Source: Nitzschia sp. pyKryTriq1
Taxonomy: Eukaryota; Bacillariophyta; Bacillariophyceae; Bacillariales; Bacillariaceae
DNA: 64,000 bases
Direction: 5' to 3'
Assembly: GCA_956465555.1 (NCBI GenBank)
Contig: OY101129.1
Location: forward strand, 806,001 to 870,000
Shown: piece by piece, positions 1 to 64,000 of the stretch
Layout: the number at the start of each line of letters is the position of its first letter
Position numbering within the stretch: position 1 is the stretch's first letter
Made by a program: the position numbers and the translations under genes
Notes under the pieces: model-generated
What the model saw: the letters and a program-made list of their open reading frames with translations, nothing else
Database searches by the model: none
Told to the model about the DNA's origin: nothing

Positions 1-1493
1 AGGCCAATCCGACATTGTTGTGCGCTGCGGCGACGTCGGGATGGTCGGGATTGGCAACTTGTAAGATCGCCAGAGCTTTCCGGTATTGTTCCAAGGCGAC
101 GGTGAAATTTTGCTTCTGATAATGGATTGCGCCCAAGTTGTTGTACCCTGCTGCCGTAATCGGTGACTCCTTGCCGTAAAGCTGCTCTTGCAGTTGCAAA
201 GCGGACTGATATTGTTGCAGGGCACCATCAAAGTTTCCCATTTCCGACCACAGCTGGCCCAACGCATAATGAGTAGCAGCCACATCGGCTGCAGAAGATC
301 TCAAGGAATCCACATGATTGTTTTTGGCGACATCTCGCTGCAACTCCAGCCGACTCTGCAGTGCCCTTTGCAAATGCTCATTGGCTTGGTCATACTCCCG
401 AAGATGCTTGAGTGCCACTCCCAAATTGTGATGCGTTCCCGCTGTGTCGACATTTTGTTCGCCGCTGATTTCTAGATTCATATCCAAGGCCTTTTGATAG
501 CTTTCCTTGGCATCCGGATAATTTCCCATCTGGTACTGAATGGCTCCAATATTGTTGTATCCCGAGGCAATCATGGGGTGCTGAGCATTATTTTCTCCCA
601 GGTCTTTGATTTGCAATTCCAAAGCGGCTTGCATATGTTCCAACGCCTTGGGAAGATCCCCCGTCTGCTTGTATATGGCTCCCAAATGGATATGCGAGGC
701 GGCAATATGCGGATGAGTTTCTCCATAGGCCTCTTGGCGCAACTTTAAGGATTGTTGCAATTGTGCGAGTGATCCATCCAAATCTCCCAAATTGTAAAGC
801 AACACACCCCAATCGGTCCTCGTTTGCGCTTGCTCTCCCTTTGCTTGTTGTTTTTCTTGTTGCAAGTCGACAATTCGTTCATACAGAGCTAAAGACTTGG
901 GAAGGACCGTCAACCATTGCTCTCGAATACACTTGACAAGTTGTTGTAATCGAAAGACGTCGTCCAGTTTCAAATACTCTTGTAAAAAGTCGTGTTGGAC
1001 GGCTCCCTTGTTCGCTGCCAAATGCGCTCTCCATGCTTGTTGATCTTCTTGTAGAAACTCATGATCCAATTCCAGCAGCGCATCACCAATTTGAATCGTA
1101 TCCGAGGGGGATGCATACCATTGAGTAATGCGACCCGTTTGTGGTGCGGGGACTTCAAATTGTTCGCCTGTTTTGTTGTTGTTGTTGCTGTTGCTGATAT
1201 CGTCATCCTTTAGGGGTTCGACGAGAGCAATAATATCTCCTTGTTGGACCGTGGAACCAACTGGCATGATTTGACGTACAATACCGCCATTCGTAGTAGA
1301 ATTAGAAGCACCACCCAGAGACAAGAGTTCCACCTTGGCCTGAACGACAAGAGTCGGTGTGGCGAGCGCCGAAAAGTGTCGGATGGAGGATGGGCGAAGC
1401 GATGACGACGACAACGACGACGGCGACCAATAGCCGAGCGAACGTCTTCCCGCAGTGCCGGCAATCGAATCCACCAAAGTCTTGGACCACTTC
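1..1493 (-). CDS. Lipoyl-like domain plus TPR (kinesin-light-chain type) protein, 3' partial
   Basis: Open frame from an ATG at 1493 through the left window edge (497 codons, no stop, no intron needed). The first ~45 residues are Ser/Arg/Leu-rich with few acids (MKWSKTLVDSIAG...), like a mitochondrial presequence. Residues ~50-145 resemble a lipoyl/biotinyl domain: GGIVRQIMPVGSTVQQGD, then VEPLK (Lys at the place of the lipoyl lysine in IETDK), then FEVPAPQTGRITQ and IQIGDALLELD. A 15-residue Asn-rich insert separates the Lys from EVPAP, so lipoylation is doubtful. From ~residue 220 on, repeated 34-42-residue TPRs carry the kinesin-light-chain pattern (YNNLGAIHYQ, ALEQYRKALAI, HPDVAAAHNNVGLA). 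TPRs bind other proteins, so a scaffold near a mitochondrial dehydrogenase is a guess. The end lies outside the window. Confidence 0.8.
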
Positions 1494-2101
1494 ATATTAT
1501 ATTATATTATTATTGCGATGCTTAAAATAGGATTGGGAGAGGATCGGGATACTGGTGAGAAGTTGTCACTCCAACTAGAAGGTGCACAACTGCACAATCA
1601 ACAACAACAACAATATAAGGAATTAAGCTTGTGGTCGGTGGTCGGTCGTTGGGCTTATTTGGCGGGTCGTTGCGTTTTGGTTGTTTTGGATCCTTCGCCC
1701 TTTTCTTCTTCGTTTTCATTTTTTGGCAGAGCAGCTGGCAGGTCAAACGGCGAACGAGGCCAAGAGCCAATCAAAACTGATTATTCACATTGAGAAGTCG
1801 AACTAATCCATTTTTGTGGTTCCACGTGGCGGATGGAGCAAAGGCCAGCAATAAGCGCTGGCGAGAAAAACCAACCCTGCATGCGCTAGCTTCGCATTGC
1901 CGGACTTTTTTACACGGCAAAATGCGAACAATCTCAACATTTTAGTCGAATTGCCACGACCAATTTTCAATTTCACACCAACTGTACTGATGACTTTTGC
2001 TCTCGCTCTCAGCATTGTTACAAACTACTACTAGAGTAGACTTCTATTTGGACCTTGGATAGAAGCAACAATAGACCTACAGTACTTACATTGCAACAAC
2101 C
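1494..2101. other. Divergent intergenic region (TPR gene / JmjC gene)
   Basis: About 600 bp between two divergently read genes, so it should hold both promoters. An ATATT-type microsatellite (1494-1515) sits directly upstream of the minus-strand ATG, and CAACAACAAC runs occur near 1600. No TATA box or gene could be assigned. Confidence 0.5.
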
Positions 2102-3889
2102 ATGTTCCATCGACGTGTCAGTGCGGCTACTACAGCGGCCACGGCTCATGGGGATGAGGCGACAAAATCGAACGGTATTTCCTCCTCGAATCGACCCCGA
2201 ATGATGGCAGTGGCGGATGGATCAGCAGCAGTTCCAATCGCCGGAAGCACTTCGACACTTCCCAAGCGCCGCCGTCGCATCCGACGTGCTTCGTCTCCCA
2301 TGTCGGGGGATGGTTTGACTTGTATCATAGTCTTGGTGGTGTTGGTCGCTGCCTTGATCGTCGGGGGTGTGGTCATTTTGATTCGATTGCTCCGATCCAC
2401 TGGCGCTGCAGAGGAGTGGATGAGTAGAAAAAGTCATGGTAGCGGTGGTGGTGGACGAAACGCCGCCTCCTCCTCGAGAAGTAGGAGTGGTCATGAACCA
2501 CATCATGGTGAGGAGGAGCCAGTCCAATTTCCAGAGCTTCCCGCGTCACCTATCTATACCATTCCACACTCCATGGCACACATTGGTGACAGATCCGACG
2601 AGTATGCTCGGCTGAGGAAAACATTTGATGCACAGCTGCCCTACGATCCGGAACGATCCTTGCAAGCGCAGGAAGCACTCCGGAAATTCCCTCACTTGGA
2701 GACATTTGCAGAAGATCTCGTCTACGATATTCACAATTGCCCAGATATTCCACCTCCCAACTACCCTCACGAGTGGGCGACACTCGATGTCTTGGGACAC
2801 TGGTCGCCGGAAGATACGAACATTCCACCCAAAATCCATCAAGGACTTTGTGTCTTTGATTATCGTAAGGATTACGTCAAAGCCTTGACATACCGAAATG
2901 CAGAACTTCCCTTTATTGTCAAAGGCGACCCCGAAGTGGCGGCAGCTGTGGAACGATGGAATACTCCCACTTATATGGATCAGCTCTTGGGAAGTGAAGT
3001 CATGCATCGGGCCGAATACTCGGAAACCAACCATTTCATGTACTGGAGGCCGGGAGATGCCTCACGAGTAAACCCCAAACCACCACGACGACCAGGTGGT
3101 CGTGCTCGGCGAGGACCTCCCGACCCCATCAAGCCAGGCGGATGGTCGGCTCCTACCCATAATATGCGCATGACATATACCAAGTTTATGGAACAAGCCA
3201 ATGTCACGGAAGACATCCCCCATGATGATATTCATTTTTACTTTCGATTGATTGGTTGCGGTGAGACGGGCACGAGAGGAGACTGTGACGAAGGATCGAG
3301 TGAATGGTTGTTTGATGAATTGACCTTTTTTCAGCCGCGACCGAATTTATTGTACCTGACGGAACCCTCCCAGCAGCGAGGAATCCATTGTCGATTTGGA
3401 ATGCAAGGTGTCACGATTGCCAATCATTTTGACAGTTCCCGGAATGCGATTGCCCTCTTGGGAGGTGAGCGGCGCTATATTTTGAGTCATCCCAAGCATT
3501 GTTCCAACTTGGCGCTCTTTCCCAAGTTCCATCCATCCGAGCGTCACTCGGAGGTGGATTGGAGTGATCCCGACTTGGAAGACTTTCCACAGTTCGCCAA
3601 GGCGCAATCCAATGAAGTGTTACTCCAAGCGGGAGACGTCTTGTATTTGCCATCCTATGTAAGTACACATAGGACTTGGTGGTGCTGGTTTGCTGAGTAT
3701 CAACATCCTGAACATGGCTTCTCACACAATCCTGATTCTCATTCATTCATTCATTCATTCATATTGCCTCATTTCTTTTGTGTACAGTGGTTTCACTATA
3801 TTGTGAGCTTGGGATTGAATTATCAATGCAACACACGAAGTGGAACCGAAGAAAAGTATCTGCCACCCATCCAAGAGTGTGGATTCTAG
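2102..3889 (+). CDS. Membrane-anchored JmjC/cupin-8 domain protein (2 exons)
   Basis: Exons 2102-3658 and 3788-3889 give 552 aa. The intron (3659-3787, GTAAGT...TACAG, 129 nt) is a multiple of three and lacks stops, but splicing joins DVLYLPSY to WFHYIVSLGLNYQCNTRSG, the typical cupin-8 strand, so it is clearly an intron. Residues 72-95 form one transmembrane helix preceded by KRRRRIRR, giving a type II anchor with a lumenal/extracellular catalytic part. The JmjC core contains His442-x-Asp444 (NHFDSS) and the distal His522 (WFHY), the expected Fe(II) ligands; GERRYILSHP occupies the usual 2-oxoglutarate Lys strand, with Arg where Lys is common. Prediction: Fe(II)/2-oxoglutarate hydroxylase of the endomembrane system; substrate unknown. 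The ATG follows CAACC, a good eukaryotic start context. Confidence 0.85.
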   Translation: MFHRRVSAATTAATAHGDEATKSNGISSSNRPRMMAVADGSAAVPIAGSTSTLPKRRRRIRRASSPMSGDGLTCIIVLVVLVAALIVGGVVILIRLLRSTGAAEEWMSRKSHGSGGGGRNAASSSRSRSGHEPHHGEEEPVQFPELPASPIYTIPHSMAHIGDRSDEYARLRKTFDAQLPYDPERSLQAQEALRKFPHLETFAEDLVYDIHNCPDIPPPNYPHEWATLDVLGHWSPEDTNIPPKIHQGLCVFDYRKDYVKALTYRNAELPFIVKGDPEVAAAVERWNTPTYMDQLLGSEVMHRAEYSETNHFMYWRPGDASRVNPKPPRRPGGRARRGPPDPIKPGGWSAPTHNMRMTYTKFMEQANVTEDIPHDDIHFYFRLIGCGETGTRGDCDEGSSEWLFDELTFFQPRPNLLYLTEPSQQRGIHCRFGMQGVTIANHFDSSRNAIALLGGERRYILSHPKHCSNLALFPKFHPSERHSEVDWSDPDLEDFPQFAKAQSNEVLLQAGDVLYLPSYVSTHRTWWCWFAEYQHPEHGFSHNPDSHSFIHSFILPHFFCVQWFHYIVSLGLNYQCNTRSGTEEKYLPPIQECGF

Positions 3890-4048
3890 CTAGTCTACTA
3901 GCCACACTAGCCTACGGCACTGTACAATTAAAGTAATGCATTTTTTAAGACAAGATGAAAACTAGAATTTTCTAAGAATATTGCTGTTGTGCAGGTATGG
4001 TTGTAGGAGTAGCGTCGGTCTCCGAAGTTGGTTGCTTGTTTGCTTGCT

Positions 4049-4490
4049 TTACTTTGCTCCATACTTGAGATTCAGCAAGACCGTACTGACATCTTGATCC
4101 CATTTTTCCCGATAGGATGTAATCAATCCAGTCCGAGGGTCTCTGGTCATTATTACTCTTCCGCTTAGATTACACCTTGGCAACAAGAAAGGTATGTTAA
4201 ACGTAAGGATTTCGGAAAATAAAAAGGTAGCCTCTTGATCCGTGACTTTCAACGTGTCTGGGACCAACTCCACCATACTCTTATCAGCCACAAACAGCCG
4301 TTTCGTGCCCCGGATCCAAGGATCCAATTGATATGTGTCGATTTCATCCGTAAAGGTAGCGGATTCATCGTAGACCGACCGTGTCAAATCGGCACGGACC
4401 ATGAATTGATTGTCTCGAACGTCACTGGTAATGATTTGTGCCAACTCTTCATTGCTAATTCCAATCTTCTTATCTGTCATAGCAGCAGCA

Positions 4491-4522
<32 letters not shown>

Positions 4523-4711
4523 ATAGGCCGGAGATGGAATAGAACTTAGGGAAGCAGCGGTTGTCGAGGATAAGAGAGCCGCCTTGGCAACGTTGGCGAA
4601 TGCGTCTCGTCGCGTCCAACCACTGCCTCCACCGTTGGAAGAGGAGGGGGACCAGCTCCGGCAGGCGGAAAGAAGAGAAAGAAACAAGGTGAGCTGTGAA
4701 GGGATCCTCAT
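4049..4711 (-). CDS. Thylakoid-lumen SnoaL-like (DUF2358-type) protein
   Basis: Start chosen at the ATG at 4711 (220 aa); the frame is open further upstream but has no ATG there. The N-terminus reads as a diatom bipartite plastid presequence: hydrophobic signal (MRIPSQLTLFLSLLSAC), an aromatic residue after the cleavage zone (RS/W), then a second lumen-targeting segment with twin arginine (TRRDAFANVAKAALL) ending in AYA. A 14-15-residue polyalanine run coded by a CTG/GCA tract (4484-4526) follows the predicted lumenal cleavage site. The mature part (NEELAQIITSDV..., DPWIRGTKRLF, REKWDQD) fits the NTF2/SnoaL-like fold of DUF2358 proteins of plastids, whose function is unknown. Family call is by pattern only; targeting is more secure than function. 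Confidence 0.75.
4484..4526. repeat. CTG/GCA trinucleotide repeat inside the thylakoid protein gene
   Basis: A near-perfect CTG run on the plus strand (GCA on the coding strand) encodes the polyalanine stretch just after the predicted lumenal cleavage site. Its length is likely polymorphic. Confidence 0.9.
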
Positions 4712-5940
4712 TGTGATGGAGGCTGAAGGGAAGTGGTTTGCAGAGAAATAGTAGACAAGGAGGGGGGAGGGGGGGGGTGAGTGGGGCGGGTGCAATAAGC
4801 TCCTTTCGATGACTGGGCGATGGCTCTTAATTTTTGGGATGACTTGAACGCTTGATTATTTCCCGCAAGTGATGCGGGTGGGGGCGAAATCGAAATCGAT
4901 GACCATCACCTACAGTACCGACGAACGATGAGTGGATTTCTCGCTCTCCACATCAGTCCCTTATTTTCAATAATGTTGCGATCCAAAGTTTCCCGCGCGG
5001 CCAGCGGAATTGTAGGACTCCGGCAATAATAATGTCACCGAGTGGCTTCCTTCGTGTTCTGTCCGTCGAATGGCATCATAAAAAATAGATCAGGAGATGA
5101 TGAGTACCGGTACCAGGTAGTGTCATGGGCTTATATGATAACCCACGCGATGACGTCAAAACAAGGCACAAACCCGAACTCTCACCGACCGCCCAAGCAA
5201 GTCGAAATGCATGAGATCAGCATGATGGTGAGATCAAACTTCTCAATCTCATTTTTGCGCAGGCACGAGATGAGGGGCACGACGGCATCATCGGAAGGCT
5301 TTTGTTCTGCCGTACACGTATCGGCCTGCTTGAGGCTCTCATTCTGCTTCGTTTCAAATGGACAACCTTTGATGATTATTGATCTACCACGTAGCGAATA
5401 TTCCTGTTGATCATTTTTTGGGTTAAGAAATTGCCGACCGCAAAAATGCATCATCGACCAGCGTCGTACTCGCCGCCACAAAACTGGGACATTGGAGAGC
5501 GCCAGCAAAAAGAAACTGAGATGTTACGGATCGGCGCATGAGATGCGAAGCAAGCTGATCCAAAGGATACGAGTAGTATAATGATGAGACGTGATCCACA
5601 CAGAATCATGATCGGCGGCGACGAACCGTGAGAAAATGCCCACAAACAGCGCTGTCGTCGCTGCATTTGTACACCGACAGTCACTTTGAGCATGGGATGA
5701 ATCCATTTTTATAGCGTCCAATCTTGCCATGCTGGCCCTTCTGGTGATTGCACTCATGGCGCTAGCGCATGTCAGGGGTCGGCAATACCAACAGCCGTCA
5801 AACTTGCTGGATGGCTTTCAGCATGATCTGGTCGATTAATACGCGGGAAGCACCGAAAGATATTCTGGATTCTTCACGAAATGGGAGACTCGGTGCTAGT
5901 AGAAGATGCTTTTGTTCTAATACATTATAGCAAGGGGGTA
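4712..5940. other. Intergenic region with G-rich tract
   Basis: Lies upstream of the thylakoid gene and downstream of the NTAN1-like gene. It begins with a dense G-run (4759-4790: G6, G10 and shorter runs) that could form a quadruplex. The rest has only short, compositionally unconvincing open frames; no gene is called. Confidence 0.4.
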
Positions 5941-7980
5941 TTAGTAGTGCGTGCACAAAGTCGACTTGCTTTCATCGTCCCCTTTATTGTAGCCGGAATG
6001 TCGCTTCCACACATTAGACGACTCCACTCGACGAAAAATGATAGCCTGGTCAAGGTCCGGACCAAAGACGCGGCGACAATCCACTCCTTTAATGAAACGG
6101 AGTGTATTCCTGACGTTGCTGCAAAAGTCGGGTTCTTCTACATCTGGCGACGTCGAAGTTCTTCGGATCATTTTCGAATCTGGCATTCGAAGATAGTCGT
6201 GGAGTTTGTCAAATACTGCATATTCGAAGGGATGGATGATAAAGTCATTGCAGGTCGCCTTGTGGACCACCGCTAGCCGACCATTGCCCCCACCTGACCA
6301 GATCCGCGCCGAACGCAACTGAGACGAGGGCCCCACTACAGACGAGTCTGCCTGCGCCAAAAAGGCCTCCCCGCTCCGAAGATCCACGCCCATGCCGCGT
6401 CCAATCGGACCGAGATTGCCGTCACCATTCAGGTAGCTTATGGCGCAGGTGCGAATGTTCATGTTCAAGATGTCTTGGTGATCCTCTGCCAAATACGCCA
6501 GGGCCTCTAAAAGCCAAGACGAGATCTGTGCCGAGGCTCCTCGATCATCGTCAAACCCACCAACTATGTCAATTACCAGCTCAAGCTTGGCCTTGCCTCT
6601 TTTTTGAAACACTGCGTTTTCTTCCTCCCTTTCCTCACCCAACTGATGATGGCGAACATGAATCTCAATCATTTCCATAAGGCACTCGCTATACAACGAG
6701 CCATCAATGTGAGCCAAGCTAAATAACGTCGGCGATTGACCCGACGAAATGCTCTGAATGGATAGGATGTGGCAAGTGGTGGCCCGGTCACTCAAAATTA
6801 TATCACATTGGGACGGGAGTGCATATCCCACTTCACCTTGATGTATGTAGAGAATGCGTTCAGAAGATGAGTGGTCGAAAAAGAGGACGGGTTTCCGTAA
6901 AAAGATCTCGCTCGATGTACGAAAGATACGTTGGAGGTGCAAAAAATGGTCGACTCTCCCTTCGATGGGCAGCAGGAGACCACGGGTCACTTCACCTCCG
7001 CCAGGTGGTGAGAAAGAAAGTAGCGATTCGTAGAGGGGTGTGTGCTGAAAAGAAGGTATGTTGCCTCGTTCTTGTCCAGATTTCCGTGGGAACGTTTTGA
7101 TTTGTCGATTCCTTTCGTTGGCAAGAAATGCCGTAGAACTACGGTGATCTCTGGATCGAGTCGTTGAAGATGGGCCACGTCTGTTCGCCTTGATCGCCTC
7201 TCGCAAAGCCAGACATTGTCTTCTGTATCGTTCTCGCGCCTCTGACGGCAGTGAAACTCGAGGATAGACAATCCGAGCAAATCGCCGAACGAAATCCAGT
7301 CGATAATCCGACTCTTTGCGGCTCCTCGGTAGCCCCATCGCCATCTCGCTTAACTTATGACCATTTTCTCCTGTAAGGGCCTTGAGATCGGCGTCCCACT
7401 GATCTTTTAAAAGTTCAAAAGAGGCAGTCCATATCTGTTTACCCGTCACCCCAGTAAATCTGGCTCGTTCCATGAGCAGCAGGAGATGCTGCCAACATTC
7501 GTGGCGCTTAAACAACTTTAAGAGGGTTTTCGCGGCCTCGGGAAATATCGCCCAAAAGTCCACAATCATATCCAAGGTAAAAGTCTCGACTCGATTCGAT
7601 TGAAAAAGATATTCGGTGAGATGTAGTAGCTCATCAATAGATCCAGACGCTGCTACCATTTCAATCACAGAGACGTTTCGGTGCTGGAAGACTTGAGTCC
7701 ACTCGCGATATTGCCTCAAACGAGCGGTACTTGTACTTGACTGTCGAACATCGTGTTCACCATGATCCAAGAGACACGTTTTCTTCGGCTCCACTACTAC
7801 GGTCACAGGGGCATCATCGCGAATACGCTTTTTGGCGCAAATTTTCTGCTTTGGTCTGCCAGTGATATCATGCTCAGTGCTCTGCATGCTTTTCAAAGTG
7901 GACCCTTTCCAGCCGTCATTTTCATTTCTATCAAACGAGCTCTGACGAAGTCTCTCATTGATAGAGTCACGAGAAACCAT
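5941..7980 (-). CDS. NTAN1: NTAN1-like protein N-terminal asparagine amidohydrolase with N-terminal extension
   Basis: 679 aa from the ATG at 7980 (GATCCATGG context). An in-frame ATG at 8214 would add 78 residues including a hydrophobic segment, but that part contains a translated CGTT microsatellite and looks like 5' UTR. The C-terminal ~350 residues match NTAN1: LLPIEGRVDHFLHLQ, a nucleophile motif RATTCHIL with Cys403, VDIVGGFDDDRGASAQ, STSPDVEEPDF and NTLRFIKGVD. NTAN1 deamidates N-terminal Asn to Asp and so feeds the Arg/N-degron pathway in cytosol or nucleus. Human NTAN1 is about 310 aa; here residues ~75-300 are extra, mostly helical (EMVAASGSIDELLHLTEYL, FPEAAKTLLKLFKRHE), with no recognised domain, followed by a basic Ser/Arg linker. 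No intron is needed. Confidence 0.82.
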   Translation of the reverse strand: MVSRDSINERLRQSSFDRNENDGWKGSTLKSMQSTEHDITGRPKQKICAKKRIRDDAPVTVVVEPKKTCLLDHGEHDVRQSSTSTARLRQYREWTQVFQHRNVSVIEMVAASGSIDELLHLTEYLFQSNRVETFTLDMIVDFWAIFPEAAKTLLKLFKRHECWQHLLLLMERARFTGVTGKQIWTASFELLKDQWDADLKALTGENGHKLSEMAMGLPRSRKESDYRLDFVRRFARIVYPRVSLPSEARERYRRQCLALREAIKANRRGPSSTTRSRDHRSSTAFLANERNRQIKTFPRKSGQERGNIPSFQHTPLYESLLSFSPPGGGEVTRGLLLPIEGRVDHFLHLQRIFRTSSEIFLRKPVLFFDHSSSERILYIHQGEVGYALPSQCDIILSDRATTCHILSIQSISSGQSPTLFSLAHIDGSLYSECLMEMIEIHVRHHQLGEEREEENAVFQKRGKAKLELVIDIVGGFDDDRGASAQISSWLLEALAYLAEDHQDILNMNIRTCAISYLNGDGNLGPIGRGMGVDLRSGEAFLAQADSSVVGPSSQLRSARIWSGGGNGRLAVVHKATCNDFIIHPFEYAVFDKLHDYLRMPDSKMIRRTSTSPDVEEPDFCSNVRNTLRFIKGVDCRRVFGPDLDQAIIFRRVESSNVWKRHSGYNKGDDESKSTLCTHY

Positions 7981-7984
7981 GGAT

Positions 7985-8006
7985 CGTTCGTTCGTTCGTT
8001 CGTTTC
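7985..8006. repeat. CGTT microsatellite
   Basis: Tandem TTCG/CGTT units just upstream of the preferred NTAN1-like start codon; supports reading this stretch as untranslated leader. Confidence 0.85.
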
Positions 8007-8214
8007 TTTGACCCTTCGATCGTGCGAAGAAATAAAATCCCGCTTCCAAATGAATGCATCTACCCGGAGAGATGGGATAGTTGCACTGATAAAACATGAA
8101 AATAGACAAAGAAAATAATACGATCGGCGACAACAAGCGTTTCGACTGAGTCGTCGTCGTGTGTGCTGTAGAAAATAGACCGGCTGGTACAAAACGCATC
8201 GAGGTGAAGAGCAT

Positions 8215-8938
8215 GGCAGGCCAAAATCATGCTGGTACAAAAATCTCGTAGGGTCTACGGACACATGCCCAGAATCTGGTGAGCGCGTGCGTGGTCGGTG
8301 GCCCCGAATGATCCAGCGGACTACGAGACTAACTGACCAGCTAGAAAAAGCCTTAGGCCTACTGTTACGATACGAGATACGAGCGAGCGCCGGTATCATA
8401 CCAGTACAGTGCGCAGCGGTACTTGTATTCTCCATTCTCATGCATCAGCAGTAGTGCTTGTAGACTTTAGGTGCGTTATTGAATTTAGTATTATTGCCCT
8501 TCAATTCCTGCGTTCGTCTTCGCATCTCATCGTGCAATCAATCGTACCGGAAAACTGTGGTCTCACAGTACCAGCAGTTGCAGAATAATTACAAGAACTT
8601 CTCGTGCCATGCATGACGGCGAGACAACTTCCCGCGCGCCTGAAAAAAACACCTCTCGACTTTTACTAATAATTCTCTGCATCGCATGCGAATACAGGTA
8701 CGGTACCGTACCAACAGTCGGTACCAGTACCGGATGGAATACACGTATGGCATACCTTGTACTGTAATATACGAGTACCTTGATTCCGTGAAAACTCCTT
8801 TAAAAACTCAACTCAATTCAATTCAATTCAATTCACTGTCAACGCCTTATTATTGTCGATGGTCGACGAGACAGCATTCAGTAAAAACTGTAAGGCAGAA
8901 GTCAAAAAGTATACATAGCCCAACAAAGCATCTTCACA
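8215..8938. other. Divergent intergenic region (NTAN1-like / LGRG-box gene 1)
   Basis: Contains several TACCGGTAC/GTACCGGTAC-type palindromes near 8697-8780 and an AATTC pentanucleotide microsatellite at about 8812-8835. Presumably holds both promoters. No gene seen. Confidence 0.5.
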
Positions 8939-10597
8939 ATGCTGGGCGGCAACGACGATCACCATAACGATAACCCCCCTGGTGCAAGCCATCCGGGGCA
9001 AGGCGGTAGCGGCGACAAAAAGGCGCAACAACAAAGCGGCGACTATTCTGAATTGAACGAAAAGAGACTACATAATTCACCCGTGGGGGACCATGATGAG
9101 GAGGGTCTATTACAAAAACCCTCTTCAGCTACCAAACCGTTAAATGAGCAGACCCGAGAACTCACTGGTAGTGGCGCCGCGAAGGAAAAGGCCAACGGAG
9201 CCGGCGCCTCCGGACCTTCGCCGTCGCATAGGACAAAAGCCTCGGCCGCGCTGAGACCCCACAGAAACGATGTGATTCTCGGTAGAGGGAAACCATATCA
9301 AAGCTTCCCAGGCAACCAGCGAATGCTTCAGATAGTGGCAGGCTACAAAAACGAGTTCTTTTCGCGGTCTCGCGAGACAAAGAAGAAGTTTGTAGACACG
9401 GTGCTAGATGCTGTGCTGGAAGATGGCACTAGGTTTCTGCGACGAATCGAAGAGCAAGATGGAACCGAACGATGGGAAGAAGTTACACGGGCCGTATCAG
9501 CGGAAAAGGTATGGCATGCTTTACGGTGCAAAAGTCGAAGTAGCGAGAAGACCGCAAAGCGGAAACGGAGCCCGATGGAGGAGGCATTCACAAACTCAGC
9601 ACTAGAACAACAGCGGAAGAACAACAACGAGCAGGAGACACCGCTCTCCACCATTTCTATCCCCACGAGCAGTTTATTGACAACAAGCACAACCACCGCC
9701 ACCTCAGCACGAGGTCACCAAGATTCAAATATCCGTCTTCCTCCAAACTCCTCCTTGGCCTGGCAGCCGGCGAGCGAAGGAGGACGAGCTCCTCCTCCTG
9801 CAGGCGGGGCCGCGATGACAGCAGCGTTTCCAGGGATGTTGGCATCAACAGCTCCTCCTACTTTGGCAAATTTGCTACGGCTGCAACTGCCAAATGCGGC
9901 ATTGGCGAGCATATTAGCGGCGAACGGCATGGGTATTGCTGGTGTACCCGGAAGAGCTTTTCCGGTCGGTGGTGGTGCTGTACTACTACTACCGGGGGGT
10001 TTCCCGTCAGCACTGGCGACAGCATCTCAGCAGCAACAACAAGAGGCACGATTCTTATCTAATCTAGTGGCATCGGGAGTCTTGCCGTGGGGGCAGACAA
10101 ATCCTGGCATGCTACTTCATTCCTCTTCGCTACTTCCTCCTCCTCTAACTGGCTCCGCCACCAGCAGCCTTCTTCACATGGGCCGCAGAGCTGGTCAGGA
10201 GCCAGCACCAGCAGCTTTCCAGTCAGCACCATTTTCATTTTTCCCAAGCCCTGCAGCCTTGGCATCCCTTGCTCTTCAGTTGCCGGCTACCGCTGTCACC
10301 GCTGCCTCCACTAGTAGTAGCAGTGGTGCCGGCGTCGTAGAACCTCCCTCCTCATCTTGGACGAGGACCGCATCATCCACCACCACCACTTCATCGGTGG
10401 TGCACCAGCCCTCCTACTATGCGACCTTGCCGCTGAGTATGGTCCAACAACAACAATCCTCGCTCCAGCCAAATCAAAATGAACTGGTGCTTCAACTACT
10501 GAACAGTCTTGCCAACAACAACAACCGATCCTCTTCGAGCACGCAAGAACAAGATGAAATGGCTCCTCGACCTCCTCCTGGTGCGTCTTCTTCGTGA
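8939..10597 (+). CDS. LGRG-box (DUF6824-like) protein, paralog 1
   Basis: 552 aa, single exon, ATG preceded by CACA. Residues ~108-198 carry the conserved box found in all three cluster members: DVILGRGKPYQSFPGN, QIVAGYKNEF, KKKFVDTVLDAVL, GTRFLRR and AAEKVWHALRCK-like AEKVWHALRCKSR. This matches a domain I know from many diatom proteins (DUF6824); it is basic and aromatic and may bind nucleic acid, but its function is not established. The box is flanked by a hydrophilic N-terminal arm, a KRKRSP basic stretch (candidate nuclear signal, residues ~208-215) and a long Ser/Ala/Gln/Pro-rich low-complexity tail (~220-552) like a transcription-factor activation region. It is the most diverged of the three paralogs. 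Confidence 0.8.
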   Translation: MLGGNDDHHNDNPPGASHPGQGGSGDKKAQQQSGDYSELNEKRLHNSPVGDHDEEGLLQKPSSATKPLNEQTRELTGSGAAKEKANGAGASGPSPSHRTKASAALRPHRNDVILGRGKPYQSFPGNQRMLQIVAGYKNEFFSRSRETKKKFVDTVLDAVLEDGTRFLRRIEEQDGTERWEEVTRAVSAEKVWHALRCKSRSSEKTAKRKRSPMEEAFTNSALEQQRKNNNEQETPLSTISIPTSSLLTTSTTTATSARGHQDSNIRLPPNSSLAWQPASEGGRAPPPAGGAAMTAAFPGMLASTAPPTLANLLRLQLPNAALASILAANGMGIAGVPGRAFPVGGGAVLLLPGGFPSALATASQQQQQEARFLSNLVASGVLPWGQTNPGMLLHSSSLLPPPLTGSATSSLLHMGRRAGQEPAPAAFQSAPFSFFPSPAALASLALQLPATAVTAASTSSSSGAGVVEPPSSSWTRTASSTTTTSSVVHQPSYYATLPLSMVQQQQSSLQPNQNELVLQLLNSLANNNNRSSSSTQEQDEMAPRPPPGASSS

Positions 10598-11311
10598 CTG
10601 TAATACTAGTAGAACAAACAAGTAAACAGCACCTCATGATGATATTGGACGATACGAGAAATCATACGAGATGGTGCTTACACCAGCGGCGGCCTTACAC
10701 CGTGTCGCCATTTCCATGGTACCAATACTACTGGTGTGGTCGAGGAAGAACAAGACGTCCGGTCGAAATTTGTCGCATCGACGAGGAGGACGAGGACGAG
10801 ATTTGGCTGGGATTCTTGCTTGGTCGTCGTGGCGTAGTGGAAATGCCACATATTAGTAACTACAAAAGCTATCTAGCGGAAATACCCTAAAGATATTATT
10901 GTAACGTGTGCTTTTACTTGGGAGGTTCATCTCTTTGGTATTTCTGAATAATAGAGGAGGTCGACTCCTCCAAGCTACTACATTACTTCTACCGTACTTT
11001 CTCTGACCCAATATTCGAGTCATTTGGGTCGAATTCAATTCAAAAGGTGGCCGGCCTGCGCGCAGCATTGAACTTGATGACTCCTTCGACCGCTTATGTC
11101 TTCCCTCCCTGAAGAATGAATCTAGAGAACGCAGGTCCTACGAAACGTACCTCGGATGACATACAAACCGTTTCCGGTAGGCGTACGGACGCATTCTGCT
11201 CGTTTTGACCCGATCTTCGCCTCTTGTCAGCTCTTTTATTTTCATTGTTATTATTATTTCACATCCTTCACATCATCAATACAACACATTGCTATTGTTC
11301 AACTACGCTAG
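10598..11311. other. Intergenic region
   Basis: Between the convergent LGRG-box gene 1 and the hypothetical gene at 11312. No convincing gene, RNA or repeat. Confidence 0.4.
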
Positions 11312-11929
11312 TCAACCCCCCTCAGCTGACAAGTTGAAATCGATATCGTCCCCTCCGCGAATGGTAAAGGACTTGAGATCAAATCCAGTGTAGTCCAGTA
11401 GATAATCTTCAGGGGCGCCATCGGGCCGTTCGAGAAGATGTCCCATGGCGGTCCTTGCCTCCTCGTCGACCATCAGTAAGTGCTTATAGTCGGAGAGTGT
11501 CATTGGAAGTACCTTGCCAGTAGCGTTACTCACTCTTTCCCCGGTATATGTATCAAGGGTGGGCATTGGATGGGTTCGTTTGGGGATAAGAAAGGGGACG
11601 ATGTGCCGAGCCCGGACTCCGGCCATCAAAGCGAGTTCGTTTGCTTTGACGACGGAGCTAATAGGGACCTTGCCAATGTGACGGGCGGTAAGGGTCATGC
11701 CTGTCACGCGAGTTCCAGCGTTGGGTCGTATATCACGGTCCATATGGACTGTGATATTGTTGACAAAGTCAAAGGTACGTACTCCCTCCATTGTTTGGGA
11801 GGGCGTCAACAAATGGTTTGCAATTGATTTTCGTACTCTAACAAATTCATTCTCCCCGTCTTGATGTACGGCCTCGATGTTCGATTTCATCCGTCCCGCG
11901 CGCCAAAAAGATGATGGAAAGTTTGACAT
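11312..11929 (-). CDS. Hypothetical protein inside the LGRG-box cluster
   Basis: 205 aa from the ATG at 11929; a second in-frame ATG at 11890 is possible. The reading frame has coding-like composition throughout (TFDFVNNITVHMDRDIRP, GTRVTGMTLTARHIGKVPIS, LMAGVRARHIVPFLIPKR, PEDYLLDYTGFDLKSF) with no low complexity, no signal peptide and no transmembrane helix. I do not recognise the family. It is read opposite to the three surrounding LGRG-box genes and is not duplicated with them within this window, so it is either an insertion into the cluster or predates the local duplication. Confidence 0.55.
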   Translation of the reverse strand: MSNFPSSFWRAGRMKSNIEAVHQDGENEFVRVRKSIANHLLTPSQTMEGVRTFDFVNNITVHMDRDIRPNAGTRVTGMTLTARHIGKVPISSVVKANELALMAGVRARHIVPFLIPKRTHPMPTLDTYTGERVSNATGKVLPMTLSDYKHLLMVDEEARTAMGHLLERPDGAPEDYLLDYTGFDLKSFTIRGGDDIDFNLSAEGG

Positions 11930-12376
11930 GTCCGACTACCTTTAGACTAAATGGACTAAAATGGATTGATTCTACGCAACCTGCGCTCTCTAGAATCATC
12001 ATCCTGAATATCTTCCTTCCGTGACTAATGAGTACATACCGGTGTCAATCATGTACTTGTTTCAGTACGGGACTGCTCTGCATGCGTAGCCTACGCTATA
12101 CGTGTACCGGTACAGTATGAATGGAAAGGAGCGAATAAAGTGCATTTTATTAGAATGGCAGTACTTGTAGGGAAGCAAGGTATCATACAGTACGTATCGC
12201 ATGCACCATGGTAAGAGAAAAACTCGTTCTCATTCTACAAGGACACTACTACTAGCTAGAGTATAGAGTAGAGTTCCGCGGCAAACCAGCATAACCGAGC
12301 CTCATTTTGGTTGAATCGAGTGCGGTGTGTTTGCTTGGTATAGTACTTTTTGACGAATTCACTAGCCGAAGCAACA
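11930..12376. other. Divergent intergenic region
   Basis: Promoter space for the hypothetical gene (-) and LGRG-box gene 2 (+). Contains ACCGGT palindromes near 12047 and 12105. No gene seen. Confidence 0.4.
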
Positions 12377-13753
12377 ATGGAATCCTCCCTTTCTGATGAC
12401 GATGCCTCGTCGAGCGGCGAGGGGGGGGAGGAAACCCAGGCTGACACAGCTGGGGATAGTCAAACTAGAATATCATCCCATGCTGCAACAGACTCAGAGC
12501 GCGCAGCAGGGGACGGAGATAACAACACCTTTGGACCAGGACAACAGTTGGGTGAAGGCCCGAGAAGTCGTGATGTTCTTCTCGGACGAGGGAGACCGTA
12601 TCAAAGCTTTTCCGGTAACAAGCGAATGCTCCGAATAGTTTCGCAATACAAGGAGGAATATATTGCTCGCCCTCGGGACCAGAAGCGCGCATTTGTGGAA
12701 ACAGTTCTTGATGTTGTGCTCAAAGATGGTACGAAATTTTTGCATCGGGTCGAGGACGAGAGCAACGGGTCTTTTCATTGGGAAGAGGTTGACCGGTTGG
12801 CGGCTGCTGAAAAGGTGTGGCACGCTTTGCGATGTAAAGACAGACCGAAACAAAGACGAGCCAAGCGCAAGGCAGATGATGCCGAGGAGGCTCGATCACC
12901 ACTACCTGCCACTGGTACTATCACGAATCATGAGCAAACACAGTCTCTTCCGAATACACACTTCGCTGGTAATAACAACATAGCCAATGCCGGGGATTCT
13001 AACAGCACGATATCATCGCAGACAATGCACATGCTGCAATTGGCTACTACAGCTAATACTATGACAAATGCGCAAGCACTGGTGAGGGATATCCAATTGT
13101 ATTTGTCAAATGCGACTGCTGCAGCCAACTTGTTGGCCTCCGTTGTCACTGCTCTACCAACAACCGGCAGGCGGATGGGAAATCATGCCGTCCCCTCTTC
13201 ATCCGCACCGATATCTGCGCAACAGTATGCCCAACCAATGGTGGGTAATCACGCTCTGCCGACCCAGCTGTCTATCGACACTGTCACAGCAGGTCTTCTT
13301 AGCTACGATTTTCTTCGTGGTGGCGCTCAGGGTGCATCCTCGGCTCTACAAGAGCAGGGTGCCCAACAACCATTTCCTTCTACTAGCTACACCACGAACA
13401 TGGCGGGACTTGCATCTCCTCCCTTTGCAAATCCTGCTGGTCATCTTCCGGGACCTGCTGTAGATCTGAGTGGAGCTCCTTTGGCTTCAATACAGGCCCA
13501 GCAACAAAACAACCCGCCAAACAACCAGCAGCACCCTACTCAGCAACCATCTCATCCAACGAGTCCCCCCCCCCAACCAGCAGGTTCTCGCCCAAGCGCT
13601 CAATTTTTTGATGCAGGCTGCTCAGCAAGGAGGGGCTTCTTCGTCGCTTCATTGACGACTCACATGCAGCAGAGTAATGTACTCAGCATTGTGGCTTTTT
13701 CGCGGACAACAGCGAGGGGCAAGACGGTAGCAACATTTCTCTCTTGCTACTAG
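12377..13753 (+). pseudogene. LGRG-box (DUF6824-like) protein, paralog 2, C-terminus frameshifted at a C10 tract
   Basis: The ATG at 12377 (MESSLSDDDASSSGE) aligns with the start of paralog 3 (MDSSLSGDDTSFSGD). The LGRG box spans residues ~66-154 (DVLLGRGRPYQSFSGN, YKEEYIARPRDQKRAF, AAAEKVWHALRCKDRP). After a Gln/Pro/Ser-rich tail the frame meets ten C (13565-13574). The frame as given runs to 13753 with an unrelated end, while the +2 frame after the tract gives QVLAQALNFLMQAAQQGG and stops at 13655, matching QVLAQAVSILMQAAQQG at the end of paralog 3. A one-base length difference in the tract therefore explains the change. It could be a sequencing error, a polymorphism or a real late frameshift; the conserved box is intact, so the gene may still work. 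Confidence 0.75.
13565..13574 (+). repeat. C10 homopolymer at the frame change
   Basis: Ten consecutive C inside paralog 2. Nine C would keep the frame of the conserved C-terminus. Confidence 0.9.
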
Positions 13754-13919
13754 TACTGCTGGTACTAGCTAGTAGTAGTATGTAGTACTAGTAGTACTAT
13801 TGGTACTCTCCTCCTCGTCTTTACTTACCAGGCAGGTACTAGTAGACCAACTGCAATTGACGCTCTACTCCTCTGCTCCTCCTACTGCTCTCTACTACTC
13901 TACTAGTAGTAATAGACTT

Positions 13920-13940
13920 CGCTGCTTTACGATATAGTAG
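13920..13940 (-). repeat. 21-bp dispersed repeat, copy 1 (inverted)
   Basis: Exact reverse complement of 18832-18852 (CTACTATATCGTAAAGCAGCG on the minus strand is a 21-mer ending AAAGCAGCG). A weaker copy ending GTAAAGCAGCG lies at about 23213-23230. Confidence 0.75.
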
Positions 13941-16833
13941 AGTAGTAGTAGTAGTAGTAGTACCGGTAGAGAGTAAAGAGTAGAGAGTAGAGAGAGGACT
14001 AGCTACATGATACACAACTCTGCAGCAGCGCCGGCTGCAATCGTATTTTGGTCCGAGCTCAAACAAGAAGAATTACGAGCAATACCCGTACACATTGTAC
14101 TTGTTACTTGTACCGGTACGGTACAAGTACCGGCAGCAGTACCATAGGTACCGGTACACGTACTGTAGAGCAGGGGAGTGAGTCGTCAGGGTCAGTCGTC
14201 ATCGTCTGTTTTATTATAAAAAAATAATGTACATGCGTCATTCCTGTTCCAAGCCCCATTAAATAGAAAAACAGCAACAAAATATTTATAAGTAATAGAG
14301 AAACCTCCTCGAATGAAGGCAGGATGATCCATGTCGTCTATTATGTATGTACATACTGGTATCATACAGATAGTAGTAGTCGAAACCACTCGGCTAAAAA
14401 GGGTGCGGGCATAAAAAAGACCCCCGGCGATTAAAATCATGATGCAGATGCAGATCGTTCATCTAATAGCTGCCGCAGCAGGCGGCAGTCTTCAACACGA
14501 AACGTCCCCGCGGGACGGCATAGCAAGAGGAATAATATTATCACATATCACACTGTCAAAAGTTCTCTGCCCACTCTTTGTGGCCCATGATGCGTCCTTA
14601 TCCTCCAGCAGCAGGGTCGCCACTTTGCTAGTAAGACACGATGATGATCTCCTCGTCCTTGTTCTCTCTAGCTATATCGTCGCGAACGATGTATGTCGGC
14701 AAATAAAAGAGCGCAAGAAGTAGCCTTCTTGAGGCTTCGCGCATGAGTTGTTGAGGTGCTCCAACTTTTTGCACCACGAATACGAACCAACAAAACATGG
14801 CAAGTGTCGAGCAAGTCATCCCTACAGTCTTGGCATTTCGATCCGGCGATGAGGATTCTTGAGCGAGGGGCGCGATGCAAATAGTATGTTTCTTCGATTG
14901 GACTCCTCGTGCTGCTGCTGTTTTCTTTTCCTCCACGACTGCGGAGCAATCGTGACAACCGTTCTTGAAAGGCATACCGCAGCGGAGCATCATCAACCAT
15001 GATGATACTGGTAGATCGGAGCTCATCCTGGCGTCTCACACCACTGGCTTGTAGCATCAGTGCTTGTTCCCTGGTGGCCCGATGATGTCGCCCCATCTGC
15101 TCGGAGGAGCAGGAGCGTCGTGACTGCAGCAATAGCAAGACGGCGCATTCTTGTCAGCCCTGTCCTCGATATGCACCTTGATCACACCAGCGGCAAGGAG
15201 TGGTACTAGTACCAGTCGTGTTGCCTAACCACCACCAGCTCTGGCGCCTGATAAAACCGACGAGGAGAAACTATCGTTATATTTCTATCTATACTACTGC
15301 AGCCTTTTTTTGGCATGCTGGTAGTGCTCCGCCACATGTGGGTGGATGGGTTGTTGCTGCAGTGTGCAGCATAGTCGACTGCGGGCGATGGTCTCCACTG
15401 CGCATTGGGTCATATTCAATATGCGTATCCTTTCACCTTTGCTGCTAGAGGAGGAGAGGTCACTCCTGATACCATCTCCGCATATCTGGTGCTTGCACGA
15501 CTGCTACTAGCGGCCGCTGCGAGGATTTCCTTCTCATTCTGCCTCGAGCGGAGCGATTACACAACAAAAGGCAGGCAGCAGAAGCAAGCAGATATTTGGG
15601 GTGGCTGGGATGACTCACTCCTCACTCGCTCAATGCGAGCAGTCGCCTGTACGTAGTACTGCCGCTGAGTCATTATTTGCTTCTGATGCTGGTGGATTTT
15701 ATCGAGTCGTCGCCTTCATTTGTGTTCCTTTGGTGCTTCGTCGTATCCTTGCAGTGAAGTCGTCATCATGGTCACCAGCCGCACCATTATAAAGATCAAG
15801 GATCTACGAGAAGAGTATTCAAGCATACATGCTACTACGTGTGGTATTTTTGCAAAATACGAACGGAACAGGTGTCGCGGCGTGAGCGTGAGCGATCAGT
15901 GCTCTAATTTTTTTGGTCCCTCCGGTTCCGTCCTCCTTCTTGATAGTGGATGGCGAGCTCGCCTCATCACCATGGCCATCGGTGCTGATCTTGTTGTCCT
16001 CAGTCACTAGGAGTCGACTAGAAGGAATGTCTGCCATGGCAGCCCGTGTCACCTTGCTTGCTGAATGCGGTGCTGAAAGAAAAGACATACGTCCAAGAGA
16101 ACTGAAAGATTTTGGTCGCTCTCGTTCGAAATAAATGGAGGCGCCGCCTTCTTAATCAAAGGGCAACAAGCAAGAAACCACAAGGCAGGAATCACGCCAT
16201 GAATGTTTCGGTCTCGACGACGGACTAAGCTTCAAGATTCTTCTAGAGGCGCGCCTCCTTTTATCGAGAGAATTGCCAAGAGAACCTTCCACGTACAGTA
16301 TCACTCGACGACAAGGTCTGCAGGGTCGGGGTGTACCGGGGACAGTACGAATAGTAGGAGCACCACCCCAAAGCTATCGCTCTGAAGAATCTTGTTTGGG
16401 TGGCAGTGAATTTCTTTTGGGACCACGCCACCGGAGATTTTAGGTGGTGTTGCTGTGCTCGTACCTTACGATGAGCATGCTGCAAGGGTTTTGGCGACGT
16501 TTTACCCCTTTGGTGGAGTCTACACTTTTTTACCGCAAAGTGCACATATTTTATCTCACGACTAAAGGAACCGAAGGAACTGGGGCGACGAAAAACTACG
16601 ATTGATATATTAGTGCATAGCGCGATGAGATTCCAGTTAAAATCACGCGCGGTCTCACGACCTACTTCGGGTTATATCGGTACGAAGAGTCGCTAATAAC
16701 ACTGGCTGCACGTGCGAGCATTGAAAAAGCAGAAGCCCTTACGTACTTGTTATTCGTTACGAATGGAATAGAAGAGAAGGTGAAACACACTTATTTTGAT
16801 CGATTGTGCTTCCTTGGCATAATCGAGTGAAAC

Positions 16834-16844
16834 TATATAAAAAA
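16834..16844 (+). promoter_or_regulatory. Possible TATA box of LGRG-box gene 3
   Basis: TATATAAAAAA lies 21-31 bp before the ATG at 16865. The spacing would leave an almost absent 5' UTR, so the assignment is tentative. Confidence 0.3.
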
Positions 16845-16864
16845 GATAACAGTCAAGCGCTGGA

Positions 16865-18013
16865 ATGGACTCCTCCCTGTCTGGCGACGATACTTCTTTC
16901 AGCGGCGATGAGGAAATCCGGGCTACGATGCCTGGGATCAGCCAGAGCAAAGCAACAACCAGTGTAGGCCCGGTGCGTGTGGCTGACGGGTATAGCACTT
17001 CTGGTGCGGGTAACGGAAACACCGCGTCTGGTATTACAGGTGACGGAAATAACACATCTAGAAAAGGTCAACAGTCGAGTGAAAGCCCGCGAGGTATTGA
17101 TGTTCTTCTCGGACGAGGGAGACCGTACCAAAACTATTCCGGTAACAAGCGAATGCTCCGAATAGTTTCGCAATACAAGGAGGAATATATTGCTCGCCCT
17201 CGGGACCAGAAGCGCGCATTTGTGGAAACAGTTCTCGACGCGGTCATTAAAGACGGTACGAAATTTCTGCGGCGGGTCGAGGTGATCAACGGGTCCAACT
17301 ATTGGGAAGAGGTTGACCGGTTGGCGGCTGCTGAAAAGGTGTGGCACGCTTTGCGATGTAAGGACAGGCCGACACAACGACGGGATAAGCGACAGGCAGG
17401 TGATGGTGAGGGGGCTCCGGCCCTACCTGCGGCCGGTGTAGCGAATCATGGAGAAACACAATGCACGGGCAACTCAGCCATGGGGGGAAATGCACTTAAT
17501 ACTTTCGGAATGCTGTCTACAATACCGGGTGTTGATACGCTTTTGGTGGATATTCAAGTACATTTGGCCAAGGCAGTCACCGCATCCAACTTGTTAGCAT
17601 CTATGCTCGTCGCGCCGTCTGCCGGGATTGGAAATCACTTCGTGCCCCCTAAGCTTGTACCGAAACCTGCACAACAGTATGCCCAACCAAAAATGGGTAA
17701 TCATTTGCCGACCCAGCCGTCAGCTGGCACGGCCACAGCTCTGCTTGGCCACCATGACTCGTTTTGTGGTCAGAGCGCACCCTTGGCTGTACAACAGCGA
17801 GCCCAACAATATTTTCCGTTGAACTACACGAACACACCGGGGCTTGCAAATCATGGTCTTCCTGGAGTTGTAGATTTCAGCAGATCGCCTTTTGCTTCAA
17901 TGCACCAGCACGGTCAGCCGCCCCAGTCGAGGGATCCTCGCAATCAGGTTCTCGCTCAAGCGGTCAGCATTCTGATGCAAGCTGCTCAACAAGGAACATT
18001 GTCTCCTCCCTAA
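16865..18013 (+). CDS. LGRG-box (DUF6824-like) protein, paralog 3
   Basis: 382 aa, single exon. The box covers residues ~78-167: DVLLGRGRPYQNYSGN, LRIVSQYKEEYIARPRD, KRAFVETVLDAVI and AAAEKVWHALRCKDRP. A short basic stretch follows (RDKRQ), then a Gln/Ala/Pro/Asn-rich tail with the terminal motif QVLAQAVSILMQAAQQG, a predicted amphipathic helix shared with paralog 2. Two blocks of the box are identical at DNA level to paralog 2 (99 bp at 17137-17235 and 61 bp at 17301-17361), while the rest differs at synonymous and non-synonymous sites. Function of the domain is unknown; a nuclear regulator is an inference from composition. Confidence 0.82.
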   Translation: MDSSLSGDDTSFSGDEEIRATMPGISQSKATTSVGPVRVADGYSTSGAGNGNTASGITGDGNNTSRKGQQSSESPRGIDVLLGRGRPYQNYSGNKRMLRIVSQYKEEYIARPRDQKRAFVETVLDAVIKDGTKFLRRVEVINGSNYWEEVDRLAAAEKVWHALRCKDRPTQRRDKRQAGDGEGAPALPAAGVANHGETQCTGNSAMGGNALNTFGMLSTIPGVDTLLVDIQVHLAKAVTASNLLASMLVAPSAGIGNHFVPPKLVPKPAQQYAQPKMGNHLPTQPSAGTATALLGHHDSFCGQSAPLAVQQRAQQYFPLNYTNTPGLANHGLPGVVDFSRSPFASMHQHGQPPQSRDPRNQVLAQAVSILMQAAQQGTLSPP

Positions 18014-18308
18014 ATGTACTTGTACTTCCTGGGGGTGGAGGCTTAAAAGCATCCGTGCTATACGTCTTAGGTACCTGAGGTACCAGTCCAAATAAGTTTT
18101 TTGAGTGGCGCTAGTATATACCAAGAAATTTAGTACGATGATTACTTCTATCACGTATAGACTCCTCACGGTAAGGCGGTCGTTTTATTCGTTGCCCTGC
18201 TAGTTCTCATAGAAAGTAACAGTAGGCTTTGAGCAAGATTTTCCTCGGTCAATTGTTGCAATAAAACTCGGTTCAGCAGGTCAATGGACCCATCGCTACC
18301 AAAATCTC

Positions 18309-18360
18309 ATCGAACATCGAACATCGAACAAAACAAAACAAAACAAAACAAAACAAAACA
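18309..18360. repeat. AAAAC/AACATCG microsatellite
   Basis: Three AACATCG units run into about seven AAAAC units. Confidence 0.9.
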
Positions 18361-18831
18361 CAGTCTCAGTAGCACGCAATAAATCGATGAGGTGGTGGCA
18401 GTAGTGTGTTGTCACGTTGTGCCACCAATATAATATGTATCTCATAGTAGTAGTACGAGTAGACTAGCTAGTTTAATGTAGAATGAAAAAATGAGAATAC
18501 CCATCTTGGTGGTATACTCAGGTATTATACCCGAAGGCGTGCAAATAATAGTCAGTCAGTCGTGATACGACTGATGATGGGGAAAAGTCATAAGACCAGA
18601 CAGAAGACACTATGATACCGGTACATCACTACATTGTTTATTTTAAAATACTTGTACCTGGTAAGTTTTTAGTCGACGACGCATTCGACTCAAATGCTCC
18701 GTTAATTATGGGGGTGGATGCATGATTGAGTCGTCGCCTGTGTGCGAAATAGTAGAAAAGAGTCTCAAGTCTACTTTAAACTTGGCGGACGATGTTTCAT
18801 CACTCGCTACGAGAGCTCTACTACTAGAGAT

Positions 18832-18852
18832 CTACTATATCGTAAAGCAGCG
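18832..18852 (+). repeat. 21-bp dispersed repeat, copy 2
   Basis: Identical to the reverse complement of 13920-13940. Confidence 0.75.
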
Positions 18853-19137
18853 AAAAAGTGCACTGTCTATTTTAGTTGCTACCTTGACGGTTGAGAGCAA
18901 TTAATCTCTCTCCCGCCGGAACGATACCATCCACTCCAGACAGTCCAATTGATTGACTCAATGGACTCTTTTCACCCGTACGGGATCATCAGCGCTAATC
19001 TGCACATCTACAGAGACGATGGAACCTGTAGAGTAGGGACAAACAGGAGCACGAAATAGGGCATAATATGGACCAACGCAGGTTGAATCTTAATGGATCG
19101 ACAACAGTCCCTTCTACATTATTGGGTGGATTGGCCA

Positions 19138-22100
19138 TTAGACTGGCACGGAGCCAACGTTTTCAGTCTGCAAGTTGCTCCTACGTCTTCCAACTTTGCC
19201 CTCTTTCACTCTGCGCCTGATTTCTTCGAATCTTTCTTCCTTGAACAGCTCGTGACACCTCTGTTCTTCATGGATTTGCTTCTCGAGAGACTCCAACTGT
19301 CTTTGAATTTGATCGGCGGTGCTATATTTTCTCGTTTTGGTCGCCTTGTCTAATTGCATCTGCAGTGTGCAAACTTCCATCGTGAGTTGTTCAATCGTCT
19401 TCAAATACTGTCGAAGTCCCTGCAGTTCCTCAATCGAATCTCTGATGTCACGGGCTCGCATAAAGTGTCTCTTCCGTAAGGCAGCGGCCTCTTCTGCTAA
19501 CTTCCTCTTGATCTGATCCTCCAATGCTACCCTCGTTTCTACTTGGGGACATGGACGTTTTGAAATGCGGACTAAATCCAGCAATTCCGTCTCGGACATT
19601 TGCGCCGCTGCCTGCTCAATTTCTGATGGCAGGCCACGACCAATTTTCTCGAATATCACTGTATTCCGTTTTGATGGGTACCGTCCTTCCTTTGACGATC
19701 TTCTTGGCGCAAGGGTTTTCGCTAAGTCCGGGCCGGGGAAGCGTTCAGAGTGGACCAGTCTCGAAAAGAGGATAGCCGAAGACTCGTGATTCAGCGGACC
19801 CACCTCGATGACACGTGAGGACAACTTGACCTTTAAGGCTCTATTTCCAATAAGAATTATCTTCGCAGGCAGCGCCTGTAAAAGATTTCCGAGAAAAAAT
19901 TCTAGATTTTTGACTGCCTGTTGTGACCCAAAACACCGAACATCGAAAACTAAAAGCACCCGCTTTCCATCAAGGGCTTCAAACAGATGTACGATGACAT
20001 CTCTGTAGGCAGGCCGCTCCAAGATTGATATTTTCCCGTCCGCAATCAAAGACGTACAGTAGTTCAGTAATTTTGCGGTTTCGTCGCCGTCGCCTTTGAC
20101 AGCATTGGGTAACCACACCGCACCATCCATCATAAACGATGTGGTGCGTTGAAGGATGTACTTGGACACAGCTGCAACAAGAGTCGACTTTCCAGTGCCT
20201 AGTCCGCCGATCACTTGCACCAGATCAGCGCTTCGTAGTGCCTCTAGGATTCGGTACATATCAGCTTCGCGACCAAGAAAGTTGATTGGCACGCGTTTCA
20301 ATATTCGTGGCTCGTAGGTGTGTCGGACAACGTCCTCCGATCGAGTACGGTGGTCTGCGAATGAAATTACAACATCGTGGTATGAATCGTCGTCGCATTT
20401 TGGTAAGAGAAGGAATTTATCGGATTCGATCCGAGCATTGGTGACAAGAGGGGACAAGCTACATAACGACACGAGTGAGACAATTTTTGCAATCACAACA
20501 AGAAATCGGACGATCCAATCCAGCAATGGGTGACTTACCGCACCGACTCTTTAGCCATCATGAACGCTTGTTTCAAAGTCTTTTTACATGCCAATGCGCG
20601 ATAGAAACATCTTGCAAACTCAGCACAAGCTTCGTCCCTAAATGCTGAATCCTGTTTCGCGCAAACAACGTGTCTCACGCCGGCCTCAAGGAATGCTTCA
20701 CCAGCCGGGAGGGAATGACAGGCCGAAACGAATACAAGATCGAGGCTGGTGCCTCCAGCTTCAATAAATCCCTTCAAATCCTCCACAAACAATGGCTGCA
20801 TGTCTCCGAAGCCATTCTCCAAAGCAAGCCACTTCGGATGGCCATGACATGACAAATGCAGAAGCCTCCGTCCACCTTGGGCGAAGAACGCACTTAGTCG
20901 ATCAGTTGTCGCGATCTCGTGTTCAATTTCAATGAGAGTCCCCATTGTTTCTGCATCCTTTAGTGCTTGTTTAAGAACGCGTGATTCGTATTCGAAGTCC
21001 AAAATTGGAAAAAGGTGACGTCCATTGGTATTACGATCAAAGTATGATAGTGGTGCTGCTTGAAAGAGTGTCAGACGGTAAGTCGGATCGGAGTACGGGG
21101 GCGCCCTCAGCGTAGAAGCCTTGAGCTCGTATCTCGCATTTTGATCCGAATATGTTTCCTCTCCTTCTCGTTCCAGCTCTCTTTCGAGAAAATTCTGTTT
21201 GGTCTGCCTTTCGTCATCAAATGAAGTTCTCTGGCTTCCCGTCAAATCACGGAGTACAATATCTAATTCGGTAATTCTCTGTTGAAGTTCTTGCGTCGTG
21301 GGCATTGAATCACGAAGTGCGACAAGCTTCACCAGCCGTCTTTTCTGGCGGCTTCTTTCGAAAGTACTACGATCGTCTACCGCGGACAAAAACAATTTAC
21401 ATTTCTCGATCTCTTTTTCCAGATCGTATCGAGTTGATTGCGTGTTGGACTTTCGAATTGGCTTTTTCCAGTCAGTTTCTTGGGAGCTATCGAGGGAAAC
21501 CTCAATACCTAATTCCGTCGCTTCGAACATCGAAGAGCATTCTTCACTGGTTGCAGCTATCGCTAATGAATTCCCTCTTGTAATGGGCCAAGCGACTGTT
21601 TCAAAGCCAACTTGCTCACTTCCACTTGCATTCAGGCACACAACATCTTCGTCGGATCCTTCCAAAAGCCGCTGATGTTGGCTGGGAGAGGCCAAATCTA
21701 GAGCCTCAACTGCATTGCGAAAGCTGGCAGAACGGACCAAACCAGTGGAGATGGATGTCGCAACGTTTATGTTGAGACTCGGGAGTGGCAATAATGAAGC
21801 AAGGCTCAAAGTTCCTTCTTCCGGCACATGCTGAGACTCGTCGCTGTCAACGGAACTATCCTCCACATCATCACCAGCCTCAGAGAGAGCAGACCCAATG
21901 GTTGAATCGTCAGTCTCAAATTTTCTTTCTAGAGACTGAGCATCTTCCGATTCTTCTTTCAGAATAGAAGCAGGCCTTGCCGATTCGCAGCCATTGATAT
22001 CGGCGCAAAATGTAGTATCAGATTTTGAGGAATCGGAGTTGCTCTTCTTGGAACGCATTTGTGAGAGTGAATCAATAGATATGGGGACGCCAAACGTCGC

Positions 22101-22613
22101 GCCCATGTTCAAACTGAAAACTTGGGGATTCTGACCGTGTGCTTCTTCCTCATCAGAATACAAAGATCCCGAGGTATTGGAGATGGTGGACGATGACATC
22201 ATGTCTGAGATTTTGCCGCTTCCTGGCCTTGATTTGGTTTTGAATGGAGAGGATGGATGTGAAGGAATCTGAGAGCTGTCCGAGCTTCTACAGCTGAGGG
22301 GCGGTCGACTTGCAGTAGCAACTTGGTCGGTTGCTGACATTCTCCTTGACGGCTTCTCTCCTAGCGTCGTCTTGGCGTCGTCCAACGAGTAGCACGTAGG
22401 TTGGATGCAATAACCTTTGTAGACCAGATATGTGCCACTTGCCTCGTCCTCTACCGTGATTGGTTGCCAACGGCCTCGTAGTTTCTTCAGAAACCGCCCA
22501 GCCTTGCGATGCGTCTGCGTCTGACCACACAGTCGGCACAACCCTCGTGCTCGAGCGTATTCATCCAGCTGCTTCCCCGGGGCCATGGCGATTCCATTGG
22601 CGATAATGTTCAT
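19138..22613 (-). CDS. CHAT protease / NB-ARC STAND ATPase / UVR-like coiled-coil protein (2 exons)
   Basis: Exons 22613-20539 and 20458-19138 (intron 20459-20538, 80 nt, GTAAGT...TGTAG) give 1131 aa; a later ATG at 22586 is an alternative start. Order of parts: Cys-rich N-terminus with CRLCG (Cys26/29) and YCIQPTC (Cys69/74), a probable zinc knuckle; long acidic Ser-rich linker; coiled-coil region (~400-480); CHAT caspase-like domain (~500-690) with the dyad His590 (SCHGH) and Cys632 (SACHS); NB-ARC-type ATPase with FLGREADM, P-loop GGLGTGKST (776-784), Walker B RVLLVFD (~858-864), ILIGNRALKV sensor strand and GLPSEIEQAA (GxP-like); then a charged helical tail with two UVR-like units (RARDIRDSIEEL). 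CHAT domains are proteases known from gasdermin- and caspase-like bacterial defence; NB-ARC proteins are ATP-driven switches. A ligand-gated protease for defence or cell death is inferred. No LRR or WD sensor is present. Confidence 0.82.
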
Positions 22614-23381
22614 GGTACAACAAACAATCCAGCAAAGCAATTCCTATAAAATCATCGCCAGAGAATCAGGTCGGAGGCAAAAATAGAGGGGTGCGATGGC
22701 CCTGCTATACTCGTTGAGGCTTCGTTTGGTTCAAGTCGTTTTGGTTTTTATGGACCAAGAACCAAGACCATACCGGTACTGCTTCTACCGGTACTTCTAC
22801 CGGTACTGTACACGTAGTTAGAAGTTTCAACAAGAAAAATCTTGTTTCTATTCTTTCCCGCCATCATCCAGCAATACTAAAGATATTCAACGCTGTATAT
22901 TTTTATTTAAACCTGAACGGAGAAAGTGAGGACTACTTCGACCGCATCGACTGAACAACTAATGTACATACGTGTCTCAAGACGTTGGTTGTGTAGCTAA
23001 ATCGTTTAGCAGACTAGTACACCCGTAGATCGCAACGATTGTCCACACCGATGGTGTGGCTTCCAATGGTCTAGGTAAATTAGATATTCATATTGATATT
23101 GATAGTTTAGCAGACTACAGTACTGTACCTTGACGGTCGAGATGGAATCTCTCTTACGCCGGAGCGACAGTCAGAAGTAGTCTACAGTACTTTTTACTTG
23201 TACGTAGGTACAATATCTTGTAAAGCAGCGAAACAGTAATTTGACAAGAACTACCTTGAGAGAAGAAACTCTTTACGACTACTGATGGCAAAGGACGGTC
23301 GGTCCGTCGAAAATTTTCTATTCACAGTTTAAAATGCACTCCTACTAGGAGCCTACCGGTAGGAGCAAGGTGGGGGAAAAT
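22614..23381. other. Promoter region of the CHAT-NB-ARC gene
   Basis: Three TACCGGTAC copies stand at 22771, 22786 and 22798, about 160-185 bp before the start codon. A diverged repeat (ACCTTGACGGTCGAGA...CGCCGGAGCGA, 23137-23166; GTAAAGCAGCGAAA, 23220-23233) matches elements at 18832-18925 on the other side of the gene. No gene seen. Confidence 0.5.
22771..22806. repeat. Triple TACCGGTAC palindrome cluster
   Basis: Three 9-bp copies spaced 15 and 12 bp apart, upstream of the CHAT-NB-ARC gene. The palindromic core ACCGGT is very common in intergenic DNA of this window. Confidence 0.85.
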
Positions 23382-24375
23382 TTAAGCATGCTCCTCACTC
23401 GACGACGCGTCGTCCTTTGTGGCAAAGGCGTACCGATCCAAAATGAAATTTTCAATGTCATCCACTGCTGTTCCATGCCGAACCGACGCAAATACGGTCG
23501 GTCCAATCATACCTGGGTCGGTCGGAGAAGATCGCATTCGGTCGGCATCCCGACGCATCACGCCAAGATCAGCCCCTACAGCCTCCGCCAAATCGATCTT
23601 ATTGATGATCAATAGATCTGATTGAGTAATCCCGGGACCACCTTTTCGCGGAACTTTATCTCCCCCCGCCACGTCGATGACATATAAGGTCAGATCCGCC
23701 AGTTCCCTAGAAAAGTTGGCCGCCAAGTTGTCTCCACCCGATTCACACAAGATCATTGCGGCTGCGGCGTCACCGCTCTCATTATTTTTAGATTTCATCG
23801 TCAGCACCCGAGTCAAGTCTTCACAGGCCGTCAAGTTGGCGCTCACGTCTTCCCGAATGGCAGCATGGGGACATCCTCCCGTTTCGACCGCCCGAATCAA
23901 TTCTGCCGGCAAAGCTTCATTTCTGGTCAAGAATTGGGCATCTTCTTGTGTAAAAATGTCGTTTGTCACGACACCGACTGAAACAAGAAGAAAAGACATT
24001 GCGATAGTGATGGTGAGCATCGTGAGCACGCATGTACGCACAGTCCACTACAAGTGCAAGGCCCTGGTGCTTCCTTCGTTTCGACTTACGCGGTACTTTT
24101 TCCGCCAGGCGTTTGGTCAACGCCAACACCAAGGCCGTCTTGCCAGAGCCCACCGGACCACCTATGCCCACGGTGAATCCTCGTTGTTTCCAATCGTGTC
24201 GATGATATGTAGTGTCTGAATTATTATTATTTCCAACCCCATGAAAATGCCCTGGACTGGCATAGGAATAGTGCGATCGCGTGCTGAGGATCGTCGACGC
24301 TGCTGCGCAAGGGCGGGAGGATCGAGGAGACAGCTTGGAAGCTGAGGAGACAGTGAAGTGGGTCCATTTCATCAT
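23382..24375 (-). CDS. ureG: Urease accessory GTPase UreG (2 exons)
   Basis: Exons 24375-24090 and 23977-23382 (intron 23978-24089, 112 nt, GTAAGT...TTTCAG) give 293 aa; splicing joins RLAEKVP to [17 protein letters not shown] exactly as in UreG. The start is the first of two adjacent ATGs at 24375; upstream in-frame codons look like leader. Motifs: P-loop [13 protein letters not shown], the nickel-binding [35 protein letters not shown] and guanine-specificity NKID. UreG hydrolyses GTP while delivering nickel to apo-urease with UreF and UreD. The N-terminal ~70 residues are extra: Ser-rich, then His/Asn-rich ([16 protein letters not shown]), reminiscent of the metal-binding arm of plant UreG. 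The urease gene itself lies at 38253-41140. Confidence 0.93.
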
Positions 24376-25602
24376 GATTGTAGAGCACAGGTACTCCGAC
24401 TTCTGTTGGGAATGCCAGAAAGAGTAAGGGTAAGAGTGACGCGATGGTATGAACGTCTGGATCTTTGTAATACCAACGTCGATTGAAGGAAGAAACAAGG
24501 AAGAAAAGGACGAGACGATGATGCGCAGGAGGTACGGAGTACGAAGAGATGGAGAAGAAGAAAAAGATGCGCAAGATCCTACTTGTACCGGTACCTGGTT
24601 CACGTACATACAGTAATAACACAAACCTGCTGGCTCATTTTCTCAATTATTATTTATGCGCTTACCCGCCCGCCTGATGATGAAAGCGTGCTTGCTCGGT
24701 CAGAACGAGCGACGGCCGGCGTTCGCCTTGATTCCATGCATGATTTATGCCAAACCAGCAGGGTATCTGTTGCGCGAGGAGATAAACACGAGTACCGGTA
24801 GTAATTTTAGATAGGCTGCTTGCGCCATAAAAGTATTATTTACGGCAACATACAGTAGTGTAGTTTCTCCGACGCGCGTCATGTAGTAGGGTAGTAGTAC
24901 CTCCTCGAGGAGTGCATAATGCTGTATTGGTGGGTACAGTACTGGTACCATCCTCTCTGAGGAAGTCCATCCACTTTGAGGTGCTGGTAGTTGGCGCCAT
25001 TGATAAAAATCGTTTTTAAAATTCTGCTGCTAGTAACTCTAGAGTAACTCGAAGAGGAGGATCATGTTTTCGTCGTCTCGATGAGATTTCAAATCTCATC
25101 GAAGTTGTGCGATCTCATCATCGTCGGATTGGTTTTGTTGTGTTCGTGTGCACAAACAATCACAAAAAATGCACAAACTCACCTCAAACTTCCAACTACT
25201 GTATTATATTTACAACACTCATTGGTTGTGACTGAGCTCTCATCTGCTTCAGAGGCTCCAGATGTGTCAACAACACCTGGCACTTGCTGGGCACTAGAGG
25301 AATTTTCGTTTTCCATTGCAGCTACTGCTGCAGAAGGAATTGAACAGCCAAACTTGGACAATGAATCAACAAGAGGTGGAGGTCGATGTTGATGCAGTTG
25401 AATGGTCGAGAAAGACCATGTGGAGCCCAAGAAAGAGGCACGAGAGTGAGTCTAAGAGATAGATTGATATGACCTGCCGTGACTGGCGACGAGCGAGCGA
25501 GCGATGCGACGGACGGACTCTACTAAAATTCGCGCGCGATGTGCGCGGGAGATGAGGAGATGACGCGGGAACGATCGTGGTAACGGGGCAGACAGACGTA
25601 GT
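24376..25602. other. Intergenic region left of the TIR element
   Basis: Includes the UreG leader, ACCGGTA palindromes near 24590 and 24793, and a 25-bp perfect inverted repeat at 25078-25102. Short open frames at 25081-25430 on both strands lack recognisable domains and are not called. Confidence 0.4.
25078..25102. repeat. 25-bp perfect inverted repeat
   Basis: TCGATGAGATTT - C - AAATCTCATCGA: two 12-bp arms around a single base. Confidence 0.9.
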
Positions 25603-25632
25603 GGATTAATCCGACTACATCCAAATCCATGG

Positions 25633-25814
25633 AACAAACCCTCAACTCTCTCGGACACTGTAGACCGATGGTATAGTACTGTTAGTGAAATAATTCGTTG
25701 GCCTATGCCCCTGATCGATTCCGATTTGCGTAGCAGGATCGTCCTCTCTCGGGGATACCCTTGGGTACATCTCCTTGCCTCGTCCTTGTCAAGGTGTGAA
25801 GGGATGGCGGGCGG
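25633..25814. repeat. Direct repeat A, copy 1
   Basis: Identical to 25990-26171 as far as read by eye. Confidence 0.9.
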
Positions 25815-25816
25815 GT

Positions 25817-25977
25817 TTTTAAAGCTAATTAATCTAGAATTCCGAAGTTGGGATTTGCGATACCGAGGTTGACTCGATGATCTTATGAGGTTCATCGGTC
25901 GTCTCTCTTGGTATCGGTTTCGGGTTTGGGTGTTCGTTCGACTTCTTGTCTGTCCTTCGTTCGTTGGGGGTGGCCAT
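25817..25977. repeat. Direct repeat B, copy 1
   Basis: Identical to 26730-26890. Here B directly abuts A (short derivative). Confidence 0.9.
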
Positions 25978-25989
25978 GGCGCAGGCGCC

Positions 25990-26171
25990 AACAAACCCTC
26001 AACTCTCTCGGACACTGTAGACCGATGGTATAGTACTGTTAGTGAAATAATTCGTTGGCCTATGCCCCTGATCGATTCCGATTTGCGTAGCAGGATCGTC
26101 CTCTCTCGGGGATACCCTTGGGTACATCTCCTTGCCTCGTCCTTGTCAAGGTGTGAAGGGATGGCGGGCGG
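25990..26171. repeat. Direct repeat A, copy 2
   Basis: Matches 25633-25814; here A and B (copy 2) are separated by 558 bp of unique sequence. Confidence 0.9.
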
Positions 26172-26729
26172 CCATTGAACTAGAAATCCAGCCTCATCTC
26201 GTCGCCTTGGTTGTTCGCGTCGGTTCCTGAAAGGTCGACCATGTCCTCAGCGAGGTTGCTTGTGAGTTCGATGATCTGGGGTCTGATGTACGCCATGAAT
26301 GCGTTGGATCTCCACCGCCCCAAAATCATGATCTTCATTTCTGAGTAGTTCCGTTGGCTAAGTGCTAGGTGGTGCGGTTCGATGTGTTATTTGAGGTGCT
26401 GTTTGGTGTGGTGTTGCTGGAGCGGTTCGATGTGCAGTTTGAGGTGCAGTTTGAGGTGCAGGTTGTGGTGCATTTGGGGGTGTGGTGGTCGACGGTGAAG
26501 TCGGTGCAGTTGGTATGGTGGGCGACGGTGAAGTCGGTGCATTTGGTCGTCGCGCATTTATCTGGTCAGCTTCATCGTTTCGGTTGTTGTGTTGTTCGTC
26601 GGTTCGAGATTGTCGAGTGGCCCTTCCGATTTCGCCTTCGCCCATGATCCTTCCTGTTGGATCCGCTCCTGGAGGAAATCCTTCCACTTCGGGTTACTAG
26701 GTTGCGCCATTGAATGGTTTGAAAGTTGC

Positions 26730-26890
26730 TTTTAAAGCTAATTAATCTAGAATTCCGAAGTTGGGATTTGCGATACCGAGGTTGACTCGATGATCTTATG
26801 AGGTTCATCGGTCGTCTCTCTTGGTATCGGTTTCGGGTTTGGGTGTTCGTTCGACTTCTTGTCTGTCCTTCGTTCGTTGGGGGTGGCCAT
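26730..26890. repeat. Direct repeat B, copy 2
   Basis: Matches 25817-25977. Confidence 0.9.
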
Positions 26891-26932
26891 TTCGAAGGCA
26901 AGATGGATTTGGATTAATCCATGGATTAATCC

Positions 26933-27301
26933 ATGAAAAAATCCATGGAGTCAATCCCTACCCATACCGGTATACTAGATCGAATACGAAGTAGTACTGT
27001 ACAGGTGCGAGTGTTTTTGAGATGGATCCTCTGCTTGTGCCATCTACCACACTTCGAACTCCAACGACATCTAATTTCTACTCAATACGCAGAGATACAA
27101 AAGTACAACATATCAGTAGCCTACTAAAGAGTTCTCTGCGCTCCTTTTTTACTACTTATTCTTCACCATGAGCGTCCCTGATTTCAAAAATGATCAATCG
27201 CGTGCTCTAAACGGTGAAATAATGTCGGCTTGTGTAGGTCTTTCTTTGCCCCCGGGGGTACTGTACCCCCGTCGAGCTCAAAGAGCTACTACTAGCCGGA
27301 T
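26933..27301. other. Intergenic, 3' side of the armadillo gene
   Basis: Contains a 19-bp hairpin sequence at 27253-27271, 30-50 bp downstream of the armadillo stop codon. No gene seen. Confidence 0.5.
27253..27271. repeat. CGGGGGTAC-T-GTACCCCCG inverted repeat
   Basis: Perfect 9-bp arms around one base. Located in the probable 3' UTR of the minus-strand armadillo gene, so a role in transcript end formation is possible but unproven. Confidence 0.6.
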
Positions 27302-29489
27302 CTACATAGCCACGAGTAGACTCATGAGAAGTGGTTTCGCCAGAAAGGCATGCTCTGTCTTCGTCCCCGCGTCCTCCAGCTTTGCCTCCCGCTCTGTAGC
27401 CTTTGCTACAGCAACAAGAAGACCATCATGCCGCGCCATGTACGCTCGGTTGGAAAACTCAGTGGCGAGTCGCTCAATCGCACGAATAGCAGAGTCCCGG
27501 ATTTCTTCTGTTTTGGGCCCATCCATCGAGGCACCTTTGACTAAGGCTTCCAGAATCTTCCTGTTGCACATCGATTTCCTGTTGCCACTTTCATTAGTTA
27601 AATGCATTAGGGCGCGCATAGCATTATCCTTATCTTTGACATCAGATCCAGGGCTGATGCAAATGTCGGCAAGAGTATCCAGAATCCCAGGGTGGCGGGC
27701 CATTCTCTCGCGGTTCTCGGGATCTCGGGCCTTCACTCGCAAAACTGCAGAAACACTGTTCGACACCGGACTCAAGGAAGCAACTACTAAAGCATCCAAC
27801 AGAGATTCGTGACTGGACATTTTGATGGAGATACTTGCCGCGAGTTTTGTTAGAGCCATTGCAGCTCGAATTTGGACCTCCTTGTTTATATCTTTCGTCG
27901 AAACTACTGCAAGTGTGTCGAGCAACCCCTTGTGACTCCCCATCACCTCCGCAGTCTCGTCACAGGCAAGATTCGTTAGAGCCCCTGCCGCTCGTCGTCT
28001 TGCCTTATCATTCGCATCGTCGCTCAAGGCTTTTCTCAGGGCCTCCAATACAATGCCCTCACGATAGCGGACCAGTCTTGTTCGATTTTCTTTCGTAAAA
28101 GCAAGATTTTGGATTGCGGTGATCGCAGATTCTCGCGCCGAGGCCACTTTTTCAACCAAGACTATCTTGACCAAGGTTCCAAGTAGCTTCTCATCTTTAG
28201 CCATCGGTACTTGATTCGCAGGAGCCGACGCCAAGTCCATCAACGCAAGTCCAGCATATTCTCGTGCCAAATCCGATTGGTCTTGGTGGGCGACCCGCAA
28301 GATAACATCAAGAAGCCCCGGGTTTTCCAGAAGCCTTGCCTTGTTGTCATCGCAATTGATTAGATTCACAGCGATCCGCATGCGGACTACTCGGCATTCG
28401 GGAGTAAGGATTGAAGTGGCAACTCGTTTGACAGCATCCATAACACCCTTGTTTCGAGCGAGAGTCGTCCTGAGTTCAGGCACTCTCGAAATATGTAGCA
28501 AAATTTTACTTATGTTGAGAATGCTGATGTCTGTCAAAGACCACGAAGGAGTTAGTATTTGTGTTGTTGACGGCGCGCATCTGCCGAGTCTTGATCCTCG
28601 ATGAACGTACCAGCATGTTTCATGTGTCCGCTTTCCGCTCGTTCCATGATTCTCAGCAGGTTCGGTATCATCACCGAGCCACATTTTTCAAAAGCAACGT
28701 GTACGTATGTCATTTGCGCTCTAAATACCATCTCGGTGGCTGCACAAACCATTCTGATTTCATCTTCATTTTCCGTGGTGCTCAAAATCTTGGTCAACAC
28801 ATTGGCTGCTCCATTCTGTAGCTCAACGTTGTGTTTGGTGTCATCAGCATGGTCGAACTCAGCGCATGCGTTTGTTATGGCTACAATTCTCTTCTCATGG
28901 GCGCCCGTCTCGGATGCTCGATTGAGGTCTACGAGTAGTTCGATAGAAATTGACGTGAGAGATGACAGCATCAGAGCCGCTCAGAGTCGAAACAGCACGA
29001 GAGCTCACCTTCGATTACTTTTCTTGCCGTTTTTGTATGCCTTAGGGATGTTTCGCTGGATCTTCGACTGACGGGAGAATCGTCACGAACGTGTTTGCCT
29101 TTTGGAACGGGGCGCCCAGAAGTACCGGTACTGCTCACGTCGCGGAGTTCTTTGGTGTATTTCAGAGATGGCGCTGAGGCCACTGAATCGGTATCGGAAC
29201 CAAGGTGAAACCGAGGGCTCATTCTCCCATGACTATATTGAACGTGATGTTGGGGGTTCGTGCTCTGCACCTGCAAGCTTGGATGGCGAGATAAGCTAGA
29301 TGAACGTCGTTTTCCGACCGAAGAGCTGCCAAACGATGGTCTTCTTCCATGACGGATCGGCGTGTGATGGAGAGATGGCTTTGCGCCGCTGCTTCTGTCG
29401 TAGTTGGGAACTACCGGTCTAACCGGGTGTGATTTTGCAGCCGACTGTGGTCGTCGAGACTGCGGTTGTGCCATTGTATTCGGATACAT
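27302..29489 (-). CDS. Armadillo-repeat protein (3 exons)
   Basis: Exons 29489-29009, 28928-28611 and 28530-27302 give 675 aa. Both introns are 80 nt; the first (GTGAGC...CGTAG) joins ARKVIE to DLNRASETG, the second has GTACGT, a perfect TACTAAC branch point and TTTGACAG. Residues 1-160 are disordered, basic and Ser/Pro-rich (SRRPQSAAKSHP, RRPSFGSS). The remainder is a run of ~42-residue armadillo-type helical repeats: EIRMVCAATEMVFRAQ, NPGLLDVILRVAHQ, ARESAITAIQNLAFTKENR, ARRRAAGALTNLACDE, RHPGILDTLADIC, IRDSAIRAIERLATE. Such superhelices bind protein partners; no catalytic domain is present. An alternative start is the ATG at 29474. Partner and pathway are unknown. Confidence 0.85.
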
Positions 29490-30134
29490 CTCGTGATTTT
29501 TATGACGACTCCTCTGGGTTCTCTTATTGTCTCTCTACTAGAAATACCAGTGCATCATCAATCGAAAGTGATACGAGTACAACATAGAACTGTAACATCG
29601 TTTCATCAGGTGATTCTTTCTTGGGTGTCGATTGGGATTGCCCGGGCTCTCTAAATAAAAAAATATTGAGACGTTCGAAACAAGAAGACGTTGGAGGGCT
29701 TAAATTTTTAGATATGAAATATATTGCTACACGTATATACACTTTATATCAGAATGGGAAAATTCCAAGAGCGCCGGTCGAGCACCTCTTGATCTCACAT
29801 ACTTGGATTTCGTGTGAGAACATCGCTGGTTGATTCGTGTTGCATTCGTGCACCTCTCACTTATTGTCTTTCGGCGACAATAGTAGTCAATAGGCTCAAT
29901 GGCACCATTCAAGTCGTCTACTTGGACTTTTACCAGAGCAAGTAGAAAGCAAGAAGCCTCATGGCAATTACTTCCGGCGACTGGCATCCTAACGGTAAAG
30001 TTTGACAAGAATGTTCTTCGCCGAACAGAACACCAAACGCTTCACTCATCTAATTGATGAACAGGCCTACAAATGTCTACAAAACATTGTTTCGAGCGAG
30101 ATCAAATCAACTTCTGTCGTGCGTTTCGTCTACT
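29490..30134. other. Intergenic between armadillo gene and TARBP1-like gene
   Basis: Upstream of the armadillo start and downstream of the methyltransferase stop, both minus strand. Only short unconvincing frames; nothing else seen. Confidence 0.45.
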
Positions 30135-33100
30135 CTACTTTGGATCTTTTCGCAATCTTTGCTGTTTTGTGTGTTCCCAAATTGCAATCGCTCCAGACAC
30201 GTGGACATTCAAAGAGCGGATGATTCCAAGCTGAGGGATCTCGACGCATTGGTCTACCGCCTGGAGCAGTTCGACTGGGATACCTTCTTTCTCTTTCCCC
30301 AGTAACAAAATCGTCGGTTTATTCGGGAAAACCATACTGTCAAGAGAGACACTCGATGCTGTCTGTTCTAATCCAAAAATAAAATAACCCTTGGCTTTTT
30401 GCTCGAGAAGCCACGGAAGAAGAACCTAAGGCACAAACGGGAGAAGGCGGGGTGCGGTGAGCGGATGACACAATGTAGACGACGAAAAAGACAAGCTCAA
30501 GGGATGGCTGTCATTCAAATAGGGTCAAACTCTTCATGATGTGCTCAGAACAGATCTTGGTAAATTGACGAAATAATCATTCAGCAGTTCCAATCGATGA
30601 AACAATCAAGAAATAATAAACGTACCTCCGGTCGAACTTGCTCAATTTCAATCCAGTCTCCAGCGCCTACGCTGATACTTTGGAAATTGTCCATGACACA
30701 AACAGACTTGTCCGGAATTATAAGGCGGTCCGCTGCGAAGATTTCTGCTGTTCGGGCCAGGCCAGCCAGATTCGGAACCTTGTCAATCAGGGATGCACAA
30801 ACAACGAGTTGCTGTTTTCGTTCACCGGCAGCATTTCGACGCTTTATCTCGCGCTGGCTCTCCATGGCCAGATTCAACGCATCGAGAGGCATTATTTTTC
30901 GTTGAAAGTTTGCCACTGCGCCATTTGAATGCTTTGGACTGCTTGCAGCGGTGCCCCCTGTTGACTGTGCCTCGACTATAGCTTCCATTTGCTTCCAATC
31001 GGGGGCGTCTAATCCATGAGTCTCTTCGTAAACGTTGATCAGTGTTTGTTTCATCACATCGACCAAATGCGCCGGGTCGGCTTCATCTCCCTCGTCAACT
31101 GCAATTCCGAGCACCCCCTTTGGTGTGCATACGCTTTCGACTTGGTACGCTTCGAAAAACTTTGTCTGCTTTCTTCGCAGGCGAGCCATTTCGCGATTTT
31201 CTTCCAAAAAGTTGTAAATCAATCGCAGAACAGAGTCATCGTCGATTGAGTACGAGTCGTTCTTCAGATTACTGACGTCGATGACGAGAGGAACCATCGC
31301 ATAGACCAGCAGCTGTGCGATTGCTCGACTGAAGCCTTGTGTGCTGCTTAGCCACGGTATGGCTCCGGCCAAAACTTTCCGAAGTCGTAGGTTGTTACTG
31401 CCTCCATCCGGCTTAAAGTAATCAAGCTTGTATCTTCCAACAATCCAATTGCCTCCAATTATCATCTGCATAAAAGCAAAGGGTCAGCGCGATATCTATC
31501 CTTGAGAACTGCTCCTGCGTTACTCTTTTTCACTTACTAGCGAGGCGACCTGCTGAAGGGTCAAGTCCGTTCGTACGATTTGCTTCAGAAATGCATCTCC
31601 AAAAACATCGGGGTGTATGATACCGCATTTCACAGCAAATACCTCAACGAAGTAGCGGATTTGGCTATGGATCGCTTCTTGTATGCATGTATATGTTGCA
31701 TTGCAAACTTGCTCAACAATGTCTGACGTCACAAATCTCGAAAGATTACAGAGTGCTTGCCATGCTCGCATCTTTATACAATAGGTTGGAGTTCCTTTCA
31801 TGATGAGCGACGGCTTTGTAGACTTGATTGGCTCCGCCTTGATCAGCAGCCCCAAAATGACTGGTTCGATAAGCTCTTTAAGAAGTGTAACATTCAAACC
31901 CTGATCTAAGTCCGGAAGCTTTTCGAAGAATACGAGCACAAATGCTCTCGTCAGACTCAGCTCATTTGTTTCCGTAGGGATTTCCATGCCACCAGTTTTC
32001 TGGCTTCTGTTTTGATTGGATGCGGCTTCTTCTTTTCGAATCTCTTTGTGAACCAGCAGATCCACAATATCATCTCGATAGGGAATCGCATTTAGCCCGA
32101 TGGAGGATCTGTCGTCCTCATCCGGTCCAAGCCATCCCACAGCGACTTTGCACAATACAGATCGACTGATGTGGGCACGTTCACTTCCCGCCAACTGGAT
32201 CAATTTTCGAAACCCGTCGCGAATTGGCGTTCTTGATTCTGGGTCTTCGTTGAATCGCTCATACTCCTCTTGCATGAGACGTGGAAGGAAAATAAGCGAA
32301 CACAAGCGATTGAGCATGTACACACCCTCGAAGCTGAGGGTGGCCTCCTGCATAAGCTCGATGAGGTTCATCACGATCTTTTCTAGAGTGTCGACGTAAA
32401 ATGCCTCCACCTTTTTTCCACCGTAGTTGGCACCATTGATCCATAGTTTTGCAGCCTCCAAAATACAGTTGAAGACCGGCACCACAGCATCGAGAGCCGC
32501 GGCACTCACGGAGTCAAATGCTTGAGAAAGGAGCCACTCGATGAAATCATGAGCCTCTTTACGGTAGGATTCAGAAGCAGACGCGTCTTCCATCGCTTTC
32601 CCGAGCATTGGCAATATTACCGACATACTTGCCCATTTGGCGTAAAAGAGGATCGACCTTGCCATATGCTCCCATGTGTTGGACCGATTCCTCGTGTCAC
32701 CATGAATCTGGAGTGCCACGATGGAGCGGCTGATTGGAATGTAAGATTCTTTGCCAAGGTCAGCTCCGGAGGAAAGAGCAGCGTAGATCAATGTGACGTG
32801 CATCACTCGGTGACTGTCGTTACAGCCCCCATTGATAAGTGCCTCGGAACTAAATTTTATTAAAGTTTCCATGGCGGTTGAAATGACTTGACTCGATGGA
32901 TACGACTGATGTAGCGTGCGCAGCTGAGAGACTAGATGGGCGTATGTGATGGATGTCTGCCTCGATCCGTTGGTTCCTTCGTTCGCCTCAATAGACAAAA
33001 GTGTGCGAATATGAAACAGGCAAAAATCAACAGCACGTGACAACATACTCTCAATACTCGCTGGAGGTGGCATCAGTTGTTGTGTGTTCCTGTCCAACAC

Positions 33101-35614
33101 TACTAGATCCCCATTTCCAAGCCCCGAGAGCTGCCGCATGAGACAACCACTTTCAAGCAAAAGCAGTGCCCGAGTCACATGGTCGGCTTTGATATAGCTA
33201 CTTGTCATGATGGCCCCTGCAGTGTTCGACAGTCCCTTGTTGATAGCCGGCCAGATCAGCTGGCCCGTTGTGAGACGGATAGAAGTATCAGCTGCGAGCG
33301 ACGCAAATAAGAGAATTGCCCACCCCATTTCACGTTCGTTCGAATTTGAGCCATTCTCTGGGTCCCATGCACGGCTGTTCGAGAGCCCAAGTTGGCCGTC
33401 GACAAAGGCAGAGGCTAAGGTCGAGCTAATGTCAGAAGAATTCTGCTCCAGTCGGGCCACCAAAGTCTTCAAATTCATCAGCATCGGCTCATTTTGGATA
33501 CTCCAATCTTCCGACTCGACTTCGAAGTAATCCTGCTTGTAGAGCGTCAAAAGACGAAGAATCGTAATTGCATTCCATTTGTTGCCTTCCAATGGACGAC
33601 TGTGTGCCAACATGATTGCCGCATCTTCCAAAATCTCTCGTCGTTCGTTGACAACAACGGAATTCCCGGCGAAGAAAGATTGCAGCATATGGGTGAGAGA
33701 TTTCAGATCACTGTCGCCGGCTGGGATCTCCAATGGAGACGTTGAGCTTGCAAGCTTCTCGGCTAATGAATGAAAGATCATGACGAATGTTCTGGTTGCG
33801 AAATGTTGCTGTAGGGACCAGTCCCAGAGCCCACTCCAAAAGGCTTCAGCGCGAGCTGCATCGAGCCCTTCGATGTAGGAGTGTAGGACTCGCTTCATCA
33901 TAGGAATCATATCCTCCCTCTCGAGCCTACGATTTTCCAATTCGATGTGCATCGTGTAGCCGACAGTCTTGGCTAGACTATTCCACGATGGCAGAAAAAT
34001 GCGAAGCATAAAGTCTGGTGGCATTCTGTCCAAAATGGATTCCACTGATGTCTTTAATGACTTGTTCTTTTGCTTGCGCTTGCTCTTCTTGGAAACTGCG
34101 TTGGCTGTCTCGCTTGCGGCAGCACTCAATTCGTGAGCCTTGAGTATTCGGTGCATTCCCATCTTTCTAACCACCGGGAGGGTGGCAGAGAGAACGCAGC
34201 CAAACAATAGACTCATCCAACCCCACGTCAATACGCCGTATGAATCTCCCTTGTTGTTATCGTCGTCCACTACCCTGTCAAAGAGATCGCCGACGTATTC
34301 CCAAATTTGGTCGACAAGATGCTGCTCGCTTTCCATTTCAAGCGTCTCGTAGCACACAACGTACTGTTTCCATTCGTTGGTCGTTACGATCGTGTTCATT
34401 AGGAACAGGCCACGCCTACGAAGAATCGACGACAAAGCCGCCATCCCATCTTCTTCCAAGGCCGAAGTTCCTTGCGACAGACACCAGTATATTAAATTCC
34501 ATAAAGCGGGTTGTTGGACCGGGCATGCCAATGATGTAACTTGATTTGCAGCTGTATCAGCCAGGACAAGAGGCATATCCCGGTGCTCCAAATAAGGAAG
34601 GATTGGGCACAGAACGGTGGTGATCACCAGCATCGCAACCCTGTTTTCGTTTTGATTTTTTGACGACCTGGAGGGATTCGACCGCGTGTCAGCCGGTGGG
34701 CTTTTTTTGTACCAGAGTTCCTCAAACAGTCGACTCCACAATCGCTGAATATGAGGCCGGTGCGATTCAGTGGTCAGAGCAACTGCTGGCACGTGCTCAG
34801 CATCTCCTTCCTCGGCTGGTAGTTGCCCTTGTTGTGGATGGGTTAGAAGTGGCAGCAAGTCTTTGGAGAGCGTTGAGAGAATGGGATGATTCTGAAAGGT
34901 TGTACTGGGATGAATGCTGCTGGTTACAGGCGGAGATGCCATGGCAGCCAAAACAGTTTGCCACAACTTATCATACAAGGCCTGGATCAAAAGTGGATCA
35001 TCTGGTTGACGAGCCACGAGTCGCACCAGCATCCGCGCGGACGAGGGATTCGGCGATGCTACCAAGGCTGCCAAAATATTACGCCACACCGGAGTGTCTT
35101 CTAATAACAAGGACGGGATTCCCATCAAATCTAGCAGCGCCAGTTCCAAGTCATCCGAAATGGTGTTGAAAGTAGAAGATTCTTCCGACAACACATACGG
35201 AATCAAGACAAATCGCAAAGAATCCTGGAGCGAAAGCGGAAACACCAAAAATTGGAGTACCAGCAAACACTCTGGATCTTTCTTTGGTAGATCAAGTTCC
35301 TCGCCCTCGCCCGACTGATTGGGAGTCAGGATATTTTGGCAGAGTTCCCGGTCCGTGGACGAGCCGCAACGAATTCGAATGATCGCGTCGATGGATCCAG
35401 GCAGCTTTTCCGACAAATCTTGGTGAGCAATCCCCTCCTCTACTGATATCATACATTGACACAATGTCTGATGAACTGGGACTAGTTGGCGTAAGGACAA
35501 GAGCCCATTTCCGTGAAGATTTTGTCGGCAGTGGCTTAGCAACGAAGCCAGCACCGATGTCGTCGTCATTGCCGCCAACGACGACGACTCGTTGTTGGGT
35601 TGCGCTTCGGTCAT
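30135..35614 (-). CDS. TRM3: TARBP1/Trm3-type tRNA (Gm18) 2'-O-ribose methyltransferase (3 exons)
   Basis: Exons 35614-31538, 31465-30626 and 30425-30135 give 1735 aa. Introns: 31466-31537 (72 nt, GTAAGT...TGCAG, joining VASL to [17 protein letters not shown]) and 30426-30625 (200 nt, GTACGT...CTTAG, joining EQVRPE to [15 protein letters not shown]). The C-terminal ~180 residues are a SpoU/SPOUT domain with all three motifs: [36 protein letters not shown] and [19 protein letters not shown]. These form the knotted SAM site and carry the catalytic Arg/Asn set. The long N-terminal part is helical-repeat-like, as in yeast Trm3 (1436 aa) and human TARBP1 (1621 aa), which methylate G18 of tRNA in the D-loop. 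The length fits that family. Identification is strong; exact tRNA targets are inferred. Confidence 0.93.
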
Positions 35615-36258
35615 CGTGAGCCCATGCGGTGTTGAGAGAATGACAAATGTATATTAGATTCGGCTAGCAAGGAAAATGACACAGGGGAGTTGAGATCATT
35701 CACGATATTATGATACATCCGTTCTTACCGCACACGGTGCGGTACACGGATATCCCAACATCCATCATCAATCATCATCGTCGCCGCTCATTTTTTATTG
35801 TTCTTTTCGTGGACGGGGGCCACTGACCGACGTCAGCAAGACACTGTTCTGTCCATCGACCGTTTTCTTTTTTTAATCCCTCCCACAGCCTTAGTCCAAC
35901 GGGTCGATCTAATTGTACCAGCAGCAGGCAGCATCAGCAGCCACCAGGCAGCATGGTAGTAATTGCTTATCTCTCTCCTACTAGCTAGAGTAGTAGCTAG
36001 TAGGAAATAGACGAGGATGAAGAATGATAGAGACGCGAGACCAAGAGACCAGAGACGACTTCCTCAGTCCGAAAGAAATCTAGGAGACCTAGTTTTGGAC
36101 GATGTGTTAGTGTGGTCGAAAGTCGAAATTGCATGTCATCTACGCTTTGAAGCAAGAAAAAGAGAAATTTATTCCGCTACTTGTCCTCAACCCCGTGTAC
36201 CTGGGCGCCAGGTGCATACATTATACTTCGTAGCACAACCAATTGTCGTTCGATCGAC
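35615..36258. other. Intergenic region
   Basis: Upstream of the methyltransferase gene and downstream of the LRR gene. CTAGCTAGAGTAGTAGCTAGTAGG-like units near 35980. No gene seen. Confidence 0.45.
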
Positions 36259-37560
36259 CTATCGCTCCAAGAGCGCTGGCCCGTGCGCTAAATCAAAAAT
36301 AATATCGGCCTCGGCCATGTTTAATGAATGATCCTTTGCCGTCAATACATAATGTTGACAGTGTTCCAAAATCAGCGGCCACAATCCCAGTGGTACCCTT
36401 GGAGCCGATTTGCAATAGCGCCCACTACGATTCAAAGCCAAATAATACCAAATCTTGGGAACATACTTTTCATGATCGATGCATAGATCGACCAGTGTCG
36501 GTTGGACACTCAAGGCAACCTCCAAGTCTTCCACGGATGTTTTCCCATATTCATTATGAGACAAATTCAAGTACTTCAGTGATGTTAGTTCTGGCAAGCT
36601 TCCAACCAGGACTTCCATGCCTACATCCGTGATGCGATTGTCTCGAAAGTTCAACGATTCTAGGCAAGTATTGCTCCTCCGCAGAGCTCGTATCAAACCA
36701 ATGAATTGCTCGTCTTCCACAAAGTTAGACGACATGTTCAACTCTTTCAATCTACAGTTTGGATCGGAAAGAGCGTTCGCGTAGTGAACAAAATACGATC
36801 GATCGTCCCATGTATCCTGATAGGACAAGTCTAATATTTGAAGAGATACCGACGGACTGGTCAATAGCCTCGCAAGCGCCAATGTTCCTTCTTCTTGGCA
36901 GTAGTTCATACTGAGACACAACTCCACCAGGTTTGGATGGTGTTCGAGCGCCTGGACTAGAACGCCAACTTCCGCATCTTCCAGATGACAGGATCGAAAG
37001 GATACCTTCTCTAAACCACAGTGCTGCCTGACTCCTTGAGCCATAGCTTGGACTGCTGCCAAGTCCTGAAAGGATACTTCTGAAATCTCCAGTCTCTTGA
37101 CCGTACAAACCTCACTGCTCAATCCTTCTCCTAGCGTCAGAGCCATCGCATTAGAAATCGTCGTGCATCGAATAGCTATATCTTTCACAGTAGCGTATTT
37201 CAGTTGATGATTGCCCATCCATCCCGCCAAGAATTCTAGAACGCGTTCGGAGGGATCCTGGACAACCAAGCTGTCTACTTTTCCCCGCCGCGACAGTACC
37301 TCCAACAATCGAAGAGACGACTTGGAAGACGCATGCAATTGCACCAGCTCCCATGTGTCTTGGGAGGCTAGAATATCATGCAATGTCCCTACTAGCAAAG
37401 CATCAAGTCGCTTTCTTTGCACGACCACCTTCGTGGGAGGCGAGGCTCGTTTGCTTGCGAACAATTGGCGCCGCAGTTCCGAACAGATGTGGCCTGAATG
37501 CCCCGCCTCCTTCACAACAATCCTCTCGCAGCTATGATCTCCTGGTCGACCTCGCTTCAT
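36259..37560 (-). CDS. Leucine-rich repeat (RNI-like) protein
   Basis: 433 aa, single exon, ATG at 37560. A basic N-terminus (MKRGRPGDHSCERIVVKEAG) is followed by ribonuclease-inhibitor-type LRRs of ~28 residues from about residue 150 to 350: HHPNLVELCLSMNYCQEEG, SLQILDLSYQDTWDD, RLKELNMSSNFVEDEQ, CLESLNFRDNRITDVG, SLKYLNLSHNEYGKTS. There is no transmembrane segment, kinase or NB domain. LRR arrays bind proteins; no partner can be named. The C-terminal ~80 residues (HEKYVPKIWYYLALNRSGR, LWPLILEHCQH) resemble the LRR-cap plus tail seen in many diatom hypothetical LRR proteins in my recollection, which is not a tested match. Confidence 0.75.
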   Translation of the reverse strand: MKRGRPGDHSCERIVVKEAGHSGHICSELRRQLFASKRASPPTKVVVQRKRLDALLVGTLHDILASQDTWELVQLHASSKSSLRLLEVLSRRGKVDSLVVQDPSERVLEFLAGWMGNHQLKYATVKDIAIRCTTISNAMALTLGEGLSSEVCTVKRLEISEVSFQDLAAVQAMAQGVRQHCGLEKVSFRSCHLEDAEVGVLVQALEHHPNLVELCLSMNYCQEEGTLALARLLTSPSVSLQILDLSYQDTWDDRSYFVHYANALSDPNCRLKELNMSSNFVEDEQFIGLIRALRRSNTCLESLNFRDNRITDVGMEVLVGSLPELTSLKYLNLSHNEYGKTSVEDLEVALSVQPTLVDLCIDHEKYVPKIWYYLALNRSGRYCKSAPRVPLGLWPLILEHCQHYVLTAKDHSLNMAEADIIFDLAHGPALLER

Positions 37561-38252
37561 CCTCCCGCCTACGAGAGAAGTCTAGACTAGGCATCGATCG
37601 AGCAATAAATATTTCATGAGTTGTTGTGTACCGTAATGGGTTATGTTGTGACAAATAACATCATGCGGTCGGTGTGGTGCCTGCTATTATTCCTACAGTA
37701 CTGGTACCGCGGTATCATACTGTACCGGGTTCACCATCTTTTTCGCATCTCGCGTTTTTGCGAAGGACGCGACGCGCGACGACCCCGCAATAACGACTCC
37801 CGACTAGACGGGACTCGGATATCGCGCACGCCGCACGAACGCGCGAGACGCGAGCGTTTGACTTGACTGAGACGATCGGTCAGGACACGGTCCGTCTGGT
37901 GCTTCTCTCCGCCTCCCGGTGCTACTGTACTCGTACTGTATCTGGTACGCAGTATGGACAAGGTATGGATACCTCGTACCGATACAGCAATAGTACAGTA
38001 CCAGTACCTCCCCTTGCTGCTCAGAGTATTAGGGAGGGGTACTACCGGTACGGTACAGTATGTGTGCTATGGAGAGATCGCTCGCGTTGATAGCTCCGCC
38101 CTTTTCTCTGCTTCGATCTTTGCACATTATTCCGAAGCTTGTTCTCTCTCTCTACTAGTAGAGAGTATAAGCCCAATAGCCCAAGTATTAGTAGAGTATA
38201 TTGATGAGGAGACATATAAAAGTATACTAAAACGGGCTTCCACAAAAAGTCT
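37561..38252. other. Intergenic region rich in GTAC palindromes
   Basis: Contains CGCG-rich stretch (37755-37860), clustered GTACCGGTA/CTGGTAC motifs (37697-38060) and CTACTAGTAGAG palindromes near 38152. No gene seen. Confidence 0.5.
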
Positions 38253-41140
38253 CTAGAACAAAAAGTATTTCTGAGCCAACGGAATCTTGCTCACAGGATC
38301 GCACAAAAGAACCTCGCCATTCGCTTTCACTTGGAATGTTTCCGGATCGACTTCCATCTCGGGAGTCGCATCATTGAGAACCATATCCTTCTTGGTCAAG
38401 TTGCGGCATCCGTTGACACCTTCCACTTGCTTGTTAAGCCCAAAGTTATCCCTGATGCCGTTGTTGACCGCGGCCTTGGAAACAAAGGCGAAGCTGTGAC
38501 CATTCTTGCTCGTGGCTCCAAACATTGGACGCATCTTGACTGGTTGCGGGGTCGGGATACTTGCGTTGGGGTCTCCCATTTGACTCCAGGCAATCGTTCC
38601 TCCCTTGATGATCATTTCTGGCTTGGAGCCAAAGTATCCTGGTTTCCACAAGACCAAATCAGCCAACTTGCCCTTTTCGACACTGCCAATCATGTGGGCC
38701 ATACCGTGAGCAATGGCAGGGTTGATGGTGTACTTGGCCAAGTAGCGCTTCACGCGGAAATTATCATCATCCTTATCCGGACCGAGGGCTCCTCGTTGAA
38801 GCTTCATCTTGTCGGCAGTCTGCCAGGTTCTGCAAATAACTTCCCCGACGCGTCCCATGGCTTGCGAGTCACTGGAAATCATACTTATTGCGCCCATATC
38901 GTGCAAAATGTCTTCGGCTGAAATGGTTTCCGCTCGGATTCGAGATTCGGCAAATGCCACATCCTCGGGAATGGAACTATCCAAGTGGTGGCACACCATC
39001 AACATATCCAAGTGTTCGTCCATTGTATTCACGGTATACGGACGTGTCGGATTTGTCGAACTGGGCAACACGTAGGGTTCCTGGACGATTTTTATTATAT
39101 CAGGAGCGTGGCCTCCTCCAGCTCCCTCGGTATGATAAGTGTGGATGGTACGGCCCTTCATGGCAGCGATACTGTCGTCGACAAAGCCAGACTCATTCAA
39201 GGTATCCGTGTGAATCTAATATCGACACCGAGTAGAATTAAAGACAAAAGGGTGACAGGTAAGTCATCAGCATGCACATACATCCCAAGGCAAAGAAGCC
39301 AATCCTTTCCTATACGCACCGTCACTGCTACATCGTTCTGTTCCGCAAAGTCCAAGCACGCATCAATAGCGCTCGGGGTGGTCCCCCAATCTTCGTGCAA
39401 CTTGAAACCACAGGCTCCCGCCAAGAGGCAGTCTTGAAGTACGCTGGCATCACTGGTGTTACCCTTTCCAGAGAAACCAAAATTGAGAGGCAAATGATCC
39501 GTGGCTTGGAGCATCATTTCGAAATGGGCCGGGGACGGTGTGCAAGTCGTGGCCGAAGTTCCAGCGGAGGGGCCTGTGCCGCCACCAAACATCGTGGTCA
39601 CACCACTGGCAATCGCATCCTCAATCTGTTGAGGGCTAAGAGTAAGCATGGGCAAGTTGTGAGATGCTTTTACATCGTGAGCTCCACGCACCACAGATTT
39701 CGTGTGCTCGGGTATGTCTTACCAAATCCAGTGAACATGCGTATCGATACCACCGGCAGTCAAAATCAACTTTTCACCAGCAATCACATCTGTGGTAGCC
39801 CCAACAATCATGTTTGGATCCACGCCCTTCATCATGTCTGGATTTCCAGCCTTTCCAATACCAACGATACGGTTCCCCTTGATACCAATGTCGGCCTTGA
39901 GGATACCCGTGACCGAATCCACAATGAGTGCATTGGTAATGACCGTATCCAGCGCATCTGCCGAGTGGATACCCGTGGCCTGCGAAAACCACAACAACAA
40001 AACGGCAAGAAACGGCACCGGCATGTATAATGTAAGAAATTCGACATATTCCAGTCCACAGAAAAGCAATTACTAGCCACAGCAACGGTAATGATAACGC
40101 AACATTGCACGTACCTGACCCATTCCTTCTCGCAAGGATTTACCTCCTCCAAATTTACATTCGTCGCCGTATTCGGTCAAATCATATTCGACTCGAATCT
40201 TGAGATTGGTGTCTCCCAACACCACACAATCTCCTGTTGTGGGACCGTACATATCGGCATAGGAGCTGCGTTCAATGACAAAGGCAGTTCCCTCGGGAAC
40301 CTCTGCTGCGGTAGCATGCTTGAAGTTTCCAGCAGCAACCCGGGCCATGATCTCATCCACACGATCTTCACTGGCAATACCATCGGTCAGTCGGTTGCCC
40401 GTGACGACACGTTTCTTGCCTCCAATTTCCACCAAGGTGACTGTCTTGGTCTCACCCGGTTCAAATCGAACCGAAGCCCCACTCGGAACATTGAGACGTT
40501 TGCCAATGGCGACCTTGCGGTCGAATTCCAAGGCCTTGTTGGTTTCCACAAAGGCGTAGTGCGATCCGACTTGGACGGGCCGATCTCCCGTGTTGGTGAC
40601 GCTCATTTCCACCAACGGTGCCCCTGCATTCAGAGTGATCGGCTTGCCTTCCTCGACGATTACTTGTCCCGGATAAAAGTCCTCGTCTTCCATCTCGACA
40701 AACTTATCGAGGGGCGGACTGGGCAAGAAGGATCCTTCCAGGGCCAGATCCATGTCACCGTCCAAGGCAGAAATGGGAGAGTGGACAGTGAGAAGCTTGG
40801 TGCCGTCGGGAAAAGTCGCTTCGACTTGGACGTCTTTAACTAGCTTAGCTACTCCCGGAAGAACTTGGCGTCGGCCTAGCAAAGTCTGCCCCATGCTCAT
40901 GAGAGTAGCGACATCGTTGTCTCCGTCGCGAATCTTTTCCATCATTTGCATGGTAATCAAGGCCACCGATTCCGGCACGTTGAGCCGTAAGCCTCGCGCT
41001 AGACGATACTGAGCGAGACGCCCCACATTGTGCAACTGCAAGTGATCGATCTCGCGAGGAGACAAGTGCAGTTTTCGACGAAAGACAGAAGACGTTACTG
41101 GCGTTGTTGCCAATCGTCGAAAGAGGGATGACTGGAACAT
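38253..41140 (-). CDS. URE: Urease (4 exons)
   Basis: Exons 41140-40115, 39979-39723, 39635-39320 and 39215-38253 give 853 aa, the length of single-chain eukaryotic ureases in which bacterial gamma, beta and alpha subunits are fused. Introns are 135, 87 and 104 nt; each restores a conserved stretch ([54 protein letters not shown]). Active-site motifs are complete: nickel ligands in DTHVHWI and [12 protein letters not shown], the carbamylated Lys in GFKLHEDWG, flap Cys/His in MVCHHLD, and Asp in [12 protein letters not shown]. It hydrolyses urea to ammonia and carbamate in the cytosol. The first ~20 residues ([19 protein letters not shown]) are extra and resemble a mitochondrial presequence, though catalytic context normally predicts cytosol. 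Needs UreG (23382-24375) for nickel insertion. Confidence 0.96.
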
Positions 41141-41950
41141 ACTACTGCGCGTAGGACGTAGGAAATTGGTACCGGTAGATAATAGAAGAAATACTCAGAA
41201 CTCTGGGAGAGCAGTACAACAGCAGCAACCCGTGTGTTGTGAAGGGTGGGAAGGGATGATGCGCTGCAGGCGGGGAGAGTATGATGAGTTTATCGATTGA
41301 TATGCTCGTATCTGTGGGTGATGCAGGTGGATGCACCGCGATGCGATGATTACGATGGGAGTGTCTCCAGCTTCGCATCGTGCGGTCGGAACTTGTGCAC
41401 CATCATGATAGATGGCAAAGATACGGTTTATGTAGGTTTGGTACTCATGATTGCGTACAGAATCAATCATCATCAAATTTTATGTACCGTACCGTACCGG
41501 TACAGTATGTACTGTACACGTACTGTTGCTGTGCTGTACGAGTAGGTGGGTGGCCGGCCAGACGTTGTTCAGACTGATTGGAACAAAAAATACCGTCGAA
41601 CGAGAGTCGTCGAACCGTCGAACCTCGAACCGGTACATAGGACGTAAGCGGTACTTGTACTATGGTACGTACAGTTGGTACAGTAGGTAGGAATATGCGT
41701 CCATCAGCCGACCGTTCTTCTTCTTTCCACGTCATTTTTTCTTTTTCGCCTTTTACGATGATGATTGTTGATTGTTGACGAGAGACGATGATTGATTGTC
41801 GACCATCGCGACAGCATTTACCGGATATTGACGACCGACACCTTTCCAAGTTGGTACCGGTAGGAGTAATCTACTACCAGTTGGGTATGATGCATAGAGA
41901 ACGATCCACTCTACTTCTAGAGGGGATACCGGCACATCATTTCTGAGATC
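41141..41950. other. Divergent promoter region (urease / kinase 1)
   Basis: About 810 bp shared by two divergently read genes. Contains GTACCGGTA palindromes (41168, 41495, 41630, 41854). No gene seen. Confidence 0.5.
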
Positions 41951-42147
41951 ATGGCCCCTTCCGATTTCATCCAAGCGCGGAGCGAACCCAAAAATGACGA
42001 ATTCTTTCATGTCTGCGTCGACGGTAAACCCTACTTTCCGTTTCTTCACGTGACGATTGAGGATCCATCGAATAGTGGTGGTGGCGGTTCTTGGGTTCCG
42101 TCATGCCAACGAGCAGTAGCTGCCATATTTGATTTGTCCGAGGAATC

Positions 42148-42178
<31 letters not shown>

Positions 42179-43267
42179 ACTGTCCAACGAGTCCAAGGAG
42201 GCAACACCAATGTCTTGTTTTGTGTCTCTCAAACAGCAGCAGCAAACGAACAGAACAACAACAAAAACAAAATCATGCCAGAAAAGGTCCTCGTACGAAT
42301 TTTTGGAGGACATGGATTGATTGATCGGGATATCGAAACGTCTACGTATGCGGCTCTGGCGAAACAAGGGTTGGCACTTCCCTACTATGGTCGATTTGGC
42401 AATGGTCGCATCGAAGGATGGTCCGATTGGAAGTGCTTGAAAGAAGCGGACCTGGGCAAACTCCAATGCTGTCTTCCTATTGCTCGAACAATGGCGACGC
42501 TTCATTCCACCTTTGAAATTCCATCCACACTACAACAATATCACAATCCCAATACTCCTCCCACCATGTGGGTTCAATTGATTGCTTGGATCCAGACAGC
42601 AGTCCCCGCCAACTTCCTCACGCCTCACGACACGGAACGTGCCCAAGCCTTGAAACTAGAAACATGGCAAAACGAATTGACATTTTTGAAAGAACAGGTC
42701 ATTGCTAAAGAGGCGACTATAGGATTTTGTCACAATGATGTCTTGGCGTCCAATATCATGTTTGATGACCATGAGGAGCCCTCTTCCTCCTCAAATAAGT
42801 CAGAGCAACAACAACAACAACAACCCGGACGAGTGCAGCTTATTGACTTTGAATATGGAGGTATGAATTACTGGAGTTATGATCTGGCGAATCATTTTAA
42901 TGAATTTGCTGGGGGGACGGATGCAAGTGCCACACCCAACTATGATCGATTTCCTTCCAGAGAACTTCAAAAGTCCTTTGTGACGGAATATTTGACGACG
43001 CGGCGACGACTTTTATCACAAAAAGCCAATGACAAGACTACAGTAACAATACAACCATCGGATGCAGAGGTGTCGGAGCTCTTGAAGGAAATTTCTGGAT
43101 TTGTACTTGCAAATCATCTAGTTTGGTGTCTATGGGCTGTCAACCAAGCATCCACGGAAGGGTGCGCCGATTTTGACTACTTGAAGTATGCCCATTTTCG
43201 AATCCAACGGTACTTTGAGGTTAAGAAGCAGTGGGAAGAAGATCGAGCATCGTCATTATCATCGTAG
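41951..43267 (+). CDS. Ethanolamine/choline kinase, copy 1
   Basis: 438 aa, single exon. Phosphorylates ethanolamine or choline with ATP, the first step of the Kennedy pathway to phosphatidylethanolamine/choline. Motifs: VLVRIFGGHGLIDRDIET in the N-lobe, catalytic loop GFCHNDVLASNIMF (Brenner-type HND), and metal-binding/choline-kinase motif LIDFEYGGMNYWSYDLANHF followed by NEFAGG, which is closer to ethanolamine kinases (NHFNEF) than to choline kinases. C-terminal LVWCLWAVNQAS is also typical. Family-typical length is about 350-450 aa. Low-complexity insertions are a TCG-coded Ser10 run (about 42147-42174) and a Gln run (~42808-42824). Copy 2 lies at 48204 and a relic at 45413. Confidence 0.9.
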
Positions 43268-43554
43268 TTCTGATCATTTGTTATTTTTGAGCTACTGTTG
43301 CAACCTAGTATCGGTCCGTCAAGGAGGGTGATCATGACGAGGATGATGATGGGTTAAGCAATGGAAGCATTTATTTCTCTATTTTATCATTTCGTTTCAT
43401 TTCTACGGGAACAAGTGTTTGATGGTGTTCGATGAAGTTCTTCGATCGATCGATCCAGACACGTTACCTAATGGCATTTGTTGCGACTACAGACAGGAAG
43501 ATCGCAAACGTTTGATGACGACAAAAAGATCCAGCACCACATTTCACTGTGGTT

Positions 43555-44619
43555 TTAAGGAAGCTCCTGCCAAGACGAAGAAGAACGAGCAACAGCACTC
43601 GGTGTCCGACAGGTTTGTCGGGTCTCGCCGCTCGCCAAAGTCTCACAGCGGCATATCTTGTTGGACAAATCAATGGCGGTAAAATTCATCTCATTTCCAG
43701 ATGTCTGGCAGATGACCGCGCTGGGTGTTCGGACTTCGCAGTAGCCGCATTGAGTCACATTTGAAGCACCCGTGCAGCTGCAAGCATACTTGGGCAACAT
43801 GCTGCAGGAAATGGGGGTACGCTCGCAGAAATCGCTGGCTGTCCCAGGATTTTCCGAGCACACCCGGACATTGAAAGAAGATGTACCACGGCACCCTGCA
43901 CCGGTGACTGCAGTGGCTGAACTTGTACTGCCACCAGCTGGTGCGGGAAAAGTTGGTCGGGGAGCAACAGCGGTGGGTCTAGCGGTGGGTCTAGCGGTGG
44001 GTGCCCGGGGAGCAGCAATGGTGGGTCTAGCGGTGGGTCTAGCGGTGGGTCGAGCGGTGGGTCGAGCAGCGGGTGGGGGAAAGGTCGGCAGCGTGAACGG
44101 TGCCTCTGTGGGATTGTAACAATTTTGTCGGACCTGACCGTTCCCGATATACTCGCAGGTGCAAGTTGTGAGTTTGCGGTCAAGGGAGACAAAGGTACTA
44201 GATGATCCTGTCACCTGGCAGAGAATAGAGTTGGCAGTCCGCGATTGACAGTAGGAACACGATGTGTCGGCGCTACCCGAGCACGTGCAGGGATATTGGC
44301 CAAGTTTTGCAGCGCAAGTGGCGTCGCTGTTCTTGCAAGGATCGTTTCCGCCTCCGCCATATCCACCACATGCATAGGCAGTGTGCGGGCGGTCTGCCCG
44401 GCACTGGTTTGTGGTTTGCAGTTGTCTGCTTCGAAGATTGGAGTGGTCTTCGACAATATCATCGAAGGGAAAGAACACTTCGCTCACGATCGTGTTACCA
44501 TCGTACCTCTCATCGTCATATTCGATATCATATTCCAAATCATGCTCGAAATCATCATGGGCAGAATGCAGTGCCAAGAATGAGAGGGAGATGAGAAAGC
44601 AGAATTTTTGAAAGAGCAT
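43555..44619 (-). CDS. Secreted two-module cysteine-rich protein, copy 1
   Basis: 354 aa from the ATG at 44619, with signal peptide MLFQKFCFLISLSFLALHSA and a dibasic-like processing site (NLRSRQLQT). Two homologous ~70-residue Cys modules, N: CAAKLGQYPCTCSGSADT...SYCQSRTANSILCQVTGSS; C: CSMLPKYACSCTGASNVTQ...GYCEVRTPSAVICQTSGNE, share the spacing C-x7-C-x-C-x(7)-C-x2-C-x9-C-x17-18-C-x-C-x(10)-C. They are joined by a linker of repeated P-T-A-R units (ARPTARPT, coded around 43960-44070). I do not recognise a named domain. Secretion is well supported; the paired modules on a flexible, probably glycosylated linker suggest a cell-wall or matrix protein, which is an inference. Paralog at 45743. 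Confidence 0.8.
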   Translation of the reverse strand: MLFQKFCFLISLSFLALHSAHDDFEHDLEYDIEYDDERYDGNTIVSEVFFPFDDIVEDHSNLRSRQLQTTNQCRADRPHTAYACGGYGGGGNDPCKNSDATCAAKLGQYPCTCSGSADTSCSYCQSRTANSILCQVTGSSSTFVSLDRKLTTCTCEYIGNGQVRQNCYNPTEAPFTLPTFPPPAARPTARPTARPTARPTIAAPRAPTARPTARPTAVAPRPTFPAPAGGSTSSATAVTGAGCRGTSSFNVRVCSENPGTASDFCERTPISCSMLPKYACSCTGASNVTQCGYCEVRTPSAVICQTSGNEMNFTAIDLSNKICRCETLASGETRQTCRTPSAVARSSSSWQELP

Positions 44620-45412
44620 CGTGTGGGTTGAGTATTTGGATCGAAAAAAGAAAGTCCGAGAGAGAGTTTTATATTTTATGAGAAGAAAGTTGCGAGGAAT
44701 CTCTGCGGTCTGCGTACCTCGTAGGGAAGGCGAAACCACGCATTATTTTATTTACAGTACGTGTACTACGAACGATTGACGAAATCTGCATTTTCTCGAT
44801 GAAACGGGAATCTGGCGCAGCCACGAATTTTTCGATGGAGAAAGAATAAGCCCTCGGCAGCCGGGGACAAGATGAGGCACAATAAGGACGAGTAGAAGGA
44901 GTAGACAGTCTGCATAATGCACCACCGTTCACCCTGTCAAGACGGGAACACGGACGGAGTGGCCAATAATGTTCCGTTGTACGAAAATTTCGATACTGAA
45001 AGTATAAGCCCTTCCAAATTCGACGAAAATCGAATTACTAAGCCTTTTCAGTCGGGGATTTCCCATTTTTTTTCCCATTCATGTGGGTCGGTAACGGTAC
45101 CGGTAGGCAGGGCTCTACCGGTAGAGCTGGTAGTATATACTACTACCGTAGTATTACTGTAGGAGTACATCGGTAAATGATATTAGTTGGGTGTTCGACG
45201 GGTTTCGTGGTACTAGGCTACAAGTACCTGCGGTACTGAAGGATTTTCAACGTACTTGTACCGTATCTCCTGGGCATTGGGCATCAGGGAGCCCTGATGG
45301 GCGACCTTGCTTTCGCATCCCACAAGCCTTCTCGTCGGCACCTTGTACATACTGGTACTGGTAGATTATTTTTTATTTGGTAGACCCACTCCGTTCTCTC
45401 AACATAAAATCA
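44620..45412. other. Intergenic region
   Basis: Promoter of Cys-rich gene 1 and spacer before the kinase relic. TACCGGTA palindromes at about 45099 and 45117, ACTACTACCGTAGTA near 45141. No gene seen. Confidence 0.45.
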
Positions 45413-45590
45413 TAGCAGGACGAAAAATTGGCATTTATGAAAGAACACGATGTGGACGGTAGCATTTTGTCACAATGATTTATTGGCGCCCATCACCATA
45501 TTCGACGAAGAAATCACCATTGCTGTCAAGGCGACCGGTCCTTTCATTGGCGATGGCGAAAAGACTGAATATTGGACGTATCTATATCTC
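45413..45590 (+). pseudogene. Relic of an ethanolamine/choline kinase gene
   Basis: The stretch GACGAAAAATTGGCATTTATG (21 nt start at 45419), then AAAGAACA, then CATTTTGTCACAATGATTTATTGGCGCCC-like sequence aligns with the catalytic-loop region of kinase copy 1 (around 42668-42770); it translates to AFCHNDLLAP. Further on, GACTGAATATTGGACGTAT (45562-45580) resembles the GACTTTGAATATGGAGGTAT segment coding IDFEYGG. Start, N-lobe and the rest are missing. The following TTTCTACGGGAATAGTG resembles the 3' flank of copy 1 (TTTCTACGGGAACAAGTG, 43399-43416), so the relic sits at the same relative place before a Cys-rich gene. Confidence 0.75.
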
Positions 45591-45742
45591 TATTGTTGTT
45601 TTCATGTGATTTTCTACGGGAATAGTGCTTTCAACAGTATTGCGATCAGTCGCACCACCCACACGTTTGTTCATGGTGGCATCGGCGACCAGAGCGTCGT
45701 CCCAGCCTTTCACGAAAAAGGTGTAGCATCGCCAAAATGAAT

Positions 45743-46894
45743 TTAGGGAAGTTCCTGCCAAGAAGAAGAACGGGAATTAGAGGTCGGTGTCCAGCAGGTT
45801 TGCTGGACTTCGCCGTTTGCCAAAGCCTCACAGCGGCATATCTTTCTCGAGAAATCAGGGGCGTCGAATTCCAGCTCATTTCCAGATGTCTGGCAGATAA
45901 CCGAGTTGGCGGTTCGAACTTCGCAGTAGCCGCACTGACTGACGACATCTGCTGCACCGGTGCAGCTGCAAGAATATTTGGGCAACATGCTACAGGAGAT
46001 GGGGGTAAGTTCGCAGAAATCGCTGGCTTCCACTTCATCTTCAATGCAGACCCATACATTGGTAGGATTTCGTATGGAGCGACATCCTCCACTTGTGATA
46101 TCGGTGGTCGCAGTTGTTGTAGTGCCACCAACTGGTGCAACAGTCGTTAGAAGGGGCGCAGCAGTGGTTGGAACCGGAGCGACCGTTGTTGCGAGGGGGG
46201 CAGCAGTGGTTGGAGCGGGAGCGACAGTCGTTGGGAGGGGCGCGGTAGTGGTTGGAGCGAGTGCGACAGTCGTTGGGAGGGGGGCAGCAGTGGTTGGAGC
46301 AAGAAGTACCGGTACGGAATCCCCTTGAAATTGTGGTACCTCGACGGGTGTGATGGATGATGCGACAGGTGCGATGGTCGGGAAAGAAGGTGCACTGTAC
46401 GGCGCCTCCGTGGGAATGTAGCATTGTTGGAGAACCTCGCCGTTCCCGATATATTGGCAGCTGCAAGTTGTGAGTTGGAACTCCGGGGAGACAAAGGTAG
46501 TGGATGATCCTGTCACCTGGCACAAAATGGCGTTGGCAGTTCGGACTTGACAGTAGGAGCATGATGTTTCAGCTACACCCGTGCACGTACAGTCATATTC
46601 ACCATGCTCCCCTGCGCAAGTGGCGTCGCTGTTCTTGCAAGGATCATTACCGCCTCCGCCATATCCACCGCATGCAAAGACATTGGCTGGTTTGGTGGCT
46701 CGGCACTGAGGTCCACCTGGGGCTCCGGTTTGTAACAGTCTGCTTCGAAGATTGGAGTGGCTTTCGACAACACCATCGAAGGGAAAGAACTCTTCGTTCA
46801 CGATCGTGTTACCGCCGTACCTCTCATTGTCATAATCTTGGGCAGAAATCAGTGCCAAGAACGAGAGGAGAAAGGGGGAATTTCGAAAGACCAT
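45743..46894 (-). CDS. Secreted two-module cysteine-rich protein, copy 2
   Basis: 383 aa from the ATG at 46894: signal peptide MVFRNSPFLLSFLALISA, then NLRSRLLQTG like copy 1. The N module (CAGEHGEYDCTCTGVAET, SYCQVRTANAILCQVTGSS) and C module (CSMLPKYSCSCTGAADVV, GYCEVRTANSVICQTSGNE) keep every Cys of copy 1. The linker is different: about six 10-11-residue units of the type APTTAAPLPTTV (46130-46300), Thr/Pro-rich and likely O-glycosylated. Both copies end in SSSWQELP. The shared 3' flank with copy 1 shows that the gene was duplicated together with the neighbouring kinase. No named domain is recognised. Confidence 0.8.
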   Translation of the reverse strand: MVFRNSPFLLSFLALISAQDYDNERYGGNTIVNEEFFPFDGVVESHSNLRSRLLQTGAPGGPQCRATKPANVFACGGYGGGGNDPCKNSDATCAGEHGEYDCTCTGVAETSCSYCQVRTANAILCQVTGSSTTFVSPEFQLTTCSCQYIGNGEVLQQCYIPTEAPYSAPSFPTIAPVASSITPVEVPQFQGDSVPVLLAPTTAAPLPTTVALAPTTTAPLPTTVAPAPTTAAPLATTVAPVPTTAAPLLTTVAPVGGTTTTATTDITSGGCRSIRNPTNVWVCIEDEVEASDFCELTPISCSMLPKYSCSCTGAADVVSQCGYCEVRTANSVICQTSGNELEFDAPDFSRKICRCEALANGEVQQTCWTPTSNSRSSSWQELP

Positions 46895-48203
46895 TGTGCA
46901 ATACAACTTGGATAGAACAAAGACTGATGGCGAGTTTTTGATTTTTATGTCGGCATACTGTCGGTGCCGATGATGAGAAGCCGAAGGACGCAGTTTCTTA
47001 CGCGCGGAAGAGATCGATGGATCGGAGTCATTCGTTGTGTGGGTGTACAATCTACTACTGTACAATACCGGTAGTACAGCAATCTGCATTTTCTCGATGC
47101 AACCGGAATCTGGCGAGGCCTCTTGCTTTCGATTTTGGACGAATGAAAAAGAATAAGCCCTAAAAGTCCGTTTGACAATGGAAACTACCGGTACTTTATT
47201 AAGTGACGCATTATACTAAGAAACAGTTGTTGTTTGTCGACGGAGAACTCACTTCTCACATTATTGCGCGAAGGCGGGAATTCAGAGAGGCTGCTGTTTT
47301 CAGATACACTGTAGGTTTGACACTGGAAATATATGCCCCCACAAAAAGATGATATTCGAATTGCAACTTATTTTCAGTCTTGCTTTTCCTCATTTTGACG
47401 ACTCCGGCGGTTCTCAGGGCGGTTGCCACCTGCTCCATCGCCGGTTCTCTCCCTTTTCCCGCGCTCTTTGCCAAATCTCAAAATAATGGACGACGTTGGA
47501 ATTTCAAATCCAGCAAGCAGCTACAGTACAGTACCTGGTACCAGTACTAAGTTCTGGTACTGTACCTCTAGTACTATGTTGTAAGCGCGCTGGCGCAGAT
47601 AATACAGCACGAGCAGAATAGCATCCCACAAGATAGCACGCGTCGAGGAGTCGTCGTCGTCGTCGTCGCGTGTGGGGCGGGACCCTCAGCACAGGACCAC
47701 CCCGGATGGAACCCCGGTCTACGGTCTACTCACTCAGGGGCTAATCAGCCCCTGGGTCTACTTTACGTACGGTACCTGGTACCTGAACGGTACTACTACC
47801 GGTACTTGTAGCTTGTACTGTACCGTTCCGGTCTGTACTCTTGTGCCAGGACGGTCCACGGTCGGTCCACGGTCCACCCTCCCACCTCCCACCAAACATT
47901 ATGGCCATGGTCGTCGTTACAGTAGGGGCTTGATGCTCGCTGCTCGAGCCGGAGCCCCTTCGGCGACCGTACCGGCCGGTCATTTCAATGTCTGCCGTCT
48001 GTCCTTCTTCCGTCCCTCCTTCCCGACTACAACGTTGTCAACTGAAATCTGCGCAGACTATGTATGCTGTACCGGTAGTAGATTACCCTATTTTTTTTAT
48101 TTAAAATAATGACGATGATGAACCATACCGGTATAGCGCTAGTAGGTTCAAGACACAAAGGCAGGACACACTATAATCCCCCCCTACCACATACGCATGC
48201 AAT
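46895..48203. other. Intergenic region
   Basis: Contains GTACCGGT/GGTACCTGG palindrome clusters (47065, 47185, 47530-47575, 47768-47830) and a TCG/GTC trinucleotide run at 47648-47669. Open frames here lack ATG starts or known domains. No gene called. Confidence 0.45.
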
Positions 48204-49448
48204 ATGGCACCAAGCGATTACATCTCTGCTCGAAAACAATCATTGGCGACGACAGGCGACGGCGAGTCGTCCTCGTCGTCGTCGACGGAACCTCCACGAT
48301 ATTCCATCGACGGGCAAGTGTACCAACCGTCAGTGTCCGCAATTGATGGGGACGATGATTCCATTCGGAACGTTGTAGGAGCCATCTTTCAACTGAGTGC
48401 AGACGTGGTCTCGAGTCTTCAAGTGAAAAGTGTGACAGGTGGTATTACCAACAAACTGTATCATGTTTCGGGGATATCAGCAGCAGCAGCAGCAGCATCG
48501 ACGAAAGATGCTACGTCACCACTGCCGGATGAGGTTCTGTTTCGCATTTTCGGAGGTCATGGTATGATTGATCGGGACGTGGAAACGTCCACCTATGCCG
48601 CCCTCGCCAATCAAGGCATTGCCCTGAAATATTATGGTCGATTTAGCAATGGTCGATTAGAAGAATGGTATCCCAATGCCAAGCACTTGGCGGTCCGTGA
48701 ATTGAGTAGTCGACCCGACCTCTCTCGAGGTATTGCTCGGTCACTGGGCCGCTTGCATTCCAAATTTGTCATTCCCCAAGAGCTACAAGAGTATCATAAT
48801 CCCGGGGCACCTCCCACGCTCTGGACGCAGCTGGAATCATGGCTGGATCAAGCCCTTCACGCAACCTTTACTAAAGATTCAGATACCCGACGTGCGGACG
48901 CACTTTCCCTCTCGCGGCTGAAGAACGAGTTGACGTGGCTCAAGAAGGATGTGTGCAAGAGCAACGCCAAGATAGGATTTTGTCATAATGATTTGTTGGC
49001 GGCCAACATTTTGCGTTCTTGCCACCAAGACGACAGCAATGAACAACCACAACAAGAAGGAATCCAATTGATTGATTTTGAATACGGAGGAATGAACTAT
49101 TTGGCATATGACATTGCCAACCATTTCAATGAATTCGCCGGAGGGACCAATGCCGAAGACAATGCGACTCCGAACTATTCATTATTTCCATCCCCGGACG
49201 TGCAAAAGGCCTTTTGTGAGGAGTATGTGAAGGCATGCGGCGGTGGCGGCGGGGACGTCCCAGCACTTTTAGAGGAAATCAAGGGCTTTGTTCTGGCCAA
49301 CCATTTGGTATGGGGACTATGGGCAGTCAATCAAGCGGCCACAGAAGGCTGCGAAGAGTTTGATTACCTGCATTATGGATCCTGTCGAATACAAAGATAT
49401 TTTTTGGAAAAGAAGCAATGGGAATCGGAACACAAGCACGACAGTTGA
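48204..49448 (+). CDS. Ethanolamine/choline kinase, copy 2
   Basis: 414 aa, single exon, start MAPSDYISAR as in copy 1 (MAPSDFIQAR). Complete kinase motifs: VLFRIFGGHGMIDRDVETST-like N-lobe, GFCHNDLLAANIL catalytic loop, LIDFEYGGMNYLAYDIANHF plus NEFAGG, and VWGLWAVNQAATEGCEEFDY. The NHFNEF form points to ethanolamine preference, by family knowledge. A Ser-rich insert coded by TCG/TCC repeats lies near residues 20-30 and an Ala run near residues 92-98, in the same places where copy 1 has Ser and Asn/Gln runs. Both intact copies are probably functional; they could differ in expression or substrate. Confidence 0.9.
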   Translation: MAPSDYISARKQSLATTGDGESSSSSSTEPPRYSIDGQVYQPSVSAIDGDDDSIRNVVGAIFQLSADVVSSLQVKSVTGGITNKLYHVSGISAAAAAASTKDATSPLPDEVLFRIFGGHGMIDRDVETSTYAALANQGIALKYYGRFSNGRLEEWYPNAKHLAVRELSSRPDLSRGIARSLGRLHSKFVIPQELQEYHNPGAPPTLWTQLESWLDQALHATFTKDSDTRRADALSLSRLKNELTWLKKDVCKSNAKIGFCHNDLLAANILRSCHQDDSNEQPQQEGIQLIDFEYGGMNYLAYDIANHFNEFAGGTNAEDNATPNYSLFPSPDVQKAFCEEYVKACGGGGGDVPALLEEIKGFVLANHLVWGLWAVNQAATEGCEEFDYLHYGSCRIQRYFLEKKQWESEHKHDS

Positions 49449-49776
49449 GAACGACTGAAACAACCAGCCGAATAGAACGATAAATTGAACTATTCATAGA
49501 TACCAACTACGAGTATAACATATTTACAACACGATCTGAACTACCGGTATAATAGAGCTGTGCCTCGTTTGCCCATCCACGACAACCCCTCGGTTCCGAG
49601 CGACAGATTTTGAATTTTGCTTCCCCTTTGGGAGTCGTGGGTGCAGTCGTGGGACTCAAATGAAGAGGTCGTATAGGTCGACCTTGAAAAGTGAAACCGA
49701 GGAGATTTTTTGAACTTTGAACTTGACTCGTATCAGCTCACTTTTTCATCCTGACTGCCATACGACTACTACAATC
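49449..49776. other. Short intergenic region
   Basis: 3' flank of kinase 2 and promoter of the next gene, one TACCGGTA at 49541. Nothing else seen. Confidence 0.4.
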
Positions 49777-51117
49777 ATGACGACATACCACTACATTGTG
49801 TTGCTACTGGTTTGTTCGAGAGCCCTACCTGTAAAAGGTAATTTGCTTCGAGGCCAAAGTTCCGCAACGCTCCTACTAGAACAAGAAGAAGAATCCAAGA
49901 AACCGATATCGTTCCCAAAGGGACTTCTCGGGGGAGCAGCATTCTCAGCATCGTCTTCATCATCAATTGGACTTTGGGACTACAAGGAAAAGATAGTCAG
50001 AAACACTTATTATTATTACGAGGAGCACGTGGTATCATCCTCGCCTACTCGGGACTTGTGCTATGGAAACATGGAACGAATTGCCTACAAGAAATTTTGT
50101 CATTCGGAAATGCCCTCTGTTTCTTTGGAACCTTCGGAGCAGCCAACCGCTGCACCAAACAATGACCACCTAGGGAATCCATGGGACAACAATCCAACAT
50201 TGCCGAAAGAGCCTACGCTGCTGCCGACTGGGTCTCCCAATCCTAGCCTCCTTGTACCATCCTCTCGTCAACCTTCGTCGACTTCGATGCCTCCTTCTTC
50301 TCCGGCCTTCCCTACCGATATTCCTCTACCAGCAGGCATTGGATTGTGTGCAGGAGATTGCGATTCACCTGCGGACTGTGAATCGGGTCTGTATTGCTTT
50401 CAAAGAATGAATTTTGAAGCAGTACCTGGGTGCCCCGGGACCGAGAGGGATGAGAGCAGGACAGATTACTGCACCAATACCACATCACGACCGTCCCCGT
50501 TACCACCACCGCCACCACCAACAACAGATGACGATTCTCCCTTCCGACTGAAGCTGTACTGGAATGCATCGTACTGGTGGCAAGAGTCCAATGAAGAAAT
50601 CGAATGGTGTATGGCTTGTCTCAAGCAGGATCCGTCGGTGGTGTCTCTACATCCATCCGATGAACGACGACCACCCTGCCAAGAAGGTGATGCCTTGTTT
50701 CTTCACTACTGCTCGAATGAGGAATCCGTCGTCTACTTTGATTTTGATTTCGTTGTATCCTCGAATATCAGCAGTGGCCAACAGGTGGTAGAGTGGTTGA
50801 TGCAAATTACCGGGACAGACTTGTGTTTGGAACTGCAGCAGCAGGACACGGGGGCCACGCTCCAAGTTTGCAATGCCACGAATCCTTTGCAACACTGGAC
50901 GTCGCCGCCGCCGCCGTCAACAACACCAACAACCGACGACGAGCCCTTCTTTTTTGAAATAACTCCTCAACGCCCAAGCCACGATACCGGTATGATGGAT
51001 TGGGATAACATGTTATGTTTGACGACACATCATCATCCCAAATTGGGAGAAGAGGTGGAATTGTATCCTTGCGATGTGGCGAGACATGACAATTCGTCCC
51101 TTTGGATCATGTTCTAA
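49777..51117 (+). CDS. Secreted GDCDS Cys-motif protein with trefoil/lectin-like C-terminus
   Basis: 446 aa from the ATG at 49777. Signal peptide MTTYHYIVLLLVCSRALPVKG; then a Pro/Ser/Thr-rich linker (~115-185: PTLLPTGSPNPSLL). Residues ~190-240 hold the motif GLCAGDCDSPADCESGLYCF...VPGCPG...DYCTN, a Cys-rich block that I know to recur in many diatom and other stramenopile secreted proteins (EGDCDSDSDC type); its role is unknown. The C-terminal ~200 residues (FRLKLYWNASYWWQE, DLCLELQQQDTGATLQVCNA, PLQHWTSP, MLCLTTHHHPKLGEEVELYPC) resemble ricin-B-type beta-trefoil repeats, with LCL...Q and C...HW pattern, suggesting carbohydrate binding. Extracellular or wall location is well supported; the lectin call is moderate. 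Confidence 0.7.
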   Translation: MTTYHYIVLLLVCSRALPVKGNLLRGQSSATLLLEQEEESKKPISFPKGLLGGAAFSASSSSSIGLWDYKEKIVRNTYYYYEEHVVSSSPTRDLCYGNMERIAYKKFCHSEMPSVSLEPSEQPTAAPNNDHLGNPWDNNPTLPKEPTLLPTGSPNPSLLVPSSRQPSSTSMPPSSPAFPTDIPLPAGIGLCAGDCDSPADCESGLYCFQRMNFEAVPGCPGTERDESRTDYCTNTTSRPSPLPPPPPPTTDDDSPFRLKLYWNASYWWQESNEEIEWCMACLKQDPSVVSLHPSDERRPPCQEGDALFLHYCSNEESVVYFDFDFVVSSNISSGQQVVEWLMQITGTDLCLELQQQDTGATLQVCNATNPLQHWTSPPPPSTTPTTDDEPFFFEITPQRPSHDTGMMDWDNMLCLTTHHHPKLGEEVELYPCDVARHDNSSLWIMF

Positions 51118-51283
51118 CTGATCATGACAAATACCACGCAAGACAACCAATAAAATAGACATTAGAGAGTCAGTACATTATAGTACAATGTGACAAGTTT
51201 TATTCTGAATCATCCCCCCCCTCGTTAGTCTACACACCACCTTATATATAATGCCAGACGAATCCTCCCTTCGTTCGTTTTTA

Positions 51284-52348
51284 CTAGACTAAAACCACGG
51301 CAGCAGCGACTGCTTCTTCATCTATACCAGAAGCGGCGGCCAATCTCGCTGCCGCATCCAAAGCTTCGGAAGTGGCCGCGTGCTGCTGGTTACTTGTAGT
51401 ATCCTCCAATGGATTGTGAACCATGGCGTTCTTGTAGTGAGCACTTTGGGTATAGGATTCCGCGACTTTGACGGCAGCTTCGACCGCTTCAGACATGTTA
51501 TCCGCGTCGGATGTGGATGTTGCGACAACATTATTGTCGTCCTCTTCTTCTCCGTTTGCATTCGGATGCAACAGCGTTTGGTCAATGATTTGTGAGGCTA
51601 CCACTGATGACGCTGAGGCACCAGCACCATTATTATTTCGCTGCGCTCGGTGGTGGTTGTCGGTAGTAGACTGATTATCATTCTGGGGCGTGGCGACGTG
51701 ACGTATCTGGTCCACCAATTTTTTGTTTTCTCGTCGATAACGCATCCGTCTCCAAATATTCTTTCGAAGTAGCCAATCATGACCTTCTTGTCCTTTGACG
51801 TACTTTTGATTGTATACAAAGACGGCGCCATCCTCCAAGGACAACCAAGTCTTGTACGATCGAGTGGCCTCGACGGCTGCAGCATCCATTTCCTTGGCGA
51901 CTTCCGCATCACTAAAGAGAGTCGAGGGACGCCTTCTGCGAGTAGTAGTCGTCGTCGGTGCGGGCGCTGTAGTGGTTGTAGTGACCATATCTGTTGCCGC
52001 CGTCGCGGATTCTGTTTTCAGGACTTTGGCCGCAGGCGCGGATACCTCGGACGAAGCTTCCTCGCCGCTGCTCTTGTGGGTCTTATTATTGGCATCGCCG
52101 CTGCCACCACTCGTCAATTGACGAGCCCGCTTGAGCGTTTGATGATCCCGGAGGTTGTTGCGACGGGCAATCATGATCCGTCGCATCAAGCGTTCTTCGT
52201 CGTCGCCTTGCCCCTTGATGAACTCTCGACACGCATATTTGAGCTTTTCACCATTCTGGAGTGCTTCCCAACGTTGCATAGTAGGACTCTGTCGTATGCT
52301 TTGTTCGTTGAAGTCCATAGGACGAGGTCCCATCTTGGGGCCTGGCAT
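51284..52348 (-). CDS. Hypothetical protein with two copies of a KGQ basic motif
   Basis: 354 aa from the ATG at 52348 (MPGPKMGPRPMDFNEQSI). Two related ~45-residue segments: W-ALQNGEKLKYACREFIKGQGDD..LMRRIMIARR (residues ~27-70) and W-LSLEDGAVFVYNQKYVKGQEGH..LLRKNIWRRMRYRR (~175-220). They share W-x-L-x2-G-x6-7-Y/C-x-x-x-F/Y-x-KGQ-x5-L-x-R/K-x-I and look like small helical basic modules, possibly nucleic-acid- or protein-binding. Between and after are Ser/Thr/Ala-rich low-complexity parts with a RRRRPS stretch (candidate nuclear signal). The N-terminal segment recalls a family I have seen repeatedly in diatom proteomes, without known function. No signal peptide or membrane helix. Confidence 0.68.
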   Translation of the reverse strand: MPGPKMGPRPMDFNEQSIRQSPTMQRWEALQNGEKLKYACREFIKGQGDDEERLMRRIMIARRNNLRDHQTLKRARQLTSGGSGDANNKTHKSSGEEASSEVSAPAAKVLKTESATAATDMVTTTTTAPAPTTTTTRRRRPSTLFSDAEVAKEMDAAAVEATRSYKTWLSLEDGAVFVYNQKYVKGQEGHDWLLRKNIWRRMRYRRENKKLVDQIRHVATPQNDNQSTTDNHHRAQRNNNGAGASASSVVASQIIDQTLLHPNANGEEEDDNNVVATSTSDADNMSEAVEAAVKVAESYTQSAHYKNAMVHNPLEDTTSNQQHAATSEALDAAARLAAASGIDEEAVAAAVVLV

Positions 52349-53469
52349 TTTTGTTACTTGTATTAGGGCACCAGTAGTGTCTACTGATAATCGAATTCTG
52401 TCACAAGATGGAGCGACGACAGTAGCAGTGTGGTGAGATATTATCAATCATCGAACCGCGAGCCGGAGCTCAGTGAGCGTCAACGCAGCATCATGATGTT
52501 TTGCAGCCACTTTCTCTCGAGGAGAAGGAAACTAACTACCGGTACCGGTACAGGAACCATAATCGTTTGGTTCGATATCTAGCTTTCTTCACTTACCCGG
52601 CTCGAAGATGATGGCAAAGATACTATTCGATCGGTGTCGGCGTTTTCAACTTTCGAACAATCGAGAGAGCTGTTCTCGTACGGTACAAGTACATGCTTCG
52701 ATGCGAATAAGGTTATGAAGCGTTGCGTTGTTGGGGTTATGGCTCCATTGCGAGCGATCGTCCTCATCGATCGTTCGCATCTCCCTTTTTGTTTTCTTGC
52801 GTCTCTTTCGCGTACCCGTACGTACCGGTACAGTACCGTGGGCTGCGGCGTCGCGTCGTCGGTTGAAGAAGAACGTTTTGTTGTTCGTTGGTTTTGCGTG
52901 TTGCTTTCGTGTATGTGGTGTGTGGTGGCGGGTAGTGCAGGCTCGACGCTCGACGTGCTTGCGTGTGAAAGGGTTCTCGATTTTTTGCCTGCAAGTAGAG
53001 CGGCTGGGCTCGCTCGCTCTGCTGGTCTTCATTTGATGTGACGTCATCATGATGACACCACCATGCCATACGTACCATACTCGTATGGTACCACACCACG
53101 CACAGCGCGCATAAATTTAAAATGGAGAGGTCCCCCGCTAGACACAAAATTTGGTACCGGTACCTGGTACCTGGTACAGTAGGGACCTCGTCGCGCATCA
53201 TCGAGAAGGATCCAAAATCGAGACAAGGCTCGCGAGAAACGAGAAACGAGAGCGAGAGAAGCATCCCATTGATAATAGTATCTATCTGTTGCAGACTACA
53301 CCGGCAGTAGCTACGGTACTATAGTAGTAGTAGAACGAGAAGATACTACTTGGTCCATTCCATAGTGAAACATCGCCGTCATTACTGACTGAAAGAATTG
53401 ACTTGCAAGATCCCGACAGAGTCATTCAACGATCTGTCGCAGTTCATACAGACAGCAGCAGATAGTATC
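52349..53469. other. Divergent intergenic region
   Basis: Between the KGQ-motif gene (-) and the glycosidase-like gene (+). ACCGGTACCGGTAC at 52538-52551 and further GTACCGGTAC/GGTACC motifs at 52680-52835 and 53085-53175. Several open frames overlap on both strands but none has protein-like character. No gene called. Confidence 0.45.
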
Positions 53470-56277
53470 ATGACGATCCTCCTCTCCTCGCCATCCTCGC
53501 TACGTCTCGTCGTGTCATGGATGTCCGCTGTGATGGTATTATTGTTTTTACCTTTCTTCTCGTCGGCCTTTGCTGCTACAACTTCCACACTGTTTGACGA
53601 AAACAAACAAGTATTTCGCCTCGGTGGTGGTGCTGGTACTGGTGGTGCTGGTACTAGTAATGATGCAGTAGCAGGCGCCGCTCGTATGGTTGTGGATTTG
53701 AATACGGGAGCGGCAGAGATCTTCCTTGATGACAACGGCAAATACAGTGACGACGAACATAAAAAACCGTGGTTTGTGCTTCCCGGTGGTATGTCAGTGG
53801 TGGGATGGTCGCCCGAGGACCCCGACAACAACAACTCCTCGGCGCTTTATTTGAAGGCGGCTTCAGCCTCGGAAACGGATCATCCACTTTTTGGATCGTA
53901 CTCCCAAGTTTCCTTTACCTGGGCGGCGGCCCCTGACACTACTCCCAAGACAATCGAGACGAGCTATTGGATCTTTCATGAAAAACAAATGGTTATTTTT
54001 GACCAGTACTTTCCATACGGCTGGACGCCGCCGCCTCCAGCCACCGACGATGGCGAGCGTCAATCATCTGTATTACCCACCATTGTTGCGCCCTTTCCTT
54101 CCATCCAGTTAAAACTACCCGTGGTCGACGACGAAGAGAACGATAGTGGTATCTGTCTTGGGTATCTATTGTGGGGCGAATGCTTTTTGCTTGATACCCG
54201 CTCGGGAGATTGGGCGGATCTCACTAGCAGTGACTTTGGGCAGCTCTTTACAGGAGACACGTATGGGCAACCTTGGGTAGTGCATGACGAACAGGGACGA
54301 ACGGTCGTTTGGAGCAGCTTGTCCAACTTCTTCGTCAGTGGATTTGCGGTCGATGATGCCAACAAGACTAACGGCAATGAAACATTACATGTGGGTTTAA
54401 GGACCACCTTGACGTCGATTCCGTCCGACTTTCATCACACATCGATCATGGTGGCTGGAAACAATGGAATCAATGCGACCTTGATGGACTGGGGCGACTT
54501 CTTGTTGGAATATGGCAGTGGAAAGGATAGGGCCAATGTTTACGACGACTTCATGCTGGCCCATTTGGGGTACTGGACCGACAATGGGGCATATCACTAC
54601 CGCGGTGCGCATGAGGATACGTATGCCAACATGGAAGAGGCATTGTTGGCGGTCAAACAAGGATTGATCGAAGATGATGATATTCCAATACGCTACATGC
54701 AGTGGGATGATTGGTGGATGGAAAGCAAAGGGGATATTCCGGGAATGCTGTCCTGGGACGCAAAGCCCGAAGTGTTTCCTTCTGGTTTCTCTGATTGGCT
54801 GGGGCTGCCTCTTGGTAAGTACTGACAAGCATCCCCTTCTGGAAAAGGAATATCGCTTCGAGAGATGATATATATTCTTACTTTATCTGTTTTGCTGATA
54901 TTGTCTCTATTAGCCATGTACGCTCCCGAGTACAGCGGAGAAAATGTTTGGATCAACGATTATACATGGAAGACAGTGCAAGTCCCACGAGGATCCACGT
55001 CGATTCCACTCGACCCCAACTTTTACATGGACCTTTTTCGCAACGGTACGAAGATTGGAATGGTAATCTTTGAGCAAGACTTTCTATGTTCCTATGGAAT
55101 CGGTGATTCTGGACTCACCAGCACCGACGTGGACTCCGGTAGCACATGGATTCGATACATGGATGAGGCAGCCCAGAAATTTGGAATCAAATTGCAGTTC
55201 TGTATGCCGGACGCCTATCACTTGTTGGAGTCGACCAAAGTACTAAGTGTCACAAACGCTCGAGCCACAGAGGATAACGTCCGGAAATATAGGAGCATTC
55301 TTTCCATGGGTCAAAATGGTCTGCTTTACTACGCATTGGGTGTATTTGCATCAAGGGACAACGTTTGGACTTCCAACGCCGACGTTGAGCAACCAGGATG
55401 TGGCAACATGAAAGAAACTGGCTTTTGCTATGAAGCCAACGCTCACTTGGACAATGCTGTGGCGGTCTTATCCGGAGGTCCATATGGTATCGCGGACGCT
55501 CTGGGATTCACCAATAAGACACTTGCAATGTATTCATGCCGAACTGATGGTTTGATGCTTCGTCCTCGCTGGCCACTTGCTTCATTGGACTTTTCATTTA
55601 CCCTCCCAGAAGCCAAAGGATCTCTGGTGTGGGCAGCACATGACGACTTCGGGCAGTACCGATGGTCTTACCTTCTAGGAGTGGAATTGGACAAGGAAAT
55701 TCCAATTACACCCAGTCGACTGATTCAGGGCTCGATCGATGATGATTCCTACCCGAAGACGATGGTTGCATGGGAGGTTGTTGTTGGTAAACAAGTTTCC
55801 GAGGTGACTCTGTTTTCGGAATCGCGGCCCTTTCTGCTGCCCAGATCTCCGCCTTTGAATCTACCCTATGATATCAAAGCTTCATCACATACACATTTTG
55901 CCACTGCTCCTGTACTCCCAAATGGTATGGTCATCCTTGGGGAATACCAAAAGTGGGCAACCATGTCGTTTGGGCGAGTGATATCTGTGGACGCCACCGA
56001 AGGGCCGGTCATTCTCAAGATCAAGGGAGCTCCCTCCGAGACAACTTCATTTGCCTATCTGCAAGGAGTTTCTACTCATTTCTTGAAAAATAACATTGGA
56101 CCAGTGCTAACCAAGGGAGTCAGAAAGGTACAATGCACGTTTCCACCCTCATGCTCCTCAAAGCTCATAGATCAACATGGGAATCCATTCTGCCATCTGT
56201 GGATAGTTTGTCAGACAAGTAATGGCTGTGAGTGCAGTAATGTGGAGAGTATGAATCAGTTGACAGAATATAAATAA
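53470..56277 (+). CDS. Secreted glycoside-hydrolase-like TIM-barrel protein (2 exons)
   Basis: Exons 53470-54814 and 54914-56277 (intron 54815-54913, 99 nt, GTAAGT...TATTAG) give 902 aa; splicing joins DWLGLPLG-codon to AMYAPEYSGENVW. Signal peptide: MTILLSSPSSLRLVV...LLFLPFFSSAFA. An N-terminal beta-sandwich-like part is followed by a barrel-like part with LGYWTDNGAYHYRG, IPIRYMQWDDWWM (acidic strand end, candidate nucleophile), PEVFPSGFSDWLGLPL, ENVWINDYTW, MYSCRTDGLMLRPRWPLAS and a C-terminal beta part. The layout recalls alpha-galactosidase/alpha-glucosidase-like clans, but I cannot name the GH family and the catalytic residues are not proven. The C-terminus ends in a Cys cluster (CTFPPSCSSKL, FCHLWIVCQTSNGCEC). 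Likely acts on extracellular or wall polysaccharide. Confidence 0.7.
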
Positions 56278-56470
56278 CGGTCTCTATTGCCGTGCGCCAG
56301 GGTGGGAGGGGGCATACCATATCGCATAGCTACTCTACTAGCTAGTAGGAGAGACAAACTTACGTCGCGCCTCTCAGTAGTACTAGTAGTCTGAAGAGTC
56401 ACAATAGTAGACTGACCCGAATGATGATCTTCTTTCTTCTAGAAGTTCGAAATAAAGAGTACGGTACGTA
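56278..56470. other. Short intergenic region before cyclase promoter repeats
   Basis: CTAGTAG-type palindromes near 56335-56395. No gene seen. Confidence 0.4.
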
Positions 56471-56710
56471 GTAATCTTGTTCCTGGTGGTCTGGTATACT
56501 GGTATGTGTCTCTCGAGAAAGGATATCATCGCCTGGCTGATGCGGCATTTCGCGATTTTTATTATTGCCCAGTTTTTTGGTTTTGGTTTATTTTTTTCTT
56601 GTTCCGTAATCATTCAAATATGCCCAAATGACTCGGAAGTTGAAGTCCTTCAATAAACGCTATTTACGTATTTCCGGGATTGTTCTGAAGAAAGAGCAAT
56701 CTTGTTCCTG
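56471..56710 (+). repeat. Diverged copy R1 of the cyclase upstream repeat
   Basis: Contains TGTGTCTCTCGAGAAAGGAT, GATGCGGCATTTCGCGATTT and TCATTCAAATATGCCCAAAT, matching R2 and R3 with many differences. It is bounded by AATCTTGTTCCTGGTGGT on both sides, and a fragment of the unit (TCGAGAAAGGATATCGCCTGG) recurs at 56770-56790. Confidence 0.75.
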
Positions 56711-56852
56711 GTGGTTCTGGTACAAGACAAGTAGTCTAGTATGTACTAGCTAGTACATTCTGGCATCGCTCGAGAAAGGATATCGCCTGGCTTCGATGAA
56801 CAATGATCGAGGGCAACGCGTGCCGCACGCAGCATGCAAGAAAATAGTTTTA

Positions 56853-57311
56853 GTAGGACACAACCGATCCGAAAAGTGTGGTGGTACTCGTACGGTATGT
56901 ATGTGTCTCTCGAGCAAGGATATCGCCTGGCTGATGCGGGATCTCGCGATTTTTATTACTGCCCAGTTTTCTATTTGTTTATTTTTTTCTTGTCTCGTAA
57001 TTCATTCAAATAAGCCCAAATGTCTCGGAAGAAGATAAAGTCCCTCAATGATAAGATATTTCTGAGATTGTTGTGAAGAGTAATCTTGTACCTACGAGTA
57101 CAAGTAGTGTATTATTCGACGGACGATACCACCCGCCACCACTGCGAACCATAAAACTCGACCTAGCTAGCATATCTTTCTTTTTATCACATAAAATCAG
57201 AAGAACCACATTATTTTATGACAGTCCGTGTATTATGATCTTGCATCCTCCATCTACCATGCCTACTTCTAGCAGTCGTGATGGCAATGAAACTCTCGAA
57301 GACTCGTTACT
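56853..57311 (+). repeat. Tandem copy R2: duplicated cyclase promoter plus truncated first exon
   Basis: A 459-bp unit starting GTAGGACACAACCGATCCG. Its 3' part (57130-57303) is nearly identical to 58785-58958, the 5' UTR and first codons of the cyclase gene (one base change at the second ATG, TACCATG against TATCATG). It ends in a truncated 26-codon frame (ATG 57235, stop 57315) with the cyclase start PTSSSRDGNETLED. Confidence 0.88.
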
Positions 57312-57581
57312 GTAGGACACAACCGATCCGAAAACGTACAAGTGTGTTGGTACTAGTATGTATGTGTCTCTCGAGAAAGGATATCGCCTGGCTGATGCGG
57401 GATCTCGCGATTTTTATTACTGCCCAGTTTTCTATTTGTTTTTTTTTTCTTGTCTCGTAATTCATTCAAATAAGCCCAAATGTCTCGGAAGAAGATAAAG
57501 TCCTTCAATGATAAGCTATTTCTGGGATTGTTGTGAAGAGTAATCTTGTTCCTACGAGTACAAGTAGTGTACTATTCGACG
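57312..57581 (+). repeat. Tandem copy R3 of the cyclase upstream repeat, cut by an insertion
   Basis: Repeats R2 from GTAGGACACAACCGATCCG to ATTCGACG, then stops at foreign sequence. The unit resumes at 58785 (CACCCGCCACC). Confidence 0.88.
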
Positions 57582-58784
57582 AGAACGAAGCGAACCAAAG
57601 ACTGTATTTTCTGGCCACTAATCAAAGAGTACAACCCCAAGACGGAACAACTCGGAGCAATCGTGCAGTTCCGACCAGAGAAAGTCGACAAGATCTTGGA
57701 AGAAAAACACTACCGATACATGTGGTACCAAGACACCATCAACCTAGCAGAAGAAATGATACACGGACCGTTCGATTGGCAAGGAGACCCACTGTACACG
57801 GTAGCCACGGAACATTGGGAAGCACTAAGAACCAGAGGATCAGACAACCATATCGATGTCGGCAACATCAACCGAATCAGCCCTTTAAACACGAGCAACA
57901 AGCGAAGACGAAAAGAATAACAATTTAACGCCCAACAGAAAGCAACTGACTGCGAATCAGAAGAAACTATGACGAGACAAAACGAGGAACAACAACCACA
58001 CTAACACGGAACAACAACAACACCCACACCACCACAACACAAACGAACGGTACGATCACACGGAAACAATTGCATATTTATACTCACAAAACCACAGGAA
58101 AATTATCAAAAACGAAAGCACCTCAAGCACACTACGAACACGACGAAGCCACGCCATTAAGCTAGGTTTCACTTTACACCGCCAACCACGAATACTACTA
58201 CGAACTAGACCCCCAAGACCAGGCATTGACTGCACGCTACTATGACAAGGGTTGATCACCTCGTCTGAGAGCCCGCAGGGATTGAATGGATCCGACTTTG
58301 TGAGCAAGAACAGACTGGCCCCCGAGAATCGCGATTTGAAAGCGAGAGAAGGTACTCTAGCGAATACGGCCGCCTCCCAGCGACTCCGTATTGTCACCTA
58401 GGACGGACCTCCACTGGTGACTTCCGCGTTGAAACTAGAGCCACCGGAAACTTTGCCCACGGAAATCAACGTTCAGTGAAGGAAAAGGCCTGCGCTTGAG
58501 TGCAAGGAATCATACGCGACCCAGCTTCATCTTTTCGGTTCAGCGTTGTCGAGCCAAAAGAAGTAGAGGGGACGTAACGTGTACGGATAGGCGACTGCCC
58601 GCCATACTGAATCCAAGTAGTCATAAGGACATTTGACAGGGTCACTTGGATCTTGGCAGCCAGCCATCAGAGATGGATGGACCGTCGAGCAGTATCTGTG
58701 CCCAACCCAACACAACAATCCGCCATCGACAATGGACGACGATTACCTAGATAGTCTAGCCAGTACGGCACTAGAGCCGCTAAG
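57582..58784. mobile_element. 1.2-kb insertion in the cyclase 5' region
   Basis: Boundaries come from comparison with the uninterrupted copy R2: ATTCGACG/GACGATAC/CACCCGCC there, ATTCGACG-[1203 bp]-CACCCGCC here, with the 8 bp GACGATAC missing. The first ~340 bp hold an open frame ending at 57920 (residues DCIFWPLIKEYNPKTEQLG, EKHYRYMWYQDTINLAEEM, FDWQGDPLYTVATEHWEAL, ending in KRRRKE), followed by an A/C-rich stretch (57920-58070) and patchy sequence. No terminal repeats, target-site duplication or known transposase was found. A mobile-element fragment is the best reading, a captured genomic segment the alternative. Confidence 0.6.
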
Positions 58785-58958
58785 CACCCGCCACCACTGC
58801 GAACCATAAAACTCGACCTAGCTAGCATATCTTTCTTTTTATCACATAAAATCAGAAGAACCACATTATTTTATGACAGTCCGTGTATTATGATCTTGCA
58901 TCCTCCATCTATCATGCCTACTTCTAGCAGTCGTGATGGCAATGAAACTCTCGAAGAC
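58785..58958 (+). repeat. Native copy of the duplicated cyclase 5' end
   Basis: Matches 57130-57303; contains the 5' UTR and first ~15 codons of the functional gene. Confidence 0.88.
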
Positions 58959-61900
58959 CATGAAACCGGCTCACTTGGATCCTCCGCCCGGGGGGGAGAC
59001 GTGGGAGGCAGCTCTACCGGGCGAACTCCAAGTGAATCAAGCTATGGAGGAGACACCCATGCCGCTAAGGCTTTGGGAATCTCCGAGGCTGAGCATCACA
59101 ATGTCACCTGCGCACGATGGGCGTTCATCCTTTGCCTCATGGTGTCGGCTTCGGTTCTGGCCACAGTCATTTTTTTCTATGCCGATGGAGAGGAACAGGA
59201 TGACTTTGATACTCAGGTACGTATGTGATGCCGGTAAGAAGGACTCATACTTGTAACTCTGGCGTGGTAAACATCGTCTCACACGTCTGGGCCTATCTCT
59301 GGTTTGCGTCTTGGTGTGCCTTGACTGCCTATGTAACAAATCGAACACAATGTAATCTGGTAGTGTGTCAGCATGGCTCATGATATCATCGATATTTCGA
59401 ACAACAATATCAATCGAGTCTTGAATGTGCTCCAGGGCCTCTCGGTTATGACAACGTCATATTTGATCCAAGATCAGAAAGACGGGCAAATCATAGATGG
59501 CTTTGTGACAATCCCGGATGTAGAACAGCATTTCGGCACGGCACGGGCGTCGTCTGGAGCTCTTGTGATTGCCTATTTGCCAGAGGTGAGACCCTCTGAG
59601 TTGGAGGCTTGGAATCAATACTCAGAAGCCAACCAAGACTGGATCCAGCAATCCCACCCAACTGTCAACGTCACCGATATGATCCTCCCCCATGTCTGGG
59701 AATATCCGGAGGATAGGAGGCGAGCGTTGAATGAAGATTCTACATGTGACAGTCTTCCTGGACGAATGCTTCACTCGGAAGAGGAACGCGCCGAACGGAT
59801 CCCTCTCGAGGCCGATAGGGGTCCCTTTTCTCCCGTGTGGATGTTTTCTCCACCACCCCTCGCGGACGATGTAGCCATTGTGAACTTTGATTTGCGGGGC
59901 AAGAAAGTCTTCCGAAAGGCTGTCGACTATATTGCTGCGACCAAGAAGCCTACCTTCTTAGATGTTTGTAATCAAGCAGCTTGGTTCGACCATCAAGATT
60001 TCAAGAATATCTTGCAAGGGGTTATTGCCTTCCCCGTGTTTGACGGATATGATGCTGAAAGCTCAGATGTCGTAGGCCATCTGGTAGCCATTGTCCCATG
60101 GGAAATTTTCTTTGAAAACATTTTGGCTGAAGACTCCAGTCCCATGACGGCGGTCCTTGAGAATACGTGTGACGAAATCTTCACCTTTGATATCCAAGGT
60201 CACCATGCTACCTTCGTGGCGGAAGAAGATATTCATGACATTACATTTGACGAGATGGCGATTGTTGACTCATTTGCCAATCTGGAGAGTTATGAGGCTA
60301 ACGCTTTTCACGACGGTACCCACCGAAGATCCTCAGAAAATGAAGACAATACATGTCACTACACAATCGCGATTTACCCGAGCCAAGAGATGGCGGATGA
60401 GTTTCAGACCAACAACCCCATTTGGTACGCGTTGGTGGTTCTCGGAGTTTTCTTCCTGACTTCGATACTTTTCGTAGTCTTTGACTGTTTTGTTCGGAAG
60501 AAAACACAAATGGTCATGAATGCCGCTATGCGTCAAAACGCCATTGTTTCAAGTCTTTTCCCCAAGTCGGTCCAAGCCAAGATGATGGCCGAAGCGGATC
60601 AAAATCATAAGCTTTGCAAGATAGGCAAGGCCGGAATCAAGCACTTTTTAGTTGCCGATAAGGAAAAGGGCGATCCCGGCCCAGTAGTGGCGGGCAAAAG
60701 CAAACCGATTGCCGGTGAGTGCAGCATCATGGCAGTGATGTGAGACTCTAGCGTTCTTTGCTCACCGTAGCTTTCTTTTTCTCCAACCGATATTATCAGA
60801 TCTTTTCCCAGAGACAACGATCATGTTTGGTGACATTTCCGGATTCACAGCTTGGTCGTCGGCGAGAGAACCAAGCCAAGTCTTCGTGTTGTTGGAAACC
60901 ATATACGCCGAGTTTGACCGCATCGCCAAGCGACGACGTGTCTTCAAGGTGGAAGTCGTGGGAGATTGCTATGTGGTAAGTTTTCCCGAATGATATTGCT
61001 TTATTGAAAAAACTTCTTCTTCCCCAACACATCTCACAAACAACATCATCTGCGCAGGCTGTTTGCGGTCTACCCGACCCTAACCCACATCATGCGGTAG
61101 TGATGGCCAAGTATGCGAATGAGTGTGTCCAAGAAATGAATCGATTGACCCATGAGCTCGTGCTCGAATTGGGCCCTGACACCAATGATTTGAAAATGCG
61201 TGTTGGTTTGCATTCGGGCCCAGTCGTAGCCGGAGTCTTACGGGGAGAGAAGAGTCGTTTCCAGCTGTTTGGTGATACAATGAACACAGCGAGCCGGATG
61301 GAATCGACGGGTGTCCCCAATTGCGTCCAAATCTCACAAGAGACCGCTGATCTATTGATCGCCGCTGACAAGAAGCACTGGGTTGTTCAGCGCGACGACA
61401 CCGTGAGTGCCAAGGGAAAGGGTGAACTGGTTACCTACTTCCTCAAGCAGTCATTTAAAAACGGCGGGGCTGGATCCATCACAAACTCCGAGAGCGGTAG
61501 CAAGCATACCAGTCTAGATAGGCTCTGTCTGGACGACTCTCAAGTCATCGAGAGCCGCAATCGTATTGCTGACTGGACGGCCGAAGTCATGGGAAGCCTC
61601 TTGAAGGAGATCGTACTCCGCCGAACGGCCATGGGTGTAAAGAGCGAGTCTCGCAGCAAGATTGCAGAACTGGAGCGGGCAATAGATAACAATACCACCA
61701 ACGGATTCACCGTGATTGAGGAAGTTGAAGAGATAATCGAGCTTCCGGACTTCAATGCCAGGGCAACCAAGCTTGAAGCACAGCTCCACGGTGAGGACGT
61801 ATCGCTTGGTCAAGAAGTCACTGATGAGCTGCGAGATTTCGTCCGTACGATTGCATCGCTGTACAACGACAATCGTAAGTCATTACTGCGCAAATCCGAA

Positions 61901-62918
61901 CGACGCTGGATTCCTTGTATCCCCATGCTAACTAGTCAATCTTTGCTTTCATTCCGCGGTATTTCCAGCATTTCACAACTTCCACCATGCCAACCATGTG
62001 ACCATGAGCGTCGTCAAGCTACTCAGTCGCATTGTAGCACCGGATATTGACGAATTCAGCAACAAAAGCTTGCACGACCATACATATGGGATCACTTCGG
62101 ATCCTCCGACTCGATTCGCGGTGCTTTTCTCTGCCTTGATCCACGACGTGGATCACTCTGGAGTTGGCAATATGCAGCTCGTCAAGGAAGGCTCACCACT
62201 GGCGACGCACTACAAAAACAAGAGCGTTGCCGAGCAAAACTCGGTCGATATGGCATGGGACTTGTTGATGGATCCCAATTATCGGCATCTTCGCAATGCC
62301 ATCTACACCACGCGCGCCGAGTTCCGTCGATTCCGTTCGCTTGTTGTGAATGCCGTAATGGCCACGGATATCATGGACAAGGATCTGAAGAAGCTTCGCA
62401 ACGACCGCTGGGATGCTGCGTTCGAAATGAACGTGGACCAGACCAGTCGCAAGGCCGTCAATCGCAAGGCCACAATTGTGATTGAGCACTTGATCCAAGC
62501 CTCCGATGTCGCCCACACAATGCAACACTGGCATATTTACCGCAAGTGGAACGAGCGCCTTTTCCGAGAGATGTATTGCGCATATGAATTGGGGCGATTG
62601 GAAACGGATCCTTCCGAGAACTGGCACAAGGGAGAGCTGGACTTCTTTGACTTCTACATTATTCCGCTGGCGAAAAAGCTGAAGGAATGCGGTGTGTTTG
62701 GAGTATCGAGCGACGAGTACTTGGCTTACGCGCAATCCAATCGAAAGGAGTGGGAGCGACGAGGGCAGTCGCTGGTAGAAGAAATGATTGCCACAGTGAA
62801 AGATTCCCAGCATGCCAGGACGCTCAGCAATATTTCGAACCATCGCACGGCAGACGAGACGGTTACCGAGGGCTCCAGCATCGGCTCCAGCAGCTCCAAT
62901 CTCGAGCCGAGGGAATGA
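58914..62918 (+). CDS. Receptor-type guanylate cyclase fused to cyclic-nucleotide phosphodiesterase (5 exons)
   Basis: Exons 58914-59216, 59364-60714, 60800-60975, 61058-61874 and 61969-62918 give 1198 aa (an ATG at 58890 would add 8). Introns are 147, 85, 82 and 94 nt. Parts: cytosolic N-terminus; TM1 (~69-90); ~360-residue extracellular domain; TM2 (~454-480, WYALVVLGVFFLTSILFVVF); class III cyclase (~550-760) with both metal Asp motifs (FGDISGF, VGDCYV), substrate Glu in FKVEVVGD, GLHSGPVVAGVL, and RFQLFGDTMNTASR; HD-type PDE (~880-1150) with FHNFHHANHV and signature HDVDHSGVGN (His941), ASDVAH. Glu in KVE favours GTP; the usual Cys of guanylate cyclases is Gln. It should both make and cleave cGMP (or cAMP) at a membrane in response to an external cue. 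The first intron acceptor (GGTAG before 59364) is the least certain. Confidence 0.9.
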
Positions 62919-63239
62919 AACCTTTGACAGATGTGCTTCAACTGGGGATATTGAACTGAGACGAAATAGGGTAAGGGACCCTTTAAATGGGAAATGAAGT
63001 AGTCTGTCATACCTGTGGCTATAATTGAAATACATGAGTCGTATCTGTTGTTAACCGTTTCCCGGGCTTGGGACACGTGTAGGTAGGGACGGATGATGCG
63101 AGGAATCTCAACATACTGTGGCCACTCGAATCACTCGAATTGCTCCCTTAGGAGGCCCCATACGGACGGCAAAATAAGCGCAACCTTATCCGTTCCTCTC
63201 TACCATAGTGAGTGAGATCATTCCCCCGCTTGATGGGCA
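62919..63239. other. Convergent 3' intergenic region
   Basis: Between the stop codons of the cyclase (+) and the acidic protein (-). Nothing recognisable. Confidence 0.4.
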
Positions 63240-64000
63240 CTATCTGTCTCCATCGCTCGATTTGTCTTGATGGGATGTTGAATCAGCATCGTCATCGTCA
63301 TCTTTATGGTTGTCACCTTTATTCGCTGGGGCATCATTTTGGGGGCTTTTTTCACCGCTGTCGCCGTTCTTATTGGTCGATTTGGAGTCTTTTTTGCCGT
63401 TGTCAGACTCAGATTTGACAGCACCGCCACCACTTGATTCGTCGGCATCTTTCTTCTTTTCAGTGCCGGTGGATTGGGCATTGTCTGCTTCGGAACCCCC
63501 TTCGCCACCATCGATGGATCCTTTAGGCTCATTGCCATTACCTTTCTTTTTGTGACCTGATTCTTTATCCTCGTTGCCGGATTCATTCTTGCTAGCGGAG
63601 CCATCATCACTGTCATCCGTCCCCCCTTCCTCCTGAGCGCTGTCCGTCTTGGGAACATCTTTCTCCTCCTCCTCCTCCTCGTCGTCGTCGTCATCGTCGT
63701 CTCCTACTTTGTTATCATCGATGAAATCTTGCTCTACCCCTTCTTGGTCACCATCGCCCCCTTGACTATCCGATTCTTCGGGGGAAGCTCCAGAATTCTC
63801 ATCTTCGACGTCCTCACCAGCATCGTCCACGGAACTCCCATTGTTTTCAGTAGTATCTTCATCCGTCGATTCGTCGATCACATTGGTGGAGTCGTCACTC
63901 GCGTTTTCATCCGCATCGTCGTCATCATCGTCGCCCTCGTGGTTTTGTTCGGCATCTTGATCCGCTGGCGTGTCGACCTTATCAGTAGAGTTCTCACTCG
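63240..64000 (-). CDS. Acidic low-complexity protein, 5' partial
   Basis: The frame is open from the right window edge to a stop at 63240 (253 codons). It is almost wholly Asp/Glu/Ser/Gly/Lys/Asn: NKVGDDDDDDDEEEEEEKD, SASKNESGNEDKESGHKKK, DNHKDDDDDADSTSHQDKS. No ATG lies in the visible part apart from the frame entering from outside, so the start is beyond the window. Such highly acidic, disordered repeats occur in wall- or calcium-associated secreted proteins and in nucleolar or chaperone tails; the sequence here does not decide. Codon use is consistent with a real protein because stops are absent in this frame over 760 nt and the bias is uniform. Confidence 0.6.
   Translation of the reverse strand, partial: SENSTDKVDTPADQDAEQNHEGDDDDDDADENASDDSTNVIDESTDEDTTENNGSSVDDAGEDVEDENSGASPEESDSQGGDGDQEGVEQDFIDDNKVGDDDDDDDEEEEEEKDVPKTDSAQEEGGTDDSDDGSASKNESGNEDKESGHKKKGNGNEPKGSIDGGEGGSEADNAQSTGTEKKKDADESSGGGAVKSESDNGKKDSKSTNKNGDSGEKSPQNDAPANKGDNHKDDDDDADSTSHQDKSSDGDR

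Follow-up and report, generated by a model that had tools for sequence, protein, structure and literature searches.

The locus and its spliced product

On the minus strand at 19138..22613 of the window (that is, of the whole stretch of DNA analysed, 64,000 nucleotides long and corresponding to C15:806001-870000 in a genome of 40.65 Mb and 20 contigs) lies a gene, here called the target, that yields a chain of 1131 amino acids once an 80-nt intron is removed. The genome is of diatom origin: PF03842, the silicon transporter family, has eight scored matches in it, all of them above the cut-off. A Cys-rich module, a linker, a CHAT domain, a STAND-like NTPase and a helical tail succeed one another along the chain (Table 1).

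Table 1. Features of the target gene, in window coordinates
Feature	Position	Strand	Residues and remarks
Exon 1	20539..22613	-	codons 1-691 plus 2 nt: Cys module, linker, CHAT domain
N-terminal Cys4 module	22353..22577	-	about 13-87; CxxC ... VYKGYCxxxxC ... LGE
Linker	21459..22346	-	about 90-385; Ser-rich, acidic (by composition)
CHAT cysteine-protease-like domain	20539..21068	-	516-693; last two coded across/after the intron
Predicted catalytic His590	20844..20846	-	in SCHGH
Predicted catalytic Cys632	20718..20720	-	in SACH
Intron	20459..20538	-	80 nt, GTAAGT...ATGTAG
Exon 2	19138..20458	-	CHAT end, STAND-like NTPase, helical tail, stop
FLGRE motif (STAND-type hhGRE)	20263..20277	-	753-757
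Walker A / P-loop GGLGTGKST	20182..20208	-	776-784
Walker B LVFD	19942..19953	-	861-864
GLP (GxP motif)	19627..19635	-	967-969
Helical tail	19189..19539	-	about 999-1115; two UVR-like units (alignment A5)

Without splicing, the reading frame hits a stop inside the donor. Candidate introns were ranked by the similarity of their products to five paralogues, each of which is a single open frame across the junction (that is, intronless there); the scan took in donors up to 150 nt before and 60 nt after the proposed one, and acceptors up to 200 nt past its own. Among the 23 GT..AG pairs whose removal gives an uninterrupted frame, the proposed intron comes first, with a score of 1618 vs 1549 for the next. 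Because this splice scores highest and the five paralogues run uninterrupted across the junction, the 1131-aa protein is well supported: the sequence evidence that two frames are spliced into one chain, as a preliminary description of this DNA had proposed, is strong. That description was also exact as to coordinates, strand, intron and protein length; the gene is confirmed as real, and its main features had been read correctly.

The Cys4 module is common to five genes of the genome: the target, three clustered paralogues on contig C5 (described below) and an armadillo-repeat protein without CHAT (L028:1241-5551, plus strand). The armadillo repeats of the latter replace CHAT, and the Cys module therefore appears to be a shuffled module of this genome. 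It has no Pfam match and no convincing match in the PDB (best E 0.077). The linker that follows it has no Pfam match at E <= 1.

Seven neighbouring open frames of the window were scanned and none has the look of a defence gene in particular: one lacks any match, and the others cover a DUF6824 protein, a UreG-like protein, parts of urease and amidohydrolase, a protein with LRRs and one of armadillo/HEAT-like type. The UreG-like accessory gene (cobW/UreG family; 23385-24047, minus strand) lies about 14 kb from the frame with urease gamma, beta and alpha plus amidohydrolase parts (38256-41140, minus strand). Three plus-strand open frames (8894-10597, 12344-13753 and 16850-18013) have the motif DV(L/I)LGRG(R/K)PYQ in common; the one that was scanned matches DUF6824 at 62.8 bits, and the trio resembles a set of local duplicates. 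A minus-strand frame at 25452-26246, in which one segment of over 50 residues occurs twice, may be a repeat and not a gene.

The CHAT domain and its family

In a Pfam search of the single protein, the CHAT domain scores 35.8 bits against a cut-off of 24 for PF12770 (E 7.8e-9), and a profile of six CHAT family members picks up the solved SAVED-CHAT protease 8tl0 (E 4.1e-11) over the same residues. His590 and Cys632, already named in the preliminary description and here the predicted catalytic pair, are both present; in alignments they fall opposite the His-Gly and Ala-Cys of 8tl0 and agree with C3 and C12 (two paralogues to be described presently). Neither separase (C50) nor caspase (C14) has a Pfam row for the target at E <= 1. 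Two single-sequence AlphaFold2 runs, which used the window sequence only, were of low confidence (mean pLDDT 40.1 and 41.2) and too poor for a fold search. A cysteine-protease-like CHAT domain with an intact His/Cys pair, ahead of a STAND-like NTPase in the same diatom protein, is supported.

The target is one of six CHAT-STAND genes of this genome, the others being C5a (1467 aa), C5b (1488 aa), C5c (1550 aa), C3 (1390 aa) and C12 (981 aa; paralogue lengths counted from the first Met). Searched with a part of C12, a part of C3 or the part of the target that exon 2 encodes, the genome returns the same six each time; the exon 2 query also matched the tail repeats of a CBS-domain protein twice. 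C5a, C5b and C5c are clustered within 18 kb on contig C5, on mixed strands. Four of the six pass the PF12770 cut-off; C5a scores 23.0, and C12, which has no row at E <= 0.1, is assigned to the CHAT family by its homology to C3 and the target. (C12, at L030:1564-4506 on the minus strand, ends in a hydrophobic, Trp-rich stretch that, by eye, could be a membrane tail anchor.)

The preliminary description had the helical tail standing in the place of LRRs. The target does lack them (Pfam has no LRR, TPR, WD or ANK row for it at E <= 1), but LRRs above the cut-off are found in C5a, C5b, C5c and C3, where they precede CHAT, in the position that the linker occupies in the target. Those of C5b are of the ribonuclease-inhibitor type (MOP84A first at 7.3e-25, ribonuclease inhibitor at 1.5e-22, NLRP5 at 5.5e-18), a type widespread among proteins that are not related to each other. 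At the C-terminal end of the C5 genes is a Macro-like domain: for C5c the score is 21.2 of the required 22 with the whole protein and 25.1 with the tail alone, the tail of C5b scores 18.0, and that of C5a has no row. A joint profile of the C5 tails matches GDAP2 (E 0.0002) and MACROD2 (0.00065) over about 48 profile positions. Macro-type NCBIfam rows for C5c (E 0.00015) are far below cut-off. In the genome, the domain is found in the three C5 genes and, weakly (E 0.0045), in one further place.

Not all members keep the catalytic pair. In the order target, C5a, C5b, C5c, C3, C12, the His590 column reads H, N, H, Y, H, H and the Cys632 column C, R, V, F, C, C: both residues are kept in the target, C3 and C12, the Cys is lost in every C5 copy, and the His in two of the six. 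Even so, the broken C5 domains keep 37-46% identity with that of the target. In a CHAT tree, in which no branch is starred and the bacterial outgroup row is very long, the C5 copies form one group (90/94) that stands beside the target (90/98). The simplest reading of the alignment and tree would be an active ancestor followed by loss of the active site in the C5 group.

The NTPase and the helical tail

The target's GRE, P-loop, Walker B and GxP motifs come in STAND order (hhGRE, Walker A, Walker B and GxP being the set that we take to define a STAND protein). The F, G, R and E of FLGRE are invariant in all six family members, and the P-loop lysine is kept in five (C3 has Arg); the second Walker B acid is absent throughout, and C12 has Asn in place of Asp. 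Assignment to a particular STAND subfamily is another matter. The domain had been called an NB-ARC ATPase. Its P-loop, Walker B and GLP are there as claimed, but in an HMM search the NB-ARC score is 17.2 of the 23.5 bits required (E 0.0032, profile positions 2-107 of 248), and AAA_16 (E 0.00021) and nSTAND1 (E 0.00091), themselves below cut-off, both outscore it. None of the six members reaches the NB-ARC cut-off (14.3 in C5a and 14.9 in C5c; no row at E <= 0.1 for C5b, C3 and C12). The nSTAND1 cut-off is passed by C3 only (28.4 of 27.1), and the relatives show sub-cut-off rows for NACHT, NB-ARC and nSTAND1. Run against the PDB, the STAND profile mainly picks up generic P-loop proteins, the best NLR being ADR2 at E 0.23. 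Between the GLP and the tail repeats (from about residue 998) lie only about 28 residues, a stretch that, judged by spacing, seems too short to hold the winged helix (ARC2) of NB-ARC with its MHD motif. The case for NB-ARC is weakened accordingly, and the label is over-specific for this STAND-like P-loop domain. Searches with NCBIfam and PADLOC gave the target no useful label: over its CHAT-STAND part PADLOC has only mad8 (E 0.0047, over the P-loop part), and nothing for C3 and C12.

The genome also holds three NB-ARC-TPR genes (L018, L019 and L021) that are separate from the CHAT family. They resemble the target in having a STAND switch and differ from it in their TPRs and in NB-ARC scores above cut-off (58.4, 52.9 and 26.8 bits); the scanned parts of their open frames give no CHAT row at E <= 0.01.

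The tail had been described as charged, helical and UVR-like. Helices do appear in a poor single-sequence AlphaFold2 run, which is confident only at about residues 1033-1102, but the UVR identity is suggestive only. Pfam UVR (PF02151) gives no row at E <= 10 for the tail of the target or for the three C5 tails; none of the five UVR matches in the genome falls inside the CHAT-STAND family; and the result of the tail profile A5 is mixed, with an M protein first (0.00023), then the ClpC middle region (0.0066) and UvrB (0.53). The two tail units recur in a CBS-domain protein of the same genome (L031:2-4402, minus strand), in which helical repeats resembling those of the target accompany 10 CBS stretches (334.3 bits).

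Known counterparts and what the gene may do

In a tblastn search with the target's CHAT-STAND part, 5 of 72,556 plasmid records match, four of them over CHAT alone; the corresponding part of C3 has no match in the same plasmids. The best match, a Haliscomenobacter hydrossis protein (WP_013769048.1, plasmid pHALHY02), has CHAT followed by a STAND NTPase, which is the order of the target. It is colinear with the target over query positions 39-360 of 426 (E 2e-8, 24.5% identity in the collection search), and when the two are aligned directly they share 24% identity over 343 columns, with the His and Cys matched up. By Pfam it has CHAT (26.2 bits), NB-ARC (46.7 bits) and TPRs; it differs from the target in that its NB-ARC is above cut-off and its TPRs are C-terminal, and in that the Cys module and the helical UVR-like tail are not seen. 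At least 80% of its CHAT-NB-ARC part is found in only 2 of the 72,556 plasmid records, both from Haliscomenobacter hydrossis.

Eukaryotic counterparts are known from descriptions. Excerpts of the reviews PMC10197012 and PMC12881547 describe fungal NLRs with CHAT or another protease as N-terminal module: like the target, these are eukaryotic and join a CHAT effector to an NLR switch; unlike it, they carry WD40, TPR or ANK repeats and are often clustered with gasdermin genes (the likeness is one of description only). In Aspergillus, incompatibility is reported to involve a gene whose product has a predicted CHAT domain. A gasdermin as neighbour or substrate of the target was considered and rejected: PF04598 has no match in the genome at E <= 0.1, although a diverged or intron-split copy could escape. 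Metazoan TPR-CHAT proteins (TTC28; coral expansions; PMC12314368) likewise place CHAT in eukaryotes but have TPRs, and the excerpt of that paper mentions no STAND domain in the same protein. In 8tl0, the protease of type III CRISPR, CHAT is homologous to the target's down to the His and Cys positions and keeps different company: a SAVED sensor domain, as the excerpt of PMC11417357 has it, vs the STAND NTPase here.

With the Haliscomenobacter protein and the fungal CHAT NLRs at hand, the order CHAT-then-NTPase is already known, and the preliminary claim of an uncharacterised architecture has to be narrowed accordingly. The target and its family stand apart by the Cys module, the helical tail, relatives with LRRs before CHAT and with Macro-like domains, and a branch of dead proteases. 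No title or abstract start found in the open PMC literature names a diatom CHAT-STAND protein. Pattern scans of viral_contigs (21 stretches with A2, 3 with A6 and 143 with A3) and of genome_contigs (51 stretches with A1) yielded no confirmed relative; the patterns were built from this one genome, so that the result is weak evidence that relatives are absent from those collections.

We propose, with a probability of about one half, that the product of the target is a CHAT cysteine protease gated by its STAND domain. Self-assembly would be under the control of nucleotide binding and of the helical tail; it would bring CHAT domains together and, as in NLR- and STAND-gated effectors, switch on the cleavage of a cellular substrate; the output might be regulated cell death, defence or stress signalling. 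Counted in favour are: 1) the CHAT score and catalytic pair, and the profile match to 8tl0; 2) the order of the STAND motifs, the nSTAND1 score of C3, the P-loop lysine of five members and the same domain order in a bacterium; 3) the family pattern of three intact and three broken pairs. Counted against are: 1) NB-ARC, nSTAND1 and AAA_16 scores that all stay below cut-off in the target, and a STAND profile that leads mostly to generic P-loop proteins; 2) the missing second Walker B acid and repeat sensor in the target, and the apparent lack of room for a winged helix; 3) the lack of a gasdermin match, a PADLOC result limited to mad8, the lack of a clear defence neighbourhood, and low pLDDT.

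HetF is the CHAT protein that gives the domain part of its name. The main rival takes its cue from there: the target would be a regulatory protease of cell division or differentiation, HetF- or separase-like, with the NTPase in control of assembly and no part in defence. Cyanobacterial HetF is reported as a divisome component (excerpt of PMC8406250), human TTC28 is said to act in cytokinesis (excerpt of PMC12314368), the seven scanned neighbours offer no defence context, and a family of six is no large expansion. We nevertheless hold this role to be rather unlikely: sensing is the better match for a STAND fusion, for relatives with LRR and Macro-like modules and for a gene cluster, and the target has neither a separase nor a caspase row.

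The proposal of a STAND-gated protease can be extended to the family. The three clustered LRR-Macro relatives without the Cys may serve as sensors, scaffolds or brakes, leaving execution to the intact members. In its fullest form this becomes a diatom NLR-like network, in which clustered LRR-pseudoCHAT-STAND-Macro proteins sense danger or ADP-ribose signals and control intact CHAT-STAND executioners such as the target, the division of labour having come about through active-site loss; we regard this scheme as doubtful.

The broken pairs can also be turned to the opposite use. If CHAT were a structural or interaction module family-wide and the NTPase a scaffold, the intact pair of three members would be a remnant, and the absence of the Cys from three members and of the His from two, with the remaining domain kept, is what one might then see. 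Yet the target has the pair and groups with the broken C5 copies, not with the intact C3 and C12; retention of the pair in separate lineages suggests selection for activity, and we regard a non-proteolytic CHAT as improbable. A diverged AAA-like ATPase with a chaperone-like role, for which AAA_16 as best sub-cut-off NTPase model and the tail's weak match to ClpC may be cited, is very improbable in view of the FLGRE and GxP motifs, the nSTAND1 score of C3, the NACHT, NB-ARC and nSTAND1 rows of the relatives, and a bacterial homologue over CHAT plus NTPase that scores as NB-ARC.

The ways in which unicellular algae detect viruses and set off their own death are poorly understood, and metacaspases have so far been the main suspects. 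The pairing of a CHAT protease with an NLR-type switch is already known from bacteria and fungi, and the family described here brings that theme to a diatom. On our reading the target's product would be a cysteine protease under STAND control, and its LRR relatives of pseudoprotease type may be its partners. A CHAT-STAND family with LRR and Macro-like relatives, half of its six active sites dead, supplies concrete candidates for knock-out and makes the hypothesis of sensors and executioners a testable one.
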